This document shows positions 1 through 64,000 of a stretch of DNA of 64,000 bases, one piece after another. The notes under the pieces are model-generated. The model worked only from the letters and a program-made list of their open reading frames with translations, had not been told where the DNA came from and did no database searches. The position numbers and the translations under genes were made by a program. Position 1 is the stretch's first letter; every line of letters starts with the position of its first letter. Source of the stretch: Herpetosiphon giganteus. Lineage in GTDB: Bacteria > Chloroflexota > Chloroflexia > Chloroflexales > Herpetosiphonaceae. Location: contig NZ_JAFBCZ010000003.1 in NCBI RefSeq assembly GCF_016907925.1, positions 62,001 to 126,000 of the forward strand. The letters run 5' to 3'.

Positions 1-1
1 A

Positions 2-2473
2 TTAACTCTAACCACGCCCGATGGAGCCAAAACCAACAATCGCTATTGGCAATACAACAACATGAGTGTGATCGATACGATCGATCCCAATCGCTCTCGG
101 ACTCAACAACGCTTTGATCAATTTGGCCGTTTGGTCCAAGTGCAAGAATTAAGCGGTAATTGTACAACCTGGGCCTTCTTCAGCGACTTCAGCTGTACTG
201 GCAACTACACCACCACGTGGGCCAGCTATGGCATGACAACCTATGCCTATAGCCCACTTGATTTGTTGACCACCAGCACCGATGCTAATAACAATGTCAC
301 CAGCATGACCTACGACTCTGCTGGTCGCAAATTGACCATGAATGACCCCGACATGGGCGCATGGAGCTATAGCTACGATGTTGATGGCAACCTCGTGAGC
401 CAAACCGATGCCAATAACCAAACGCTGAGCTTCGATTATGACACCCTCAATCGCTTGACAGCTAAAAAGCAAGGTTCAACCACCCTTGCGAGCTACAGTT
501 ACGACCAGTTTGGCAACGGGTATCCGTATGGCAAAGGTCAGTTGACGACGATGACCAATGCCAGTGGCAGCACAACCTATGGTTACACTCCTCGTGGCGA
601 GATTCAATATCGCTCAACAACGATAGATGGAACACTCTATTCAATCATGAATACCTATCGATCCGATGGGAATATCAATAGTGAAATCTATCCAACTGGT
701 GAAATCATCAGCTATAGCTATGATGATGCGGGTCGCCAAAATGGCGTTACATCAAGCCTTGGGGAAATGTTCCAAACCAATGTCACCTATGATGCCCTTG
801 GCCAAAAAACCAACGAATTCTTGGGGAATGGGCAACAATCGAACTATAGCTATGATTCGCTGTCGCAACGCTTGACCAGCATGCAGACCTATGACGTTGC
901 ACTCCTGCAAGAGCGCTTCAGTCGCGCCTTTACCTATGATCTGGCAGGCAATGTCCAAACGATCACATCGCGCGATGCCTTGAACCCGAATGAAATCATG
1001 CGCTACAGCTATGATCACCGTGATCGGGTAACCAATGCCTGTGCCGTCAGCAGCGCTAGCAGCAGCATCTGTATTGGGGGCGCAACCTTCAATCAAAGCT
1101 ATGGCTACGATGTGATTGGTAATATCACCACCAAAGCTGGGGTCAATTACAGCTATACCAATGGCAAGCCCCACGCGGTTTCGAGCGTTGGCGGTCAAAA
1201 CTATTTGTACTATAGCAATGGCAATATGTTCAGTGGTGGCGGGCGCAGCTACACCTGGAACATCGAAAACCAACCAACTCAAATTAGCACCAGCACGGTC
1301 ACCGAAACCTACAAATACGATGGCAACAATGCCCGCGTCAAAAAAACGACAACCACCGGCAGCACGGTCAAGAGCGTTGTCTATATTGGAGCTGTTGAGT
1401 ATTGGAGCGATGGTAAGGTTGTTTCGAATTATGCAGGTATTGCTTCGCGAACAACTACTGGCAATCCAAGCACCACCAATCGGGGCAGCGTGATCTACTT
1501 CCACACCGATCACCTTGGCTCAATCGGCGCAGTTACCAATAGTAGTGGTACGGTTATCGAAGCTGAACGCTATGACCCCTGGGGTGCAACCCGCAGTGGC
1601 AACCTCAGCAGCACCGAGTTTGGCTACACAGGCCAACGTAAAGATGATGGTACGGGCTTGCTATTCTACAACGCCCGTTACTATGATCCAGCAATTGCCC
1701 GCTTCACCAGTGCTGATAGTATTGTGCCAAATGCATCTCATCGTTCTCTAACTATTGATTTCCATGAGGTTGCATTCTTAGCGAAATTGGCCCAAGAAAA
1801 TAGACAAAAATTCTGGTTTCAGATGGATGCACGCAATATGCAATCATCGATGCCATCATGGGGAACCGAAAATCCCCAAGCGCTAAATCGGTATAGTTAT
1901 GTAGCCAACAACCCACTAAATTATGCCGATCCTAGTGGCCATGAATGGAAAACTTATTGGGAGGGCGAACTTGAAATTTGGGAAGCCCAAATGGTTGGTG
2001 GATACTTACAACAATTGGTTGACACAATGCATGCCCGAATCAAGGAAATCGATCAACAAATAGAGGATATTGAGAATGGAGGGGATATTGAGGAAATTAT
2101 TCTGGGTGGTGTAGCAGGTGGTGCTGGTGCAGTTATAGGCGAAGTCTGTGATACGGTATTCCCTGACTCGAAAACCATGTGTGAAATACTTGCAGGTGTG
2201 GGAATGGGTGCAGGTGATAAAATTGTTGAAAAAACTGAAGAAGCCCGAAGACAAAAAGCAATTAAAGAATTAAGAACAGAACAAGAGTATTTACGAGGCT
2301 CAATCTTTTTCTTAAACCGTGTTATTGGCGGTTTGAAATCTGCAATCGCTGATGCAAAAAAGAACGGTAAAAAAACAGTATTCTTTGGAGTTTACATTAA
2401 TTATTCGAAGATTGGTATTCCATGGAATATTAAGGTTCGTACTGGTGAAAAAGAATTCAAGCTCTTTAAATAA
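2..2473 (+). CDS. RHS/YD-repeat protein, 3' part, with variable C-terminal tip
   Basis: The reading frame is open from base 2, so the gene starts before the window; the ATG at 62 is only an internal methionine. About 823 residues are visible. They carry tandem YD repeats (G-x-x-x-x-x-Y-D type, such as YSYDDAGR and YKYDGNNARV), then the RHS-associated core (HTDHLGS near 1500, GYTGQRKD, NARYYDPAIARF ending near 1710). A divergent tail of about 250 residues follows. In this family the repeats form a secreted or surface shell and the segment after the core is an exchangeable tip, often a toxin. The tip begins near LNRYSYVANNPLNYADPSG and contains coiled-coil-like and glycine-rich stretches. I do not recognise a catalytic motif in it, so toxin activity is inference. 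Small genes downstream could include its immunity gene. Confidence 0.9.
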   Translation, partial: LTLTTPDGAKTNNRYWQYNNMSVIDTIDPNRSRTQQRFDQFGRLVQVQELSGNCTTWAFFSDFSCTGNYTTTWASYGMTTYAYSPLDLLTTSTDANNNVTSMTYDSAGRKLTMNDPDMGAWSYSYDVDGNLVSQTDANNQTLSFDYDTLNRLTAKKQGSTTLASYSYDQFGNGYPYGKGQLTTMTNASGSTTYGYTPRGEIQYRSTTIDGTLYSIMNTYRSDGNINSEIYPTGEIISYSYDDAGRQNGVTSSLGEMFQTNVTYDALGQKTNEFLGNGQQSNYSYDSLSQRLTSMQTYDVALLQERFSRAFTYDLAGNVQTITSRDALNPNEIMRYSYDHRDRVTNACAVSSASSSICIGGATFNQSYGYDVIGNITTKAGVNYSYTNGKPHAVSSVGGQNYLYYSNGNMFSGGGRSYTWNIENQPTQISTSTVTETYKYDGNNARVKKTTTTGSTVKSVVYIGAVEYWSDGKVVSNYAGIASRTTTGNPSTTNRGSVIYFHTDHLGSIGAVTNSSGTVIEAERYDPWGATRSGNLSSTEFGYTGQRKDDGTGLLFYNARYYDPAIARFTSADSIVPNASHRSLTIDFHEVAFLAKLAQENRQKFWFQMDARNMQSSMPSWGTENPQALNRYSYVANNPLNYADPSGHEWKTYWEGELEIWEAQMVGGYLQQLVDTMHARIKEIDQQIEDIENGGDIEEIILGGVAGGAGAVIGEVCDTVFPDSKTMCEILAGVGMGAGDKIVEKTEEARRQKAIKELRTEQEYLRGSIFFLNRVIGGLKSAIADAKKNGKKTVFFGVYINYSKIGIPWNIKVRTGEKEFKLFK

Positions 2474-2505
2474 GTGCTAATTCTCTATCATCAGTAACGT
2501 AGGTA

Positions 2506-2553
2506 TCAAAGAACTCCTGCTAGCATATGATTGCGAGTAGGAGTTCTTTGATT
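2506..2553 (+). terminator. Stem-loop after the RHS gene
   Basis: A 16-bp stem (2506-2521 with 2536-2551, one G-U pair) and a 14-nt loop lie 33 bases after the RHS stop codon. The T-tract is weak (gattaggg), so this may be a 3'-end stabilising or terminating hairpin rather than a strong intrinsic terminator. Confidence 0.5.
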
Positions 2554-2606
2554 AGGGTAATAGCTATTAATCTACGTTGAGCAAATGGACACCTGAAAGG
2601 CAAACC

Positions 2607-3267
2607 ATGAGCAACCAACAAACCTACATCAACCTTGGCTACTACCTTTCGCACGCAGGGGCCATGGTGCGATCATTACAGCCTCACAACCCCTGAGTTT
2701 TTCTTTACCGAAGATGCCAAGCAGCCATTAGTGCTTGAACCTAGCTGTATGGATCAGATCACCAATGTTGGTGCGGCAACCGATTGGCTCGGCCAAAAGC
2801 TCAATGCAGGCTTTGCGTTTCAGTATGTGTCTACAGCGTTTGAGGATGCGTTGGAGTTTGTCGAACGTTTTTACAGCAAGCACTATCAATGACAAATTGT
2901 CAGTCAATCCATTCCTACCCAGTTTGCTGCAACCTCGCTCGCTGCGATTGAAGAAGATTATGGTAATAACAAGCCTGCATTGTATTCCATGCTCCAAGCC
3001 CAACAACCGCTGCATCCAGCCATGGAACCGCTAGGTTTTGATATTCTTGCGTTTGATATTTTTTGTTGGCAATCATATATCTATCGGCGAGTCTTGCCTG
3101 AAAAACCAATCTTGCTTGAGCTAAATCAACATCAATTAATCGATTCGTACGCCGCTGCGGTACGCCTGACCAGAACAATCATCAATCGCGAAATCGGCTG
3201 GGATGGATTTCTCATATCACTGGGCAATTGGGTTCCATGCTTAATTCAGGCCTTCGTTGTAGAATAA
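2607..3267 (+). pseudogene. Decayed hypothetical gene (frameshift plus in-frame stop)
   Basis: An ATG at 2607 opens MSNQQTYINLGYYLSH and stops near 2695. The next frame continues from about 2640 with plausible protein (EFFFTEDAKQPLVLEP..., residues ILV-rich) to TGA at 2890-2892. The same frame then resumes with normal-looking sequence (QIVSQSIPTQFAATSLAAIE) and runs to a stop at 3265-3267. The simplest reading is one protein of about 215 residues broken by a one-base shift near 2650-2690 and a nonsense codon at 2890. The family is not recognised. Its place directly after the RHS gene would suit a former immunity or accessory gene. The alternative is two short independent genes (starts 2635 TTG and 2980 ATG), but neither has a convincing ribosome binding site. 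Confidence 0.5.
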
Positions 3268-3318
3268 CGGCAGCTTCCTCCACGCTATGTTGCCCAAATT
3301 CTATGCGGAGCACGATTC

Positions 3319-3756
3319 TTGAGCCAACTCAGTAGCATTAAATCAACGCTTAGCCAGCTCAGCGGTGGTGCATTGTGGTATCACGGCACAAGCTGCGACC
3401 TCGAAAGTTTTGTTATTCGCGTTATCGAGCCAACCACGCGTGAAATTCAATATTATCAATTGACGATCAACTGTGCTTGGCGCTTGCGTCAACACCACCA
3501 AGTGTTGCTCAGCAGCAATGATTACTGGTTTGAAGACGATAATTCTATTAGCTTCGAGCCAAGTGTCGCAGCATTTTGGGCCAAGCATAATCCCGCCAAC
3601 TTAATCATTTGGGCGATTGAAGTGCAGACCCAGAGTGGCGATATATGCTTTTCAATCAATCACAATTATCAACTCGATATTCTGATCGATGCAGCAGCTG
3701 GCGAACATTGGGTTTTACACCACGATGGGCTGAAAATTTGTAGTTATCGCAGCTAG
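3319..3756 (+). CDS. Immunity-like small protein A (tandem paralogue)
   Basis: This 145-residue soluble protein has no signal peptide. It has the layout CAWRLRQHHQVLLSSNDYW (about residues 53-71), a central FWAKH segment, then an alternating strand region and LDILIDAAAGEHWVL near the C-terminus. The next gene has the same layout (GAWRLWQHQRIIIGSGDW ... LELLIDSTNKEYWRL), so the two are tandem paralogues. Small proteins of this shape (a W-R-L strand, a D-x-W turn and a terminal x-x-W-R-L) are common beside polymorphic toxins. Here that is inference from shape and position in an RHS island. The start codon is TTG at 3319, with no strong Shine-Dalgarno; ATG or other starts are possible. Confidence 0.7.
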   Translation: MSQLSSIKSTLSQLSGGALWYHGTSCDLESFVIRVIEPTTREIQYYQLTINCAWRLRQHHQVLLSSNDYWFEDDNSISFEPSVAAFWAKHNPANLIIWAIEVQTQSGDICFSINHNYQLDILIDAAAGEHWVLHHDGLKICSYRS

Positions 3757-3762
3757 GGGTTT

Positions 3763-4254
3763 ATGCACGAGATTTCGCTCATTCAACAAAAACTGGCAAC
3801 TTTGCTTAGCCTAGAGCTGTGGGAAGGCTTTGATTTTGGTGGCATCTTATGCTTACGGATTGGCGCAAAGCGCATGACTATCAACCGCAAGCACGAAGAA
3901 GTTGAGATTGGCCGCTATAGCTTGCATATTAGCGGCGCATGGCGCTTGTGGCAACATCAACGGATTATTATCGGCAGTGGCGATTGGGCGCAGCCTGATC
4001 CTGCTGGCGTTGACCGTTCAGCCTTGCACAGTTTTTTATCCAGCTTTTGGCCTCAATCGTTGTTTATCCGCAGCATTCAAATTAATCGTGTTGGTGATGT
4101 TAAATTGCATTTGAGTAAAGACTATTGCTTAGAATTGTTAATTGATTCAACCAATAAAGAGTATTGGCGCTTGATCGATGACGATACTGACGAACATTTT
4201 ATCGTTGAGGCGCATGACGATGAAGAAGAACAAGAAGGTTTTGATAGGAGCTAG
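3763..4254 (+). CDS. Immunity-like small protein B (tandem paralogue)
   Basis: This 163-residue soluble protein starts 6 bp after the previous gene, so the two are probably co-transcribed. It shares with its neighbour the SGAWRLWQHQ segment (about residues 46-55), the GSGDW turn, and LELLIDSTNKEYWRLI near residues 124-139. It ends in an acidic tail (DDDTDEH...DDEEEQE). The RBS is weak (agctaggg upstream). No enzyme motif is visible. A role as an immunity or toxin-neutralising protein is inferred from duplication, small size, acidity and location after an RHS gene. Confidence 0.75.
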   Translation: MHEISLIQQKLATLLSLELWEGFDFGGILCLRIGAKRMTINRKHEEVEIGRYSLHISGAWRLWQHQRIIIGSGDWAQPDPAGVDRSALHSFLSSFWPQSLFIRSIQINRVGDVKLHLSKDYCLELLIDSTNKEYWRLIDDDTDEHFIVEAHDDEEEQEGFDRS

Positions 4255-4261
4255 CTAAACA

Positions 4262-4990
4262 ATGTGGTACGATTGTGGTTATTTGCTCATGACGCGCATT
4301 GAGCGCCCGTCAGATCTTGATCCAGCACTGTTTCCCGAAAAAATGTTTGCCTTGCGCGATTGTAGTTTCAATGCGCAGCCTGAGCATTGGTGGCGTTATT
4401 ACAGCGCTGCTGCTAGTGATCTGGTGGCGAAAGATTTAGCTGATTGGTATACAACCAATGCAGCTGAATTATTGCTGCCAAACATCTTTACAACGCTCGA
4501 ATTGGCCCAAGAATTTGCATTAAAATTACCAAAACAAAGCGAAGAGTTGCAGATTGTGCGTATTGGCTTAGCAGCGCAGTATTGTGACCAATTTATTGCA
4601 GAACAAACCGCAAAGCGCCCAGATGAACAGCCAGAAGGTTTTTTAACCATGCTTCAGCAGCCAAAACCACTGCCAACAGAAGAGGGTCGTTGGATGGGGA
4701 TTGAGTTAGGTTGGTTTGATTATAGTAGCATTCATTCATGGGTCTGCGAATCGGATAATCAACAATTGATTAGGAATAATCCACCAGTTGATTGTATGCC
4801 CAACCAATACGGCTTACAAAACAATCTTGCTGCGGCCCAATACCTCATTTCGCAAATTAGTATCTACAATGGCATCAATGATGATACACCAGCGCCCCAG
4901 GTGTATCCATTTTGTTTGATTGCCTATGATTCATCCTTCGCCATCACCAAACAGCAGATCCTGCGTACAAGCAGCATCAATAGCAACTAA
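4262..4990 (+). CDS. Hypothetical protein, 242 aa
   Basis: A soluble protein beginning 7 bp after gene B, preceded by GGAG at 4246-4249. It is rich in aromatic residues and acids (WYTTNAAELLLP, GRWMGIELGWFDYSSIHSW) and has a C-terminal part around PQVYPFCLIAYDSSFAI. I do not recognise a domain. Tight linkage to two immunity-like paralogues suggests it belongs to the same RHS-linked cassette. The tryptophan-rich acidic profile is typical of, but not diagnostic for, immunity proteins. Confidence 0.75.
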   Translation: MWYDCGYLLMTRIERPSDLDPALFPEKMFALRDCSFNAQPEHWWRYYSAAASDLVAKDLADWYTTNAAELLLPNIFTTLELAQEFALKLPKQSEELQIVRIGLAAQYCDQFIAEQTAKRPDEQPEGFLTMLQQPKPLPTEEGRWMGIELGWFDYSSIHSWVCESDNQQLIRNNPPVDCMPNQYGLQNNLAAAQYLISQISIYNGINDDTPAPQVYPFCLIAYDSSFAITKQQILRTSSINSN

Positions 4991-5018
4991 TATTAATTCA
5001 TTTGCGAGGATGAATTGT

Positions 5019-5402
5019 ATGAAGCAATTCATTAAAGCATTTATTTTTTTATTATTTTTCACAGGCTGTTCATCGCATGCCAAAACAAACCCACAATCAC
5101 CGCCTATTCCAGCATATCCTAATAGTCAGCTTGAAACCTTAGTGATCAAAGCTAGTACACCTGTGGGGGATGGACAGACGTTTCAGTTTAAAAGTACAGA
5201 TCCGATTGAAAAAATCTTGGATTGGTATAAACAAACCCTTATCCAAGAAGGATGGGAAATGTCATCAATGCCAATGAATATAAATCAAATACAATTTAGT
5301 GATCCATCAGGATGTCCTAGATACTATGTCACGATTACAGGAACTGAGAATGAACAAACAACAACCATTGAGCTTTTGCTCTATGCTCCTGGTTGCGAAT
5401 AA
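5019..5402 (+). CDS. Putative lipoprotein with DWYK...GW motif (family member 1)
   Basis: The chosen start is ATG 5019, nine bases after GAGG (5006-5009). A longer frame reaches back to 4920 but overlaps the previous gene and lacks a signal. The 127-residue product has a lipoprotein signal (MKQFIKAFIFLLFFTGC, lipobox FTGC, Cys at residue 17) and a short Pro/Ser linker. The mature domain contains AYPNSQLE, EKILDWYKQTLIQEGW, a Cys in GCPRYYVTI and a terminal Cys. The same pattern occurs in the lipoprotein at 32081 (RAQVIDWYKRQF...W, DCMDYMYMI, terminal Cys), so the two are homologues by eye. The predicted site is the membrane surface; the function is unknown. Confidence 0.8.
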   Translation: MKQFIKAFIFLLFFTGCSSHAKTNPQSPPIPAYPNSQLETLVIKASTPVGDGQTFQFKSTDPIEKILDWYKQTLIQEGWEMSSMPMNINQIQFSDPSGCPRYYVTITGTENEQTTTIELLLYAPGCE

Positions 5403-5535
5403 TCAAATAGTTTAAGCAGCGTTGTTTGTAGCGAGAGAAAATTGTGGTAATTCGATCCATTTCTTCAGTGTAACCCAATTGCATTGCTCACCGTACAACC
5501 AGCATCAATAGCAACGAGATGAACAGGAGCAAAGC

Positions 5536-6048
5536 ATGAGATTGATGTATGGGTTGGTTTTAGGCTTGATTTTAGTTGGTTGCCAAAGTACAGCTCCAAA
5601 TAATAACTACAATCAAGATCTAGATGCAAAAATTAAAGAATTATATGGAAATCGCTTAAACAATTACCTAATCTTTGATGTAGTCTATAAAAGTGAATTT
5701 GGCGATACTGAAGTCCAAATTATTGATCTAGAACGAAAACAATTGAATTACCTGCAATTTAATCAGGATTCGCACGATATTTCTGAGATAAAAGCCATTG
5801 GCAATGATCAAATCGTCGAATATACTGATTGTAATCGAATGCTTGATAAGCTTAACATTAGGCCCGAAGCGGCAATCGATTTAGTCGTTAAGGCCAATCC
5901 CGAATTTGCCAATCAACCAACTCTAGCCCTCTATAAACCTCATATCGGGATTGGCAATTGCCACAATCTATGGCAAGTTTCAACTCGTGATGGATTGATT
6001 ATGGTTGATGCGGAAACTGGCGAACTAAGCAAACCAGCAGGTTGGTAA
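5536..6048 (+). CDS. Putative lipoprotein, possible PepSY-like C-terminus
   Basis: A 170-residue lipoprotein: the signal MRLMYGLVLGLILVGC gives lipobox LVGC with Cys16. The start is supported by AGGAGC at 5524-5529. The C-terminal part, with HNLWQVSTRDGLIMVDAETG, resembles the W-x-V...V-D-A-x-T-G-E end of PepSY-like domains, which often inhibit proteases or bind peptides; this is a visual similarity only. It is separated from its neighbours by more than 100 bp on both sides and is followed by a terminator hairpin at 6070, so it is probably its own transcript. Confidence 0.75.
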   Translation: MRLMYGLVLGLILVGCQSTAPNNNYNQDLDAKIKELYGNRLNNYLIFDVVYKSEFGDTEVQIIDLERKQLNYLQFNQDSHDISEIKAIGNDQIVEYTDCNRMLDKLNIRPEAAIDLVVKANPEFANQPTLALYKPHIGIGNCHNLWQVSTRDGLIMVDAETGELSKPAGW

Positions 6049-6069
6049 TCAGCTGCATACTATCACTAC

Positions 6070-6108
6070 GCCTCGAATGTTGCTCACAGCCAGCAATCGA
6101 GGCCTTTT
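6070..6108 (+). terminator. Intrinsic terminator after lipoprotein gene
   Basis: gcctcga (6070-6076) pairs with tcgaggc (6097-6103), and an inner ttgct/agcaa stem is separated by a three-base bulge. CCTTTT follows. It lies 22 bp after the stop codon at 6048. Confidence 0.65.
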
Positions 6109-6191
6109 GCGATGCTAAATTATCACGATCAGAGCAACCTTGCTAGCATTTTCACGTACAAGTTGCGAGTTTCAAATTGAATGGAGTAGTT

Positions 6192-6440
6192 ATGAATCAG
6201 CAACAGCTTGATAAACTCAACCTCATCGTTGGAGCAGTTTTAGTTCCGACAGGAATTATGATGATTTACCAGACTTTAGCAAACAATATAGCTTGGAATG
6301 GGATTTTTGGTGGGATCGGGCTTATTTTAGTGGGATTAAGTTCTCTTCTGCAGAAGAAAATCAATAGCACTGCTAAAATCATTCTTAGCGCTAGCGCACT
6401 GCTATTTTTCGTGATTAATATGGTTATGTTGTTTGTTTGA
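6192..6440 (+). CDS. Two-helix membrane protein, tandem copy 1
   Basis: The chosen start is ATG 6192, after GGAG at 6183-6186; a TTG 15 bases earlier is possible. The 82-residue product has hydrophobic helices around residues 9-27, 34-53 and 63-82. A central N-N-I-x-W-x-G-I-F-G-G-I-G motif and a Q-K-K loop are shared with the next gene, which is also 82 residues. The two are recent tandem duplicates by eye. The function is unknown; the product is an inner membrane protein. Confidence 0.75.
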   Translation: MNQQQLDKLNLIVGAVLVPTGIMMIYQTLANNIAWNGIFGGIGLILVGLSSLLQKKINSTAKIILSASALLFFVINMVMLFV

Positions 6441-6457
6441 TCAGCAATGGAGGAGCT

Positions 6458-6706
6458 ATGAATCAGAAATATGTCAATATCCTCATTCTAATCACCGGAA
6501 TTGTCTCGGTACTTTCGGGCGTAACCCAAATCTATCAGGCATATTCAAATAATATCCTCTGGCCAGGAATTTTTGGGGGCATAGGATTTTGCTTGTTAGG
6601 GATATTTTTTCTGTTTCAGAAGAAATTAAATCCCAAGATTAACATCATTATTTGTGCTAGCGCACTTGTCTGTTCGATTATTAATTACGTTAGTTTTCTT
6701 GTTTAA
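6458..6706 (+). CDS. Two-helix membrane protein, tandem copy 2
   Basis: ATG 6458 is preceded by GGAGG (6450-6454). At 82 residues it has the same length as copy 1 and the same skeleton: MNQ start, VNILILITG, YSNNILWPGIFGGIG, FQKKLN, then a terminal hydrophobic helix ending in FLV. The copies lie 17 bp apart and are probably translated from one message. No known family is recognised. The strict length conservation argues that both copies are functional. Confidence 0.75.
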   Translation: MNQKYVNILILITGIVSVLSGVTQIYQAYSNNILWPGIFGGIGFCLLGIFFLFQKKLNPKINIIICASALVCSIINYVSFLV

Positions 6707-6724
6707 TTAGAAAGCGATTTCGCC

Positions 6725-7279
6725 ATGCGTTTAGAGCGTTGGATGATACTAGGTTTAATGGTAGTGTTTGCAAGTAGTGTTGGGGCTTATATTTGGCTCA
6801 ATCAGCCAGCACCACTGCCAATTCCGCCAGCAGGTTGGCAAACAATCGAACAAGCTGATTTGATTATTTCGCTGCCGCCAGAATATATCGTGCTTAATCC
6901 AACGCTGGCTAATGCCAACCAAAAATTTACCGAGACCTATAGTGGAACCTATAAAACCTTGGTAAAGATTGCTACTGATCCGGTTAAAATCGATTTTTTG
7001 GCGGTTAATCCTGAAAATGGCGATACGATTGTGATTTTAGATAAAGCGTATAGCAAAAATTATCTTCCTGTTTTTGATCAATTCGAGGATGTTGCCGATT
7101 TGCTGATTAATATTCGTAAGCACAATCAACAGTCATTGGATTTATATACTTCGAGTGATCGCTCTAGAAAACACAATAAAGAGATCATATTTCAAGTTTT
7201 TAGCGAAAAAGTACAATTTCCTCAAAGTGAACCTACTTTTGAATTGATTGGCCAGAATATTGTAATTCTCGATAATTGA
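6725..7279 (+). CDS. Membrane-anchored hypothetical protein, 184 aa
   Basis: Starts 18 bp after copy 2. One N-terminal helix (about residues 6-24, ending AYIWLNQP) anchors an extracytoplasmic domain that opens with the Pro-rich PAPLPIPPAGW. No lipobox cysteine is present. The domain (ISLPPEYIVLNPTLA..., DFLAVNPENGDTIVILD) is predicted mixed alpha/beta, and I do not recognise it. SLPPEY-type openings are common in bacterial proteins of the PsbP/DUF1795-like kind, which is a weak hint only. It is probably in one transcript with the genes from 6192 to 7927. Confidence 0.7.
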   Translation: MRLERWMILGLMVVFASSVGAYIWLNQPAPLPIPPAGWQTIEQADLIISLPPEYIVLNPTLANANQKFTETYSGTYKTLVKIATDPVKIDFLAVNPENGDTIVILDKAYSKNYLPVFDQFEDVADLLINIRKHNQQSLDLYTSSDRSRKHNKEIIFQVFSEKVQFPQSEPTFELIGQNIVILDN

Positions 7280-7291
7280 TTACTTTAGGAT

Positions 7292-7600
7292 ATGGATCTG
7301 ATGCAAGAGTGCCAACGCTTCAATACAATTTATAATGACTTATTGATAACGATGGATCAGAAAACTATATGTGGTAAAGATCGAGGCCTTCTCGGTACAA
7401 GAATTCTATTTGAAATACCTGTTGCACAGATTAGCTATGTTAAGCGACGTAAACGTTTTATTTGGTTTGGTAGCCAAGGCTTCGAAATTAACTATCGCAG
7501 GCAGCCGAAAGGCACGTTATTCAGCGCATTCTTTGCTTCAAATCAAATTCAACAATGGATTGATGCATTCAATACAGCAGGCATCAAAATTATCGATTGA
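7292..7600 (+). CDS. PH-like small protein, tandem copy 1
   Basis: This 102-residue protein starts 12 bp after the previous gene. The core IPVAQISYVKRRKRFIWFG-x-x-GFEINYR, followed by PKGTLFSAFF and a C-terminal amphipathic helix (QIQQWIDAFNTAGIKI), has the look of a small bacterial PH-type domain: seven strands capped by one helix. The next gene, also 102 residues, repeats the pattern. It is probably a cytoplasmic or membrane-peripheral protein; its partner is unknown. Confidence 0.7.
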   Translation: MDLMQECQRFNTIYNDLLITMDQKTICGKDRGLLGTRILFEIPVAQISYVKRRKRFIWFGSQGFEINYRRQPKGTLFSAFFASNQIQQWIDAFNTAGIKIID

Positions 7601-7618
7601 ACGATGCTAGGATAAAAA

Positions 7619-7927
7619 ATGATGCAAGAACGAATTAATACTATTTTTGCTCGCAATCCTATTTCAGTGAGTTTTGATCAACAAAGCTTCTTTATTGAAG
7701 TATTTTGGATTTTCTTTATACATCCAAAGTATCAGATCCCAATTGAGCAGATTAGCTATATTAAGTTGCGCAAACGCTTTATTTGGTTTGGTAAGGAAGG
7801 TTTTGAAATTAATTATCGGCTTTATCCAAAGGGTGCGTTATTGGGCTTCTTCTTTGTTTCAAAGCAGCCTCAAGCGTGGATCGATACCTTTACAGCAGCT
7901 GACATTAAGCTTATTCCAAGCCCTTAA
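7619..7927 (+). CDS. PH-like small protein, tandem copy 2
   Basis: A 102-residue paralogue of the previous gene. The shared core is IPIEQISYIKLRKRFIWFG-KEGFEINYR, then PKGALLGFFFVSKQPQAWIDTF. The N-terminal third differs (FFIEVFWIFFIHP), which suggests that the conserved part is the structural core and the N-terminus gives specificity. Two adjacent ATG codons (7619, 7622) are possible starts. Together with the doubled 82-aa proteins, this makes two consecutive duplicated pairs in one kilobase. Confidence 0.7.
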   Translation: MMQERINTIFARNPISVSFDQQSFFIEVFWIFFIHPKYQIPIEQISYIKLRKRFIWFGKEGFEINYRLYPKGALLGFFFVSKQPQAWIDTFTAADIKLIPSP

Positions 7928-7986
7928 TTGGTAATTATCCATTTACACTGAGAATAAGCTTTTTTGATTCAACAAGATAGGTTATT

Positions 7987-8517
7987 ATGATGAGATTGAT
8001 AAAAAATTATATTGGAATTACGATTCCCTTTTTAATTTTCGCATCGTATCTTGTGGAATTTACCAAGATCGAGCAATCAGCCACAGCGTATAGCATAACG
8101 TATGATAATGCGATTAATTTCCCAATTGTTATTGGTTTATATCTGCTAACATTAATGTTATTCATATGGATAATTACTCCGCGTAAGCTCAAAATCTTGG
8201 CAATTAGTATCTTGACTATCGGGAATTTGGTATTTTTTCCACGGCTGATTCGGCAAGAATTTCGGCTTAATGAAACCCATTTAACCATTGTTTCATCGGG
8301 TTATGTTGAAGCCTATCCATGGAACGATCTTCAATCAGTCATTATTTACAAACAACCATCAGGCCGATCGACGATCACCTACTGGAAAATGACTGATAAA
8401 AATGGCAATATCATTGCCGATGAGTTAGAAAATAGATTGATGGCGCAAAGCCGTGAGGTTGCGCAGCAATTTGCCACAAACCACGGTGTGACATTCGAGA
8501 ATCAGGTTAATCCATAA
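7987..8517 (+). CDS. Membrane protein with PH-like C-terminal domain
   Basis: The 176-residue product has three N-terminal hydrophobic helices (about residues 8-25, 42-62 and 68-85), then a soluble domain. That domain, with FRLNETHLTIVSSGYVEAYPW-DLQSVIIY, follows the strand pattern of bacterial PH domains (L-x-L-x-x-x-x-L...I-P-W-x-x-I). An A/Q-rich helix lies at the end. The fused membrane-PH arrangement matches the YdbT/DUF304-like layout only loosely. The isolated 60-bp gap before it may hold a promoter. Confidence 0.7.
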   Translation: MMRLIKNYIGITIPFLIFASYLVEFTKIEQSATAYSITYDNAINFPIVIGLYLLTLMLFIWIITPRKLKILAISILTIGNLVFFPRLIRQEFRLNETHLTIVSSGYVEAYPWNDLQSVIIYKQPSGRSTITYWKMTDKNGNIIADELENRLMAQSREVAQQFATNHGVTFENQVNP

Positions 8518-8555
8518 TTCGGATTGATAACGAATAGCTATGCAAGGAGTACACA

Positions 8556-9101
8556 ATGGGTCTGAATCAGCGAGGATTGGTTTTAGCTTTGGTTTTATTT
8601 GGCTTAGTTGGCTGTGGTGCGCAATCGGCATTACTGAGTCAACAAGAGATTGATAATTTCGTACAAAAAGAACAGGCGCATTTATTAAAAACAGCGAATA
8701 TAAACGATAAAACAATAGTTTTTATTCAAAAACCTAATGAAAAAGTCTGTGCAACATTTGAACGCAGTAAAAATCAAGAATATAGTCAACAAATCCATGA
8801 AATTACAACCTATCGCACTATTAATAATCCAATCGTTGTACTTAATACGAATCAATTTACTCAAGGTTCAAATAGTATCTCCATTTATTGTATTGCAATT
8901 AATGAGCTTGCTATTCAACAGCAAGCCCAAACATTCACAATTTATACCAATAATGGGCAAGTACAATCTTTTGCTACCAATGGAGAATCACAGCTCATTG
9001 TTACAATTCCCACCAGTAGGAATACTTTGGAGTATGAGCGAATTGAGTTTTTTGATGCAGCTGGTACGTTGCTTCATACTGCAATGCCAGCCAACCCATA
9101 A
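8556..9101 (+). CDS. Putative lipoprotein, 181 aa
   Basis: The lipoprotein signal (MGLNQRGLVLALVLFGLVGC) gives lipobox LVGC with Cys20. AGGAG lies at 8544-8548 before the ATG. The mature part is polar, Gln/Asn/Thr-rich and predicted mostly beta (TIVFIQKPNEKVCATFE, QAQTFTIYTNNGQVQSF). I do not recognise a domain. It is the third lipoprotein of this island, and a small membrane protein gene follows 12 bp later. Confidence 0.75.
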   Translation: MGLNQRGLVLALVLFGLVGCGAQSALLSQQEIDNFVQKEQAHLLKTANINDKTIVFIQKPNEKVCATFERSKNQEYSQQIHEITTYRTINNPIVVLNTNQFTQGSNSISIYCIAINELAIQQQAQTFTIYTNNGQVQSFATNGESQLIVTIPTSRNTLEYERIEFFDAAGTLLHTAMPANP

Positions 9102-9113
9102 TAAAGGCTAGCT

Positions 9114-9425
9114 ATGTGGTTTCGGCTTAAACATGAGTATTTGGTGAGTGGCCTGCTCTATGGCGCAGCACCATTGTTGCTGTATGCCTTGCTCGATTCG
9201 CTGTGGCTTGGCTTATTCTTCGGTTTTTGGTTGGTCGTTGGCCTGATTCGCTGGTTCACGGCGATTGTTTGGCGGCCATGGATGGTCTGCCTTGGCTATG
9301 CAACAACGCTTGGCTTGGCGGCCCTAATTATGGCGCTGGGTCTGCATCCAACAACTGTAAGTTTGTATTTTTTGGCATGGCTCGCCGCAGGAGTGGTGGC
9401 GAGCATGCTGCTTAATCGTTATTAA
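9114..9425 (+). CDS. Small integral membrane protein, 103 aa
   Basis: Very hydrophobic, with about four predicted helices (residues 10-28, 29-46, 56-76 and 80-99) and few charged residues. The start follows AGGCTAGCT, 12 bp after the lipoprotein stop, so it closes that transcript. No family is recognised. It is the last gene of the accessory island before the housekeeping genes glmU and prs. Confidence 0.7.
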   Translation: MWFRLKHEYLVSGLLYGAAPLLLYALLDSLWLGLFFGFWLVVGLIRWFTAIVWRPWMVCLGYATTLGLAALIMALGLHPTTVSLYFLAWLAAGVVASMLLNRY

Positions 9426-9545
9426 ACCTCAACGACAGCACCTCATAACTAGGCCGCAGGAACGCCCGCGTACCAGCAATTTTCTGCTAAGATAGCCCTT
9501 GCATAGAAATTATGCCTCTTACTTTGCAATGGGGAGCTTTGAACT

Positions 9546-10925
9546 ATGACACTCGGTGTGGTTGTGCTTGCTGCTGGTCAGGGAACGCGCATGCGTTCGA
9601 GCTTACCGAAAGTTTTACATCCTGTTGCCGGATTGCCATTAGTCGAGCATGTTACCCGTCTGGCCGATGCGGTCGGCGCACAGCAGATTGTATTGGTCGT
9701 GAGCGAAGATACGTTAGCCCCAATTAGTGCTGCCTTTGGCCATCGCTATCGCTATGTGGTGCAACATGAACGGCTTGGCACTGGCCATGCGGTGGCGCAA
9801 GCCCGTGCCGAACTTGAAGGCAAGGTCGATGAAGTGCTGGTGTTGTATGGCGCTGATCCGTTGATGCGCCATGAATCGCTGCTCGAATTGCTGGCAGTAC
9901 GCCGTACGAGCAATGCCAAAGCCGCAATCGTGACCTTCCAAGCAGATCCGCCCACTGGCTATGGCCGAATTGTGCGCGATGAGCATGGCGCAGTTCAGGC
10001 GATTGTTGAAGAACGCAACGCCAGCCCCGAACAACGCCGAATTACTGAAGTGAACCAAGGCGTGGCGCTTTATGATGGCGCTTGGCTTTGGAACGCCCTC
10101 GATCAAGTACAGCCCAACAGCCTCAATGGCGAATATTATTTGACTGATTTAGTGGAGATTGGCTTGCGCGAACAGGGCGCTGGCGCAATAGCTGCTATTC
10201 AATTACGCGACCCCGACGAAGCGTTGGGGGTCAACGACCGCATTCAGTTGGCCCAAGTTGGGGCAATTTTGAATGCACGTAAGCTGCGCGCCCTGATGCT
10301 TGCAGGCGTAAGCATCGTTGATCCAACCAGCACCTTTGTTGACCAGGATGTGCAAATTGGCATAGATACGACCCTGCTGCCGGGGACGATTCTCAAAGGC
10401 CGCACCACAATTGGAGCCAATTGCACGATTGGACCAAACAGCTTGATTGAAGATTCGCAGATTGGCGAGCATTGCAAAATCAGTTATTCCGTGGTTGAGC
10501 AAGCGCGGATGGAGTTGGGAGCCAATATTGGGCCATATGGTCACCTGCGGCGGGGAGCGCACCTGATGGAGCATGTCCACATGGGCAACTTCGGCGAGGT
10601 GAAAAATGCAACTCTTGGCCCTGGCACGAAGATGGGCCATTTTTCCTATATTGGCGATGCCACAATCGGCGAAAATGTTAATATCGGTGCAGGCACGATT
10701 ACCTGCAACTTTACTGCTGATGGCAAAAAGCATCGCACCGAAATTGGCGCGAACGCTTTTATTGGCTCCGATTCGATGTTGCGTGCGCCAGTTAAAATTG
10801 GCGAAGGCGCAATTACCGGAGCAGGTTCAGTTGTGACCAAAGATATACCTGATGGCGGCGTTGCCGTGGGTATGCCAGCCCGCGTCATTCGCCACCGCAA
10901 GCTTGAGCAGAGCGAGAACGAGTAG
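9546..10925 (+). CDS. glmU: Bifunctional UDP-GlcNAc pyrophosphorylase / GlcN-1-P acetyltransferase
   Basis: At 459 residues it has the usual GlmU length. Residues 1-230 form the uridylyltransferase domain, with the signature LAAGQGTRMRSSLPK (residues 8-22) binding nucleotide. Residues 250-450 are a left-handed beta helix of hexapeptide repeats with the acetyltransferase site: AHLMEHVHMGNFGEVKN, then YIGDA and NIGAGTITCN. It makes UDP-N-acetylglucosamine, the precursor of peptidoglycan and surface glycans, in the cytoplasm. One small deviation is LRRGAHL where most homologues have RPG. prs follows 46 bp downstream, a linkage seen in many bacteria, because UDP-GlcNAc and PRPP synthesis genes are often adjacent. 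Confidence 0.97.
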   Translation: MTLGVVVLAAGQGTRMRSSLPKVLHPVAGLPLVEHVTRLADAVGAQQIVLVVSEDTLAPISAAFGHRYRYVVQHERLGTGHAVAQARAELEGKVDEVLVLYGADPLMRHESLLELLAVRRTSNAKAAIVTFQADPPTGYGRIVRDEHGAVQAIVEERNASPEQRRITEVNQGVALYDGAWLWNALDQVQPNSLNGEYYLTDLVEIGLREQGAGAIAAIQLRDPDEALGVNDRIQLAQVGAILNARKLRALMLAGVSIVDPTSTFVDQDVQIGIDTTLLPGTILKGRTTIGANCTIGPNSLIEDSQIGEHCKISYSVVEQARMELGANIGPYGHLRRGAHLMEHVHMGNFGEVKNATLGPGTKMGHFSYIGDATIGENVNIGAGTITCNFTADGKKHRTEIGANAFIGSDSMLRAPVKIGEGAITGAGSVVTKDIPDGGVAVGMPARVIRHRKLEQSENE

Positions 10926-10971
10926 GTTTGGGTTTTTCAATGTGACCAATTACTAACTTGGGGGGCATCGA

Positions 10972-11910
10972 ATGGACGGGCGATTGCAGATTTTTACGGG
11001 GAATGCCAACATCCCGTTAGCTCGCAGTATCGCATCGCATCTCAATTTGAATCTCGGTCGAGCGATTGTCGGCGTTTTCAAGAATGGCGAAACTCGGGTG
11101 CAGCTTGAAGAAAACGTGCGTGGCTCAGACGTATTCATCGTACAATCCTTAACTACGCCAGTTGATCATCACCTCATGGAATTGTTGTTGATGATCGATG
11201 CCCTACGCCGCGCTTCGGCTCAACGGGTAACAGCGGTTATTCCTTACTATGGCTATGCCAAGCAAGAGAAAAAAACCACTGGGCGTGAGCCAATCTCGGC
11301 GAAATTGATCGCCAACTTGATTGCTACTGCTGGAGCAGATCGGGTGTTGACCATGGATTTGCATGCACCAGCAATCGAGGGCTTTTTCGATATTCCAGTT
11401 GATCACTTGCAAGCTGGGCCATTGATTGCCGACCACTTCCGCAGCCGCAACATGAAAAATGTCGTGGTTGTCTCGCCAGATGCTGGCGGCGTGGGTCGGG
11501 CCAATAAGTTCCGCGAACGCATCGGCGCAAGTTTGGCAATTATCGCCAAGCAACGCCCAGCACCCGATGTTTCCGAAGTTGTCGAAATGGTCGGCGACGT
11601 TGCAGGCAAGCACGCGGTGATCTTCGACGATATGATTTCCACTGGGGGAACTTTGGCCGAAGCAGCCAAAACCCTTAAAGAACGGGGCGCAATTAGCGTG
11701 GTGGCCTGTGCAACTCACGGCATCTTTGCTGGCAACGCGGTCGAATTGCTGGGCGATTCGGTGATGGAAGAAGTGTTGGTGACCGACACAATTCCCTTGC
11801 CACCAGAAGCCAATGCAGCGCGGATTGCCCAAATTTCGGTGGCCTCGTTGTTTGCAGAAGCAATCATTCGGATTCACAAAGACCTTTCATTGAGCGCACT
11901 CTTTAGCTAA
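10972..11910 (+). CDS. prs: Ribose-phosphate pyrophosphokinase (PRPP synthase)
   Basis: The 312-residue class I PRPP synthase converts ribose 5-phosphate and ATP to PRPP for nucleotide, histidine and tryptophan synthesis. Visible motifs are FTGNANIPLA at the N-terminus, PYYGYAKQEKK (flexible loop), MDLHAPAIEGFFDIP, VSPDAGGVGRA and the PRPP-binding loop VIFDDMISTGGT. A G-rich Shine-Dalgarno lies 4-10 bases before ATG 10972. The gene closes a two-gene unit with glmU and ends at a perfect terminator. Confidence 0.97.
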   Translation: MDGRLQIFTGNANIPLARSIASHLNLNLGRAIVGVFKNGETRVQLEENVRGSDVFIVQSLTTPVDHHLMELLLMIDALRRASAQRVTAVIPYYGYAKQEKKTTGREPISAKLIANLIATAGADRVLTMDLHAPAIEGFFDIPVDHLQAGPLIADHFRSRNMKNVVVVSPDAGGVGRANKFRERIGASLAIIAKQRPAPDVSEVVEMVGDVAGKHAVIFDDMISTGGTLAEAAKTLKERGAISVVACATHGIFAGNAVELLGDSVMEEVLVTDTIPLPPEANAARIAQISVASLFAEAIIRIHKDLSLSALFS

Positions 11911-11936
11911 ACTCAACTTACAGATACACTTGATCA

Positions 11937-11972
11937 AGCGCTGCTAGCTTTGGTTCTAGCAGCGCTTTTTAT
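11937..11972 (+). terminator. Intrinsic terminator of glmU-prs
   Basis: A perfect 11-bp stem, agcgctgctag (11937-11947) with ctagcagcgct (11956-11966), with an 8-nt loop and a T-run at 11966-11970. Confidence 0.9.
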
Positions 11973-11989
11973 GTGCAGCGAAGCAAAAC

Positions 11990-12017
11990 TTGCCCTCCTG
12001 AAGAGATGCGTTAGAAT
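11990..12017 (+). promoter_or_regulatory. Sigma-70-type promoter of the GT4 gene
   Basis: TTGCCC (11990-11995), a 16-bp spacer and TAGAAT (12012-12017), 27 bp before the ATG and just past the prs terminator. Confidence 0.6.
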
Positions 12018-12044
12018 AGCCCTGACCTTAAAGGAGTTTCGTGC

Positions 12045-13298
12045 ATGGGTTACACCATCCTGAGCATTGCCTCAACCTCATTTTTTGCTGACTACGGCGC
12101 GCATGTTCGCATTTGGGAAGAAACCCGCGCCCTGCAAAAATTAGGTCATCGCATTGTGATTGCAACCTACCATAACGGCGATAATATGCCAGGCTTTGAA
12201 ATTCGCCGCTCATGGGACGTGCCATGGGTCAAGCGCACGATGGTCGGGGCTTCGCATCATAAAATGTATTTGGATGTGGCGCTTTCATGGCGGGCCTTGC
12301 GCGTTGCCATGGAAATCAAGCCCGATTTGATCCATGCGCATATACACGAATCGGCCTTGATTGGCAGCGTGCTTTCACGCATGTTCAAGGTTCCCTTGGT
12401 GTTCGATTATCAAGGCAGCCTGACCGCCGAAATGCTCGATCACGGCTTTCTCAAACGCGACGGCATGTTTTATAAGCCGTTTCACTGGCTTGAAGATAAA
12501 ATTAATCGGACAGCCGATGCGGTGCTGACCAGCTCCTTTAATGCAGCCAATATGCTACGCGACGATTGGCAATTTCCCAGCGATCGACTGTATACCGTAC
12601 CTGATAGCGTCAATACCGATCGCTTCCGGCCTTTCGATGGCTCAGCAGAGTGGACAGTTGAACGCGAACGAATCCGTAGCGAATTGGGCGTTCCAGCAGG
12701 CCGCAAAATCGTGGCCTATTTGGGCTTGCTTGCAGCCTATCAAGGCACCAACGTCTTGCTCGAAGCCGCTCGCATTATTCGCCAACAGCGCGATGATGTG
12801 CATTTCTTGATTATGGGCTATCCCGATGTGCGTTCGTATTTGGCCTTGGCCGAATCGTTGGGCGTGAGTGATATTGTGACCATGCCAGGCCGCATTTTAT
12901 ACAAAGATTGTCATGCCTATTTGGCCTTGGGCGATGTCGCAGTCGCGCCCAAAATGTCGGCAACCGAAGGCGCTGGCAAAATTCCCAACTATATGGCGAT
13001 GGGCTTGCCCGTGATTACCTTTGATACCCCAGTCAGTCACGAAATTTTGGGCGATGCAGGGGTTTATGCCAAGTTTGGCGATGCGCAATCGCTGGCCGAC
13101 GAAATTCTGGGCTTAATCGATAATCCCGAGCGGCGGCATAATTTGGCCCAAACAGTGCGCACACGAGCCGTCAACGAACATTCGTGGGAGCTGGCTGCGC
13201 GCCAGATCGAAGCAATTTATGAGCGGGTTTTGGCCAAACGCGCTGGCAATCCATTGCCCGAATTTCCCACCAGCTTGCAACGCGAACAAGGTTCGTGA
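12045..13298 (+). CDS. GT4-family glycosyltransferase
   Basis: A 417-residue retaining glycosyltransferase of the GT-B fold. The N-terminal Rossmann domain shows FFADYGAHVRIWEETRALQ. The C-terminal donor domain opens at PAGRKIVAYLGLLAAYQG and contains SATEGAGKIPNYMAMGLPVI, the E-x7-E type loop that binds the nucleotide sugar. It is predicted to add a sugar to a lipid or glycan at the cytoplasmic face; donor and acceptor cannot be read. AAGGAG at 12030-12035 gives a good start. It stands alone between its own promoter and a repeat-filled gap. Confidence 0.9.
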   Translation: MGYTILSIASTSFFADYGAHVRIWEETRALQKLGHRIVIATYHNGDNMPGFEIRRSWDVPWVKRTMVGASHHKMYLDVALSWRALRVAMEIKPDLIHAHIHESALIGSVLSRMFKVPLVFDYQGSLTAEMLDHGFLKRDGMFYKPFHWLEDKINRTADAVLTSSFNAANMLRDDWQFPSDRLYTVPDSVNTDRFRPFDGSAEWTVERERIRSELGVPAGRKIVAYLGLLAAYQGTNVLLEAARIIRQQRDDVHFLIMGYPDVRSYLALAESLGVSDIVTMPGRILYKDCHAYLALGDVAVAPKMSATEGAGKIPNYMAMGLPVITFDTPVSHEILGDAGVYAKFGDAQSLADEILGLIDNPERRHNLAQTVRTRAVNEHSWELAARQIEAIYERVLAKRAGNPLPEFPTSLQREQGS

Positions 13299-13613
13299 AA
13301 AGGGTAAATAGGCTATTGGCTTTGGGCTATTGGCTATCGGAATATGATTTGATCCACGAAGGAGACGAATAGCACGAAGGATGAGGCTATAGGCTATAGG
13401 CTTTTGGCTTTTGATTTCATCCCTCATCCTTCATCCCTCATCCTTCGGTCGCTCTGCGCCGCTGCGTTAAAAAATTGATCCACGAAGGACACGAAGAGCA
13501 CGAAGGTTGCGTTTGCCCTCGTCTAGTCGCCGACCCCTGACCCCTGACCCCCAGCTCATCTTGCCTAGATAATTTTCCCTATAGCCTATAGCCCATAGCC
13601 CATAGCCTCTACA
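13299..13613. repeat. Mosaic of short dispersed repeats, no gene
   Basis: This 315-bp gap holds several repeat families. They are CTATTGGCTATTGG-type runs near 13311-13340, their inverted counterparts (ctatagcctatagcccatag) near 13580-13605, CACGAAGGACACGAAG units at 13354-13380 and 13480-13506, CATCCCTCATCC runs near 13418-13445, and gacccctgacccctgacccc near 13533-13552. No protein-coding signal is seen. Confidence 0.8.
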
Positions 13614-14882
13614 CTAATTGACGCGGGCTAGAAAATCGAGCGTGATGCGATACAGCTCATCAAGCTCTGGTGAGCGATCAACTGCCTGCAAATAATGCGA
13701 CATGCCAGCGAAAAAATAGCTTTCGACTTCAACCCCCAAGCTACGCCATTGCGCCGCCAAAAATTCTGATTGGCTGGCGGGCACAACTTCATCGTTACTG
13801 CTATGCAGCAACAAAATCGGCGGCAGATCGGCGCGCGGGTGCAATTGGGCCGAATAGGTTGCATAGCGCTGAATTTGCTCGTCGGGATAGCCCAAAGCAA
13901 TCAGGGCTTGGTCGAGGCCAAACGGCGGCATAAAGCTTCCGGCCACAAAATTCTCACGCATGGCAAATAAATCGCTAATTGGCCCGAGCAAGACCACGCC
14001 AGTAAATCCAACATCATCTTGGAGCAAGCGCAACACATGCAGGCTGCTATAACTGCCAGCCATAATCGCCACGCGGCTGCCATCAACGCCCACAAACGAG
14101 CCACCGCGCGCTAAGGCCAACAAGCGTTTGAGATCAGCAATATCGGCTTCGAGGTCGAGGCTATAGGCTGGACCAACCGCTAACACACTATAACCACGCT
14201 CAGCCAGCGGAATGCTGACGCTCTCCCATTCATCTGCAGGCCCAGGATAGACCGCAAGCATCAAGGGCAAGGGATTGGTTAAGGGATTGGTTGTGGTAAT
14301 TGGCCGATAGAGCAAGGTTAATTGCTGCTCGCCGTTATCGCCCCAAACCTGCACTTGCTGGCGCAAGGCTTGGGTTGGATACGGCGTGCTGCGGCTGACA
14401 ACGCTGGTCGAGCCAATCAGCAGCTTTTCGACCGGCGCATAACTAGGCGCAATTGCTGGAGCAAGTTGCACATCGTGCTGAATTGAGCCATTATGCAGAT
14501 CAACAGCACTCACATCATCGCGATAGCTCGCTGCTGTAACCAACAAGCGATAGTTGTTTGCTGGCAGATTGGCGAGCGTGTAGCAGCCCTGAGAATTGCT
14601 ATTTGCCCGATGGAGCTTGCCGTTGCGCTCACTAACTGCCACAATTGCTCCAGCGATTGGTTGCTGATGGGCATCGCGAATACAACCGCTAATCCTGTGA
14701 TCGGCTGGTTGTTGGCTCGCGCTTTGGCCTGCGCCACGCCATTGATCAAGTTGATAGCGCAGGGTATTGCGAATTGGCCAAATTGTCACGCTATCGGTCG
14801 TCAAAAACCAAATCACGCCAATCGCAAACAGCCCAACGATAATGCCCAAAAGCTTGCGCCAAGAACGCTTGAACCAGTGCAT
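13614..14882 (-). CDS. Membrane-anchored alpha/beta hydrolase with N-terminal regulatory-like (Cna-B/CarboxypepD) domain
   Basis: The 422-residue product has an N-terminal membrane helix (about residues 11-28). A beta-sandwich of the carboxypeptidase regulatory-like kind follows (ISGCIRDAHQQPIAGAIV, residues 64-81, to about 140), then an alpha/beta hydrolase domain from about residue 175. The probable triad is Ser277 in AGSYSS (prolyl-oligopeptidase-like G-x-S-Y, with Ala for the first Gly), Asp364 in SSNDEVVP and His396 in AGMSHYL. It should face outside the cytoplasmic membrane. The substrate is unknown: peptidase or esterase. It diverges from the gene at 15136. Confidence 0.85.
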   Translation of the reverse strand: MHWFKRSWRKLLGIIVGLFAIGVIWFLTTDSVTIWPIRNTLRYQLDQWRGAGQSASQQPADHRISGCIRDAHQQPIAGAIVAVSERNGKLHRANSNSQGCYTLANLPANNYRLLVTAASYRDDVSAVDLHNGSIQHDVQLAPAIAPSYAPVEKLLIGSTSVVSRSTPYPTQALRQQVQVWGDNGEQQLTLLYRPITTTNPLTNPLPLMLAVYPGPADEWESVSIPLAERGYSVLAVGPAYSLDLEADIADLKRLLALARGGSFVGVDGSRVAIMAGSYSSLHVLRLLQDDVGFTGVVLLGPISDLFAMRENFVAGSFMPPFGLDQALIALGYPDEQIQRYATYSAQLHPRADLPPILLLHSSNDEVVPASQSEFLAAQWRSLGVEVESYFFAGMSHYLQAVDRSPELDELYRITLDFLARVN

Positions 14883-15135
14883 AGCTTGCTCCTTTGATGA
14901 AGGTTTATGTGTTCTCGCTGTTGCTAACTTCTATCAGCATTTCGCGCTTAGCCGAAACCAGCAATTGCTTGCACCTTTAGTATGGCTTAATTTAGCTGGC
15001 CGAACCAGTGGCGCGACTGGCAATTACTGTCGATTAAGCCTGCTCAATAGGCCAGATAGTTGGCAAGCGCCAAAAATACCGCATAATAGCACTATTCATG
15101 GCACGAAATGCAGCGAGACCAAGGGAGAACTGTTG

Positions 15136-16581
15136 ATGGTCGAAGCACATTTATTTGGATTTGGCGTTGCGCTGTGGCTGGCGTTGTTTATCGCCACCCG
15201 CACCCACCAGCATTCGAAGCTTTTTTGGGCAATCAATGTTAGTTTGTTGGGCTTAATTGGCTTTTTTGGCTCAGGCGTAATCGGCAGCGAGGTCTCAAAC
15301 CTTGCCCAATTGATTGGGCTTGAACGTGGGTTTTGGTGGAGTTCGGTGCTGCCAATCAGCGCTTGGCTGATGGTTTGTAGCCTTATCCATCAAACCTTGC
15401 AGCCAAGCATTGCCAGCATCGCCATGCCGGAGCGTTGGCTGACGGGCATTATTGGTGGGTTCATGATCGGGCTAGGCAGCTTCAGCAATAGTCTGTTGAA
15501 TTATGCTGAGCCGGTGATGCTCGCTAACGGCAGCCAAATGATCGGCACTGGCCAAGCCTACCCAATCTATAGTGCCTATGTGATGGGCTGTGTGAGCGCG
15601 GCGCTTTGGCATTTGGTGGCAAGTTGGCGCATTGCCGAAAGCGGGATTGCGCGACGCAGTTTGGCCAGCTTAGTGCTTGGGGCGTTATGCTTTCTGCTTG
15701 GCACAAGCATGTTGTTGGCACGATTGATTAGCGCTGGCACATGGTCGATGTTGTATGGCTATGTGCCGATTTTTGCTGGCTTGTTAATTAGCGGCTTTAG
15801 TTTGGTGCGATTTGGCTTGTTGCTTCAAGGCCAAAATGTGCTACGCGATTTAATTTATAGCTTTTGCGAAATGAGCATTTTGGCGCTGCTGTATTTGGTC
15901 AGCGTGAATATTCTTGATCTGCTGCGCCCCAGCCAACTGGCCTTGCTGTTGGCTTGTGTCATTATCAGCCACACGGGGCTTGATCGCGGGCGACGCTGGC
16001 TTGATCGCTTATTTTTCTCCCGCGCTGAGCAAGCAGCCCGCAGCCAATCGCGTGAATTTGCCGTTGCGTTGGCCTCGACTCCCACGCCAACGCCTGCGCC
16101 AGCGATTGTTGCTAGCAAGCCCGATAAAACCTGGAACGATGCAGTGCGGCGGGCAATTAGCGGCTTGAAAAATCCAGTTCAATTAGCCCAAAATTCCTTG
16201 TTGAGCAGTGCCTTGGTCAGCAATCTGTTGCAAGCCAAAGAGCTCGAAGATAATCGCTTGAATCGGAGCGCCATCACCCGTGAGCTTTTATTACAAGCGA
16301 TTGAGCAATTGAGGCCTGATGCCAGCCCAAGCTTGGGCGCTGGCGATGCATGGCGCTGGTACAACGTGCTCTATCTGCCCTATGTGCGCGAGATCAACCG
16401 TAAAACTGCGATCGATTGGCTACGCCGCGGGTTAAGCGATCCCTTGATTGATGCCAGTGTGTTGAGTTGGCTGGCCGATATTGATGAGGATACATTTTAT
16501 AAATGGCAGCGCCGCGCCTCGGATGTAATTGCCGCGCAGCTTTGGGAGCAACAGCTCAAGCTATTGCAGCCTGAGGCTTAA
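15136..16581 (+). CDS. Multi-helix membrane protein with cytoplasmic C-terminal domain
   Basis: The frame is open from 14767, but that part overlaps the divergent hydrolase. ATG 15136 has AAGGGAGA 8-15 bases upstream and begins with a membrane helix, so I use it (481 residues). About eight hydrophobic helices fill residues 3-270, arranged like the N-terminal membrane sensor regions of some histidine kinases. A basic stretch (DRGRRWLDRLFFSRAEQAARS) and a Pro/Thr linker lead to a cytoplasmic helical domain with the segment LKNPVQLAQNSLLSSALVS. That segment is reminiscent of a motif I associate with Chloroflexi regulators, a weak recollection. No kinase domain is present. The function is unknown. 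Confidence 0.75.
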   Translation: MVEAHLFGFGVALWLALFIATRTHQHSKLFWAINVSLLGLIGFFGSGVIGSEVSNLAQLIGLERGFWWSSVLPISAWLMVCSLIHQTLQPSIASIAMPERWLTGIIGGFMIGLGSFSNSLLNYAEPVMLANGSQMIGTGQAYPIYSAYVMGCVSAALWHLVASWRIAESGIARRSLASLVLGALCFLLGTSMLLARLISAGTWSMLYGYVPIFAGLLISGFSLVRFGLLLQGQNVLRDLIYSFCEMSILALLYLVSVNILDLLRPSQLALLLACVIISHTGLDRGRRWLDRLFFSRAEQAARSQSREFAVALASTPTPTPAPAIVASKPDKTWNDAVRRAISGLKNPVQLAQNSLLSSALVSNLLQAKELEDNRLNRSAITRELLLQAIEQLRPDASPSLGAGDAWRWYNVLYLPYVREINRKTAIDWLRRGLSDPLIDASVLSWLADIDEDTFYKWQRRASDVIAAQLWEQQLKLLQPEA

Positions 16582-16650
16582 TCATGATGACAGGGCGGAG
16601 CATTTCACCTTATCCGCCCCGTGAGCCAATCCTTGCGAGCGATTACACGA

Positions 16651-16992
16651 TCACTCGCGCCAAAGCCACAGCAGCAGCATGTTAAGCGCCACCGCTAGGG
16701 CAAAGCCGATTGCCAGTCTAGGCCGATTGGCTATTACTAATGCTACTGCGCCGAGGCTAAGCATGGCACCTTTGAGCCAGAATGTCAGCACAGGATCGAG
16801 CGGTCGGGCGGCTTTGGGCGCAAGGAATACTCCCCACACAACCGCAGCCAACAACGGAGCGGCCAGACCAAGCACAATTCGCGGCCAGCCCTGGATCGTG
16901 GTAAAGCCCCAGTAGCCGAGCGCCGCCAGCATACACAGTTCCAACAGAAAGGCCACGGCGAGGTTGATTGATCGAAGGAGTGCCATACCCAT
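16651..16992 (-). CDS. YrdB-like small membrane protein
   Basis: A 113-residue protein with four predicted helices. The pattern (SINLAVAFLLELCMLAALGYWG, W-G-V-F-L-A-P-K-A) fits the YrdB/DUF2568 family, whose function is not known. A second ATG two codons in (MALLRS) is an alternative start. The gene and its 5' flank (16620-17200) look more GC-rich than surrounding DNA, which could reflect a separate origin. It is convergent with the gene ending at 16581. Confidence 0.8.
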   Translation of the reverse strand: MGMALLRSINLAVAFLLELCMLAALGYWGFTTIQGWPRIVLGLAAPLLAAVVWGVFLAPKAARPLDPVLTFWLKGAMLSLGAVALVIANRPRLAIGFALAVALNMLLLWLWRE

Positions 16993-17555
16993 GTGTCCTC
17001 AGAACGCAGCTGAACGGCCAGATCAAGGCCGCCAGCACCCAAGAATGGAAGAAGACAACGGCTCGCGCGGGCACGATCGCCCGTCGGCATGCACCAACGC
17101 GGTGGCATATCGAGCAAGTGGATCGTGGTTCGTGAGCTATGCGATCATCGGACACCTCGTCGTGAGCGTGATCAGGAAAACGCTACGGTTGGCCTAAAGA
17201 TAGCAACACTCATGGTCGTTGCTTGCTCAAGTCATTCCACAAGAGCCATGATCAACAACGCCTACAATTAGAGCTTAGGATAGTGCTTAAACGAACATAG
17301 AGCAAAGAATCCAGAACAAACTTTGTTCCAATATTCTATGCTCTATGTTCTATATGTAATGGTACATCAGGTTAACCACCGTCTGATCCCTGCACCCCAA
17401 ACCCTCTCCCACGCAGCGGGCGAGGGGCTTTAATCGCGTGGTTCTGCCGCACGGCGCGGTGAAAACGGGGGCTGGGGGGTGAGGGCATGCTCCTCGTTGT
17501 CAATCCAATGTCCCATTACAGCTATGCGCTATGTTCTTTGCTCTATGCTCTTAGG
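16993..17555. repeat. Gap with dispersed repeats; left half without recognisable content
   Basis: 16993-17270 is GC-rich and holds only short unsupported frames. From 17270 the gap contains CATAGAGCAAAG / CTATGCTCTATGTTCTATA modules (17297-17355 and 17520-17550). A GC-rich inverted module also lies here (17389-17487: CCCTGCACCCC...GGGGGGTGAGGG), of the same family as 41104-41204. Confidence 0.65.
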
Positions 17556-19811
17556 CTAGCCAATCATCGTGCCAGCCACGGTATTTTCGCGGCGGGCTTC
17601 GATCACATCCTTGACGCGATTGAGTTTATCCAAAATGCGACTAAGTTGATCGATGCTCTCGATCCGAATCGTCGCTAGCAAGGTTGCCCGCCCATGATGT
17701 TTATTATCCAATTGCTGAACTGCTTGAATGTTGATATTGCCATCAGCAATTGCATTGGTCACGTCGCGCCAGAGGCCCACTCGATCCCAAGCTTCGATAC
17801 GAATTGGTACAGGATACGACTGTTTTTCAGTTGCTCCGCCCCATTCAACGTCGATCAAGCGTTCGCGGTTGCGCTCATGCAAAACGTTATAACAATCCAT
17901 GCGGTGAACGGTGATGCCATGGCCACGAGTTGTATAGCCAATGACCGCCTCAGGATAAACTGGATTGCAACAGTGAGCGATGCGGGTATACACATCGGCC
18001 TCACCACGCACCGTAATTGTACCTTGCTTGACCGGCTTGGCTGGTGGGGCAATCGTAGGAATCGCCGCCAGTGGTTCATCATCGGTATTTTTGTCGCTCA
18101 GCACGCGCTGAATTGCTTGGCGTGGCGAGAGATCGCCATTGCCAATCGCCGCCAGAAAATCTTCGCTATTTTTCATCGCGTTGGCGCGCAGCAACTCTTC
18201 CATGGTTGGGCGCACACCCAAGCGTTTGAGTTCTTTTTCGATTAATTCGCGGCCAGCAGTAATGTTGACATCGTTTTCTTGGCGACGGAACCAGCGTTTG
18301 ATATGGGTACGCGCACCATTCGATTTAACATATTCGAGCCAGTCGCGCGAAGGGCCACGCGGCACTTTGCTGGTCACAACATCGACAATTTCGCCGTGTT
18401 GCAACTGGTAATAAAGTGGCACTGGTTTGTTGTTGACGCGCGCACCAATGCAGCGGTTGCCCACCTCGGAGTGAATCCGATAGGCAAAATCAATTGGGCT
18501 TGAACCTTTGGGCAAATCAATAATTTTACCCTTGGGAGTCAGCACAAACACCTGATCGCGCAGCACATCTTCTTTGACCGACTCGAAAAACTCGGTCGGA
18601 TCAAGGTCGCGCTGGCCGTTGATTGCTGAACGCAGCCAAGCCAATTTGGTTTCAAATGATTGATCGTTGCGATTGCCAAAGCCTTCTTTATAGCGCCAGT
18701 GTGCTGCAATCCCATATTCTGAGACTTCATGCATCTCGTAGGTCCGAATTTGCACTTCGCACGGCTGCTCGCCTGGAATCACCACAGTTGTATGCAGCGA
18801 ACGATACATGCTCTCTTTGGGAACAGCAATATAATCGTCGAATTCGCTCATAATTGGAATCCAAGTCGAGTGGACAAGGCCCAACACACGGTAGCATTCA
18901 TCAACAGTTGTGACCATCACCCGCACAGCCAATTGATCGTAGATTTGATCGAGGCTAACACCCTTGCGCTCCATTTTGCGCGCAATCGAATAGATGTGCT
19001 TGGGGCGGCCAGTTACTTCAGCTTTAATGTTATCGCGATCAAGAATCTGTTTGAGGCGGGCGATGACCCGTTGCACAATCCGCTCGCGGGTTTCGCGGCG
19101 CAAGTTGAGCTGGCGACCAATTTCGCTATACTTTTCTGGGTTCATATAACGAAACGAAAGGTCTTCAAGCTCCCACTTGAACTGCCAAATCCCCAAGCGA
19201 TGGGCGAGCGGCGCATAGACTTCAAGGGTTTCGCGGGCGATGCGTTGCTGTTTGTCGGGGCGCATTGCGCCAAGCGTGCGCATATTGTGCAAGCGGTCGG
19301 CCAGCTTGATGAGCACCACGCGCGGATCATCGGCCATCGCAATAAACATCTTGCGATAGGTGATTGCTTGGGCTTCTTCGATGCTTTTGGCTTCGAGCTT
19401 GCTCAGCTTGGTTACGCCATCGACGATATGCGCGACTTCTCGGCCAAAATCAGCCCGAATTTGATCGAGCGTAATTGGCGTATCTTCAACGACATCGTGC
19501 AAAAGCGCTGCTGCAACCGATTCGGGGTCGAGCTTCATATCGACCAAAATATGGGCTACTTGCACCGGATGCAAAAAATATGGCTCGCCCGATTTGCGCA
19601 CTTGCGGGGCGTGAGCCTCTTTGGCTACATCCCAGGCCCGTTCGATCAGCTGAAACTCATCAAGCGGCCAATAGGTACGCATGCGGCTGATTAGCGCTTC
19701 GCTTTCATGAACTTGCGGCGAACTAGCGGGAGTGGCTGTGGTGTGTTTTGTGCTCTCGCTATGGGTAGCATCATCATTATAAGAACTAGGCATATGAGGT
19801 GCGAGGTCCAT
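17556..19811 (-). CDS. rel: Bifunctional (p)ppGpp synthetase/hydrolase
   Basis: 751 residues from ATG 19811, chosen because GAGGG sits 6 bases upstream; a start 24 bases earlier lacks a Shine-Dalgarno. Domain order: HD hydrolase with HPVQVAHILVDMKLD and the intact HDVVEDT catalytic motif; nucleotidyltransferase with GRPKHIYSIARKM and DYIAVPKESMYRSLHTTV; TGS (FVLTPKGKIIDLPKGSSPIDFAY); a zinc-finger-like CC (HCCNPVYPEAVIGY); and ACT at the end. Intact motifs in both catalytic domains indicate that it makes and degrades the stringent-response alarmone. As the only such gene here it could serve both jobs. It diverges from gltB. Confidence 0.96.
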   Translation of the reverse strand: MDLAPHMPSSYNDDATHSESTKHTTATPASSPQVHESEALISRMRTYWPLDEFQLIERAWDVAKEAHAPQVRKSGEPYFLHPVQVAHILVDMKLDPESVAAALLHDVVEDTPITLDQIRADFGREVAHIVDGVTKLSKLEAKSIEEAQAITYRKMFIAMADDPRVVLIKLADRLHNMRTLGAMRPDKQQRIARETLEVYAPLAHRLGIWQFKWELEDLSFRYMNPEKYSEIGRQLNLRRETRERIVQRVIARLKQILDRDNIKAEVTGRPKHIYSIARKMERKGVSLDQIYDQLAVRVMVTTVDECYRVLGLVHSTWIPIMSEFDDYIAVPKESMYRSLHTTVVIPGEQPCEVQIRTYEMHEVSEYGIAAHWRYKEGFGNRNDQSFETKLAWLRSAINGQRDLDPTEFFESVKEDVLRDQVFVLTPKGKIIDLPKGSSPIDFAYRIHSEVGNRCIGARVNNKPVPLYYQLQHGEIVDVVTSKVPRGPSRDWLEYVKSNGARTHIKRWFRRQENDVNITAGRELIEKELKRLGVRPTMEELLRANAMKNSEDFLAAIGNGDLSPRQAIQRVLSDKNTDDEPLAAIPTIAPPAKPVKQGTITVRGEADVYTRIAHCCNPVYPEAVIGYTTRGHGITVHRMDCYNVLHERNRERLIDVEWGGATEKQSYPVPIRIEAWDRVGLWRDVTNAIADGNINIQAVQQLDNKHHGRATLLATIRIESIDQLSRILDKLNRVKDVIEARRENTVAGTMIG

Positions 19812-19879
19812 AATGACCCTCGTTTCTAGCGGCATTGCGCTGTTGTGTCGCGATCAATTTTTTGCTGATTGTAGCGAAC

Positions 19880-19908
19880 AGATTAACACGCCCCTATACA
19901 CATGTCAA
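19880..19908 (-). promoter_or_regulatory. Possible promoter of rel
   Basis: On the - strand TTGACA (19908-19903), a 17-bp spacer and a poor -10, TAATCT (19885-19880), about 70 bp before the rel start. The -35 is perfect; the -10 is weak. Confidence 0.35.
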
Positions 19909-19962
19909 GCAAATTGCATCCCACTATGACGCAGTGTGTTATGCAGTTTACCCAAAAGCCAA

Positions 19963-19991
19963 TTGACACATTGCACAAATTAACATAGAAT
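19963..19991 (+). promoter_or_regulatory. Strong sigma-70-type promoter of gltB
   Basis: Perfect TTGACA (19963-19968), a 17-bp spacer and TAGAAT (19986-19991). Transcription should begin near 19998 and leave a leader of about 264 nt before the gltB ATG. The leader carries small hairpins, such as cggca-acc-tgccg near 20073-20085. I could not match it to a known riboswitch. Confidence 0.75.
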
Positions 19992-20261
19992 GGCTTTAAC
20001 TCTGATTTAACACACCTCTGGTCTAAATCCAATTGTTCGCCAACTTTTTGCCCAACCAAAAAACTCAACTCGGCAACCTGCCGAACTAGGTTTCCCCTCC
20101 TGCGATGATGCAGAATGCACCAATGAAGGCTCTCCCGCAGCGATGACGCTGGTGGTTTACCCAACGTTTCTTTGTGCTACCTGAAAATGCGCCATGGTAT
20201 AGGGCAGCGTTGCTAACGCCGTCGCGTATTTGCCAACTCCCTGCGCGAAAGGAGACCTCGC

Positions 20262-23200
20262 ATGAACCGCCTGTTGTATGACCCACGCTTTGAACATGAT
20301 GCATGTGGCATTGGCTTTGTCGCTCGAATTGATGGAAAACCAACTCATGCAACAGTGAGCTTAGCCCTCGCGGCGCTTGGCAGTCTGACCCATCGCGGTG
20401 GGATTGCCGCCGACGGTCTGACAGGTGACGGCGCTGGCCTCTTAACCACTATCCCACGCGCATTTATGGCCCGTGAATTAGCTGCCCGCCGGATTTTGGC
20501 GAATCCACAGCGGATCGCAGTTGGCATGATCTTTCTACCAACCAGCAACACCGAACGCGCTCGCGAACTGATCGACGATGCCCTCGTCTGGCGAGGCTTA
20601 CGACCGCTTGGTTGGCGTGAAGTCCCGCTTGATCGTGAGCAACTTGGCCCAATTGCCCGTGATATTTGCCCCCAGATTGAGCAAGTTTGGGTCGATCGCC
20701 CAGCCACGATGGACGACGATAGCTTTGAACGAGAACTCTACCGCGCCCGCCGCCGCGCCGAACGCACCGCCCTCGCCGAGAACATCGATCTCTACATTCC
20801 TTCACTTTCTTGTCGCACGATTGTCTATAAAGGCCTGATGCTACCAAGTCGCTTGGCCTTGTTCTACCCCGATTTGGCCGATGCCGACTATAGCGCCAGC
20901 GCTGCGGTCTATCATCAACGCTATTCAACCAACACCATGCCAACCTGGAGCCGCGCTCAACCCTTTCGCGTCGTCAGCCACAACGGCGAAATCAACACTT
21001 TGGCTGGCAATGTGAACTGGATGCGTGCCCGCGAAGCCCATCTTTCAAGCCCGTTGCTTGGCAATGTGCGTGAACTTGCACCGATTGTCGACGAACGCGG
21101 CAGCGATTCTGCTCAATTCGATAATGTGCTAGAGCTGTTGGTGCGGGCTGGCCGCGATGTGCGCCATTCATTGTTGATGATGATGCCCGAAGCCTGGGAA
21201 CATATCGATGATCTCCCGCAAGATGTGCGCGATTTCTACCAGTGGCACGCCAATTTGATGGAAGCCTGGGACGGCCCCGCCGCCATGACCTTCTGTGATG
21301 GCAAAATTGTTGGCTCGGCCTTGGATCGCAATGGCCTGCGCCCAGCCCGCTATATCGTCACCGACGATGGTTTAGTGGTTGTGGGCAGCGAAGTTGGCGC
21401 AACGCCAGTCGACGAAGATCGGATTATTCGCAAGGGTCGGCTTGGCCCAGGCCAAATGATCGCCGTTGATCTGATTAAAGGCCAATTGCTGGATAACACC
21501 GCGATTAAAGCGATGTTTGCAGCCCGCCAACCCTACGGCCAATGGCTACAAAACAAAAGCATCGATTTGGCCGAATTGGTTGCCGCCTACAACGAAGCCG
21601 ACGTTGAACTCAACGCCGACGATTTGCTTCGTTTGCAAGCAGCGTTTGGCTATACCGACGAAAACTTGGCGATGGTGCTCAAGCCAATGGGTCGCGAAGG
21701 CGCTGAACCAATTGGCTCGATGGGCGACGACACACCAATGGCGGTATTTTCAAACCTTGCTCGCCCAGTCTATGGCTACCTCAAGCAACGCTTTGCCGAA
21801 GTAACCAACCCACCAATCGACCCCTTGCGCGAACAATTGGTGATGTCGTTATCGATTCGCTTGGGGCCACGTCACAATATTTTGATCGAACGACCCGACC
21901 AAGCCCATCAAATTGCCTTGGCTAGCCCAATTTTGCGCAACATCGAGTTGGCAGCCTTGCGTGCTTGCCCTGATCGCAGCTTTGGCACCGCCACCTTGGA
22001 TACTACGTTCCCAGTCACCGACGATGCCCAATGGATCGAACATGCGCTTGATGATTTGTGTAGTAGCGCCGACCGCGCTTTGGATAGCGGTGCGACCATT
22101 CTTGTGTTGAGCGACCGCGAAGTTGCAGCGCAACGAATCGCCATCCCAACCGTCTTGGCACTTGGCGCAGTTCACCATCATCTGATTCGGACTGGGCGGC
22201 GCTCAACCTGCTCGTTGATTGTCGAAACTGGCGAGGCTCACGAAGTGCATCATGTGGCAGTCTTGGTTGGCAACGGCGCTGAAGCCGTCAACCCATACGT
22301 TGCAATCGCCACAATTCGCGAAATTGCCAAAGAACGCTCACGCACGCCAATCACTGCCGATCAAGCAGAAGACAACTATGTGCATTCATTGGAAAAAGGC
22401 TTGCTCAAAGTAATGTCGAAAATGGGCATTTCGACCGTCGATAGCTACTGCGGAGCGCAAATTTTCGAAGCGATTGGCCTTAGCGATGCGGTCATTGCCC
22501 GCTGTCTGACTGGCACGCCTTCACGCTTTGGCGGAGCCGATTGGCAACGCTTAGGTCGCGAAAGCTACAAACGTCATGCCCAAGCGTTTGGCTTGGAAAA
22601 ACCAGCGCTCAGCCACCCAGGCTTATACAAATTCCGCAAGGATGGCGAATATCATGCCTTCCAGCCAGCGGTGGTGCATGCCTTGCAAAAAGCTGTGCGC
22701 GCCGCAGTCGATAATGGCGCAGATTTCGCAGCTGGCTATGCAACCTATCGCGAATATAGCGACTTGCTGAACAAACGCCAACCATCCGACCCACGCGATT
22801 TGCTGGATTTTGTGGCGACGGAGCCAATTGCAATCGATCAAGTCGAATCAATTGAAACGATTGTCAAACGCTTCTCGACCGCCGCAATTTCCTATGGTTC
22901 GTTGAGCGCCGAAGCTCACGAAACCTTGGCAATCGCCATGAATCGGCTCGGCGGTATGAGCAATAGCGGCGAAGGCGGCGAAGATCCAGCGCGCTTTGGC
23001 ACCGAAAAAGTCAGCGCGATCAAGCAAATTGCCTCAGGCCGCTTCGGGGTAACGCCAAGCTACTTGATGCACGCTCGCGAGCTGCAAATCAAAATGGCCC
23101 AAGGCTCCAAGCCAGGCGAAGGTGGCCAAATTCCAGGCAATAAAGTCACTGAAGACATTGCCCGCACCCGCCACACCACGCCCGGCGTAACCTTAATTTC

Positions 23201-24719
23201 GCCGCCACCACACCACGACATCTATTCAATTGAGGATTTAGCTCAATTGATTTACGACATGCGCACGATCAACCCCACTGCTGCGGTTTCGGTCAAGCTT
23301 GTTTCAGAAATGGGTGTTGGCACAATTGCGGCTGGGGTGGTCAAAGGCGGCGCTGATGTGGTGTTGATTAGTGGCAATTCGGGTGGCACTGGCGCTTCTC
23401 CGCTGTCATCAATCAAAAACGTCGGCATTCCATGGGAAATTGGCTTGGCTGAAACCCAACAAACCTTGATGATCAACCAACTGCGCGATCGCGTGCGGGT
23501 GCGAGCCGACGGTGGCTTGCGCACTGGCCGCGACGTGATTATGGCCGCCTTGCTTGGCGCAGATGAATATTCCTTCGGCACCTCAGCGCTGATTGCCGAA
23601 GGTTGTGTGATGGCCCGCGCCTGCCACAACAACACCTGCCCAGTTGGGATTGCCACCCAGCGTCCCGATTTACGCGCCAAATTCCCGGGCAAGCCAGAGC
23701 ATGTGATGGCCTTTATGCAGTTTATCGCCCAAGAAGTGCGCGAATTGCTGGCCCAACTTGGCGCTCGCAGCCTCAACGAAATTATTGGCCGCGTCGAATT
23801 ATTGCGCCAACGCCAAACCAACAACCCCGACCACGATGCGCTTGATCTTAGCCCATTGCTGGGCTTGGCCAATGCAGGCCCACGGCGCTACAACGGCATG
23901 CCCCAGTTGGTTGGCATCGATCGGCTCAATCAATTTTTGGTCGATAGTGCCTTGCCAAGCGCCAAAGCAGGTCAAGAAGTGATTATCAACGCCGAAATCA
24001 CCAACGAAGATCGCTCAACGGGCATCACCTTGGCGGGCGAATTGGCGCTGCTCAAAAATACTGGCCATGTTAGCATGAACTTTGCTGGCAGCGCAGGCCA
24101 AAGCTTTGCCGCCTTCGCGACGCGCGGTATGCAACTTAACCTCGTTGGCGATGCTAACGATTATGTTGGCAAAGGCTTGGCTGGCGGCGAAGTCGTAATC
24201 AAGCCACGGCCAAATGCTCAATTCTTAGCTCACGAAGCCACAATTCTTGGCAACACCGCGTTGTATGGCGCAACCAGCGGCAGCTTGTATGCAGCAGGCC
24301 GCGCAGGCGAGCGCTTCGCGGTGCGCAATAGTGGCGCAGTGGCGATTATTGAAGGCATTGGCGAGCATGGCTGCGAATATATGACTGGTGGCACGGTAGT
24401 GGTGCTCGGCAGCACTGGCAACAATTTTGGCGCAGGCATGAGCGGTGGTCAAGCCTTTGTCTACGACCCCAGCCAACGCTTCCTTGGCCGCCTCAACGAC
24501 GAAATGGTAATTGCCGAACGGGTTGCATCCCCATTGGTCGCCGACCATTTGCGCGAACTAATCGAACGCCACGCGGCACTTACGGGAAGTGTCTTGGCCA
24601 ACGAAATTCTCGCCAACTGGGAAGATCAGCAATCAGCCTTCTGGCACGTTATTTCCAAGGCCGCCCACGCTGCGGCAGCCCAAAATAACCAACCAGAATT
24701 GGCCAAAGTCGCCGCTTAA
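20262..24719 (+). CDS. gltB: Glutamate synthase large subunit
   Basis: At 1485 residues it is the full length for a GOGAT large chain. A 14-residue propeptide precedes the catalytic Cys15 (HDACGIGF) of the class II amidotransferase domain, with SHNGEINTLAGN typical of that domain. The FMN-binding synthase domain follows (GGDVVLISGNSGGTG-like segment near 23345-23395). The 3Fe-4S cysteines are Cys1115, Cys1121 and Cys1126 (ARACHNNTCPVGIATQ). The C-terminal beta-helix (GXXG repeats) ends the chain. It transfers the glutamine amide to 2-oxoglutarate. No gltD small subunit is in the window, so it may use ferredoxin or a distant partner; sequence alone does not decide. AAAGGAG at 20248-20254 supports the start. 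Confidence 0.97.
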   Translation: MNRLLYDPRFEHDACGIGFVARIDGKPTHATVSLALAALGSLTHRGGIAADGLTGDGAGLLTTIPRAFMARELAARRILANPQRIAVGMIFLPTSNTERARELIDDALVWRGLRPLGWREVPLDREQLGPIARDICPQIEQVWVDRPATMDDDSFERELYRARRRAERTALAENIDLYIPSLSCRTIVYKGLMLPSRLALFYPDLADADYSASAAVYHQRYSTNTMPTWSRAQPFRVVSHNGEINTLAGNVNWMRAREAHLSSPLLGNVRELAPIVDERGSDSAQFDNVLELLVRAGRDVRHSLLMMMPEAWEHIDDLPQDVRDFYQWHANLMEAWDGPAAMTFCDGKIVGSALDRNGLRPARYIVTDDGLVVVGSEVGATPVDEDRIIRKGRLGPGQMIAVDLIKGQLLDNTAIKAMFAARQPYGQWLQNKSIDLAELVAAYNEADVELNADDLLRLQAAFGYTDENLAMVLKPMGREGAEPIGSMGDDTPMAVFSNLARPVYGYLKQRFAEVTNPPIDPLREQLVMSLSIRLGPRHNILIERPDQAHQIALASPILRNIELAALRACPDRSFGTATLDTTFPVTDDAQWIEHALDDLCSSADRALDSGATILVLSDREVAAQRIAIPTVLALGAVHHHLIRTGRRSTCSLIVETGEAHEVHHVAVLVGNGAEAVNPYVAIATIREIAKERSRTPITADQAEDNYVHSLEKGLLKVMSKMGISTVDSYCGAQIFEAIGLSDAVIARCLTGTPSRFGGADWQRLGRESYKRHAQAFGLEKPALSHPGLYKFRKDGEYHAFQPAVVHALQKAVRAAVDNGADFAAGYATYREYSDLLNKRQPSDPRDLLDFVATEPIAIDQVESIETIVKRFSTAAISYGSLSAEAHETLAIAMNRLGGMSNSGEGGEDPARFGTEKVSAIKQIASGRFGVTPSYLMHARELQIKMAQGSKPGEGGQIPGNKVTEDIARTRHTTPGVTLISPPPHHDIYSIEDLAQLIYDMRTINPTAAVSVKLVSEMGVGTIAAGVVKGGADVVLISGNSGGTGASPLSSIKNVGIPWEIGLAETQQTLMINQLRDRVRVRADGGLRTGRDVIMAALLGADEYSFGTSALIAEGCVMARACHNNTCPVGIATQRPDLRAKFPGKPEHVMAFMQFIAQEVRELLAQLGARSLNEIIGRVELLRQRQTNNPDHDALDLSPLLGLANAGPRRYNGMPQLVGIDRLNQFLVDSALPSAKAGQEVIINAEITNEDRSTGITLAGELALLKNTGHVSMNFAGSAGQSFAAFATRGMQLNLVGDANDYVGKGLAGGEVVIKPRPNAQFLAHEATILGNTALYGATSGSLYAAGRAGERFAVRNSGAVAIIEGIGEHGCEYMTGGTVVVLGSTGNNFGAGMSGGQAFVYDPSQRFLGRLNDEMVIAERVASPLVADHLRELIERHAALTGSVLANEILANWEDQQSAFWHVISKAAHAAAAQNNQPELAKVAA

Positions 24720-24745
24720 CGCTAGTCACTCCTTCACACACACCA

Positions 24746-24782
24746 AACACCAGCGATCAAGGTTGATCGCTGGTGTTTGTTT
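24746..24782 (+). terminator. Intrinsic terminator of gltB
   Basis: Arms 24746-24760 and 24763-24777 (aacaccagcgatcaa with its complement), a tight loop, then tgttta. The stem is perfect for at least 13 bp. Confidence 0.85.
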
Positions 24783-25155
24783 AGGCGCTTTAAATGTAAT
24801 GGTTGATTGGGTTGATAACCAGTGTATTCCCACAACCCCAAGGGTCGGTTTCAACTGAACACCACCCATCCGCAGATTCATCAAGGATTGTGGTTCGGTT
24901 GCGAATTGTCCTTGAGGGGGTGCAGGGGGATTAAAGCCTCCTGCGTTTCCCGCTGGCGGGACGGAAGGGTGGAAAAACGACATGGTGATTAACGTGATGA
25001 ACCAATACGCTTTAAACACCTGCCTAGTACTGCCAAGAAGTAAAAATTTAATAAAGAATCCCTCAAGCGTAAGCATGCTCGTAAGGTTGGCGCTTTAGGC
25101 TGCTTGTTAATGGGCAAGTTAGATTAAACGATCAATTCAGCTATTTGAGAACACT
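24783..25155. repeat. Intergenic stretch with a G-rich inverted repeat module
   Basis: 24915-24972 (gggggtgcagggggattaaa...gacggaagggtgg) is a near-complete reverse complement of 57610-57669. The rest of the gap shows no gene. Confidence 0.7.
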
Positions 25156-26898
25156 ATGAGCGACCAACCAGTAGCAGAATCGCCTGCTTCAACCAAGCTT
25201 CAATCAGCCCTCAATGTTGAGGTTGCGTTTGCTCTCCGCCCAACCGTAACCGGCTTGGGTTTTTTATATTTGTTATTTAGCATCGCCCATGCCTTGGTGC
25301 TGCCAGCCCCAATTAAGCTGCCAATGGTGATTGTTGCGCTGTTGAGTGTGCTCTTTTTTGCTTTTTGGTGGTGGCGTTTGCAACGCTGGCGGCCATCCGC
25401 CGAATTCGCCCATCCGCTAGCAACGCTGTTTATTGTGGTCGCTGGTTTCAACAGCATTTTGCATATTTGGCTTAGCGGCGAGATTCACCAAAGTACCAAT
25501 ATTGCCTTTATTTTGATTGGCACTGGCTGTCTGTTGCTCTCGTGGAACTGGTTTATTGTGAGCATTGGCGCAACCTTACTGGCGTGGCTGGCGGCAATTA
25601 GCTCATTGCCAAGCTCGCCATTAACTATGCATTTTATTTTTATGTTGGTAAGCGCCACGGTTGCTGCCGCTACTATTCAAGGTATTCGCATGCGCACAGT
25701 TCGCGGCCTGATTGCCCTGCGCATGCAAGAAAGCACCTATAAATACGAACTGCAAGAGGCATTAATTCAAATCAAAATGAGCGAGGAGCGTTTTCGCGCC
25801 TTGGCCGAAGCCACTTCTGAAGGCGTTGTGCTACAAGATGAAGGCGTGGTGATGGATGCCAACGAGCGCTTTGGCGAGATGTTTGGCTATCATCGCGATG
25901 AGATTCTCGGTCACTCGCTACGCGAATTTGTCGAGCCGCAATCGCTGCAAAAAGCCATGCACAAATATAAAGATGGCGATCCCTACGAGGTGACGGCGTT
26001 GCGCAAAGATGGTAGCACCTTCATCGCTTTGGTTCTCGGCACAAATCTGCCCTATAGCAACCGCGTGGTGCGGGTCGCAGCAGTGCGCGATATTACCGAA
26101 CAACGCCATTTTGAAAACTTATTGCTCAGTGCCAAAGATCAAGCCGAAGCTGCCAACCGCGCCAAAAGCACCTTCCTCTCAACCGTCAGCCACGAATTGC
26201 GCACGCCGCTCAACGCGATTGTTGGCTATAGCGAAATGATCTACGAAGATTTGATCGACCGCAGCATGCCCGAATTGGCAATGGATATGACGCGCATTCG
26301 CAGCGCCAGCGACCGCTTGCTGAGCTTAATCGATGGCGTGTTGACGATTACCGATCTTGATGCAGAAGTTGTGCGCTTGGAGCACGAAACGATCGATTTA
26401 GCGCTGGCGATTGGCAGCATCAGCGACCAACTCCAAACCAAAGCCCAAGAAAACAAAAACACTGTCCAATTGTTGGGCAGCCAAAACTGGGGTTCGGTTG
26501 TAACTGATGATCATAAATTGCGCATGATTATCTACCATCTGCTGGATAATGCGATTAAATTTACCCACACTGGCTTGATCAGTATCTCGGTGCAGCGCTT
26601 GCAACACGCTGCTGGCGGCTGGCTCGAAATTGCCATTCGCGATACTGGCATTGGCATCGCCTATGAACAATTCGAGCGCATTTTTGAACCATTTGTGCAG
26701 GCCGATTCCTCGGCAACCCGCCAATACGAAGGCACTGGTTTGGGCTTAGCAGTTGGTTTGCGGCTGGCCAAAGCCTTGGGTGGCACAATCGAGCTTGATA
26801 GCCGTTTGGGCCTTGGCTCGACCTTTACCTTGCACCTGCCTGAGCATCCCCCCCGCACTAACCAAGAATTGAGCCACATGTCTCACGCTCAAGCCTAA
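25156..26898 (+). CDS. Membrane PAS sensor histidine kinase (orphan)
   Basis: 580 residues. About six hydrophobic helices occupy residues 28-180, followed by a coiled linker and a PAS domain (about 212-325; FRALAEATSEGVVLQDEG and VRVAAVRDITEQRH). HisKA carries the phosphoacceptor His346 in STVSHELRTPLNAIVGYSE, and HATPase_c has DNAIKFTHTG (N box), DTGIGIAYEQFERIFEPF (G1/F) and GTGLGLAV (G2). It autophosphorylates and passes phosphate to an unlinked response regulator, since none is adjacent. The signal is unknown; the membrane region binds or senses something in or near the membrane. Confidence 0.93.
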   Translation: MSDQPVAESPASTKLQSALNVEVAFALRPTVTGLGFLYLLFSIAHALVLPAPIKLPMVIVALLSVLFFAFWWWRLQRWRPSAEFAHPLATLFIVVAGFNSILHIWLSGEIHQSTNIAFILIGTGCLLLSWNWFIVSIGATLLAWLAAISSLPSSPLTMHFIFMLVSATVAAATIQGIRMRTVRGLIALRMQESTYKYELQEALIQIKMSEERFRALAEATSEGVVLQDEGVVMDANERFGEMFGYHRDEILGHSLREFVEPQSLQKAMHKYKDGDPYEVTALRKDGSTFIALVLGTNLPYSNRVVRVAAVRDITEQRHFENLLLSAKDQAEAANRAKSTFLSTVSHELRTPLNAIVGYSEMIYEDLIDRSMPELAMDMTRIRSASDRLLSLIDGVLTITDLDAEVVRLEHETIDLALAIGSISDQLQTKAQENKNTVQLLGSQNWGSVVTDDHKLRMIIYHLLDNAIKFTHTGLISISVQRLQHAAGGWLEIAIRDTGIGIAYEQFERIFEPFVQADSSATRQYEGTGLGLAVGLRLAKALGGTIELDSRLGLGSTFTLHLPEHPPRTNQELSHMSHAQA

Positions 26899-26917
26899 CA
26901 AAACGTATAATTTCGGC

Positions 26918-26946
26918 TTGCCAAATCCCCAAAATGAGTATATGAT
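26918..26946 (+). promoter_or_regulatory. Promoter of the large secreted protein gene
   Basis: TTGCCA (26918-26923), a 17-bp spacer and TATGAT (26941-26946). The predicted leader is about 145 nt and has a small hairpin (tcttc-ttgagac-gaaga, near 26955-26971). Confidence 0.6.
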
Positions 26947-27099
26947 GAGCGCATCTTCTTGAGACGAAGAGGGGCTTTCTGCATATGTACCAACAAAATA
27001 ACCTCGTCTATTGATTCATTGCTCATTGTCGTTGCAATGGGGTTAATCAATTCGTCTTCATGAGAGCAGATCTATTTTACCCAAAGGAAAGGTTAATTC

Positions 27100-30000
27100 A
27101 TGAGAATGCTTCGGCCTATCAGCGCTGGGCTTCTGCTTACCACTCTGGTGAGCGGCATACTTCCAGCACTCAGTCAGCCAGCAGTAGCTGCTGCGACGAT
27201 TACCACCCCACCATCAGCGACAAATAGTCATAACATTTTGGTTGATAGCGATGATTATCAAGCCTTGAATCAATCGGTAAATGTTGCTGAAACCGATCCC
27301 TGCCCAACTCCGATGGCAGCAGTGACCTTGCCTGAACTGCCAACTTCAACCAGTGGGCCGCAAAACCCTAATTTTGATATAGCGAATCAAGAATTACCGC
27401 GAACAAGCCACCCTTTAAATTGTGAATTTTCCCGTGATCGTCAGGTTCTACTAACATCGATTACGCCACAATCATTCACAATTCAAAATGTCAACCAATC
27501 ACAAACAACTGATTCTTTTGTGGTTGATAGCTCAGCCCAATACCTTTCATTTGAGTATATGGTTGGGCGTAAGACGGGTGACCGCGGTACACCGCTGGGT
27601 GTTGAAGTCTTAAGTGGATCAAACTTTGCGACTGTTACCAACGTAGGTGTTGTTGGCGGTCAATATCTCGATGGTTGGAAACAGGGTAAATTGCCAATCA
27701 TGGGATTTCGCGGTCAAACGATCAAATTACGCTTCATCAATGATTGGTTAGGCGGCGATGAACCATCAGCCCAGGTACGCAAGATTAAGCTTACCGTTGA
27801 AATTCCCGACTGGGAGCTATCACCGTTTGGTGTGAGCGCAATCGAGTATGACGATCTAATTGGGGCCCATGCCGTAATTACCGGCGTAAATACCTTTATC
27901 GTCTCGGCTCCATTTACAATTCCCATGCAAACTCAAAGTTTGAGTTTTAACTACAAAACTGGCCGCCCACTGAATAATGGTGGTGCGCCAATTGGAATTC
28001 AAGTGCTCAGTGGGCCGAATTTCGAGACAACCACGAATCTTGATAGCTGGAAAGTGGAAGGCCGCTTAAGCGAAGGCTGGAAACATGCTACAGTCGGAAT
28101 TCAAGCATTCCGTGGCCAAGTGATTAAGCTCAAAGTCAGTAATGATTGGTGGCCAATCCAACCTCAGACAACCTATATTGATAGTTTTAAACTCAATCGA
28201 GCAGTTCCAGGCTGGGAAGTTAGCAATACTAATTATGTCAAAATTGATACACTTCAACTCCCACTTAACGATGCTTCGAATGTCTTAACCAATACTGATT
28301 TCGAGCTTGGATTTACCCCGATTGCCGATGTTATTCCCAATAACGCATTTGATCTTCCTAGTACCCTGATTCAAACTCTTAGTGAACCAGCTATCACCTT
28401 GACTGGGCCTAATGCAACTACAACGACTGCTTCGTTCGTTGTGCCTGAACATACCACGGGGTTTCAGTTTGAAGCCTTGATTGGTGACAGTGGCAATGCA
28501 ACCCTTGCGAAACCAGTTGGGGTGGCAATTCTGAGTGGCGACACCTTCGATATTCGTGAATGGCCAACCGATAGTCAAGTATGGGGATCAACCCAAGCTG
28601 GCAGCCAAATCGGCTTGATTGATATCAAACGCTATCAAGGGAAAACGATTAAAGTCCAATTCTTCAATCATGATTGGGATAATCCAACCAGTCAATTGAG
28701 CAATTTCCGCTTGGTTGATCATGTACCCCAATGGACGGCAAGTAGCCAACCACGGATGCAGATGATCAATGAATCATCGGCACATCCTAGCCATGTCTAT
28801 CTGAGCAAAACCCGTAGCACCCTTGTATCAGCACCATTTAGCCTACCAAGCCAAGCCCAGCAAGTGCGCTTCGACTTTCAGATGGGTGATGTGAACGATA
28901 CTAATGCAAACCGAGCAGCAGAATTGACCCTGCTTAGTGGCCCTGACTTTAGTATTCGGACCAGAATCGACCAAGGCCGCTTGTGGGGTAACACTAACAA
29001 TGGCTGGAAGACCTTAGCGCTTGATCTGCAAGATTTGCGTGGTCAAACAGTTAAACTTGAATTTAGACTGCCTGAGTTTGATCAGCCGTATCTGCGGGTT
29101 GATAACATAGAAGTTGGAACTGCAACCGCAGGTTGGTGGGGCAAGAGCTACGAAAATGTCACAATTGAGTCAACCACGACTGCTTTAGGTCAGAGCTTGC
29201 GTATGGATGGCGCACTGAACTCCATAACCAGTGACCCATTGACCGTGTTAAGTACCACCGTCAGCCTCAGCTTTGATTATAAATCCATGCACACTGATGG
29301 GACAGGCAATTCATTCGTTAGCGTCAATGTATTCAGTGGCGAAAATTTTGAAGTCAGCACTCCAATCGATGCTGGCACCGTTTTTGGTACCCAGAATGAT
29401 CCTAATGGTGGTTGGAAGCAAGCAACCCTCAATTTGGCTCAATTCCAAGGCCGCACGATTAAGCTTCAATTCAAACACCAACAATTTGGCAATTCGGTTT
29501 CTTGGTTTGATAACTTAAGCCTCAATCAAGGTGCAGCCAGTGCCAGCCATGGCCCCGATGAGGCTCCTGACGGTAATTTGCTTGAATTGCGAAATGCAAA
29601 TAATGCGGCAATCTCGACCAGCTTCAATGTACCAACCGATACCCAATGGTTGCGGATGGAATATCAACTCAGCAATCTTGATAATGGAAATGCCCAAGAA
29701 GCACTATTGGTTGAAGTGCTATCAGGCAATAATTTCTCGACAGCGACCTTTATTAGCCAAGGTATCACTAGTCGAGCAAATGATGGCTGGCAGGTTGCCA
29801 AACTGCCCTTAAGCCAATTCCAAGGCCAAACGATTAAAATTCGCCTATTAACGCACCAATTTGGTACCCGCTCAGTTGTACGCGTTGATAAACTGGCCTT
29901 GTTGAGCCCACGATCAACCCTTACCACGCCAATCGTCGTGACTGGCACAACCTATTTGAACGTACCACTCACTGAATTGGGCGGGATTACAACGACTGCG

Positions 30001-31230
30001 ACCATGACAATCACGTCATTGGTTGTCTACGATGAGTATGTAGATTTGGCGGGTCAAGTTCGCTATGCAAATACAACCTTGCCATTTGCCTTAACTGGAG
30101 ATTTGTATAACTCAAGTCTTGGCACGCCAGGTGACATTGTGGCAGAACTTCAAGACACAACCAGAACCTTTGATAGTTTATATTTTGCAGTTCGACAAGA
30201 ACCATTAGGCCCGCAAACTAATCCTACAATAACAAATGAGAACCTATCACTATATATCCAACGTAATGGAACCCGTGAAGCCACAGTAATTGACTTGGGA
30301 TTAGATAATACGCTCAACGCATTGCTAAGCCCAGTATTCGAATTAGCCTCGCTTGAAGATGCTGATTACGGAAGCGATTATTGGTTTGGTAAGCTCATCG
30401 AAGGTGATGATTCAACCGTGGAAGCAATGGGAGATCCAAATGAAAATGTATGGAAATGGACACGCAGAATTGTTCATAAAGATTGCACTCTATTACAACA
30501 ACTTAAATTTGGAGTAGTAGTCGAAGCACCAGAGGTTGATATTCTTGGTGGTAGTGGGGACTTTGCGACCCAAATAGAAGTACTTGAGAGTATAACAGAT
30601 GGCTATGTTACGCCAGGACAGAACTGGCCTGCAGATTCCTGTGATATGTATGATGAAGATAGTGCCGGTGTTACTTTAGGTTCTAGAGATGATCCTGTCT
30701 CTGTTAAGTTTGCATCTTCTGGTAATAATCTAAAAGGTAATGCAGCAGAAGGAGATTATCTAAGTTATATAACATTTGGAGGTAAGGCTGCTATATATAA
30801 AAATGATAAGCTCTGGTTTGATATATTTATAGCACAAATGATTAAAGTTATTGATGTAGCTCTTGCTTTCTATTCAGTACCAATTAATATTAGTAGCCTT
30901 TTGGAGTTAATTAAAGTAGAAACTCCGTTTATAGATGATGTACCAAGCTTAACAAACGAGATGATATTAGCCGATTGGGATAATAATCCTGATACAAAAA
31001 TAAAAACGGTACGAGTACCATTTCAGCAAGCAATATTAGTAAATAAAAATAATAGGTTTACAACAAAGGTTACTGTAGCTTGTAAAAAGCAAAATGTAAG
31101 TCGAGATATGCAATTAAAAATATACTGGGATATTCCTATGTATGATAATTTAACAAAGCGAGAAATAAATAATATGTTATATATTAAAAATTTTATAATG
31201 AATTATAAGAGTGGACCTTGTAATAAGTAA
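27100..31230 (+). CDS. Large secreted repeat protein with divergent AT-rich C-terminal tip
   Basis: The 1376-residue product begins with a Sec signal (hydrophobic residues 9-30, cut near AVAAA) and follows GGAAAGG. Six repeats of about 115 residues lie near residues 117-237, 257-373, 432-547, 565-682, 700-812 and 825-937. Each has SFxxPSxxxxLxFxY, VxVLSGxNF, a GW-x-x-x-x-L segment and G-Q-T-I-K-L-R-F. This is the strand order of jelly-roll carbohydrate-binding-like modules. A further beta region reaches about residue 1100. The last 250 residues change character: codons become AT-rich after about 30480, lysine and asparagine increase, and no similarity to the repeats remains. The tip may be an imported effector domain, but I see no catalytic signature. 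Confidence 0.8.
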   Translation: MRMLRPISAGLLLTTLVSGILPALSQPAVAAATITTPPSATNSHNILVDSDDYQALNQSVNVAETDPCPTPMAAVTLPELPTSTSGPQNPNFDIANQELPRTSHPLNCEFSRDRQVLLTSITPQSFTIQNVNQSQTTDSFVVDSSAQYLSFEYMVGRKTGDRGTPLGVEVLSGSNFATVTNVGVVGGQYLDGWKQGKLPIMGFRGQTIKLRFINDWLGGDEPSAQVRKIKLTVEIPDWELSPFGVSAIEYDDLIGAHAVITGVNTFIVSAPFTIPMQTQSLSFNYKTGRPLNNGGAPIGIQVLSGPNFETTTNLDSWKVEGRLSEGWKHATVGIQAFRGQVIKLKVSNDWWPIQPQTTYIDSFKLNRAVPGWEVSNTNYVKIDTLQLPLNDASNVLTNTDFELGFTPIADVIPNNAFDLPSTLIQTLSEPAITLTGPNATTTTASFVVPEHTTGFQFEALIGDSGNATLAKPVGVAILSGDTFDIREWPTDSQVWGSTQAGSQIGLIDIKRYQGKTIKVQFFNHDWDNPTSQLSNFRLVDHVPQWTASSQPRMQMINESSAHPSHVYLSKTRSTLVSAPFSLPSQAQQVRFDFQMGDVNDTNANRAAELTLLSGPDFSIRTRIDQGRLWGNTNNGWKTLALDLQDLRGQTVKLEFRLPEFDQPYLRVDNIEVGTATAGWWGKSYENVTIESTTTALGQSLRMDGALNSITSDPLTVLSTTVSLSFDYKSMHTDGTGNSFVSVNVFSGENFEVSTPIDAGTVFGTQNDPNGGWKQATLNLAQFQGRTIKLQFKHQQFGNSVSWFDNLSLNQGAASASHGPDEAPDGNLLELRNANNAAISTSFNVPTDTQWLRMEYQLSNLDNGNAQEALLVEVLSGNNFSTATFISQGITSRANDGWQVAKLPLSQFQGQTIKIRLLTHQFGTRSVVRVDKLALLSPRSTLTTPIVVTGTTYLNVPLTELGGITTTATMTITSLVVYDEYVDLAGQVRYANTTLPFALTGDLYNSSLGTPGDIVAELQDTTRTFDSLYFAVRQEPLGPQTNPTITNENLSLYIQRNGTREATVIDLGLDNTLNALLSPVFELASLEDADYGSDYWFGKLIEGDDSTVEAMGDPNENVWKWTRRIVHKDCTLLQQLKFGVVVEAPEVDILGGSGDFATQIEVLESITDGYVTPGQNWPADSCDMYDEDSAGVTLGSRDDPVSVKFASSGNNLKGNAAEGDYLSYITFGGKAAIYKNDKLWFDIFIAQMIKVIDVALAFYSVPINISSLLELIKVETPFIDDVPSLTNEMILADWDNNPDTKIKTVRVPFQQAILVNKNNRFTTKVTVACKKQNVSRDMQLKIYWDIPMYDNLTKREINNMLYIKNFIMNYKSGPCNK

Positions 31231-31243
31231 TAAATTTCTAGAT

Positions 31244-31290
31244 AAAAATAGCTTGGCTTCTTTTAAGAGCCAAGCTATTTTTATCTTTAT
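31244..31290 (+). terminator. Intrinsic terminator after the secreted repeat protein
   Basis: A perfect 15-bp stem (31244-31258 with 31268-31282), a 9-nt loop and a T-rich tail (tttatcttta). It sits between the large gene and the next start at 31301, so the small gene is read by readthrough or its own signals. Confidence 0.85.
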
Positions 31291-31300
31291 AGGAGTTATT

Positions 31301-31936
31301 ATGAAACCATTTCAACGTTGGCTAATGACATTTTTAGGGATTAGCTGTTTAGTGCTCAGCTTTTATAGCTATAGCATCCATCACAATTTGCAGGTAATTG
31401 AGCAACGTCAGCGGGTTCAAACAGCCACAGCTGGGCAATCGTTATGGTTAAGTTGGTATGATTGTATTGATAGACTTGAGAGGGTTTTACAGGCTGTTGA
31501 TAATCAAATTCAAGCGGATGTGCTCACATACCTTTCCAATGCTCGAATTTATTGTCAGTCATCAACCAGATTAATCTACAGCTATATAGCTGCTTTGGAT
31601 TTCCCAGTCAAACCATGGTGGAATCTCAACGAACTAACCGAATCAAACTCACTTGGGTTTATGTTCTTGTTTGATCATTATTCGATCCAATTAGCCAAAG
31701 CTCACAATATTATTCGAACCGAAGGCTCAGTGAGTGCGGCTAATCGTGCTCGGTTGCAACAATTGCATGATGATATTAAGAAATTTGCCAAGCAAATAAC
31801 AGAACCAATGCTAAAAAAGGGCGATATTGCTGAAATTCATGCGGCAATTGCCAGCTGGTGTGGAATGATCACCGATGTTGATGCCAAAAAAACAATTATC
31901 CTGACTGAGGATCAATATGAGGGCGTTTGTAAATAA
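31301..31936 (+). CDS. Membrane-anchored helical protein, candidate partner of the large secreted protein
   Basis: Start ATG 31301 has AGGAG at 31291-31295; an upstream extension to 31211 would run through the terminator. The 211-residue product has one N-terminal helix (about residues 9-27) and then an all-alpha domain with three cysteines (WYDCIDRLE, ARIYCQSS, SWCGMI) and a final Cys. No family is recognised. It lies directly after the variable tip of the neighbouring gene, where immunity proteins are expected in polymorphic-toxin loci, so that role is a hypothesis. Confidence 0.75.
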   Translation: MKPFQRWLMTFLGISCLVLSFYSYSIHHNLQVIEQRQRVQTATAGQSLWLSWYDCIDRLERVLQAVDNQIQADVLTYLSNARIYCQSSTRLIYSYIAALDFPVKPWWNLNELTESNSLGFMFLFDHYSIQLAKAHNIIRTEGSVSAANRARLQQLHDDIKKFAKQITEPMLKKGDIAEIHAAIASWCGMITDVDAKKTIILTEDQYEGVCK

Positions 31937-32080
31937 TTCCAGCAGGGTTAATTTGTCTAAACTGGAAACTATAGTGAGAAGTGTAGGTGTGACTAAGCTC
32001 AATATCTGTATTTGGCCACTATTTGAAGCAATAAATTGCCGTTGAATGAGATTAATCCTATGGCCCAAGGATAGTTAAGC

Positions 32081-32485
32081 ATGATGCGCTATATCTTGCT
32101 CAGCATAATCGCTATCTTTCTAGCAGGCTGTAGCTCGCAGGTTGTGGAAAAAGCTTATCCCGACCCGATGGAGATTTTGCCCTACCCGCGCGGAAGAGCA
32201 CTCGGCGAGGTCATTCAGGATGGCGGTTCTTTGGTTTTAGTAATGAAAACTCAGGACGAGCGGGCACAGGTGATTGATTGGTATAAGCGCCAATTTCCAG
32301 CCGATTGGCATTATTTAGAACAAGGCCCAACTTGGGTCATGTTTCTTAAGCAAGATCTGGTTGATTGTATGGATTATATGTATATGATCGATGACACTCC
32401 TTTTGAAAATAACGATAAAAAATACACATTTCAAATTAAAAGTCGGGTTCAACCAGGCTCAGTAGAATGCACGAAGAATAGATGA
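32081..32485 (+). CDS. Putative lipoprotein with DWYK...W motif (family member 2)
   Basis: The 134-residue lipoprotein (MMRYILLSIIAIFLAGC; lipobox LAGC with Cys17) resembles the one at 5019. Shared features are the short linker leading to ILPYPRGRALGE / IPAYPNSQLE, a DWYK core (QVIDWYKRQFPADW / KILDWYKQTLIQEGW), an internal Cys followed by aromatics (DCMDYMYMI / GCPRYYVTI) and a Cys near the C-terminus. Both copies are beside a large secreted or RHS protein. It is predicted to sit on the membrane surface. The start ATG 32081 is preceded by a weak AAGGATAG. Confidence 0.8.
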   Translation: MMRYILLSIIAIFLAGCSSQVVEKAYPDPMEILPYPRGRALGEVIQDGGSLVLVMKTQDERAQVIDWYKRQFPADWHYLEQGPTWVMFLKQDLVDCMDYMYMIDDTPFENNDKKYTFQIKSRVQPGSVECTKNR

Positions 32486-32572
32486 TCGACGGTTTAATGA
32501 TGCAATATCAACGAATTATTCAAGTGTGGGCCAAAGATGGCTGAAGTTAAGTAAACTACTCAAAAATCCAAC

Positions 32573-32601
32573 TTGACAGAGTATCGCTGGATGTGTATAC
32601 T
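32573..32601 (+). promoter_or_regulatory. Promoter of the ilv operon
   Basis: TTGACA (32573-32578), a 17-bp spacer and TATACT (32596-32601). The expected start near 32608 leaves about 26 nt before leader peptide 1 and about 568 nt before ilvD. Confidence 0.85.
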
Positions 32602-32633
32602 CTGCACAAATAACTTTTGTAGGAAACTACCAA

Positions 32634-32726
32634 ATGAGCAATCGTCCCGCGTTTATTATTATTAGCAACCTCCTTAGCCTCGTAATCGTCGTTATTACGC
32701 GGTCACTTTTATGTGGGAGGGGCTAA
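32634..32726 (+). CDS. Attenuator leader peptide 1, Ile/Leu/Val-rich
   Basis: A 30-codon ORF with AGGA at 32621-32624. Thirteen of 30 residues are Ile, Leu or Val: three consecutive Ile codons at 32655-32663, Leu-Leu at 32670, then Leu-Val-Ile-Val-Val-Ile at 32679-32696, and Leu-Leu at 32706-32711. The stop TAA is at 32724-32726. Its last codons overlap the segment gggaggggct (32715-32724), which equals the 3' arm of the downstream terminator. It should act by ribosome stalling when branched-chain aminoacyl-tRNA is low; the peptide itself has no other role. Confidence 0.88.
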   Translation: MSNRPAFIIISNLLSLVIVVITRSLLCGRG

Positions 32727-32787
32727 CAAGCCTCGCGGGTAGTTCAAAAGAACTCAAGCCCCTCCCAATTCGGGAGGGGCTTTTTGG
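32715..32787 (+). promoter_or_regulatory. Transcription attenuator of the ilv operon (antiterminator and terminator)
   Basis: Segment 2 gggaggggct (32715-32724), segment 3 agcccctccc (32757-32766) and segment 4 gggaggggct (32772-32781, followed by TTTTT) form two exclusive 10-bp helices. 2:3 is the antiterminator, enclosing small hairpins ggct-aaca-agcc and agttc-aaaa-gaact. 3:4 is the intrinsic terminator with a 5-nt loop. A ribosome that reaches the leader stop covers segment 2 and allows termination; one stalled at the Ile/Leu/Val codons leaves it free. Base identity of segments 2 and 4 is seen directly; the mechanism follows the known ilv/leu attenuation model. Confidence 0.88.
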
Positions 32788-32818
32788 TTAAGTTCGCTAG
32801 CTTCTGGAGGATAAACAC

Positions 32819-32929
32819 ATGCGGAACTTGTTGACACTTCTCGTCACCATGATCACTCCTCGTCCGCAGTTTATTATTCTCCAACCCATTCCCATTTGGT
32901 CGTGTCGCGTAGGCCGTCGCCTGCGCTAG
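32819..32929 (+). CDS. Leader peptide 2, Ile/Leu/Val-rich
   Basis: A 36-codon ORF begins 32 bases after the attenuator T-run, with a strong GGAGG at 32806-32810. Thirteen residues are Ile, Leu or Val: Leu-Leu-x-Leu-Leu-Val early, Ile-Ile-Leu at codons 19-21, and Ile-Pro-Ile at 24-26. Its end overlaps an 8-bp hairpin (gcgtaggc 32907-32914 with gcctgcgc 32919-32926, one G-U). A second hairpin, gttgcaa-tga-ttgcaac, follows at 32946-32962. No T-run terminator follows, so it may control a second step (translation, pausing or Rho-dependent termination). It could also be a spurious ORF, but RBS quality and composition argue against that. Confidence 0.7.
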   Translation: MRNLLTLLVTMITPRPQFIILQPIPIWSCRVGRRLR

Positions 32930-33175
32930 AGCGATAACCCGAACCGTTGCAATGATTGCAACAAACCCCTGAGCAGTGTCGCTCATTCGTTCAGCTCATT
33001 GATGAGTATGTTCGTTCATCTTTTGCCTGTGTTCAGCATCGGGACTGACAAGGCTTGCTTTCCTATTGCCAAAAATCGAGCGCTCTGTGGCCAATTCAAC
33101 TGGAGCATTGGCCCAAGCGAGCTTATTGCTGCGATGGCCAGTCCAGCCATCCACATCTCTATGCGGGGAGCATCT
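32930..33175 (+). promoter_or_regulatory. Distal ilvD leader
   Basis: Untranslated by my reading. It contains a hairpin at 32946-32962. tgagc (32970-32974) can pair with either of two gctca copies (32981-32985 or 32994-32998). A 7-bp ggccaat/attggcc pair is also present near 33100-33125. No T-box sequence was found. The frame upstream of ilvD is open back to 32999 but lacks a ribosome binding site. Confidence 0.45.
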
Positions 33176-34861
33176 ATGCGTTCAGATACGATCAAACGGG
33201 GCTTTGCACGCGCACCACATCGATCACTACTCCGTGCGACAGGCCAAATTCAAGACGATAGCGATTTTCAGAAGCCGTTCGTGGCAATCTGTAATTCGTA
33301 TATCGATATTATTCCTGGCCATGTCCACTTGCATGAGTTTGCCAAAATCGTCAAAGATGCGGTGCGCGCTGCTGGCGGCATTCCCTTTGAATTCAACACC
33401 ATCGGGGTCGATGATGGCATCGTCATGGGCCACGAGGGCATGCGCTATTCGTTGCCTTCGCGCGAGTTGATCGCCGATTGTGTTGAAACGGTGGCAGCAG
33501 CGCACTGCTTCGATGCGATGATCTGTATCCCCAACTGCGATAAAATTGTGCCAGGCATGCTGATGGGCGCTGCCCGCGTCAATATTCCCACCGTGTTTGT
33601 ATCTGGTGGGCCGATGCAGGCTGGCCGCGATAAAGATGGCAATAAAGTTGATCTGATCAGTGTCTTCGAGGGCGTTGGGCAACATGCCTCAGGCCGTATC
33701 AGTGATGAACGGCTGCTGGATTTGGAGCGCAACGGCTGCCCGACCTGTGGCTCGTGCTCCGGTATGTTCACCGCCAATTCGATGAATTGTCTGTGTGAAG
33801 CACTGGGAATCGCCCTGCCATACAACGGTTCATTACTGGCCACCGACCCCGCCCGCCACGAATTAGCCCGCACCGCCGCTAGCAAAGTCCTCGAATTACT
33901 CCACAACAATATTTCCTTCAACGATATTGTCACTCCCGAATCAATTGATAACGCCATGGCGCTTGATGTTGCGATGGGTGGCTCGACCAACACCGTCTTG
34001 CACGTCTTGGCCTTGGCCCGTGAAGCTGGCTTGGCTTATCCAATCAGCCGCTTTAACGAGGTTGCTGCTCGCGTGCCACACTTGGCCAAAGTTAGCCCAG
34101 CTTGGGATGGCGATCGTCAATGGCATATGGAAGATGTGCATCGCGCTGGCGGCGTGCCCGCAATTATGGCCGAATTGGCCAAAAAGCCCGATGCCTTGCA
34201 CCTGAACGTGCCAACCGTCACTGGCCAAACCTTGGGCGAGCAATTACAAGGCATCGCCAACGAAAACCCTGAATGCATTCGCCCAATCGAACATCCGCAT
34301 TCAGCCCAAGGTGGTTTGTGCATTTTGTTTGGCAACTTAGCTCCCGAAGGCTCAGTGATCAAAGTTGGCGCAGTTGATCAACATCAAATGACCTTTAGCG
34401 GCCCCGCTCGCTGTTTCCCCAGCGAAGAAGCCGCCACCTACGCCGCCCGTTCTGGCGAAATCCAAGCTGGCGATGTGGTGGTTGTGCGCTACGAAGGCCC
34501 ACGCGGCGGCCCAGGCATGCGCGAAATGCTGGCCTTGACCTCGTTGCTCAAAGGCATGCCGTTGGGCGAGCAAGTGGCCTTATTGACCGATGGTCGCTTC
34601 AGCGGCGGCACGCGCGGCCTGTGCATTGGCCATATTTCACCAGAAGCCGCCGAGGGTGGCCCGATTGGCCTGATCGAAAATGGCGACATCATTCATATCG
34701 ATTTAGCAAATCGCCTGTTGGCAGTCGAACTCAGCGAAGCGCAATTTGCCGAACGCCGCGCTGGTTGGCAAGCCCCAGAACGCAAACATCAACGCGGCTG
34801 GTTGGCACGCTACACCCGCTTGGTGACGAACGCCAGCAATGGCGCGGTGTTGGAAGCATAG
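33176..34861 (+). CDS. ilvD: Dihydroxy-acid dehydratase
   Basis: 561 residues from ATG 33176, chosen over an in-frame TTG at 32999 because GGGGAG lies 6 bases upstream and the family starts at MRSDTIKRG. The Fe-S cluster ligands are seen in [10 protein letters not shown] and [18 protein letters not shown]. Other family motifs are [29 protein letters not shown] and the C-terminal [10 protein letters not shown]. It dehydrates dihydroxy-isovalerate and dihydroxy-methylvalerate, the third step of valine and isoleucine synthesis. It is the first structural gene after the attenuator. Confidence 0.97.
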
Positions 34862-34896
34862 ATTATTGAAATCCTTACGCAAGGCGAGGTATACCA

Positions 34897-36609
34897 ATGA
34901 AAACGCTAACTGGTGCTCAAATGATGTGTGAAGCGTTGATAGCCGAGGGCGTTGATGTGATGTTTGGCTATCCTGGTGGGGCGATTATGCCGTTCTACCA
35001 TGCGCTGCCCGAATATCCTCAATTGCGCCATATTTTGGTGCGCCACGAACAAGCAGCTGGCCATGCCGCCGAAGGCTACGCCCGTACCAGCGGCAAAGTT
35101 GGGGTTTGCGTCGCTACCAGCGGCCCGGGCGCAACCAACTTGGTCACCGCAATTGCCGATGCGATGATGGATTCAATTCCAATCGTGGCAATCACTGGCC
35201 AAGTCGTCACCTCGTTGATTGGCAAAGATGGCTTTCAAGAAACCGATGTGACGGGCATCACCCAGCCAATCACCAAGCACAATTATTTGGTGACCGACGT
35301 GCGCGACCTGCCACGGGTGTTCAAAGAGGCCTTTCATATTGCGCGAACTGGACGGCCCGGCCCAGTGCTGATCGACGTTGCCAAAGATACCCAAAATGCT
35401 CGTGGCGTGTTCGAGTATCCAGCAACTGTCGATTTGCCTGGCTACAAGCCCAACTACGATGGCAATCGTCGCCAAATCAAAGAAGCTGCCAATTTGCTGA
35501 ATCAGGCCAAAAAGCCCTTGATTATGGCAGGCCATGGTATTTTGCTGGGCCACGCCAGCACCGAATTGCGCGAATTTGCCGAAAAAACTGGCATTCCGGT
35601 GATCACCACGCTGTTGGGTATTAGCTGTATTCCCGAAGATCATCCGCTATCGTTGGGTATGCCTGGCATGCACGGTTGGGTGCACGTCAATCGCGCGATT
35701 CAAGAATGCGATGTGCTGTTTACGATTGGCGCACGCTTCGACGACCGCGTAACTGGCAAATTGGATAGCTTTGCCCGCAATGCCAAAATTATTCACGTTG
35801 ATATTGACCCTGCTGAGGTTGGCAAAAACGTGGTAACTGCTGTGCCAATTGTCGGCGATGCCAAGCGAGTGCTGGAACATTTGACCGAAATTGCCAACCC
35901 CAACGACCACAGCGAATGGGTCAACCATATTCGCGAGGTTCAGGCAACTCGCTCCAAGCGCCAACGCGACCCTGAAAGCGCCATGTTCACGCCGCACCAT
36001 GTGTATGCTGAATTCACCCGCATTTTGCAAGGCGAATTTCGGGTTTGCACCGATGTGGGCCAGCACCAAATGTGGGCAGCCCAGTTGATCGAATATATGA
36101 AACCCCATACCCACATCACTTCTGGCGGCTTGGGCACGATGGGTTTTGCCTTGCCAGCAGCGATGGGCGTGCAAGTCGCTTGCCCCAACGAAGAAGTTTG
36201 GGCAATTGCTGGCGATGGCGGCTTTCAGATGAATTTGCAAGAGCTAGCCACGGTAGTCCAAGAAAGCCTGCCCTTGAAGATTTGTATCATCAACAACGGC
36301 TACTTGGGCATGGTGCGCCAATGGCAGGAGCTTTTCCACGAACGCCGCTATTCGGCAACGCCAATGTGGAGTCCCGATTTTATCAAACTGGCTGATGCTT
36401 ATGGGATTCCTGGGGTGCGCGTCGAGCGCGCCGAAGATGTGGCCGAAGCGATTCACCAAGCGCGGGCAACTAACGGGCCATTCTTGATTGAATTTGTGGT
36501 TGAGCGCGAAGTCAATGTCTATCCGATGGTGGCTCCAGGCGCAAGCATCAGCGATATGTTTGAAGATCCCAGCGAAGTCGAAATCGAAGACGTTGTGGCA
36601 GTGAAATAG
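34897..36609 (+). CDS. ilvB: Acetolactate synthase, large subunit
   Basis: The 570-residue thiamine-diphosphate enzyme condenses two pyruvates, or pyruvate with 2-oxobutyrate. The ThDP activating Glu is in RHEQAAGHAAEGYAR. The central FAD/transhydrogenase-like domain is near ARFDDRVTGKL. The ThDP/Mg motif is GDGGFQMNLQEL...IINN. The GFQ-x-TDV loop (DGFQETDVTGITQPITKH) is typical of AHAS rather than other decarboxylases. The start has AAGGCGAGG upstream, 35 bp after ilvD. It pairs with ilvN directly downstream. Confidence 0.97.
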   Translation: MKTLTGAQMMCEALIAEGVDVMFGYPGGAIMPFYHALPEYPQLRHILVRHEQAAGHAAEGYARTSGKVGVCVATSGPGATNLVTAIADAMMDSIPIVAITGQVVTSLIGKDGFQETDVTGITQPITKHNYLVTDVRDLPRVFKEAFHIARTGRPGPVLIDVAKDTQNARGVFEYPATVDLPGYKPNYDGNRRQIKEAANLLNQAKKPLIMAGHGILLGHASTELREFAEKTGIPVITTLLGISCIPEDHPLSLGMPGMHGWVHVNRAIQECDVLFTIGARFDDRVTGKLDSFARNAKIIHVDIDPAEVGKNVVTAVPIVGDAKRVLEHLTEIANPNDHSEWVNHIREVQATRSKRQRDPESAMFTPHHVYAEFTRILQGEFRVCTDVGQHQMWAAQLIEYMKPHTHITSGGLGTMGFALPAAMGVQVACPNEEVWAIAGDGGFQMNLQELATVVQESLPLKICIINNGYLGMVRQWQELFHERRYSATPMWSPDFIKLADAYGIPGVRVERAEDVAEAIHQARATNGPFLIEFVVEREVNVYPMVAPGASISDMFEDPSEVEIEDVVAVK

Positions 36610-36624
36610 GCTCAGGAGATTTTT

Positions 36625-37149
36625 GTGATGAAACATACCTTAGTCGCTTTGTTACGTGACCAACCTGGAGTGCTGAACCGCTCTGTGAGCCTGTTTCGCC
36701 GCCGTGGTTTCAATATCGAAAGCCTGACCGTTGGCCACACCGAAACCGCTGGCATCTCACGCATGACCTTGGTGATCGATGGCGATACCACCAGCGTCGA
36801 GCAAGTGATCAAACAACTCTATAAATTGATCGATGTGCTGAAGGTCAGCGACGTGACCCAAGATCCAAATGTCACTCGCGATTTGCTGCTGGTCAAGGTC
36901 TATGCACCACCAGCCAAGCGCAGCGAATTGATGCAATTGGCCGATATTTTCGGAGCCAAAATCGTCGATGTCGTGCCCGATGCCATGATGATCGAACTGA
37001 GCGGCAGCCCTGAACAGCTCGACCGCTTTGTTGACCTAATTCGCCCGTTTGGCATTCGCGAGATGGTGCGTACTGGCTGCGTGGCAATGACCCGTGGCGC
37101 TTCGACCATCAGCGGGCCATATCAAAGCCAAGAATTTCGCGCTGCTTAA
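36625..37149 (+). CDS. ilvN: Acetolactate synthase, regulatory small subunit
   Basis: 174 residues with an N-terminal ACT domain (LVALLRDQPGVLNRSVSLF, residues 5-23, typical valine-binding fold) and the C-terminal IlvN domain (RDLLLVKVYAPP..., GAKIVDV). It confers valine feedback inhibition and activates the large subunit. The start is GTG 36625 or ATG 36628, both within range of AGGAG (36614-36618). It is 15 bp after ilvB. Confidence 0.96.
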   Translation: MMKHTLVALLRDQPGVLNRSVSLFRRRGFNIESLTVGHTETAGISRMTLVIDGDTTSVEQVIKQLYKLIDVLKVSDVTQDPNVTRDLLLVKVYAPPAKRSELMQLADIFGAKIVDVVPDAMMIELSGSPEQLDRFVDLIRPFGIREMVRTGCVAMTRGASTISGPYQSQEFRAA

Positions 37150-37197
37150 TTGCATTCAACGAGGCAAACGCCTCTTCATTAATAAAGGATCACGACC

Positions 37198-37314
37198 ATG
37201 CTGCAACCAATGTTTGAAGAAGAAACCAACGCGACCGCTGATAAAGCCCACTATAGCGACGAAGATGTCAATTGGGATACCTGGTGGGGCGATTACGGCG
37301 AGACCATGGAATAA
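37198..37314 (+). CDS. 38-residue acidic, tryptophan-rich small protein in the ilv operon
   Basis: An ATG at 37198 with AAGGA (37186-37190) begins a 38-codon ORF between ilvN and ilvC. The product is strongly acidic (about 10 Asp/Glu, no Arg, one Lys) with a W-D-T-W-W-G-D-Y motif near the end. It fills most of the ilvN-ilvC gap. A hairpin, gaggc-aaac-gcctc (37161-37174), lies just before its RBS. The codon choices match the neighbouring genes. I know of no family; a small regulator or chaperone of AHAS or IlvC is only a guess. It could be non-functional, but the RBS and composition favour translation. Confidence 0.65.
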   Translation: MLQPMFEEETNATADKAHYSDEDVNWDTWWGDYGETME

Positions 37315-37364
37315 ACACGGGTAGCAATTGTTCATCGTTCAACCCATTTCCTAGTTATATTTGA

Positions 37365-38390
<1,026 letters not shown>

Positions 38391-38415
38391 TTAGGGAACG
38401 AGGGCTAGCGTTGCC

Positions 38416-38488
38416 GAAACCACGAAGGACACGAAGAGCACGAATATTAAATTTCATACTTCGCGTTCTTCGCGTTCTTCGGGGTTTC
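38416..38488. repeat. Imperfect inverted repeat (CACGAAG family)
   Basis: gaaaccacgaaggacacgaa (38416 on) and its diverged complement ending ttcttcggggtttc (38488) form a roughly 29-bp imperfect stem in the ilvC-leuA gap. Confidence 0.75.
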
Positions 38489-38526
38489 AATTGGCTCAAA
38501 CTATTGCCCTGATTACGGAGAACTTT

Positions 38527-40194
38527 ATGACCAGCGATTATGTACGAATTTTCGATACAACCCTGCGTGACGGTGAGCAATCACCAGGCTGCACCATGCA
38601 TCTGCACGAAAAGTTGGAAGTTGCCAAGCAATTGGCACGAATGGGTGTGGATATTATCGAAGCGGGCTTTCCGGCGGCCTCACCAGGCGATTGGGAAGCA
38701 GTTAACCAAATTGCCAAGAGCGTTGGCACTGCCGATGGTCCGGTGATCTGTGGTTTGGCGCGGGCAGTCAAAAGCGACATCGAAGCCTGTGCGACGGCAA
38801 TTGCACCAGCGGCCAAAAAGCGCATTCACACCTTCCTCTCAAGCTCAGATATTCATATCGAGTATCAATTGCGCTCGACCCGCGAGGAAGTGCTGACGAA
38901 AACCCGTGAGATGGTGCGCTTGGCTAGCTCGCTCTGCGCCGATGTTGAGTTCTCGCCGATGGATGCGACCCGTTCCGACATCGAATTTATGTATCAGATG
39001 CTGGCGATAGCGATTGAAGAAGGCGCAACAACCTTGAATATTCCTGATACCGTGGGTTATTCCACGCCTGAGGAATATGCAGCGTTGCTTCGGGGGATTA
39101 TCGAAAACGTACCTGGCGCTGCTGATGTGATTATCTCGACCCACTGCCACGACGATTTGGGCTTGGCAGTAGCCAATTCGTTGGCTGGCGTTCGAGCTGG
39201 CGCACGCCAAATTGAATGCACAATCAATGGCATTGGCGAGCGAGCTGGCAACGCTTCATTGGAAGAAGTGGTGATGGCGTTGGAAACGCGCAAGCAATTT
39301 TATGGCCTGAGCACCAACATCGACACCACCCAACTAACCCCTAGCTCGCGCTTGTTGAGCGCCTGCACCAACACCCAAGTGCCACCCAACAAGGCAGTTG
39401 TTGGCGCGAATGCCTTCGCTCACGAATCGGGCATTCACCAAGATGGCGTGTTGAAGCACCGTATGACCTACGAAATTATGAGCGCCGAATCGGTTGGCCA
39501 AGATGGCAATGCCTTGGTTTTGGGCAAGCACTCAGGCCGCCATGCCTTCCGCCATCGGGTGCAAGAATTGGGCTATAGCTTCGATGAAGCCACAATCAAC
39601 CACTTGTTTGCCCGTTTCAAAGATGTGGCTGATCGCAAGAAATATGTTGATGATCGCGATGTTGAAGCCTTGATTACTGATGAAGCAGGTCGCCCAAGCC
39701 CAGTCTATGAATTGGAGCATGTGCAATTTGCCTCAGGCGTGAACGCCATTCCAACCGCGACCGTGCGCATGCGCGGCCCCAACGGCGAAGTCAAAATCGA
39801 ATCGGCGCAAGGCACAGGCCCAGTCGATGCCGTCTATTCGGCGATCAACAAAGTGGTGCTGACTCCAGTTACCTTGCTCGAATTTGCGGTCAACGCCATC
39901 ACCGAAGGCATCGATGCGGTTGGCGAAGTTAGCGTGAAAGTGGTCGAAGGCAAGCATAAACATGTACGCGGCGTGCTAACCGACAAAGCAACTGATGCCA
40001 AAGTGTGGCGCGGCAATGGCGTTAATGTCGACATTATTGTTGCTGCCGCCGAAGCCTACGTTGGAGCTTTGAACAAATTGCTCAAAGCCCGCCAAGAACG
40101 GCTCAAGCAAGAAACTACCGCCCGCATGGAAGTTGCCAGCGCCGCGCCAGGCGTAGATCTGTTCGGTGGCTCGACGCTCGGTCGTTACGAATAA
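38527..40194 (+). CDS. leuA: 2-isopropylmalate synthase
   Basis: 555 residues from ATG 38527 (GGAG at 38517-38520; an upstream in-frame extension of 12 codons is untranslated repeat-derived DNA). The TIM-barrel signature DTTLRDGEQSPGC, HCHDDLGLAVANS and GIGERAGNA are present, then the LeuA dimerisation/allosteric domain (VNAITEGIDAVGEVSVKV). It commits 2-oxoisovalerate to leucine. The length matches the long, feedback-regulated form. Confidence 0.96.
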   Translation: MTSDYVRIFDTTLRDGEQSPGCTMHLHEKLEVAKQLARMGVDIIEAGFPAASPGDWEAVNQIAKSVGTADGPVICGLARAVKSDIEACATAIAPAAKKRIHTFLSSSDIHIEYQLRSTREEVLTKTREMVRLASSLCADVEFSPMDATRSDIEFMYQMLAIAIEEGATTLNIPDTVGYSTPEEYAALLRGIIENVPGAADVIISTHCHDDLGLAVANSLAGVRAGARQIECTINGIGERAGNASLEEVVMALETRKQFYGLSTNIDTTQLTPSSRLLSACTNTQVPPNKAVVGANAFAHESGIHQDGVLKHRMTYEIMSAESVGQDGNALVLGKHSGRHAFRHRVQELGYSFDEATINHLFARFKDVADRKKYVDDRDVEALITDEAGRPSPVYELEHVQFASGVNAIPTATVRMRGPNGEVKIESAQGTGPVDAVYSAINKVVLTPVTLLEFAVNAITEGIDAVGEVSVKVVEGKHKHVRGVLTDKATDAKVWRGNGVNVDIIVAAAEAYVGALNKLLKARQERLKQETTARMEVASAAPGVDLFGGSTLGRYE

Positions 40195-40244
40195 TTTGCG
40201 GCCTTGGTTCGCGCTGAATCAAGGCCCCTAGCCCAAACGAACTT

Positions 40245-41069
40245 ATGAAAATTGCTTATCTCGGCCCAGCTGGTACATTCAGCGAAAAAGCAGCGTTGGA
40301 AGCGGGCGACCAACAATCCACCTATTTGCCAATGGCAAGTATGCCCGCTGTGATGACGGCTGTTGAAACTCGAGCGGTTGATTATGGCATTTTGCCAATT
40401 GAAAACTCGCTCGAAGGCGCGGTGAGCATTACGCTCGATGTGCTGATTCACGAAACGCGGTTGCGGATTTGCCGCGAAATCGTGATTCCGATTCGACATA
40501 TGTTGGTGGCCAAGCCCGATGTGCAACTCGATACGATCGAAGTGCTGTATACCCACCAACAACCGCTGGCCCAATCACGCCGTTTTATCGAACGCTGCTT
40601 GCCGAATGTGCCAACCGTGGCCACGTTAAGCACTGCTGCTGCATTGGTCGAAGCGCTCGCTGATGAGCGCCGCGCCGCCGCATTGACCACCTTGCATGCT
40701 GCCGAACGCGCTCAAGCCAATATCTTGGCCTACGATGTTCAAGATACCACCAACAATCGCACCCGCTTTGTGGTTTTGGCTCCCGAGGATGCCGCGCCAA
40801 CTGGCGACGACAAGACTTCGCTGATGTTTACATCGAAGGTCAATCGCGCTGGAGCCTTGCACGAAGCCTTGGCAATTTTCGCCCAAGCTGGGATCAATTT
40901 GAGCAAAATCGAATCGCGGCCAGCCAAAGCCGAGCTTGGCGATTATGTTTTTCTCGTAGACATCGATGGCCATCGTCATGAGCCAAGCGTTGCCGAAGCC
41001 CTGCAAAAGCTGGCAACCATCGCTGGGCGGGTCAAGATTTTTGGTAGTTATCCAAAGTTTAGAACATAG
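40245..41069 (+). CDS. pheA: Prephenate dehydratase
   Basis: The 274-residue monofunctional enzyme has the PDT domain (GPAGTFSEKAA, PIENSLEGAV, TRFVVLA) and an ACT regulatory domain with GALHEALAIF and the phenylalanine-binding motif LSKIESRP. It makes phenylpyruvate from prephenate. It is the only aromatic gene in the cluster, lying between leuA and cimA in the same direction; branched-chain aminotransferases can also use aromatic keto acids, a possible reason for the linkage. It has no obvious promoter of its own. Confidence 0.96.
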   Translation: MKIAYLGPAGTFSEKAALEAGDQQSTYLPMASMPAVMTAVETRAVDYGILPIENSLEGAVSITLDVLIHETRLRICREIVIPIRHMLVAKPDVQLDTIEVLYTHQQPLAQSRRFIERCLPNVPTVATLSTAAALVEALADERRAAALTTLHAAERAQANILAYDVQDTTNNRTRFVVLAPEDAAPTGDDKTSLMFTSKVNRAGALHEALAIFAQAGINLSKIESRPAKAELGDYVFLVDIDGHRHEPSVAEALQKLATIAGRVKIFGSYPKFRT

Positions 41070-41103
41070 AACATACATAAATCTATGAATCAATTGCGAT
41101 ATT

Positions 41104-41204
41104 CCCTCACCCCCAGCCCCTCTCCCACGGAGCGGGAGAGGGGAGTTTAGTTGAACCAATTCCCCCTCGCTCGCGTGCGGGAGAGGGGGCTAGGGGGTGA
41201 GGGG
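41104..41204. repeat. CCCTCACCCCCAGCCCC inverted module
   Basis: Two inverted arms, ccctcacccccagcccctct at 41104 and gggagagggggctagggggtgagg ending near 41204, fill the pheA-cimA gap. Related copies are at 17389, 49067 and 59411. Confidence 0.8.
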
Positions 41205-41261
41205 ACGCAAATTTTTGCCAAAGTCATAAATCATTCGATCTATGTTCTAGGAGTGTGACAC

Positions 41262-42857
41262 ATGCAAATATTTTTATATGATACAACGCTGCGGGACGGC
41301 ACTCAACGCGAAGGGCTTTCGTTATCGTTAGCCGATAAACTGAAAATCGCTCGCGAACTTGATCGCTTTGGCATGCACTATATCGAGGGTGGTTGGCCTG
41401 GCTCGAACCCCAAGGATGCAGCATTTTTTGCCGAAGCTGCCAAAATGGAGTGGAAGCACGCTAAGATTGCGGCATTTGGTTCAACCCGTCGCGCCAATAG
41501 CAAACCAGAAACCGATGCCAACCTCAAGGCATTGCTCGATGCTAACACGCCAGTCGTCACTTTGGTTGGCAAATCGTGGACCTTGCACGTAACCGAGGTG
41601 CTGGAAACCACGCTCGAAGAAAATTTGGCCATGATTCGTGATAGTGTAGCTTTGATGAAAGCCAACGGCAAAGAAGTTATTTATGATGCAGAGCACTTTT
41701 TTGATGGCTTCCGTGCTGATAATAGCTATGCGCTAGCCACCATCAACGCTGCCGCCGAAGCAGGAGCCGATTGGATTGTGCTTTGCGATACCAACGGCGG
41801 CTCGCTGCCCGATTGGATCAGCGCCGTGGTGCAGCAAGTCAAGGGCAAAATCAAGACCCAACTGGGGATTCATACTCACAACGATAGCGAGTTGGCGGTA
41901 GCAAATTCGTTGGCGGCGATTGTCGCTGGTTGTCGCCAAGTGCAGGGCACGATCAACGGCTATGGCGAGCGCTGCGGTAACGCCAACTTAATTTCGATCA
42001 TTCCCAATTTGCAACTGAAAATGGGTATGTTCTGTGTGCTGCCCGACCAACTGCAACGCTTGACTGAGCTTTCGCGCACGGTCAGCGAGATTGCCAATTT
42101 GAACCCTGACGAACATGCCGCCTACGTTGGCAACAGCGCGTTCGCCCATAAAGGCGGGATTCACGTTGCAGCAGTGGCCAAAGTTGAACATTCGTATCAG
42201 CATATCGACCCAGTGCAAGTTGGCAATCGCAAACGAGTGGTGATTAGCGAGCTTTCAGGCCGTGGCAACATCAAAATGCGCGCCGAGGAATTGGGTGTGG
42301 AGAGCGCAGGCCTCGAACGTGGCGTACTCGAACGGGTCAAATTACTCGAAAGCAAGGGCTTTCAGTTCGAAGCAGCTGAAGGTTCATTTGAATTATTGGT
42401 GCGCCGTGCTGCTGCCGATTATACCGCGCCCTTTAAATTGCTCGATGTCGTGACGATTGTTGAGCAGCGGCGTGGGGTTGAGATGCAGGCCGAGGCAACA
42501 GTTAAGCTACAAATTGGCGAGGAAATTTATCATACAGCAGCTTCGGGCAACGGCCCAGTTAACGCGCTTGATCAAGCAATGCGCAAAGCGTTGCTCGCGC
42601 GCTACCCAGAATTGGCCGATGTGCATCTCGTCGATTACAAAGTGCGGATTCTCGATTCGGAATCGGCAACTGGCGCAACCACCCGCGTTTTGATCGAGGC
42701 CGCGATGGGCGAAGAACGCTGGACAACCGTTGGCTGCTCGGAAAATATTATCGAAGCCAGCTGGCAAGCCTTGGTCGATTCGCTAGAATTGCCCTTGGTT
42801 CGCGCCCAAAGCAACCAACCAGTGCTACTCAAACACGCCGAAACCGTCGCGGCGTAA
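41262..42857 (+). CDS. cimA: (R)-citramalate synthase
   Basis: 531 residues. The HMGL-like barrel motif is DTTLRDGTQREGLSLS, with HTHNDSELAVANS and NGYGERCGN. The length and the TQREGLSLS variant separate it from leuA. It condenses pyruvate and acetyl-CoA to citramalate, which LeuCD and LeuB then carry to 2-oxobutyrate for isoleucine. This replaces threonine deaminase, which is absent here. The C-terminal LeuA-dimer domain suggests isoleucine feedback. The start is the ATG at 41262. Confidence 0.93.
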   Translation: MQIFLYDTTLRDGTQREGLSLSLADKLKIARELDRFGMHYIEGGWPGSNPKDAAFFAEAAKMEWKHAKIAAFGSTRRANSKPETDANLKALLDANTPVVTLVGKSWTLHVTEVLETTLEENLAMIRDSVALMKANGKEVIYDAEHFFDGFRADNSYALATINAAAEAGADWIVLCDTNGGSLPDWISAVVQQVKGKIKTQLGIHTHNDSELAVANSLAAIVAGCRQVQGTINGYGERCGNANLISIIPNLQLKMGMFCVLPDQLQRLTELSRTVSEIANLNPDEHAAYVGNSAFAHKGGIHVAAVAKVEHSYQHIDPVQVGNRKRVVISELSGRGNIKMRAEELGVESAGLERGVLERVKLLESKGFQFEAAEGSFELLVRRAAADYTAPFKLLDVVTIVEQRRGVEMQAEATVKLQIGEEIYHTAASGNGPVNALDQAMRKALLARYPELADVHLVDYKVRILDSESATGATTRVLIEAAMGEERWTTVGCSENIIEASWQALVDSLELPLVRAQSNQPVLLKHAETVAA

Positions 42858-42877
42858 CGCTAGACAAGGAACACTGC

Positions 42878-43801
42878 ATGTCAATCAAACCGACCAAGTA
42901 CATTTGGATGAACGGCGAATTGGTGGAATGGGAAAAGGCCACGGTGCATGTGATGAGCCACGCCTTGCACTATGGTTCATCAGTTTTTGAAGGCATTCGA
43001 GCCTATAACACGCCCAATGGCCCAGCTTTTTTCCGTTTGCAGCCGCACCTACGCCGTTTGTACGATTCGGCCAAAATCTATCGCATGCCGATTCCTTTTG
43101 ATCAAGCGCAATTGGCTGATGCTTGTCATGCTGCGGTACGCGAAAATGGCTTAGATTCGGCTTATCTGCGGCCCTTGGCTTGGCGTGGATATGGCGTGCT
43201 GGGCGTAAACCCGCTGGCAGCGCCGGTTGATGTGATGATTGCAGCTTTGGAATGGGGAGCCTATCTTGGCCCCGAAGCGCTAGAATTGGGCGTTGATGTC
43301 TGCGTTTCGTCGTGGAATCGCACCGCGCCAAACACGATTCCAACCATGGCCAAAGCTGGTGGCAACTATCTTTCATCGCAATTGATCGTGATGGAAGCAG
43401 CGCTCAACGGCTACGCCGAAGGCATCGCGCTCGATGTTAATGGCGTGTTGAGCGAAGGCAGCGGCGAAAATCTGTTCATCATTCGCGATGATGTGATTTA
43501 TACCACGCCGGTGACGGCGGCAATTCTACCGGGCATTACCCGCGATAGCGTGCTGACCTTGGCCAAAGAATTTGGCTACGAAGTGCGCGAACAAGCCTTG
43601 CCGCGCGAAATTCTCTATCTTGCTGATGAAATGTTTTTCACTGGCACAGCTGCCGAAGTCTCGCCAATTCGCTCCGTCGATGGCATACAAGTTGGCGAAG
43701 GCAAGCGCGGGTCAATCACCACCGTATTGCAAGAGGCCTTCTTCGGCTTGTTCAACGGCAAAACCGCAGATAAATGGAACTGGTTGGAGTATCTGCGATG
43801 A
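42878..43801 (+). CDS. ilvE: Branched-chain aminotransferase (class IV)
   Basis: 307 residues of fold type IV. The PLP-lysine lies in TMAKAGGNYLSSQ; EGSGENLFII and GITRDSVL are standard motifs. It performs the last transamination to Val, Leu and Ile. It starts 20 bp after cimA and shares an ATGA overlap (43798-43801) with the next gene, which shows translational coupling. Confidence 0.96.
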   Translation: MSIKPTKYIWMNGELVEWEKATVHVMSHALHYGSSVFEGIRAYNTPNGPAFFRLQPHLRRLYDSAKIYRMPIPFDQAQLADACHAAVRENGLDSAYLRPLAWRGYGVLGVNPLAAPVDVMIAALEWGAYLGPEALELGVDVCVSSWNRTAPNTIPTMAKAGGNYLSSQLIVMEAALNGYAEGIALDVNGVLSEGSGENLFIIRDDVIYTTPVTAAILPGITRDSVLTLAKEFGYEVREQALPREILYLADEMFFTGTAAEVSPIRSVDGIQVGEGKRGSITTVLQEAFFGLFNGKTADKWNWLEYLR

Positions 43802-44202
43802 GCATTCGTTATAGCAGCGACACAGTAATTAGCGCCGAGCAATTTGTGGCCGTGCTGAATGCCTCAACCCTTGGCGAACGCCGTCCGGTCGACGATTTGG
43901 CGCGCATGCAAGCGATGATCGACAATGCCGATTTGATCGTCACGGCGTGGGATGGCGAAAAGCTGATTGGCGTAGCCCGCACAATCACCGATTGGAGTTA
44001 TGCCGCCTATCTTTCCGATTTGGCGGTTGACCAAAGCTACCAAAAACAAGGCCTTGGCCGCCAATTAATTGCGCTTACCCGCGAAAAACTTGGCGCGCAA
44101 TGTTCCTTAGTGCTCTTAGCTGCGCCCGCCGCCGCCGATTACTACGCCAAAGTCGGCTTCGAATCGATCACAAACGGCTGGCAAATCAAACGCACGAGTT
44201 AA
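43798..44202 (+). CDS. GNAT-family N-acetyltransferase
   Basis: 134 residues from the ATG that overlaps the ilvE stop (ATGA). The acetyl-CoA site is QSYQKQGLGRQLI, and the C-terminal YYAKVGFE is a typical GNAT end. The substrate is unknown; coupling to ilvE suggests an amino-acid or small amine substrate, but GNAT genes are often passengers. It ends the ilvE block before a repeat gap. Confidence 0.9.
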   Translation: MSIRYSSDTVISAEQFVAVLNASTLGERRPVDDLARMQAMIDNADLIVTAWDGEKLIGVARTITDWSYAAYLSDLAVDQSYQKQGLGRQLIALTREKLGAQCSLVLLAAPAAADYYAKVGFESITNGWQIKRTS

Positions 44203-44435
44203 TTATCCACGAAGAGCACGAAGAGCACGAAGTTGAGATAGGTTTTAACGCAGAGGCGCAGAGAACGGAAGGATGAGAAATGCAAATACTTGGAATGAGA
44301 ATCCTTAGTGATCTTCGTGTTCTTCGCGGTTTCATTCCTTAGTTCTATGCTAGAGATTTGGGGTTAGCGGCAAAAAGGGAAAACTGATCCCCAGCCCCTG
44401 ACCCCCGACCCCTACTATACATTTGGAGAACCACA
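44203..44435. repeat. Repeat-filled gap before leuC
   Basis: Contains CACGAAGAGCACGAAGAG at 44208-44233, taacgcagaggcgcagag near 44249, the inverted copy cttcgtgttcttcgcggttt near 44313-44332, and a cccctgaccccc run near 44395-44411. No gene is seen. Confidence 0.75.
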
Positions 44436-45851
44436 ATGGCCAAGACATTATTTGAAAAAATCTGGGATGCGCATGTTGTTCAAGCTGCTGACGCTGAATC
44501 GCCAGCAACCTTATATATCGATTTGCACTTGGTGCACGAAGTTACCTCGCCACAAGCCTTTACGATGTTGCGCGAACGTGGCTTGACCGTGCGCCGCCCA
44601 TCCCAAACCCTCGCCACGATGGACCACAGCACGCCAACCACACCGCGCGGCGCTGATGGCATTATTCCCGTGACCGACGAAATTGCCCGTAAACAATTGA
44701 ATCAGTTGATTCAAAATTGTAGCGATTTTGGCGTGCCGCTCTACAACTTGGGTACCGAAAACCAAGGCATTGTCCACGTGATCGGGCCAGAACAAGGCTA
44801 CACCCAGCCAGGCATGACGATTGTTTGTGGCGATTCGCATACCAGCACCCACGGCGCGTTTGGCGCATTGGCGTTTGGAATTGGCACCAGCGAAGTTGGC
44901 CACGTCTTGGCAACCCAATGTTTGTTGCAGCAAAAACCGCAAACTGCCGAAATTCGCATCGATGGCACGCTGCGCGCAGGTGTAACGGCCAAAGACATTA
45001 TCTTAGCGATTATTGCCAAAATTGGCGTAGGCGGCGGCACGGGCTATGTGCTCGAATACACTGGTTCGGCGATTCGCGCCCTCTCGATGGAAGAACGCAT
45101 GACCATCTGCAATATGTCGATTGAGGGCGGCGCACGGGCTGGTTTGATTGCACCCGACGAAATCACCTTTGCTTGGCTGAAAGATCGCCCGCATACGCCC
45201 AAGGGCGAAGCATGGGATGCTGCGGTTGCATATTGGCGCACGTTGCCCAGCGATGAAGGCGCAAGCTACGATTTGCAAGTCGTTTTGAATGCCGATGAAT
45301 TGGCTCCGATGATTACCTATGGCACCAACCCAGGTATGGGCATTCCGGTGACAGGCAACGTGCCAGCCCCCAGCGATTTGGCTGATGATAGCCAACGCAT
45401 GGCCTTGGACAAAGCCTTGAATTACATGGGCTTGCAACCAAACCAACCGCTGATTGGCCAAAAAGTCGATGTGGTGTTCCTTGGCTCCTGCACCAACTCG
45501 CGGATCTCCGATTTGCGGGCAGCCGCTAAGTTGTTGGATGGCAAAAAAGTTGCCGACGGCTTGCGCATGTTGGTCGTGCCCGGCTCGCAACAAGTCAAAC
45601 GCCAAGCAGAAGCCGAAGGCTTGGACCAAATTTTCCGCGCTGCTGGCGCTGAATGGCGCGAAGCAGGCTGCTCGATGTGTATCGCCATGAACGGCGATCA
45701 ATTGCAACCTGGCCAATATGCGGTTAGCACCAGCAACCGCAACTTTGAAGGTCGCCAAGGCAAAGGCGGACGAACCTTCCTCGCCAGCCCGTTGACCGCC
45801 GCCGCCACCGCCATCAACGGCCATATCGTCGACGTGCGAGAAATTCTATAA
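44436..45851 (+). CDS. leuC: 3-isopropylmalate dehydratase, large subunit
   Basis: The 471-residue aconitase-family enzyme has Fe-S cysteine motifs [14 protein letters not shown] and [10 protein letters not shown] and the domain-2 segment [19 protein letters not shown]. With LeuD it isomerises 2- to 3-isopropylmalate, and in this setting probably citramalate to 3-methylmalate, the same chemistry used after cimA. GGAGAACC precedes the ATG. Confidence 0.96.
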
Positions 45852-45955
45852 AAGGATGAAGGATGAATTATGAAGGATGAAGAATATATTGATGCTATTT
45901 ATTCATTCTTATTCATAATTCATCCCTCATCCTTCATAATTACATAGAGGTTAAC
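45852..45955. repeat. Inverted repeat in the leuC-leuD gap
   Basis: ggatgaattatgaaggatga near 45865 and its inverted counterpart ttcataattcatccctcatc near 45910 make a long imperfect stem, with a nearly complete match over about 20 bases. No gene is seen. Confidence 0.7.
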
Positions 45956-46546
45956 ATGCAGCCAATTAATACATTTCAGGCCAAAGCAGTGGCCTTGCCA
46001 ATTGAAAATATCGACACCGACCAGATCATTCCGGCGCGCTATTTGAAAGTTACCGATAAAAATGGTTTGGGGGAAGCGCTGTTTACCGATTGGCGCGGCG
46101 AGCCAGATTTTGTGCTCAACCAACCGTATGCTCAAGGCGCTGGCGTGCTTATTGCAGGCCATAACTTTGGCTGTGGCTCCTCGCGCGAGCATGCGCCGTG
46201 GGCGTTGCAAGGCTTTGGCTTCCAAGCAGTCATCAGCACCTATTTTGCTGATATTTTCAAAGGTAACGCCTTGAAAAACGGCTTGTTGCCAATCGTGGTT
46301 GATGCCGCAACCTTGGCCCGACTGACTGAGCAATGCTTAGCCAATCAAACTATCGACGTGAGCGTCGACCTTGCCAACCAACAAGTGCATGTCGCTGGCG
46401 AAACTATTAGTTTTCCAATTGATGCCTTCTCCAAACATTGCTTATTGCATGGAGTCGACCAATTAGGCTATATTCAAGCCCAAGAAGCTGCAATCCAAGC
46501 CTACGAAACCAGCCATGCCGCCCGCGTCAATACGGTTGGAGTTTAA
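45956..46546 (+). CDS. leuD: 3-isopropylmalate dehydratase, small subunit
   Basis: The 196-residue swivelling domain has [13 protein letters not shown], the substrate loop [17 protein letters not shown] and a [14 protein letters not shown] segment. It forms the heterodimer with LeuC. It is separated from leuC by the inverted repeat rather than by direct coupling. Confidence 0.95.
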
Positions 46547-46555
46547 CAATTTATT

Positions 46556-46642
46556 GAAACCACGAAGAGCACGAAGAACGCGAAAGTAGAGTTTTAAACA
46601 TGTGGGAATCAGGGAATCCTTCTGGTGATTTCCTGATTCTGT
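46556..46642. other. Repeat unit and hairpin after leuD
   Basis: The CACGAAGAGCACGAAG unit (46556-46585) is followed by a hairpin (gaatcaggga 46606-46615 with tttcctgattc ending 46639). A tgttatattt tail follows, so it might work as a terminator. Confidence 0.5.
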
Positions 46643-46730
46643 TATATTTGCTGTACTCTACAGCTCTACATGGTTAATGGTGAAGTATTTACTCCACCGC
46701 TTGTTGGTTAACTTAGCAAGGAGTGTTTTG

Positions 46731-47804
46731 ATGCAAGCAACAATTGCCTTATTACCTGGCGATGGCATCGGCCCCGAAGTCGTTGCCGAAGGGGTCGAGG
46801 TGCTCAAGGCCGTGGCTGAACGCTATGGCCATACTTTTACATTCAGCGAAGGCTTAATCGGTGGCTGTGCGATCGATGCCCATGGTACCGCCTTGCCAGA
46901 AGCCACCGTCGAAATTTGTAAAGCTGCCGATGCAGTGCTGCTTGGCGCAGTTGGCGGCCCGAAATGGGATGATCCCAAGGCCAAAGTTCGGCCAGAACAA
47001 GGCTTGTTGGGCATTCGCAAAACCTTGGGCTTGTACGCCAATTTACGCCCCGTTGCGGTAACCCCAGCCTTGGCCAGTCGCTCGCCCTTGCGCCCCGATT
47101 TGGTCGAAGGTGTCGATATGTTGGTGGTGCGCGAATTAACTGGCGGAATTTACTTCGGCGATAAAACCAGCTTCTACATTCGCCCCGACGAAGAGCAAGC
47201 AATCGATACCTGCGTCTACACGACCAGCGAAATCGAGCGCGTAGTGCGGCGGGCTTGCGAATTAGCCCGTGGTCGGCGTGGCAAAGTGACCTCGGTCGAC
47301 AAAGCCAATGTGCTAGAAACCTCGCGCTTATGGCGGCGGGTGGCTAGCCGCGTGGTGGCCGAAGAATTCCCCGATATTGAGCTTGAGCATATTTTGGTTG
47401 ATGCTTGCGCGATGCACTTATTGCGCCGCCCAGCAGATTTCGATGTGATTGTGACTGAAAATATGTTCGGCGATATTCTGACCGACGAGGCTTCGATGTT
47501 GGCTGGCTCGTTGGGCTTGTTGCCATCTGCTTCGCTGGGCAAGGGCAAAGCTGGCTTGTACGAGCCAATTCACGGCAGCGCTCCCGATATTGCGGGCAAA
47601 GGCGTGGCCAATCCATTGGCAACCATTTTGAGCGTGGCCTTGCTGTTGCGTTATTCCTTGGGCTTGAATGCAGAGGCTGAGGCAGTTGAAAAAGCTGTTT
47701 ACGCGACGATCGATGCAGGCATTTTGACTGGCGATTTGGCTCCTGCTGGCCAAGCTCGCTCAACCAAAGAAGTTGGCGCTGCTGTTTTGGAGCGCTTGGG
47801 CTAG
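46731..47804 (+). CDS. leuB: 3-isopropylmalate dehydrogenase
   Basis: 357 residues from ATG 46731 with AAGGAG at 46719-46724; an in-frame extension to 46677 is unlikely. Motifs are [11 protein letters not shown] (NAD binding), [27 protein letters not shown] and GLLPSASLG. It oxidises 3-isopropylmalate, and probably 3-methylmalate in the citramalate route. It is the last gene of the cluster. Confidence 0.96.
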
Positions 47805-47813
47805 ATATTCATT

Positions 47814-47855
47814 ACGCCCCGAGTTCAATGGCGAGCAAGGGGCGTTTGTATTTTA
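47814..47855. terminator. Terminator between convergent leuB and glycosyltransferase gene
   Basis: acgcccc (47814-47820) pairs with ggggcgt (47839-47845) around a long loop; a T-rich tail follows on the + strand. Confidence 0.55.
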
Positions 47856-49007
47856 GGATTGCAGCCCCAGTAATTCGTATAACCCCAAAACCCCCAAACC
47901 AGTGCCTTCCCAAGTAAATTTAGCTGCTTGGCGTGGGCCTGCCTCAGCTAAAGCTTGGCAAAATTCCGGCTCGGTTAATACTTTTTGTAAGGCCGCCGTC
48001 AGCGCCGCCGTATCGTGGGGATCGACCAGCAAGGCCGCATTGCCAGCAATTTCGGGCAAGCTCGAGATGGTCGAGGTAATCACTGGCGTTCCACAGGCTT
48101 GGGCTTCGACAATCGGCACGCCAAAGCCTTCGTAGAGCGAAGGATAAACCATGGCCGTTGCACCACTGTAAAGCTTGGGCAAATCGCTGTCGCTGACAAA
48201 ATCCAAAAAGATGACAGATTGAGCGAGGCCATAGCGTTGGACTGCCGCATAAATTGGCTCGGCCAACCAACCACGCTTGCCGCCAATCACCAAGGGCTGG
48301 GTGCGCAATTCGGCAGGCAATTTACCAAAGGCTTCGATCAAACGCTCGACATTTTTGCGTGGTTGCACCGTGCCTACATTTAATAGATAGCGCTCGGGCA
48401 AGCCAAGCCGCTGGCGCATTTCAGCAATTTCTGCCTCAGGCCGCGGGTAAAAATCGCTGCCACTGCCCGAATAAACTATGGTTGATTTATCTGGCGCAGT
48501 GCCAAGCAAGCGCTCCATATCGGCCTTGGTTGCTCGCGAATTAACGTGAATATGGTCGGCGCGGCGAATATTGCGCGGCACAACTCCACCCAAATAGCGG
48601 CGCAATTCTGGCGGCGCAGTTTCGGGGTGGATGATATAGGCAAAATCGTGAATCGAGAGCAGGGTTTTGGCGGCGGTTGGCGGCAGCACAAAATCGGTGC
48701 CATGGACCACATCAACCGCGCCAACAATCCTTTCAACCGCCAAGGGCAACCGCAAACGTTGCCAAAGAATCGTCAGCAAGCGCTCAGTAATCGGAATTGG
48801 CCGCGGCTGAATATTGGGCAAACGCCGTTGAAGCTCATGCAAGGCCTGCATCTGAGCACTGTTAGGGTCAAGCCCACGCGCTGCATACCACAACGAAAAG
48901 CGATGTTGCGGTGCTGCCTGCGAGGCAACTTGGGTTATTTCACGCACAAAACGGCCAATTCCACCGCCTTGACGCACTGCTGCATTGTAATCAATTGCTA
49001 TGTGCAT
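47853..49007 (-). CDS. GT4-family glycosyltransferase
   Basis: 384 residues with the GT-B architecture. The N-terminus has YNAAVRQGGGIGRFVREITQ. The C-terminal donor half begins at LLNVGTVQPRKNVERLIEAF and holds AMVYPSLYEGFGVPIVEAQACGTPVI (E-x7-E site). GT4 mannosyl- or galactosyl-transferases of surface-polysaccharide loci look like this; the sugar is not readable. It is separated from the downstream operon by a 289-bp repeat gap, so it may be independently transcribed. Confidence 0.9.
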   Translation of the reverse strand: MHIAIDYNAAVRQGGGIGRFVREITQVASQAAPQHRFSLWYAARGLDPNSAQMQALHELQRRLPNIQPRPIPITERLLTILWQRLRLPLAVERIVGAVDVVHGTDFVLPPTAAKTLLSIHDFAYIIHPETAPPELRRYLGGVVPRNIRRADHIHVNSRATKADMERLLGTAPDKSTIVYSGSGSDFYPRPEAEIAEMRQRLGLPERYLLNVGTVQPRKNVERLIEAFGKLPAELRTQPLVIGGKRGWLAEPIYAAVQRYGLAQSVIFLDFVSDSDLPKLYSGATAMVYPSLYEGFGVPIVEAQACGTPVITSTISSLPEIAGNAALLVDPHDTAALTAALQKVLTEPEFCQALAEAGPRQAAKFTWEGTGLGVLGLYELLGLQS

Positions 49008-49296
49008 AAGTTAAGAGCATAGAACATAGAGCATAGAGCATAATCAGTTTGAATAAGAATTTGTGTCCCCTCACCCCCAGCCCCTCTCCCACTGGACGCG
49101 GGCGAGGGGAGTTGGTTGGGTGGTCTGAGCATCGGCGTTAAAACTTCATCCCTCATCACTCTGACTTTTGATTTTTGCCTTTTGACTTTTCCTCATCCTT
49201 CGGGTCTCTGCGCCTCTGCGTTAAAACTTCATCCCTCATCACTCTGACTTTTGATTTTTGCCTTTTGACTTTCCCTCATCCCTCATAATTCATCCT
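49008..49296. repeat. Dense repeat block with a 55-bp perfect tandem duplication
   Basis: The block starts with catagagcatagagcata runs near 49020-49042, then a CCCTCACCCCCAG module (49067-49112). A 55-bp unit at 49135-49189 is repeated perfectly at 49218-49272. No gene is seen. Confidence 0.85.
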
Positions 49297-49770
49297 TCAG
49301 TTCGCTGCTGCCAAGGTTTGGCTAATTTGCTCAAGGTGCAATTCGCCGTGACGGGCATAGTAGCGCGCAATCTGCTCAAGCGTTACTTCGCCATTTTCTG
49401 GGTGCCATGCAGTGCGTTCAAAACTGGCGAGATCAAGCGAGTTGACTAAGGTTGCGGCGCGTTCTTGCAGGCCCTGCAAAATCAGCAACGATGGCTCGAT
49501 TGAGCCAATGCTATCGGCGGTCGTCACCCAGGTATCTTGCTCGAACGGCTTGAGGGTTGGATGCTCTTCCAACAGCAACAATTTCATCCGAATAAACAAA
49601 TTCATCTGCGCATCAGCAAGATGATGAATATTTTGGGCAACTGTCCATTCGTTCGCCAGATAAGGCGTATTTAATTGCTCAAGGTTCAAACGATCGACCA
49701 ACGCATGCAACTGGGCTGGCAAATGCAAAATCGTTGCTACAAGTGCATCGCGTTCGGTAGCAGTTAACAT
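49297..49770 (-). CDS. DinB/YfiT-like putative metal-dependent protein
   Basis: The 157-residue four-helix-bundle protein has the DinB-type layout: a conserved HHLADAQMNLFIR helix (His pair near residue 49) and ARHGELHLEQI (His near residues 139 and 143), typical metal ligands of DinB/YfiT enzymes. That family includes thiol transferases and hydrolases. Seven bp separate it from the gene upstream, so it ends the polysaccharide operon. Confidence 0.85.
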   Translation of the reverse strand: MLTATERDALVATILHLPAQLHALVDRLNLEQLNTPYLANEWTVAQNIHHLADAQMNLFIRMKLLLLEEHPTLKPFEQDTWVTTADSIGSIEPSLLILQGLQERAATLVNSLDLASFERTAWHPENGEVTLEQIARYYARHGELHLEQISQTLAAAN

Positions 49771-49777
49771 GGATGGC

Positions 49778-50938
49778 TCACTTTCGTTTGCTGAAGAGAT
49801 ACAACACTAAGCCCAAAATCACGATGCTCCAATAGTTGATGATGCGATCGAGGAAGGCGACGGCGGTGCTGGTGGTTTGGCCCACATCAAACAACATCAT
49901 CACGCCAGCAATCCCAACTTCGACCAAGCCCAAGCCACCAGGCAAGGCTGGCACGGCGGTTAGCAACGAGCTAGCCAAGGCCACAAAAATAATTGCTGAT
50001 AACGATAAGCCTAAGCCGCCCATCGCTTCAATCACAAAAAATAATCGCATCGACTCGCCTAGCCAAACGACGATCGTCAACAGCAACAGAACCGGCAAGC
50101 GCGAAGGCCGGAACGATGAGAGCGTGCCTTCCTCGAAGCGGGCATAGAAATCATGAAAGCGTTTTGGCAAGGCACGGCGAATCAACGGGCTAAGATAGCG
50201 CATCGACATCAAGCCAATTACCAACAAAATTGTCAAAACGATGCCAATGATAAAGAGCCGTTCTGTCCAGCTATTGAGATGGCCGCGAAAAACCAACAAG
50301 CCCGAAACCACCAGCATGCCAAACAGCACAATCATATCGACGATGCGCTCGGCGAAAATCGTGCCCAGCGTGCGTGAGAACGAAGCATCGCCGTTTTTCT
50401 TGACCAAATAGCCGCGATAGGCATCGCCTAATTTGGCTGGCACAACACAGTTGGCAAACCACGAAAGCCCAATAAACTCGCTGAGCGGCCCAACTCCGGC
50501 CCAACGCTTGCGAGCTTGCGGGCTATCAACCTCGAAGCCAGCGCTGCGCAAAATAATTCGCCATCGTAAGGCGCGCACTGGAAAAAGACCATAAAAAACA
50601 AGAAAGCCAGCAGCATACAGCCAAGGATTGGTTTGGCCGATTTGCCGCCACATATCGGCCAAGTTAATATCGGCGCGCCAAAAAGCAAAGCCAAGAATCG
50701 CAAAGGCAATCCCAAACGAGGCCAATGATTTAATGTTCAGAAATTTATCGCGCAGCGAAAAACCGCTTGAACGAACATCGGCCAAATCTTCGGGCATTTG
50801 ATCAGCAGCTAAAGGTGCTGCTTCAGCCGCCTGTTCAACCAACTGCTCAAGCGCTTCGGTTTCAGCAGGGCGCGGTAAGCCTTGGTCGGTTTGCTCAGGG
50901 CGTAAACTCGGCGTATTAGCGTGAGATTGCGATTTCAT
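49778..50938 (-). CDS. Flippase-like membrane protein (UPF0104/LPG-synthase transmembrane domain)
   Basis: 386 residues: a cytoplasmic, Gln/Glu/Ala-rich head (about 75 residues), then about seven to eight helices. The hallmark P-A-L-P-G-G-L-G-L-V-E is near the C-terminal third, preceded by the conserved region LSWFANCVVPAKLGDAYRGYLVKKN. Proteins of this fold flip or modify lipids. There is no soluble lysyl-transferase domain, so it is not a full MprF. The genomic setting suggests transport of a polysaccharide lipid intermediate. Confidence 0.88.
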   Translation of the reverse strand: MKSQSHANTPSLRPEQTDQGLPRPAETEALEQLVEQAAEAAPLAADQMPEDLADVRSSGFSLRDKFLNIKSLASFGIAFAILGFAFWRADINLADMWRQIGQTNPWLYAAGFLVFYGLFPVRALRWRIILRSAGFEVDSPQARKRWAGVGPLSEFIGLSWFANCVVPAKLGDAYRGYLVKKNGDASFSRTLGTIFAERIVDMIVLFGMLVVSGLLVFRGHLNSWTERLFIIGIVLTILLVIGLMSMRYLSPLIRRALPKRFHDFYARFEEGTLSSFRPSRLPVLLLLTIVVWLGESMRLFFVIEAMGGLGLSLSAIIFVALASSLLTAVPALPGGLGLVEVGIAGVMMLFDVGQTTSTAVAFLDRIINYWSIVILGLVLYLFSKRK

Positions 50939-50990
50939 AATGATCCAATTGTGTATAACACTAGGCCAAATGCCAGCATCGGCGAACGAT

Positions 50991-51944
50991 CTAGCAATCG
51001 TACTCGCTTTTGTACCAATCCCAATAGCGCTCTAGGCCATCCTCAATATCGGTGGTTGGCTTCCAACCGAGCAATTGTTGCGCCTTGCTGGTATCGGCAA
51101 AGGTAATTGGCGGGTCGGCAGAGGATAAGGGCTTGGCTTCGATAATTGCTTCAATGCCAGTAATTGCTTGCAGCGTATCAATAAAGCTGCGCAGCATCAC
51201 CGGGGTTGAGTTGCCAAGATTAAAAATATCAAAAGCCCGATCGCTATCGAGCACCGCAATCACCCCCGAAACAATATCGTCAACGTAGGTCCAATCGCGG
51301 TAGACATCAACCCCGCCATTGTAAAGCACAATTGGTTCTCGCTTGCGCATGGCCTCAACAAAAATCGTCGGGGTCATGTCGGGGCGGCCTTTCGGGCCAT
51401 AGACCGTGAAGAAACGCACCACGCGGGTGGGAATTTGAGTTTGATAATGGAAGGTGTAGGCCAGTAATTCGGCGGCTTTTTTGGTGGCCGCATACGGCGA
51501 TAAGGGCTGATCGGTGGCTAAAGCTTCGTGCCATGGCGTTGGCGCAAGCCCATACACCGACGACGTTGAGGCCTGCACAAAGGCTTGAATGCCATATTTA
51601 ATCGCTGCCTGCCAGACGTTAACCGAGCCTTCAACATTAACTGCGCTATACAACGCCGGGTGTTGCAACGAATAACGCGGATTGGCCATGCCCGCCAAAT
51701 GGGCTACATGGCTTGGGCGATGTTGCTCAAACAAAGCCAATAAGCTGGCTGGATCGCGCAAATCGCCTTCCCAAAGCACAAAATTGGGGTGCTTGAGCAA
51801 ATCGGCCACGTTGCGCCGTTTGCGTTCGGGGCTGTAATAGTCATTGAAATTATCGAATGCAATGACACGTTCGCCACGCTGCAACAGTGTTTCGCACAAA
51901 TGCGAGCCAATAAAACCCGCACCACCCGTTACTAAATATGTCAT
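50991..51944 (-). CDS. NAD-dependent UDP-sugar epimerase, likely UDP-glucuronate 4-epimerase
   Basis: 317 residues from ATG 51944; the longer ORF start overlaps the ligase. GGAGFIGSHLCE binds NAD. The catalytic pair is in SPYAATK. RFFTVYGPKGRPDMTP is typical of GAE-type UDP-glucuronate 4-epimerases, which give UDP-galacturonate. Its start overlaps the stop of the ligase gene by four bases (ATGA), so the two are translationally coupled. Confidence 0.85.
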   Translation of the reverse strand: MTYLVTGGAGFIGSHLCETLLQRGERVIAFDNFNDYYSPERKRRNVADLLKHPNFVLWEGDLRDPASLLALFEQHRPSHVAHLAGMANPRYSLQHPALYSAVNVEGSVNVWQAAIKYGIQAFVQASTSSVYGLAPTPWHEALATDQPLSPYAATKKAAELLAYTFHYQTQIPTRVVRFFTVYGPKGRPDMTPTIFVEAMRKREPIVLYNGGVDVYRDWTYVDDIVSGVIAVLDSDRAFDIFNLGNSTPVMLRSFIDTLQAITGIEAIIEAKPLSSADPPITFADTSKAQQLLGWKPTTDIEDGLERYWDWYKSEYDC

Positions 51945-53419
51945 GCACGCCACCCTTGGCGCTGTGTCAGAACCACACATAAGGCCCACACCGCGCTCAA
52001 ATGAATTCCAAAATTCAACACATGGAGATTATCAAAAATGTTGTGCAACTGAATGGCGGTTATGATACCACAGCAGCCAATCGCTACCATCTGCCAAACC
52101 GTGCCGCGCGTCGCTTGAATTGCCAAATAGGCTTGGCGATAGACTGCCGCAATCAGCACCAAATAGGCCAGCAAACCCAACAAACCAGCTTCTGCCGCAA
52201 TATGAATGTAGTAGTTGTGCGAGTGGCCTTGCGATTCCGACCAGTGGCCAACAAAAAACTCAGGATAAGCCCGATTGAAGTTGTCGGGGCCAACGCCTAG
52301 CACTGGATTGGCCAGAAACATATTTGCCCCAGCTTGCCAATGGGCCATGCGTTCGACGACCGCAAAATTTTCATCGGTTACGGTTACGCGGCCTGCATCA
52401 AAAATGCGTAGATTGTTGGTTAGGCTGCTAATTCGCTCGCTAATGACCGCCGGAAATAGCTCTGGCTGGCTGATAACTGCCAACAGCATCACAGCGCCAA
52501 GCCCAATTAATGGTAAGGCTCGTCGCCGATCAACTGCCAGCAGCATCACCGCCAGCGCACCCATGATCCCAATCCAAGCGCCGCGCGAAAAACTCACGCC
52601 AATTGCCGCCAGAATAATCAGGCTTGCACCGCCGCTCAAGGCCGCGCCCAGCAAATAGTGCCAGCGTTGGCGTTGCTGCCACCAAAACCAGAGCAAACCC
52701 AAGGCCACGCTCAAGGTTAAGGGCCACATCAACTCTAAAAAGCCAGCAAAGGTGTTGGGTTTGCCAATTGTGCCATAGGCGCGCACAGTCTCGCCAATCG
52801 CAAACGGGCCAGCACCCAGCCGATATTGCTGAATGCCAATCAGCGCTTCGATTACGCCAACCGTGAACATCACCGCAATCAGGCCAATTGCTCGCTTAGG
52901 CGTGGTAATCGTGGCAACCGTCACCACAAAGGCCAGAAAAGCCATAAACCAACGCACCACTTGCTTCAAGGCATCAACCGCGTTGTATTCGGTTAGGCCT
53001 GCCGAGAGCAACAGCGCCATCAAAAACAGGCTCCATGGCACCAGCAAGGTTGTATCGATGATGATTTTGCGCTGCGCCATGCCATATAAGAGCCACGCCC
53101 CCAGCGCCATGATGCCAATCACATGAGTTGCGGTCAGGCCAAGCGGAAAGCTCAGCAACTCTTGAATCATGACGGTGGCAACAGTTAAGCTCAAACCCAG
53201 CGCTGGCTGAATCAGCATGCCAACCAACAACATGCCACAAATAATTAATGTTGCTGCTTGGGCAAATGGCAGCAGGCTGATGATGGCCACTCCTGCCAGC
53301 CCCAAGCCTGCCAACAGCCAATCTAATGGCTGGATGGAGCGCAAAGTTAATGCTCGACGCTGCATGGCGATGCGTGGCTCCTCTCTAAAGCTCATGGGTA
53401 TGCCAAAATCCCGAGCCAT
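51941..53419 (-). CDS. O-antigen ligase/polymerase-like membrane protein
   Basis: 492 residues with ten or more predicted helices. The Wzy/WaaL hallmark region is present: SFSRGAWIGIMGALAVMLL, and the periplasmic loop with GVGPDNFNRAYPEFF and SHNYYIHIAAEAGLLGLL. It polymerises or ligates glycan chains on the outside of the membrane. The start is uncertain: ATG 53419 is used, but 53395 or 53365 (the latter after AGGAG) are possible. It lies 41 bp after the decarboxylase gene. Confidence 0.88.
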   Translation of the reverse strand: MARDFGIPMSFREEPRIAMQRRALTLRSIQPLDWLLAGLGLAGVAIISLLPFAQAATLIICGMLLVGMLIQPALGLSLTVATVMIQELLSFPLGLTATHVIGIMALGAWLLYGMAQRKIIIDTTLLVPWSLFLMALLLSAGLTEYNAVDALKQVVRWFMAFLAFVVTVATITTPKRAIGLIAVMFTVGVIEALIGIQQYRLGAGPFAIGETVRAYGTIGKPNTFAGFLELMWPLTLSVALGLLWFWWQQRQRWHYLLGAALSGGASLIILAAIGVSFSRGAWIGIMGALAVMLLAVDRRRALPLIGLGAVMLLAVISQPELFPAVISERISSLTNNLRIFDAGRVTVTDENFAVVERMAHWQAGANMFLANPVLGVGPDNFNRAYPEFFVGHWSESQGHSHNYYIHIAAEAGLLGLLAYLVLIAAVYRQAYLAIQATRGTVWQMVAIGCCGIITAIQLHNIFDNLHVLNFGIHLSAVWALCVVLTQRQGWRA

Positions 53420-53460
53420 CCACGCCGATGCTCAGGACGCTTGCTAGGCGAAACTTGGGC

Positions 53461-54417
53461 TTATTGAATTTCGCCACGTTTGCGTAATTGCTCAGCAAAC
53501 CATGGAATTGTTTTTTCCAAGCCTGCTTGCAAGGTCACTTGTGGCTCCCAATCCAAGACCCGTTTGGCTTTGCTAATATCTGGCTGGCGATTTTGCGGAT
53601 CATCCTTAATCCGCAGTTCGGGCTTGACAACTGTGCCAGCAGGATTGTTGGTAATCGCATTGACGATTTCGGCAAACTCGCGCATGTTGAACTCGTGGGG
53701 GTTGCCAATGTTAACTGGCTCGACCTCATCGGAGAGCAACAAACGATACACGCCTTCGACCAAATCGCCCACAAATTGGAACGAGCGGGTTTGCAAGCCA
53801 TCGCCGTAGAGGGTCAGCGGCTCGCCGCGCAAGGCTTGTTGAATGAAGTTTGGCACAACCCGCCCATCGGCCAAGCGCATGCGAGGGCCGTAGGTGTTGA
53901 AAATCCGCACAATCCGCGTTTGCACGCCGTGGTAGGTGTGGTAGGCCATGGTCATGGCTTCGGCAAAGCGCTTGGCTTCATCGTACACGCCGCGAGGCCC
54001 AATTGGGTTCACATGCCCCCAATAGGTTTCTGGTTGCGGGTGAACTTGCGGATCGCCATAGACTTCTGAGGTTGAGGCGATCAAGAAGCGTGCGCCTTTG
54101 GCTTTGGCCAACCCGAGGGCATTGTGGGTTCCCAAAGCCCCAACCTTAAGCGTTTGAATCGGCAGTTCAAGATAATCGATTGGCGAGGCTGGCGAGGCAA
54201 AGTGCAGGACTGCATCCAGCGGGCCGGGCAAGAAAATATAGTTGGTCACATCATGGCGAATAAATTGAAAATCGTCTTGACCAACTAAATCGGCAATATT
54301 TTCCGGATTGCCAGTGATGAAATTATCCATCCCAACAACCGAATGGCCTTCGGCAAGAAAACGCTCACACAAGTGTGAGCCTAAAAACCCTGCTGCTCCC
54401 GTGATCAACACGCGCAT
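53461..54417 (-). CDS. UDP-glucuronate decarboxylase (UDP-xylose synthase)
   Basis: 318 residues from ATG 54417, preceded by AAGGAG. Rossmann [12 protein letters not shown]; the UXS hallmarks are [18 protein letters not shown] and [17 protein letters not shown] (catalytic Tyr-x-x-x-Lys); the substrate region is [18 protein letters not shown]. It converts UDP-glucuronate to UDP-xylose. Usual homologues have CYDEGKR where this has VYDEAKR, a mild variation. It leads the polysaccharide operon. With the downstream 4-epimerase it points to xylose- and galacturonate-containing glycans. Confidence 0.92.
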
Positions 54418-54526
54418 CGTGAACTCCTTCAAACAGAATATCGGCGCAGAAGTCGCCCTATTCTAAACGCAGATTGCTTGGCTGAATATTAAGTATTTCT
54501 AAGCGTTGCTTCGACGAAGCATGTGC

Positions 54527-55165
54527 TTATTCATTGGCTGCCGATTCTGATTCTAGCTCAGGATCGGGGCGTTTTTTGCGCGCCAACAAACCGCGCCGTT
54601 TGAGGCGGGCACTTTCACTTTCTTTGCGATAATCGACCAGCTTGCTTTCTTCGGTCATGCGGTCGATAAACATAATTCCATCGAGGTGATCAAACTCGTG
54701 CTGCGCAATATGCCCAACTTTGTAATCTTCAGCGGGAATATGCCGCAAGCGTTGTTCGCGCCCTTTGAGATCGTAATATTTGATCGTGACCCATTTGTGG
54801 CGTGGCACTTTGGTGTAGCGGCCTGGCATGCTCAAGCAGCCTTCTTGCAGCATATGGGTTTCTTCGCTGGCCTTAACAATCTCTGGGTTAACCATCACAT
54901 ACAAAACCGCTGGCGCAATTTCGGTGCGCTCGCCAGTTTCTTCGTCTTCTTCATATTGGGCTGGCTCTTCGATTACCACCACGCGCCGCGAAACCCCAAC
55001 TTGGGGCGCGGCAATGCCCACGCCACGGGCCTCGCGCATGGTTTCGATCATATCATCAACCAAGCCTGCCAAGCTTTGGTCAAAACTGGTAATGCGCTTG
55101 GCCTTGGCTCGCAAGACCACTGCATCGGTTGGATCTTCTATCTGCAATACCCGTCGTACTGCCAT
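54527..55165 (-). CDS. def: Peptide deformylase
   Basis: The 212-residue enzyme has the three metal motifs GVGIAAPQVG (residues 48-57), EGCLSMPG (Cys110) and QHEFDHLDG (His156, Glu157, His160). It removes the formyl group from nascent proteins. There is an acidic insert (YEEDEETGERTE, residues 71-82) and a charged C-terminal tail of about 40 residues beyond the catalytic helix; tails of this kind are variable in the family. TAAGGAGG precedes the ATG. Confidence 0.96.
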   Translation of the reverse strand: MAVRRVLQIEDPTDAVVLRAKAKRITSFDQSLAGLVDDMIETMREARGVGIAAPQVGVSRRVVVIEEPAQYEEDEETGERTEIAPAVLYVMVNPEIVKASEETHMLQEGCLSMPGRYTKVPRHKWVTIKYYDLKGREQRLRHIPAEDYKVGHIAQHEFDHLDGIMFIDRMTEESKLVDYRKESESARLKRRGLLARKKRPDPELESESAANE

Positions 55166-55320
55166 GGGATAACCTCCTTATTGTTGCTAGCGTTCATTAT
55201 AGCACCCTCATTTCTTAATCTGATCTTTACATACTGATGAGTTGGGCTTGATATGTGGTGGCTAGACTAGCGGCTGTGTCCAGTTGAAGAATGGTGTGTT
55301 GCCAAGTTGGAGGGATTTCC

Positions 55321-57084
55321 ATGACCAGCCACGATCAGCGTGCAGAGCGCAAAAGTATTTGGCACGATTTATTAGAACGTCGGATTAATCGCCGGAGCCT
55401 TGTTGCGACTGGTGCTGCTGCCGCTGCGGTTGCAGCCTTGCCGTTGGATCTGCAAACTGCTGAAGCTGCCCACTATAACGCTCCAATGTCGGCTCCAGCC
55501 TTGGCCCAGCGCCAAGCCCAAGGTTCCTTGCCATTCAAGCCAATCGGCACCAGCACCGCCGACGATTTGATTTTGCCCGAAGGCTTTCGCTACGATTTGT
55601 TGGCCCATCGCGGCCACGATATGGGCAATGGCAATCAGTTCGGCGAAAACGCCGACTTCTTGGCTTTCTTCCCAATTGATATGCTCGAAAAAGGGCTTGA
55701 CCAAAATCGGCCTCAATTTGGCTTTACCCGCAGCGATTTATCGAGCAGCGATGGCTTGTTGCTGGTCAACCACGAATATATCAACCCGATGTTTATCTCA
55801 GGCTACACTGGCTCGGGCGCAAAATCGAGCGATCAGATCAATGCCGAAAAACATATGGTTGGCATGAGCGTAATTCGGGTCAAGCGCAATAGCGATGGCC
55901 GTTGGTATTTCGACCAAACTGATGCCGCTCACAACCGCCGCATCGACGCAACCACGCCAATCACCCTGACCGGCCCTGCTGCCAACATCGATGGCGGCCC
56001 AATCGCGATTGGCTCACTTGGCAATTGTTCAGGCGGCGTAACGCCTTGGGGCACGGCGCTGAGCTGCGAAGAAAACTTCCAAGATTATCCCAATGCTGCG
56101 CCAACTGGCTACGGCTGGGAGCCAGAAATTTATGCCAAACGCCACTATGGCTGGGTCGTCGAAGTTGACCCATTTGATAAAAACAGCACGCCACGCAAAC
56201 ACACCGCCTTGGGCCGCTTCCGCCACGAAAATGTGGCCGTGCGGGTTGGCGGCGATGGCACGGTTGTGGCCTATATGGGCGACGACAAAGCCGATTCATG
56301 CGTTTATAAATTCGTGGCCGAGCGCAAATTGACCAACTTGGCCGATCGCCCAGGCAATATGCAAATTCTCGAAAGCGGCCAACTCTACGCCGCCGACTTT
56401 GCCAATGGCAAATGGATTTTGCTCGATTACAACAGCCAAAGCGCCTTGCAAAGCGCCAAAGATAGCAAAGGCAATTTGCTCTTTACCTCGCAAGCAGATG
56501 TGCTGGCCGATGCCCAAGCGGCAGCCATGGCGCTCAAAGCCACGCCAGTTGATCGCCCAGAAGATATTGAAATTCACCCACTTGATGGCAGCGTTTACGT
56601 GGCCTTGACCAACAACACTGGCCACGGCAACTTCCACGGCCAAATCGTGCGCTTGGCCGAAACCGATGGCAACCCCGCTGCCATGAGCTTCGATTGGAGC
56701 ATTTTTGCGGTTGGTGGCTCACAAAGCGGCTTCTCATCGCCCGACAACTTAGTGTTCGATGGCGAAGGCAACCTGTGGATGGTAACCGACATCTCATCAT
56801 CGCGCACCAACAAAGGCATCTACAAATTCCAAGGCAACAACGGTCTATTTTTCTTCCGCACCAGCGGCCCCGATGCTGGCATCGCCTTCCAATTTGCCTC
56901 AGGGCCAGTTGAATGCGAGCTGACCGGGCCATGCTGGTCGCCTGATGGCCGCACCCTGTTCCTCTCAATTCAACATCCAGGCGAAGAATCCAAGAGCCTG
57001 ACTGAATTGAGCAGCCACTGGCCAATCGGTGGCAACGAAGTCCCACGCTCAGGGGTTGTGGCAATTACTGGCTTCAAGCGCTAG
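55321..57084 (+). CDS. PhoX-family phosphatase (Tat-exported)
   Basis: 587 residues from ATG 55321 (GGAGGG 9-14 bases upstream; the longer frame to 55291 is not used). A twin-arginine signal (INRRSLVATGAAAAAVAALP) predicts folded export with bound metal. The DUF839/PhoX beta-propeller motifs LVNHEYIN, GGVTPWGTALSCEENFQDYP, RFRHENVAVRV and WSPDGRTLFLSIQHPG are in place. It is a Ca/Fe alkaline phosphatase family; the phosphate-scavenging role is inferred. It has a terminator at 57104. Confidence 0.92.
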   Translation: MTSHDQRAERKSIWHDLLERRINRRSLVATGAAAAAVAALPLDLQTAEAAHYNAPMSAPALAQRQAQGSLPFKPIGTSTADDLILPEGFRYDLLAHRGHDMGNGNQFGENADFLAFFPIDMLEKGLDQNRPQFGFTRSDLSSSDGLLLVNHEYINPMFISGYTGSGAKSSDQINAEKHMVGMSVIRVKRNSDGRWYFDQTDAAHNRRIDATTPITLTGPAANIDGGPIAIGSLGNCSGGVTPWGTALSCEENFQDYPNAAPTGYGWEPEIYAKRHYGWVVEVDPFDKNSTPRKHTALGRFRHENVAVRVGGDGTVVAYMGDDKADSCVYKFVAERKLTNLADRPGNMQILESGQLYAADFANGKWILLDYNSQSALQSAKDSKGNLLFTSQADVLADAQAAAMALKATPVDRPEDIEIHPLDGSVYVALTNNTGHGNFHGQIVRLAETDGNPAAMSFDWSIFAVGGSQSGFSSPDNLVFDGEGNLWMVTDISSSRTNKGIYKFQGNNGLFFFRTSGPDAGIAFQFASGPVECELTGPCWSPDGRTLFLSIQHPGEESKSLTELSSHWPIGGNEVPRSGVVAITGFKR

Positions 57085-57103
57085 AACGTAGATCGCAGCT
57101 ATA

Positions 57104-57139
57104 GCGCAGCCTCCAACGCCGTGGGCTGCGCCTTTGTTT
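57104..57139 (+). terminator. Intrinsic terminator after the PhoX gene
   Basis: gcgcagcc (57104-57111) pairs with ggctgcgc (57124-57131) and is followed by ctttgttt. Confidence 0.7.
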
Positions 57140-57156
57140 GATTTGGGAGTTTACCC

Positions 57157-57477
57157 ATGACCATGCAAGAGTTTTTGGTTCACGAACGGACATTGTTGGG
57201 CGCTTTGGATAGTTTTGGCGGAACCTTGGTGCGCACCCGCCCTCAACTTGCCGCCGATTACAACGAATATCTCGACGATTTTGCCCAACGCTGGCTTGAT
57301 AGTGGTTATCCCAACGAGCTGGATAGCATTTCGACCTATTGGGTGCAGGCCTATTTGAGCAGCCTCAGCCTCGCTGAACGCGAAGTTGCCAAAGCAGCCT
57401 TGCACAGCTTTTTCGATTGGGCAATCAGCCAAGCGCTGATCGAGCAAGCGCCCTTGGGTGGTGGCTATCTTTCGTGA
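57157..57477 (+). CDS. Solitary recombinase-like core-binding (SAM-like) domain protein
   Basis: 106 residues; the RBS GGGAG is 7 bases before ATG 57157. The pattern TYWVQAYLSSLSLAEREVAK and LHSFFDWAISQALIEQAP matches the N-terminal core-binding domain of XerC/XerD-type tyrosine recombinases (VQAYL, L-x-S-F-F-x-W-x-x-x-x-x-L-I-x-x-x-P). The catalytic domain is absent and no remnant is seen downstream. The reading is visual. It may be a DNA-binding accessory or a stable fragment of a lost integrase. Confidence 0.65.
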   Translation: MTMQEFLVHERTLLGALDSFGGTLVRTRPQLAADYNEYLDDFAQRWLDSGYPNELDSISTYWVQAYLSSLSLAEREVAKAALHSFFDWAISQALIEQAPLGGGYLS

Positions 57478-57794
57478 ATAGCGCTTGCGCATACCAAGCC
57501 CCAATTCGCCCAACGGCCCCAAATTCTTTATTAATTGGAGCGATGATCGCTCTGTTATCGACACGAGATCTATTTATTCTCAATAGAATCGTTTTGTTTC
57601 AATGATTCGCCACCCTTCCGTCCCTCCGCCGGAGGGAAACGCAGGGGGTTTTCATCCCCCTGCACCCCCTAAAATTCATTTGTTGGATTATTCCGTCCAA
57701 CTATCATTCTCAACTAGTTAGCTTCCAATGTGTAACCACCCTAGAAGGTATAACTCCGATTGCCTCAAGTGCCCGCCTCGCGTACAATCGCCAT
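57478..57794. repeat. Gap with G/C-rich repeat module
   Basis: 57610-57669 is the inverted relative of 24915-24972 (ccacccttccgtccctccgc ... catccccctgcacccc). The remainder carries no clear gene. Confidence 0.7.
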
Positions 57795-59381
57795 ATGCAT
57801 GAACGCTGGCATCGCTGGTTATATAGCCGCTGGTGGTATGCGGCGGCGCTGCTGTATCTGGCCGCTGCATTAATCTGGCCCGCCCTTGGCAAACGCTCAG
57901 GCCCAACTAGTCGCTTGGTTGAAGTGCTGATTTTGCTGGTCTGTGTCGGGCGTTTTTGGTTGCCTGCCAAAATGCGGCCACATGCGGCGTTAGCCAAAGG
58001 CTGGCGGATTTTGGCCTTGCAATGGGGCATGTTGGCACTTTATCGCGGCTTGGGTGGCACGCTCACCAGCATCAAAGGCCTAAGCCAAGTTGTGCTGCCA
58101 ATTATTGTCTATGTGCCAACCGTGGTGATGGCTGGCGCATTTTTTGTGAGCCTACCATTTAGCCAGCGCCGCCGCAGTAGCATTGTGCTCGATTGGTTTG
58201 GCTTGAGCGTTGGCTTGATGATTATTACTACGATTGCGATTCGCCAAGTTGTGCCCAACGTTGCTTGGTATGATGGTCTATTTGTCGGAGCCGATCTCTC
58301 GTTGCTTTACGCGCTCGATCTGATTCGCCAGCAACAGCCAAAGCGTTGGCAAGCCTTGTTTCGCCAGCTGAGCAGCGGCATTTTGGCCTTGAGTTTGGTG
58401 GATTTGGCTTGGATTTTCGACCGCAGTAAATTAGTTGGGTTGCCAATTGGGGCGTTATATTGTGTTGCTTGGCTGATTTTGGCTCAAGCAGCGGCAATTC
58501 ATCCCAACGATACTAGCCCGCTCAATAATCAACTCAGCATCGATACGCTTGCCAAACGCAGCATTCCATATGTGATTTTTCTGGGTGGCTTGGGCTTTAC
58601 AATTGCCACTGGTGAGCTACGTTTTGCGCTTTTGCTATTGCCATTATTGCTGCTGCGCATCAGCGTTGAGATGAGCGAAGCCCAACAACTTTCGCTGCGA
58701 CTCGAACAAGCGCGGCGTGAGGCAACCCATGCCCGCGACGAGGCCGAATTTCTGCGCGAACTGCTGCGCTCATCAATTCACGATTTGCGTTCACCAATCG
58801 ATGGAGCCACAGGCTTAATCAATGTCTTGGAGCGGCAACCGCAACGCATGCAATTATGGAATTTATTGCGGGTGCAAATTGAAGATATTGGCCAGCAAAT
58901 GCACGATCTGTTGGATATTGCCCGCGCCCAAACCAAAGCTATGCTGCACCAAGCTCCGGTTGATTTGGCTGAAATCTGTAACGCTGAAATTGCCCGTTTA
59001 GAGGCCAGCGCTGCTTTCGCCCAAAAAGCCAATAAACCGCAAATTCAAGCACGGCTGCAATCAATTCAGGCCCATACCAACCAGCGTTTACTTGGGCGGG
59101 CACTCTATAATCTCTTGAAAAATAGCCTTGATCATGGTGGCGATCAGCTGAGTGTAAGCATCGAAGTTCATGCTGCACAGATCACGATTCTTATTCACGA
59201 CAATGGGTCGGGCTTTCCGCAGCATGTGCTCAATTTAGAACCAAGCAGCAGCGATGGCGAGGGCTATGGTTTTGGCCTACGCGGCGTTTTGGCCAACCTG
59301 AGCTTAATTGGGGCTAGCCTACAGTTGGAAAATCGCCAAGGAGCCTGGGCCTGCATTCAATTGCCACGAAGCTACCTGTAG
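57795..59381 (+). CDS. Multi-helix membrane histidine kinase
   Basis: 528 residues. The first 300 residues hold about eight hydrophobic helices without a recognisable sensor domain. A coiled-coil stretch (LRLEQARREATHARDEAEFLR) leads to the H box with phosphoacceptor His329 (SSIHDLRSPIDG), and HATPase motifs are LLKNSLDHGGDQ, DNGSGFP and GYGFGLRG. It pairs with the response regulator at 59507. Confidence 0.92.
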   Translation: MHERWHRWLYSRWWYAAALLYLAAALIWPALGKRSGPTSRLVEVLILLVCVGRFWLPAKMRPHAALAKGWRILALQWGMLALYRGLGGTLTSIKGLSQVVLPIIVYVPTVVMAGAFFVSLPFSQRRRSSIVLDWFGLSVGLMIITTIAIRQVVPNVAWYDGLFVGADLSLLYALDLIRQQQPKRWQALFRQLSSGILALSLVDLAWIFDRSKLVGLPIGALYCVAWLILAQAAAIHPNDTSPLNNQLSIDTLAKRSIPYVIFLGGLGFTIATGELRFALLLLPLLLLRISVEMSEAQQLSLRLEQARREATHARDEAEFLRELLRSSIHDLRSPIDGATGLINVLERQPQRMQLWNLLRVQIEDIGQQMHDLLDIARAQTKAMLHQAPVDLAEICNAEIARLEASAAFAQKANKPQIQARLQSIQAHTNQRLLGRALYNLLKNSLDHGGDQLSVSIEVHAAQITILIHDNGSGFPQHVLNLEPSSSDGEGYGFGLRGVLANLSLIGASLQLENRQGAWACIQLPRSYL

Positions 59382-59410
59382 TAGTTCGTTACCTTAACCA
59401 CCGAATCAGG

Positions 59411-59455
59411 ACTCCCCTCGCCCGCGTTCAGTGGGAGAGGGGTTGGGGGTGAGGG
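59411..59455. repeat. Repeat module between kinase and response regulator
   Basis: ctcccctcgcccgcgttcagtg...gggttgggggtgaggg, a CCCTCACCCCC family copy in reverse order. Confidence 0.7.
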
Positions 59456-59506
59456 CGTTGCCAATCCAATGAACTACTACAGCGAGCGATCTAGGAGGAT
59501 TTAGCG

Positions 59507-60310
59507 GTGAAGTATCGAGCATTTGTGGTCGAAGATAGCGAAGTTCATGCAACCTTAGCCGAGTTGCTGTTGCAAGAAGCTGGCTTTGAGGTAACTATTT
59601 GGCGCTCAATTCGCCAAGCTTGGCATTGGTTTGAGCATGATCAAACCACGCAACCAATGCTGGGCTTGCTCGATATTAAATTGCCCGACCCCAGCTTTCC
59701 ACGTTTAGAGGGCACGGTACTGGCAGCAGCGATTAGCGATGCAGTGGCTCAAGCTCGCCATGCGCCAGTACATTTGGTGGCAATTAGCAGCGAACTCAAT
59801 CCACAGCGCGAGTGGGCAGCGCTGGCAACTGGCTGTAGCGCAGTGCTGAGCAAACCGTTAACGCCGCTCAAAGCTCAATGGCTAGCCGAATTAATGACCC
59901 AGCCCGTGCCTGCACTAAATGATGAAATTAGTGCTGTGGCGTTTCGCCAAGGCCAGCTTGATGTGCTGAATCTATTGGAGTTACAGCAGCGCCCAGCCCC
60001 ACGCTTGTGGAACGGCGACGATGTGCGCAATCTTTTGGCGGTGCTCACGACGGGGTTTCATGTGGGCGAGCAAGGGCGGCAAGCAGGCATGAATTTACAA
60101 GACGAATTTGGCGGGGCAACCGCCGCCCATGTTGCCTTGCGCTCATGCTTACCGTTGCTGGAAAGCGATCAGGCGCGCTTATTGGGGCTGTTATTGCATG
60201 GAGTTGCCCAACAAACCATCGCTGGCCGTTTAGGGTTAGGTCGACGCAAACTTGAGAGCCAAATTGAGCAGCTGTTGCAGCAATTAGCAATTTTGCTGAG
60301 CCAACGTTAA
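59507..60310 (+). CDS. Response regulator with degenerate LuxR-like output
   Basis: 267 residues from GTG 59507, eight bases after AGGAGG. The receiver has the acidic pair Glu9-Asp10, phosphoacceptor Asp56 (LLDIKLPD) and Lys116 (SKPLT). After a linker, the C-terminus LLGLLLHGVAQQTIAGRLGL resembles a LuxR/GerE helix-turn-helix, with weaker agreement at the end. It is probably regulated by the kinase gene 125 bp upstream; target genes are unknown. Confidence 0.87.
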   Translation: MKYRAFVVEDSEVHATLAELLLQEAGFEVTIWRSIRQAWHWFEHDQTTQPMLGLLDIKLPDPSFPRLEGTVLAAAISDAVAQARHAPVHLVAISSELNPQREWAALATGCSAVLSKPLTPLKAQWLAELMTQPVPALNDEISAVAFRQGQLDVLNLLELQQRPAPRLWNGDDVRNLLAVLTTGFHVGEQGRQAGMNLQDEFGGATAAHVALRSCLPLLESDQARLLGLLLHGVAQQTIAGRLGLGRRKLESQIEQLLQQLAILLSQR

Positions 60311-60321
60311 TTGTTGGCTCA
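60297..60321. terminator. Stem-loop between response regulator and rex
   Basis: tgagccaac (60297-60305) pairs with gttggctca (60313-60321) around a 7-nt loop that holds the response regulator stop codon. It is a convergent position with a poor T-run. Confidence 0.4.
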
Positions 60322-60978
60322 ATGCTCGTTCATCGCGTGGTGTTCGTCTTCGCGTGAGAGATAATAGGTCATGCTATGCAGCAAGGCCACAGGGTCGATA
60401 TGTCGCACCCAAACATTCTCGGGCGTTTGCACCACCACCGGCGCATAGTTCAAAATACCTTGCACGCCGTTTTCAACCAAGACATCGACGACTTCTTGGG
60501 CACGCACAGCTGGCACTGCCACAATTGCCAAACGAATGCCATGTTCTTTCAAAATCTTGGGCAAATCAGAATCGGGCTGAACACTGTTGCGGCCTAGTTG
60601 CAAGCCAATTTTTGAGGCATCGTTATCGAAAACCCCAATAATATCAATGCCCCGTGAGCGAAAGCCCTCGTAGCGAGCAATTGCCTGCCCAAGCGGCCCG
60701 ACCCCAACCAGCACCACTGGCCAAACTTCGTGCAAACCCAAAATGCGCCGAATATGGCCCAGCAAATACTCGACGTTATAGCCAATGCCCTGTTTGCCAA
60801 ATTCACCAAAATAGGAAAGATCTTTGCGAATTTGCGCGGCAGTTACCCCAATGCGTTCCCCCAACTCTTGCGAGGAAACCGAGCGAACACCTTCTTCGGC
60901 CAAATAACTCAGGCTACGTGCGTAAATTGGCAATCGCCGCACTACAACATCGGGAATTGCGTTGGGGGAGATGTCCAT
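60319..60978 (-). CDS. rex: Redox-sensing transcriptional repressor Rex
   Basis: 219 residues from ATG 60978 with AAGGAG 8 bases upstream. The N-terminal winged helix is [35 protein letters not shown] is the conserved link. The NAD(H)-binding Rossmann fold begins at [13 protein letters not shown], and the C-terminal swapped helix is YYLSREDEH. It senses NADH/NAD+ and represses fermentation or respiration genes at TTGTGAA-type sites. Confidence 0.95.
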
Positions 60979-61082
60979 CCCGCACACTCCTTTGAAAACA
61001 CCACAAAACGAGCCGCTCTGGCCATGCACCGTTGAGGCTGCTCAAACGAGGCTGGCGCTGCATTGCGCATCTCAATTGATAT

Positions 61083-61115
61083 TGTGAAGTATAGTGCAAA
61101 CTATGGAGATGTCAA
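61083..61115 (-). promoter_or_regulatory. rex promoter with a Rex half-site
   Basis: On the - strand TTGACA (61115-61110), a 16-bp spacer and TATACT (61093-61088). TTGTGAA (61083-61089 on the + strand, one Rex half-site) overlaps the -10. The second half is poor. Confidence 0.55.
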
Positions 61116-61204
61116 GCGCTTTTAGGCGATTCTAATGCTCCGTTTAGCTAGTGCGATCAATCTATTTTGCAGCTAGCCAGCAATTTGTACCCGCTGTTTG
61201 CAGA

Positions 61205-61765
61205 TTATTTGCTATGCAGTTGATGCTCCAGAATCACCTGATCAGTATTATCCACAAATTCGACTTTAACCGCAGGATTGGCCAAGAACAGCAAGCGAGC
61301 TTGCAAACCAGAACCAGCAGCAAAATAGAACACATCGCCATTTTTCAAGAAAATTTTAGCCAACTGCGCACTTTGACTTGGCATATAGCCATAGACTAAA
61401 TAAAAAGGCTCATTTTCAATCGAAACTTGAGAAATAAATGGATCAGTCATAGGCGTTAAGCGATCGATACTCAGCCCTTTGGTATGAAATTCTTGCTGTG
61501 TTTGATCATGCCAACCGCTCGTTGAGCCAATCATCAAGCCCTCGGAGGCTTGAAATAAAAATACAAAGAGGCGATCACGTTCCAAACCAGGGATTTCATG
61601 AATAACGACATCATTAATATTGGAATGGCCAAGGATTTGTTCAGCTGTTTGTTCAATTTTTTGTTGGATAACTGGCTCAATTAGCGGAATCGAGGTTGGC
61701 TGCGGGGTCGCTGTTTCACAACTCGCAAGTAGCAAACAGACAATCAGAAGGTAGAAATATTTCAT
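61205..61765 (-). CDS. Putative lipoprotein, 186 aa
   Basis: The signal MKYFYLLIVCLLLASC gives lipobox LASC with Cys16. After a Pro/Thr-rich spacer the mature domain is mixed alpha/beta (DRLFVFLFQASEGLMIGSTSGW, PFYLVYGYMPSQSAQLAK). AGGAA precedes the ATG. I recognise no family. It is separated from the small gene upstream (61790) by 24 bp, so the two may be co-transcribed. Confidence 0.75.
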   Translation of the reverse strand: MKYFYLLIVCLLLASCETATPQPTSIPLIEPVIQQKIEQTAEQILGHSNINDVVIHEIPGLERDRLFVFLFQASEGLMIGSTSGWHDQTQQEFHTKGLSIDRLTPMTDPFISQVSIENEPFYLVYGYMPSQSAQLAKIFLKNGDVFYFAAGSGLQARLLFLANPAVKVEFVDNTDQVILEHQLHSK

Positions 61766-61789
61766 TGGCTATTCCTCTCTCTTTTGACT

Positions 61790-62128
61790 TTAGGCTAAAG
61801 CCTTGAGGTCTTCCACCGTTAGTGGTTTTTGGCGAAACCATGGGTATTCAAAGACCCGTTCACGTTCTTGATCAAGATTGAGCATTTCGGCTGAAAAACC
61901 GCTACTCGGATTCCCTTCAGTTTTTCGTACAATTAACACCGTAATTTGAGGTAAATTGTTGTGTTGACAGTAACGAAAAAGATGATCTAAATGTGCACCC
62001 AAGCTTTGTCGGGGTAAACCAACCAAGTCTCCCAATAGCGAATACGTTAGGGTTTGGCGGTTATGGGCAAGACTAATCAACACTTGATAAATTTGCAGTG
62101 CTCGTTCGTAGGTTGTCATCTCTGGCAT
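61790..62128 (-). CDS. Small HTH-like protein, 112 aa
   Basis: The start at 62128 is chosen because AAGGAG lies 5 bases upstream. The N-terminal segment TYSLLGDLVGLPRQSLGAHLDH looks like a helix-turn-helix. The remainder (LPQITVLIVRKTEGNPSSGF) recalls a small family I have seen paired with DNA or restriction functions, but I cannot name it reliably. It is predicted to be cytoplasmic and 13 kDa. Confidence 0.65.
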   Translation of the reverse strand: MPEMTTYERALQIYQVLISLAHNRQTLTYSLLGDLVGLPRQSLGAHLDHLFRYCQHNNLPQITVLIVRKTEGNPSSGFSAEMLNLDQERERVFEYPWFRQKPLTVEDLKALA

Positions 62129-62292
62129 AATGGCTCCTTGCTTTACTCTTGAATCCAATACCGATTATCAAGTATTTGCAGCTTAATCGTCAATAGTGGC
62201 GATAGGCTATTGGCTCTAGGCTTCAGGCTAGCGCAATAGATTTACAATTTTCAATAATCTCTTATCCCAAAAGCCCATAGCCCATAGCCATA

Positions 62293-62322
62293 TCCTTCGC
62301 GCTCTTCGCGTCCTTCGTGGTT
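62293..62322. repeat. CACGAAG-family repeat copy
   Basis: tccttcgcgctcttcgcgtc...gtggtta, the inverse orientation of the CACGAAGGACACGAAG unit, flanked by ctattggc/cccatagcc modules (62200-62290). Confidence 0.7.
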
Positions 62323-62360
62323 ACACTGATCCCCGATCTCCAACAACTGATCCCCAGAAC

Positions 62361-62981
62361 CTACATCCGTTCGATACAGGCAGCTAGCGCAAACACTGGT
62401 GGCCCAACCCGATTGAGAAATTCGGCTGGATGCAAGGCCAGAATACGCCAACCATGCTCAGCAGTAAAACGGCTGCGAATTTCATCCTCGCTGATGGCGC
62501 GGGGCACGTTGACGCTAGCAAATTCAACCCCAAACGCCAAGAGATAATAGCGGCCTTGCGGTTGCAACGCTTGCGCTAAATCAGCAATAAATGGCTCGCT
62601 ATCAGCCTCATTGAACAAATGATAAAAGCCAGTATCGACGATTGCGCCAAATTTGCTTGGCAATAACGAAGGCTTGAGGCCATCGCCAACTTCAAAGCTC
62701 AGCCGTTGGGCAACCTCGGCAGGCAGTGCCGCAATTTTTTCGCGTGCTTGCTCAATCGCGCTTGGCACAAAATCGACTCCGACAACGCTATAGCCAAGTT
62801 GGGCGAGGCCAATTGCCAAATCGCCCGAACCACAACCAACATCAAGCAACGGATTTTGCGGTGGAAAAGCCTTGATCAAGTCGATCAGCGCTGGTTGCGG
62901 GGCCGCAACATCCCATGGCGGCACAGCAGTATAGACATTGGTAAAAAAATCCAGCGGTTCTTCGCCAAATCGGCCCATCAC
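62361..62981 (-). CDS. Class I SAM-dependent methyltransferase
   Basis: 206 residues with the SAM-binding motif LLDVGCGSGDLAIGLAQLG and an acidic second strand end GVDFVPSAIEQA. The N-terminus FFTNVYTAVPPWDV and the small size resemble thiopurine or tellurite-type methyltransferases; the substrate is not readable. It has no close operon partner. Confidence 0.88.
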   Translation of the reverse strand: MMGRFGEEPLDFFTNVYTAVPPWDVAAPQPALIDLIKAFPPQNPLLDVGCGSGDLAIGLAQLGYSVVGVDFVPSAIEQAREKIAALPAEVAQRLSFEVGDGLKPSLLPSKFGAIVDTGFYHLFNEADSEPFIADLAQALQPQGRYYLLAFGVEFASVNVPRAISEDEIRSRFTAEHGWRILALHPAEFLNRVGPPVFALAACIERM

Positions 62982-63085
62982 ACACCTCCTACAATTAACG
63001 CTTTGGTTGACTATAACAAAGTAGCGTAGGCCAAAACTCAGCCCTGATACCGAATTTATAAACCAAAGAATAGCAACTACCTAGT

Positions 63086-63114
63086 TATAATGCAGCGCAT
63101 TATGCTGCTATAAT
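63086..63114 (+). promoter_or_regulatory. Tandem TATAAT boxes upstream of the aldolase gene
   Basis: TATAAT occurs at 63086-63091 and again at 63109-63114, each followed by GCA, with a gcagc/gctgc hairpin between (63092-63108). No good -35 accompanies either. Confidence 0.35.
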
Positions 63115-63171
63115 GCAAGTGGAAGTCTGAGAGGCATAGGTTCTAACCAGGGCAATCAAAGGAGCAACTGG

Positions 63172-63837
63172 ATGAAAATCTTTTTGGATACTGCTGATGT
63201 AGAAGAAATTCGCCAAGGTGTGGCGATGGGCGTGGTTGATGGTGTGACCACCAACCCTTCATTAGCAGCAAAAGCAGGCCGCAACTTCCGTGATGTAGTT
63301 TTAGAAATTGTTGAAATTTGCCCCGGCCCAGTCAGTGCCGAAACCGTGGCATTGCAAGCCGATGAAATAGTCCGCGAAGGCCGCATTTTGGCCAAATGGG
63401 CACCTAATATTGTCGTTAAAGTACCCTTAATGGCCGAAGGCTTGAAAGCAGTCAAGCAATTGACCAGCGAAGGCATCAAAACTAACGTAACTTTGGTGTT
63501 TTCGGCCTCACAAGCCTTGTTGGCAGCCAAAGCTGGCGCAACCTTCGTTAGCCCATTCCTTGGGCGGCTCGACGATATTGGCCAAGATGGCATGATTTTG
63601 ATTCGCGATATTGTCCAGATTTTCAAAAATTACAATATCCAAACCGAAGTTTTGGCCGCCTCAATTCGTCACCCAGTACACGTGCTGCAATCGGCATTGG
63701 CTGGCTCGCATGTTGCTACTATGCCGTTCAAAGTGCTGCAACAATTGGTCAAGCACCCGTTAACCGACAAAGGCATCGAAACCTTCTTAGTTGATTGGAA
63801 ACAAGTTCCCGATGCCGCAACTGTGTTTGCTGAGTAA
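63172..63837 (+). CDS. fsa/talC: Transaldolase-like fructose-6-phosphate aldolase
   Basis: 221 residues, the short (FSA/TalC) class. The Schiff-base lysine is Lys83 in [28 protein letters not shown] and [20 protein letters not shown] are family motifs. AAAGGAG precedes the ATG. It either cleaves fructose 6-phosphate or works as a transaldolase in the pentose phosphate pathway; sequence does not separate the two. Confidence 0.93.
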
Positions 63838-63840
63838 TCA

Positions 63841-64000
63841 ATGAGTAATGCACCTTCATCAGGGCAATCACCGGCTCCGCGTTTTCAACGCAGTAAACGC
63901 CCCCCGCTGCTTCGAAGGAAGGAGCGGGCTGGGCGTAAGCCTTGGGTGAACCCATGGAACTGGGCCAACATTCTAAGTTCGATTCGGATCATCGCAACGA
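63841..64000 (+). CDS. Start of a gene cut by the window end
   Basis: ATG 63841, three bases after the aldolase stop, opens a frame still open at base 64000 (53 codons). The N-terminus is Ser/Pro/Gln-rich and then strongly basic (QRSKRPPLLRRKERAGRKP), followed by WVNPWNWANILSSIRII, which could start a membrane helix. The family cannot be told. A plausible type is a cytoplasmic-tail membrane protein. Confidence 0.55.
   Translation, partial: MSNAPSSGQSPAPRFQRSKRPPLLRRKERAGRKPWVNPWNWANILSSIRIIAT

What the first reader, a model, noticed from the sequence alone, without database searches (positions are those of the whole stretch)
32573..32787. Classical ribosome-stalling attenuator controlling the ilv operon in a Chloroflexi-type genome
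Seen directly: consensus promoter (TTGACA-17-TATACT), a 30-codon leader with Ile-Ile-Ile and Leu-Val-Ile-Val-Val-Ile runs, and identical 10-base segments at 32715 and 32772, both complementary to 32757-32766, with a T-run after the second. These give mutually exclusive antiterminator and terminator helices. The stop codon sits on segment 2, as the model needs. Known attenuators of this type are best described in Proteobacteria and Actinobacteria; finding one here upstream of ilvD would extend the range.
Basis: partly seen in the sequence, partly recalled or inferred. Interest (0 to 1): 0.78.

Follow-up and report, generated by a model that had tools for sequence, protein, structure and literature searches.

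The report
Ribosome-stalling attenuator of the ilv operon
Just upstream of the genes that make isoleucine, leucine and valine, this Chloroflexota genome carries a textbook switch in which a ribosome stalling on those codons decides whether transcription stops; the same switch sits before ilv genes across much of the phylum, sometimes followed by a second conserved small gene of unknown role.

Summary
A promoter, a 30-codon leader rich in Ile, Leu and Val, and three segments giving mutually exclusive antiterminator and terminator hairpins precede ilvD-ilvB-ilvN-ilvC-leuA. Sixty simulated windows gave no such arrangement. A covariance model of the leader, run blind on 82 genomes of the order, hit 63; the best 30 hits all lie directly upstream of ilvD or ilvB. 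A refined model extended this to the class (33 of 34 inspected hits before ilvB, one at a contig end) and phylum (30 of 40 before ilvD or ilvB). The terminator stem has compensatory changes in 10 of 11 pairs; the antiterminator tracks it in this class but is not supported in several outer families. No Rfam family reaches threshold, and no paper found reports it in Chloroflexota, though one key 2010 survey could not be read. It is a new, widespread member of a known kind; regulation itself is untested. Beyond the finding, a second small ORF (32819-32929) between terminator and ilvD belongs to an undescribed conserved small-protein family tied to this attenuator in at least 12 genera.

The parts
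32573..32601 (+). sigma-70-type promoter, TTGACA - 17 - TATACT
   Evidence: 11 of 12 consensus matches; both hexamers conserved at this place in all eight loci of the family; function not tested
32621..32625 (+). Shine-Dalgarno-like AGGAA of the leader ORF
   Evidence: sequence; AGGA conserved in all eight loci of the family
32634..32726 (+). leader peptide ORF, 30 codons: MSNRPAFIIISNLLSLVIVVITRSLLCGRG
   Evidence: differences between near species are almost all synonymous (dN 0-0.015, dS about 0.15 between subclades)
32655..32663 (+). control codons Ile8-Ile9-Ile10 (ATT ATT ATT)
   Evidence: sequence
32679..32696 (+). control codons Leu16-Val-Ile-Val-Val-Ile21; a ribosome stalled here should leave segment 2 free
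   Evidence: sequence; role inferred from footprint geometry
32661..32679 (+). segment 1 (ATTAGCAACCTCCTTAGCC), can pair with segment 2
   Evidence: duplex about -17.7 kcal/mol, best 1:2 pairing in L003-L005; a competing pairing with 32636-32653 is as good in the window's own sequence; inference
32715..32724 (+). segment 2, GGGAGGGGCT, overlapping the leader stop codon
   Evidence: identical to segment 4, complementary to segment 3; invariant in all eight loci of the family
32756..32766 (+). segment 3, shared arm of antiterminator and terminator
32772..32785 (+). segment 4 and T-run; with segment 3 an intrinsic terminator
   Evidence: 11-pair stem; covariation over 32 loci, 10 of 11 pairs changed on both sides, 98% of cells paired
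32806..32929 (+). second small ORF (32819-32929, 36 codons) with Shine-Dalgarno GGAGG at 32806-32810: MRNLLTLLVTMITPRPQFIILQPIPIWSCRVGRRLR
   Evidence: conserved small-protein family right after the attenuator in at least 12 genera of the order; between genera dN/dS below 1, 3rd codon positions most variable
33176..34861 (+). ilvD, first enzyme gene (Shine-Dalgarno GGGGAG at 33165-33170)
   Evidence: Pfam ILVD_EDD_N and ILV_EDD_C; near orthologues align from this ATG
34897..42857 (+). rest of the operon: ilvB, ilvN, ilvC, leuA, pheA, cimA/leuA-like
   Evidence: Pfam; all on the + strand; co-transcription inferred

Best explanation
This is a ribosome-mediated transcription attenuator of the ilvD-ilvB-ilvN-ilvC-leuA operon, of the E. 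coli ilv/leu kind. Transcription starts near 32608 and a ribosome begins the leader ORF at 32634. With enough charged Ile-, Leu- and Val-tRNA the ribosome runs to the stop codon at 32724 and covers segment 2, segment 3 pairs with segment 4, and RNA polymerase terminates near 32785. With scarce Ile, Val or Leu the ribosome stalls on codons 8-21, segment 2 is free and pairs with segment 3 (antiterminator), and the operon is transcribed. With no ribosome, a 1:2 pairing should favour termination. Shown by sequence and comparison: the parts, their conservation before ilv genes, covariation of 3:4, and co-change of segment 2 with 3 and 4 in this class. Inferred: the start site, ribosome positions, termination and the response to amino acids.
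For: Exact anatomy and energetics; unique in the window and absent from 60 simulated windows. Leader, stop-codon segment and terminator conserved in the family and order. Blind whole-genome searches: 63 of 82 genomes of the order, top 30 hits all before ilvD or ilvB; class, 33 of 34 inspected hits before ilvB; phylum, 30 of 40 inspected stretches with ilvD or ilvB downstream. 3:4 covariation: 98% paired, covariation score 0.481 against 0.225 shuffled, 0 of 500 shuffles as high. Segments 2, 3 and 4 change together: GGGAGGGGC/GCCCCTCCC here, GCGGAAGG/CCTTCCGC in L009 and L010, GAGAGG/CCTCTC in L056. Own-locus 2:3 pairing beats swapped segment 3 over 96 loci, -14.6 against -12.8 kcal/mol, Wilcoxon p 3e-7 (related loci are not independent). 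In one relative the same model hits before leuS, and that leader has eight Leu codons and no Val: MIMIDKRYNTLLLSLRLLLARGSLAWGA, as a codon sensor predicts.
Against: No expression, termination or ribosome data. A stricter rank test of 2:3 pairing is weak overall (13 of 96 loci reach rank 0.05 or less) and negative in outer families such as f19 and f35. The terminator is followed by about 390 nt of leader with another ORF, so it may not be the only control. Ten of 40 inspected stretches in outer classes do not have ilvD or ilvB by tblastn; some of these precede another thiamine-pyrophosphate enzyme gene.
Confidence: 0.93

Rival explanations
1. The hairpin is an ordinary intrinsic terminator of the upstream gene (32081-32485), and the leader ORF and repeat are coincidental.
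For: A strong stem with T-run does lie downstream of that gene.
Against: A consensus promoter and a conserved ORF lie between the two; the sequence upstream of the promoter differs among relatives while promoter, leader and hairpin stay with ilvD; model hits follow ilvD and ilvB across the phylum.
Confidence: 0.02
2. The leader is a T-box, riboswitch or protein-bound attenuator that senses tRNA or metabolite directly, and the short ORF is incidental.
For: T-boxes do occur in this family: Rfam RF00230 at 95.3 bits before leuS in L250; a ppGpp riboswitch class that controls branched-chain genes is mentioned in PMC8632094.
Against: No Rfam family reaches threshold in the window; the best sub-threshold matches are the ribosome attenuators Phe_leader (26.5 bits against 55) and His_leader. 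The peptide, not a fold upstream of the hairpins, is what is conserved, and it is Leu-rich where it precedes leuS.
Confidence: 0.02
3. Control is mainly downstream: the second ORF (32819-32929) and the ~250 nt before ilvD form a second, perhaps translational or Rho-linked, switch, and attenuator 1 is minor.
For: Conserved second ORF with a strong Shine-Dalgarno; in Chloroheliales relatives a different second ORF ends in a long Ile/Leu/Val run with a conserved complementary stretch after it.
Against: The downstream region 32930-33075 folds no better than shuffles (z -0.6); many relatives have attenuator 1 and no recognisable second ORF.
Confidence: 0.03

Closest known systems
E. coli/Salmonella ilv, leu and his operon attenuators (leader peptide with control codons; Rfam holds Leu_leader RF00512, His_leader RF00514, Phe_leader RF01859)
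   Same: Leader ORF with runs of the regulated amino acids, stop codon at segment 2, exclusive 2:3 and 3:4 helices, T-run, biosynthetic operon downstream.
   Different: No match above threshold to any Rfam leader family; segment 2 is an exact copy of segment 4, a very simple geometry; a second conserved small ORF follows.
ilvB leaders of Actinobacteria (Corynebacterium, Mycobacterium, Streptomyces; PMC1262725, PMC11857589, PMC10272879, PMC13236596)
   Same: Branched-chain-rich uORF, terminator and antiterminator before ilvB; in M. tuberculosis control codons LVVI.
   Different: Other phylum; here ilvD is the first gene, and ilvB in most other Chloroflexota hits; no Rfam family links them.
T-box leaders (RF00230), which occur before leuS in the same family
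   Same: Also transcription attenuation in response to amino-acid supply.
   Different: Senses uncharged tRNA directly; no match at this locus.

Membership tests
Ribosome-mediated transcription attenuator of amino-acid operons (mechanistic class) | Translatable short leader ORF with a run of codons for the regulated amino acids | tested here: met
   32634-32726 with Shine-Dalgarno; Ile/Leu/Val runs; peptide conserved
Ribosome-mediated transcription attenuator of amino-acid operons (mechanistic class) | Intrinsic terminator between leader ORF and first structural gene | tested here: met
   (sequence only)
Ribosome-mediated transcription attenuator of amino-acid operons (mechanistic class) | Antiterminator helix mutually exclusive with the terminator, segment 2 at the leader stop codon | tested here: met
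   10-base copy at 32715-32724; co-change in the class; not supported in some outer families
Ribosome-mediated transcription attenuator of amino-acid operons (mechanistic class) | Cognate biosynthetic operon downstream | tested here: met
   ilvD-ilvB-ilvN-ilvC-leuA; relatives before ilvD or ilvB
Ribosome-mediated transcription attenuator of amino-acid operons (mechanistic class) | Termination relieved by starvation for the control amino acid, dependent on leader translation | not testable with these tools
   needs RNA and reporter experiments
Rfam amino-acid leader families (Leu, His, Phe, Trp, Thr) | Score at or above the gathering threshold | tested here: not met
   Phe_leader 26.5 bits against 55, His_leader 21.7 against 49
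T-box | Match to RF00230 | tested here: not met
   no match in the window

The most novel reading that the evidence does not exclude
The attenuator gates a second, previously undescribed product: a conserved 30-46-residue protein (amphipathic start, Pro-Val/Ile-Pro middle, Arg-rich end), encoded right after the terminator and so made only on readthrough. In Chloroflexales it would be a starvation-induced small protein or second leader acting on branched-chain amino-acid synthesis.
Probability: 0.4. Interest if true: 0.7.

Novelty: new member of a known kind. Interest (0 to 1): 0.5.

Why it matters
A 2013 comparative study that included five Chloroflexi genomes suggested that amino-acid attenuators may have arisen in gamma-Proteobacteria with few transfers (PMC3766115). 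A conserved ilv attenuator across Chloroflexota, with similar leaders before ilvD in Gemmatimonadetes and Desulfobacteria, argues that this control is older or has arisen more often, and that annotation misses it because no family model covers it. The same family uses a T-box for leuS, so two kinds of amino-acid sensing coexist, and one relative has a leader peptide before leuS instead. The linked small-protein family gives a concrete new object to test.

Tried and rejected
T-box or other Rfam element at the locus: none. Conserved RNA fold downstream of ORF2: no better than shuffles. Widespread leuS attenuator in the family: found only in G006; others have no Leu-rich leader, L250 has a T-box. 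First alignment mixed strands of loci and was redone. Strict rank test for 2:3 pairing over the phylum: weak, so the antiterminator claim is limited to the class. ORF2 and the Chloroheliales second ORF share a PRPQ motif; common origin not shown.

Full report
What is there. The leader ORF (32634-32726) reads MSNRPAFIIISNLLSLVIVVITRSLLCGRG. Its last codons and stop form segment 2 (GGGAGGGGCT, 32715-32724), which is repeated exactly as segment 4 (32772-32781) and is complementary to segment 3 (32757-32766). The antiterminator folds at -26.4 and the terminator at -22.8 kcal/mol, and none of 200 shuffles of either folds as well. A mechanical search for this arrangement finds one place in the window and none in 60 simulated windows on either strand. 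Pfam confirms the downstream genes: ilvD, ilvB, ilvN, ilvC, leuA, pheA and a second LeuA/cimA-like gene. The start of ilvD at 33176, behind GGGGAG, is the point from which near orthologues align.

Conservation in the family. In eight genomes of the window's family the promoter, the leader, segment 2 at the stop codon and the terminator stay together before ilvD, while the sequence upstream of the promoter differs. Within the genus, nucleotide changes in the leader are almost all synonymous. Segment 2 is invariant in all eight while neighbouring codons vary.

Blind searches. A covariance model from six loci was run on 82 genomes of the order: 63 had a match at E of 1 or better, and each of the 30 best hits lies directly upstream of ilvD or ilvB, although the model contains no part of either gene. 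The 35 leaders read out are 23-34 residues with a hydrophobic Ile/Leu/Val core. A second model from 32 loci found matches in 112 of 158 genomes of the class (E 0.1 or better). Of 34 inspected hits in the class but outside the order, 33 precede ilvB and one is at a contig end. In the phylum 120 of 400 genomes had a match at E 0.02 or better, and of 40 inspected stretches outside the class 30 have ilvD or ilvB downstream by tblastn. Among the other ten, some lie before a different thiamine-pyrophosphate enzyme gene, in two cases with ilvC further downstream, and some near a PucR-type regulator gene; the rest are unexplained. Partial hits to the terminator alone are probably chance.

Covariation. 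On 32 loci of the order the terminator helix has 98% of cells paired, 10 of 11 pairs with changes on both sides and a covariation score of 0.481 against 0.225 in shuffles (0 of 500 as high). This alignment was fitted to the model, so it leans towards the structure; sliding the partner by one column drops pairing to 66-75%. For the antiterminator, three clades show segments 2, 3 and 4 changing together: GGGAGGGGC/GCCCCTCCC here, GCGGAAGG/CCTTCCGC in L009 and L010, GAGAGG/CCTCTC in L056. Over 96 loci the pairing of segment 2 with its own segment 3 is stronger than with those of other loci (-14.6 against -12.8 kcal/mol, Wilcoxon p 3e-7), though related loci are not independent. A stricter rank test is weak, with 13 of 96 loci at rank 0.05 or less, and gives no support in outer families such as f19 and f35. 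I therefore limit the full antiterminator claim to this class.

Specificity. In one relative (G006) the same model hits before leuS. That leader has eight Leu codons and no Val (MIMIDKRYNTLLLSLRLLLARGSLAWGA), which is what a codon sensor predicts. Other members of the family lack such a leader before leuS, and one has a T-box there.

Mechanism. Codons 16-21 are the best placed sensors: a ribosome stalled there should cover segment 1 but not segment 2, which begins at 32715, whereas one at the stop codon covers segment 2. These positions follow from general footprint sizes and are inference. Nothing here measures transcription.

Relation to known systems. It works like the E. coli ilv attenuator and like the ilvB leaders of Actinobacteria (PMC1262725; PMC11857589; PMC13236596 for M. 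tuberculosis). It is not a member of any Rfam leader family. Text searches found no report in Chloroflexi; one directly relevant survey (Lopatovskaya et al. 2010) is cited in PMC4833913 but not held, so priority is open. Similar leaders precede ilvD in two Gemmatimonadetes MAGs, two Desulfobacteria and an unnamed bacterium, so the kind is not confined to Chloroflexota.

The second ORF. Between terminator and ilvD lies a 36-codon ORF (32819-32929) with Shine-Dalgarno GGAGG. Related ORFs sit at the same place in at least 12 genera of four families of the order. A profile search of 82 genomes gave 16 hits at E below 1e-6, all just downstream of an attenuator found by the RNA model; two of them, G060 and G073, belong to genera not in the profile. 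Between genera dN/dS is 0.16-0.6 with third codon positions most variable, and in-frame identity (0.34) exceeds the other frames (0.15, 0.16; the alignment was made in frame, which favours this). Within the window's genus the comparison is too shallow to tell. NCBIfam has no model for it. It is a conserved small protein or second leader, made only after readthrough if attenuator 1 works as proposed; its role is unknown. Chloroheliales relatives have a different second ORF that ends in a long Ile/Leu/Val run.

Verdict.

Noticed in passing
window 32819-32929: Second small ORF after the terminator, member of an undescribed conserved small-protein family (amphipathic start, VPVP/PIPI middle, Arg-rich end) tied to the ilv attenuator in at least 12 genera.
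   Followed up: partly
L084, L085, L090, L103 (Chloroheliales-like family f5), about 420-650 on the + reading: A second, long Ile/Leu/Val-rich leader ORF between attenuator and ilvB, ending in VLILLGL*, with a conserved downstream stretch AGAGCCAAGC complementary to its end: possibly a second switch in tandem.
   Followed up: partly
L249 (G006): Leu-rich leader and terminator before one of two leuS genes, where other members of the family have no such leader and L250 has a T-box.
   Followed up: partly
L252 about 1145-1205 (window genome, outside the window): T-box-like motif (GCAGGGTGGTACCACGG, then a T-rich terminator) upstream of leuS; below the Rfam threshold, seen by eye.
   Followed up: no
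L169 and L170 (Gemmatimonadetes MAGs): Ile/Leu/Val leader followed by two successive terminator-like hairpins before an ilvD 72% identical to the window's.
   Followed up: no
L141, L142, L148, L164 (family f43): Two attenuator-like hits one to five kilobases apart, one near a PucR-type helix-turn-helix gene (identified in L142) and one before an ilvB or thiamine-pyrophosphate enzyme gene.
   Followed up: partly
L158 (G197) and L117 (G005): Model hits near pyrimidine genes (carA-like; pyrR-like, by eye); may be chance.
   Followed up: no
window 32756-32782, - strand: The terminator stem also has a T-rich tail on the other strand, so it may stop transcription from both sides.
   Followed up: no
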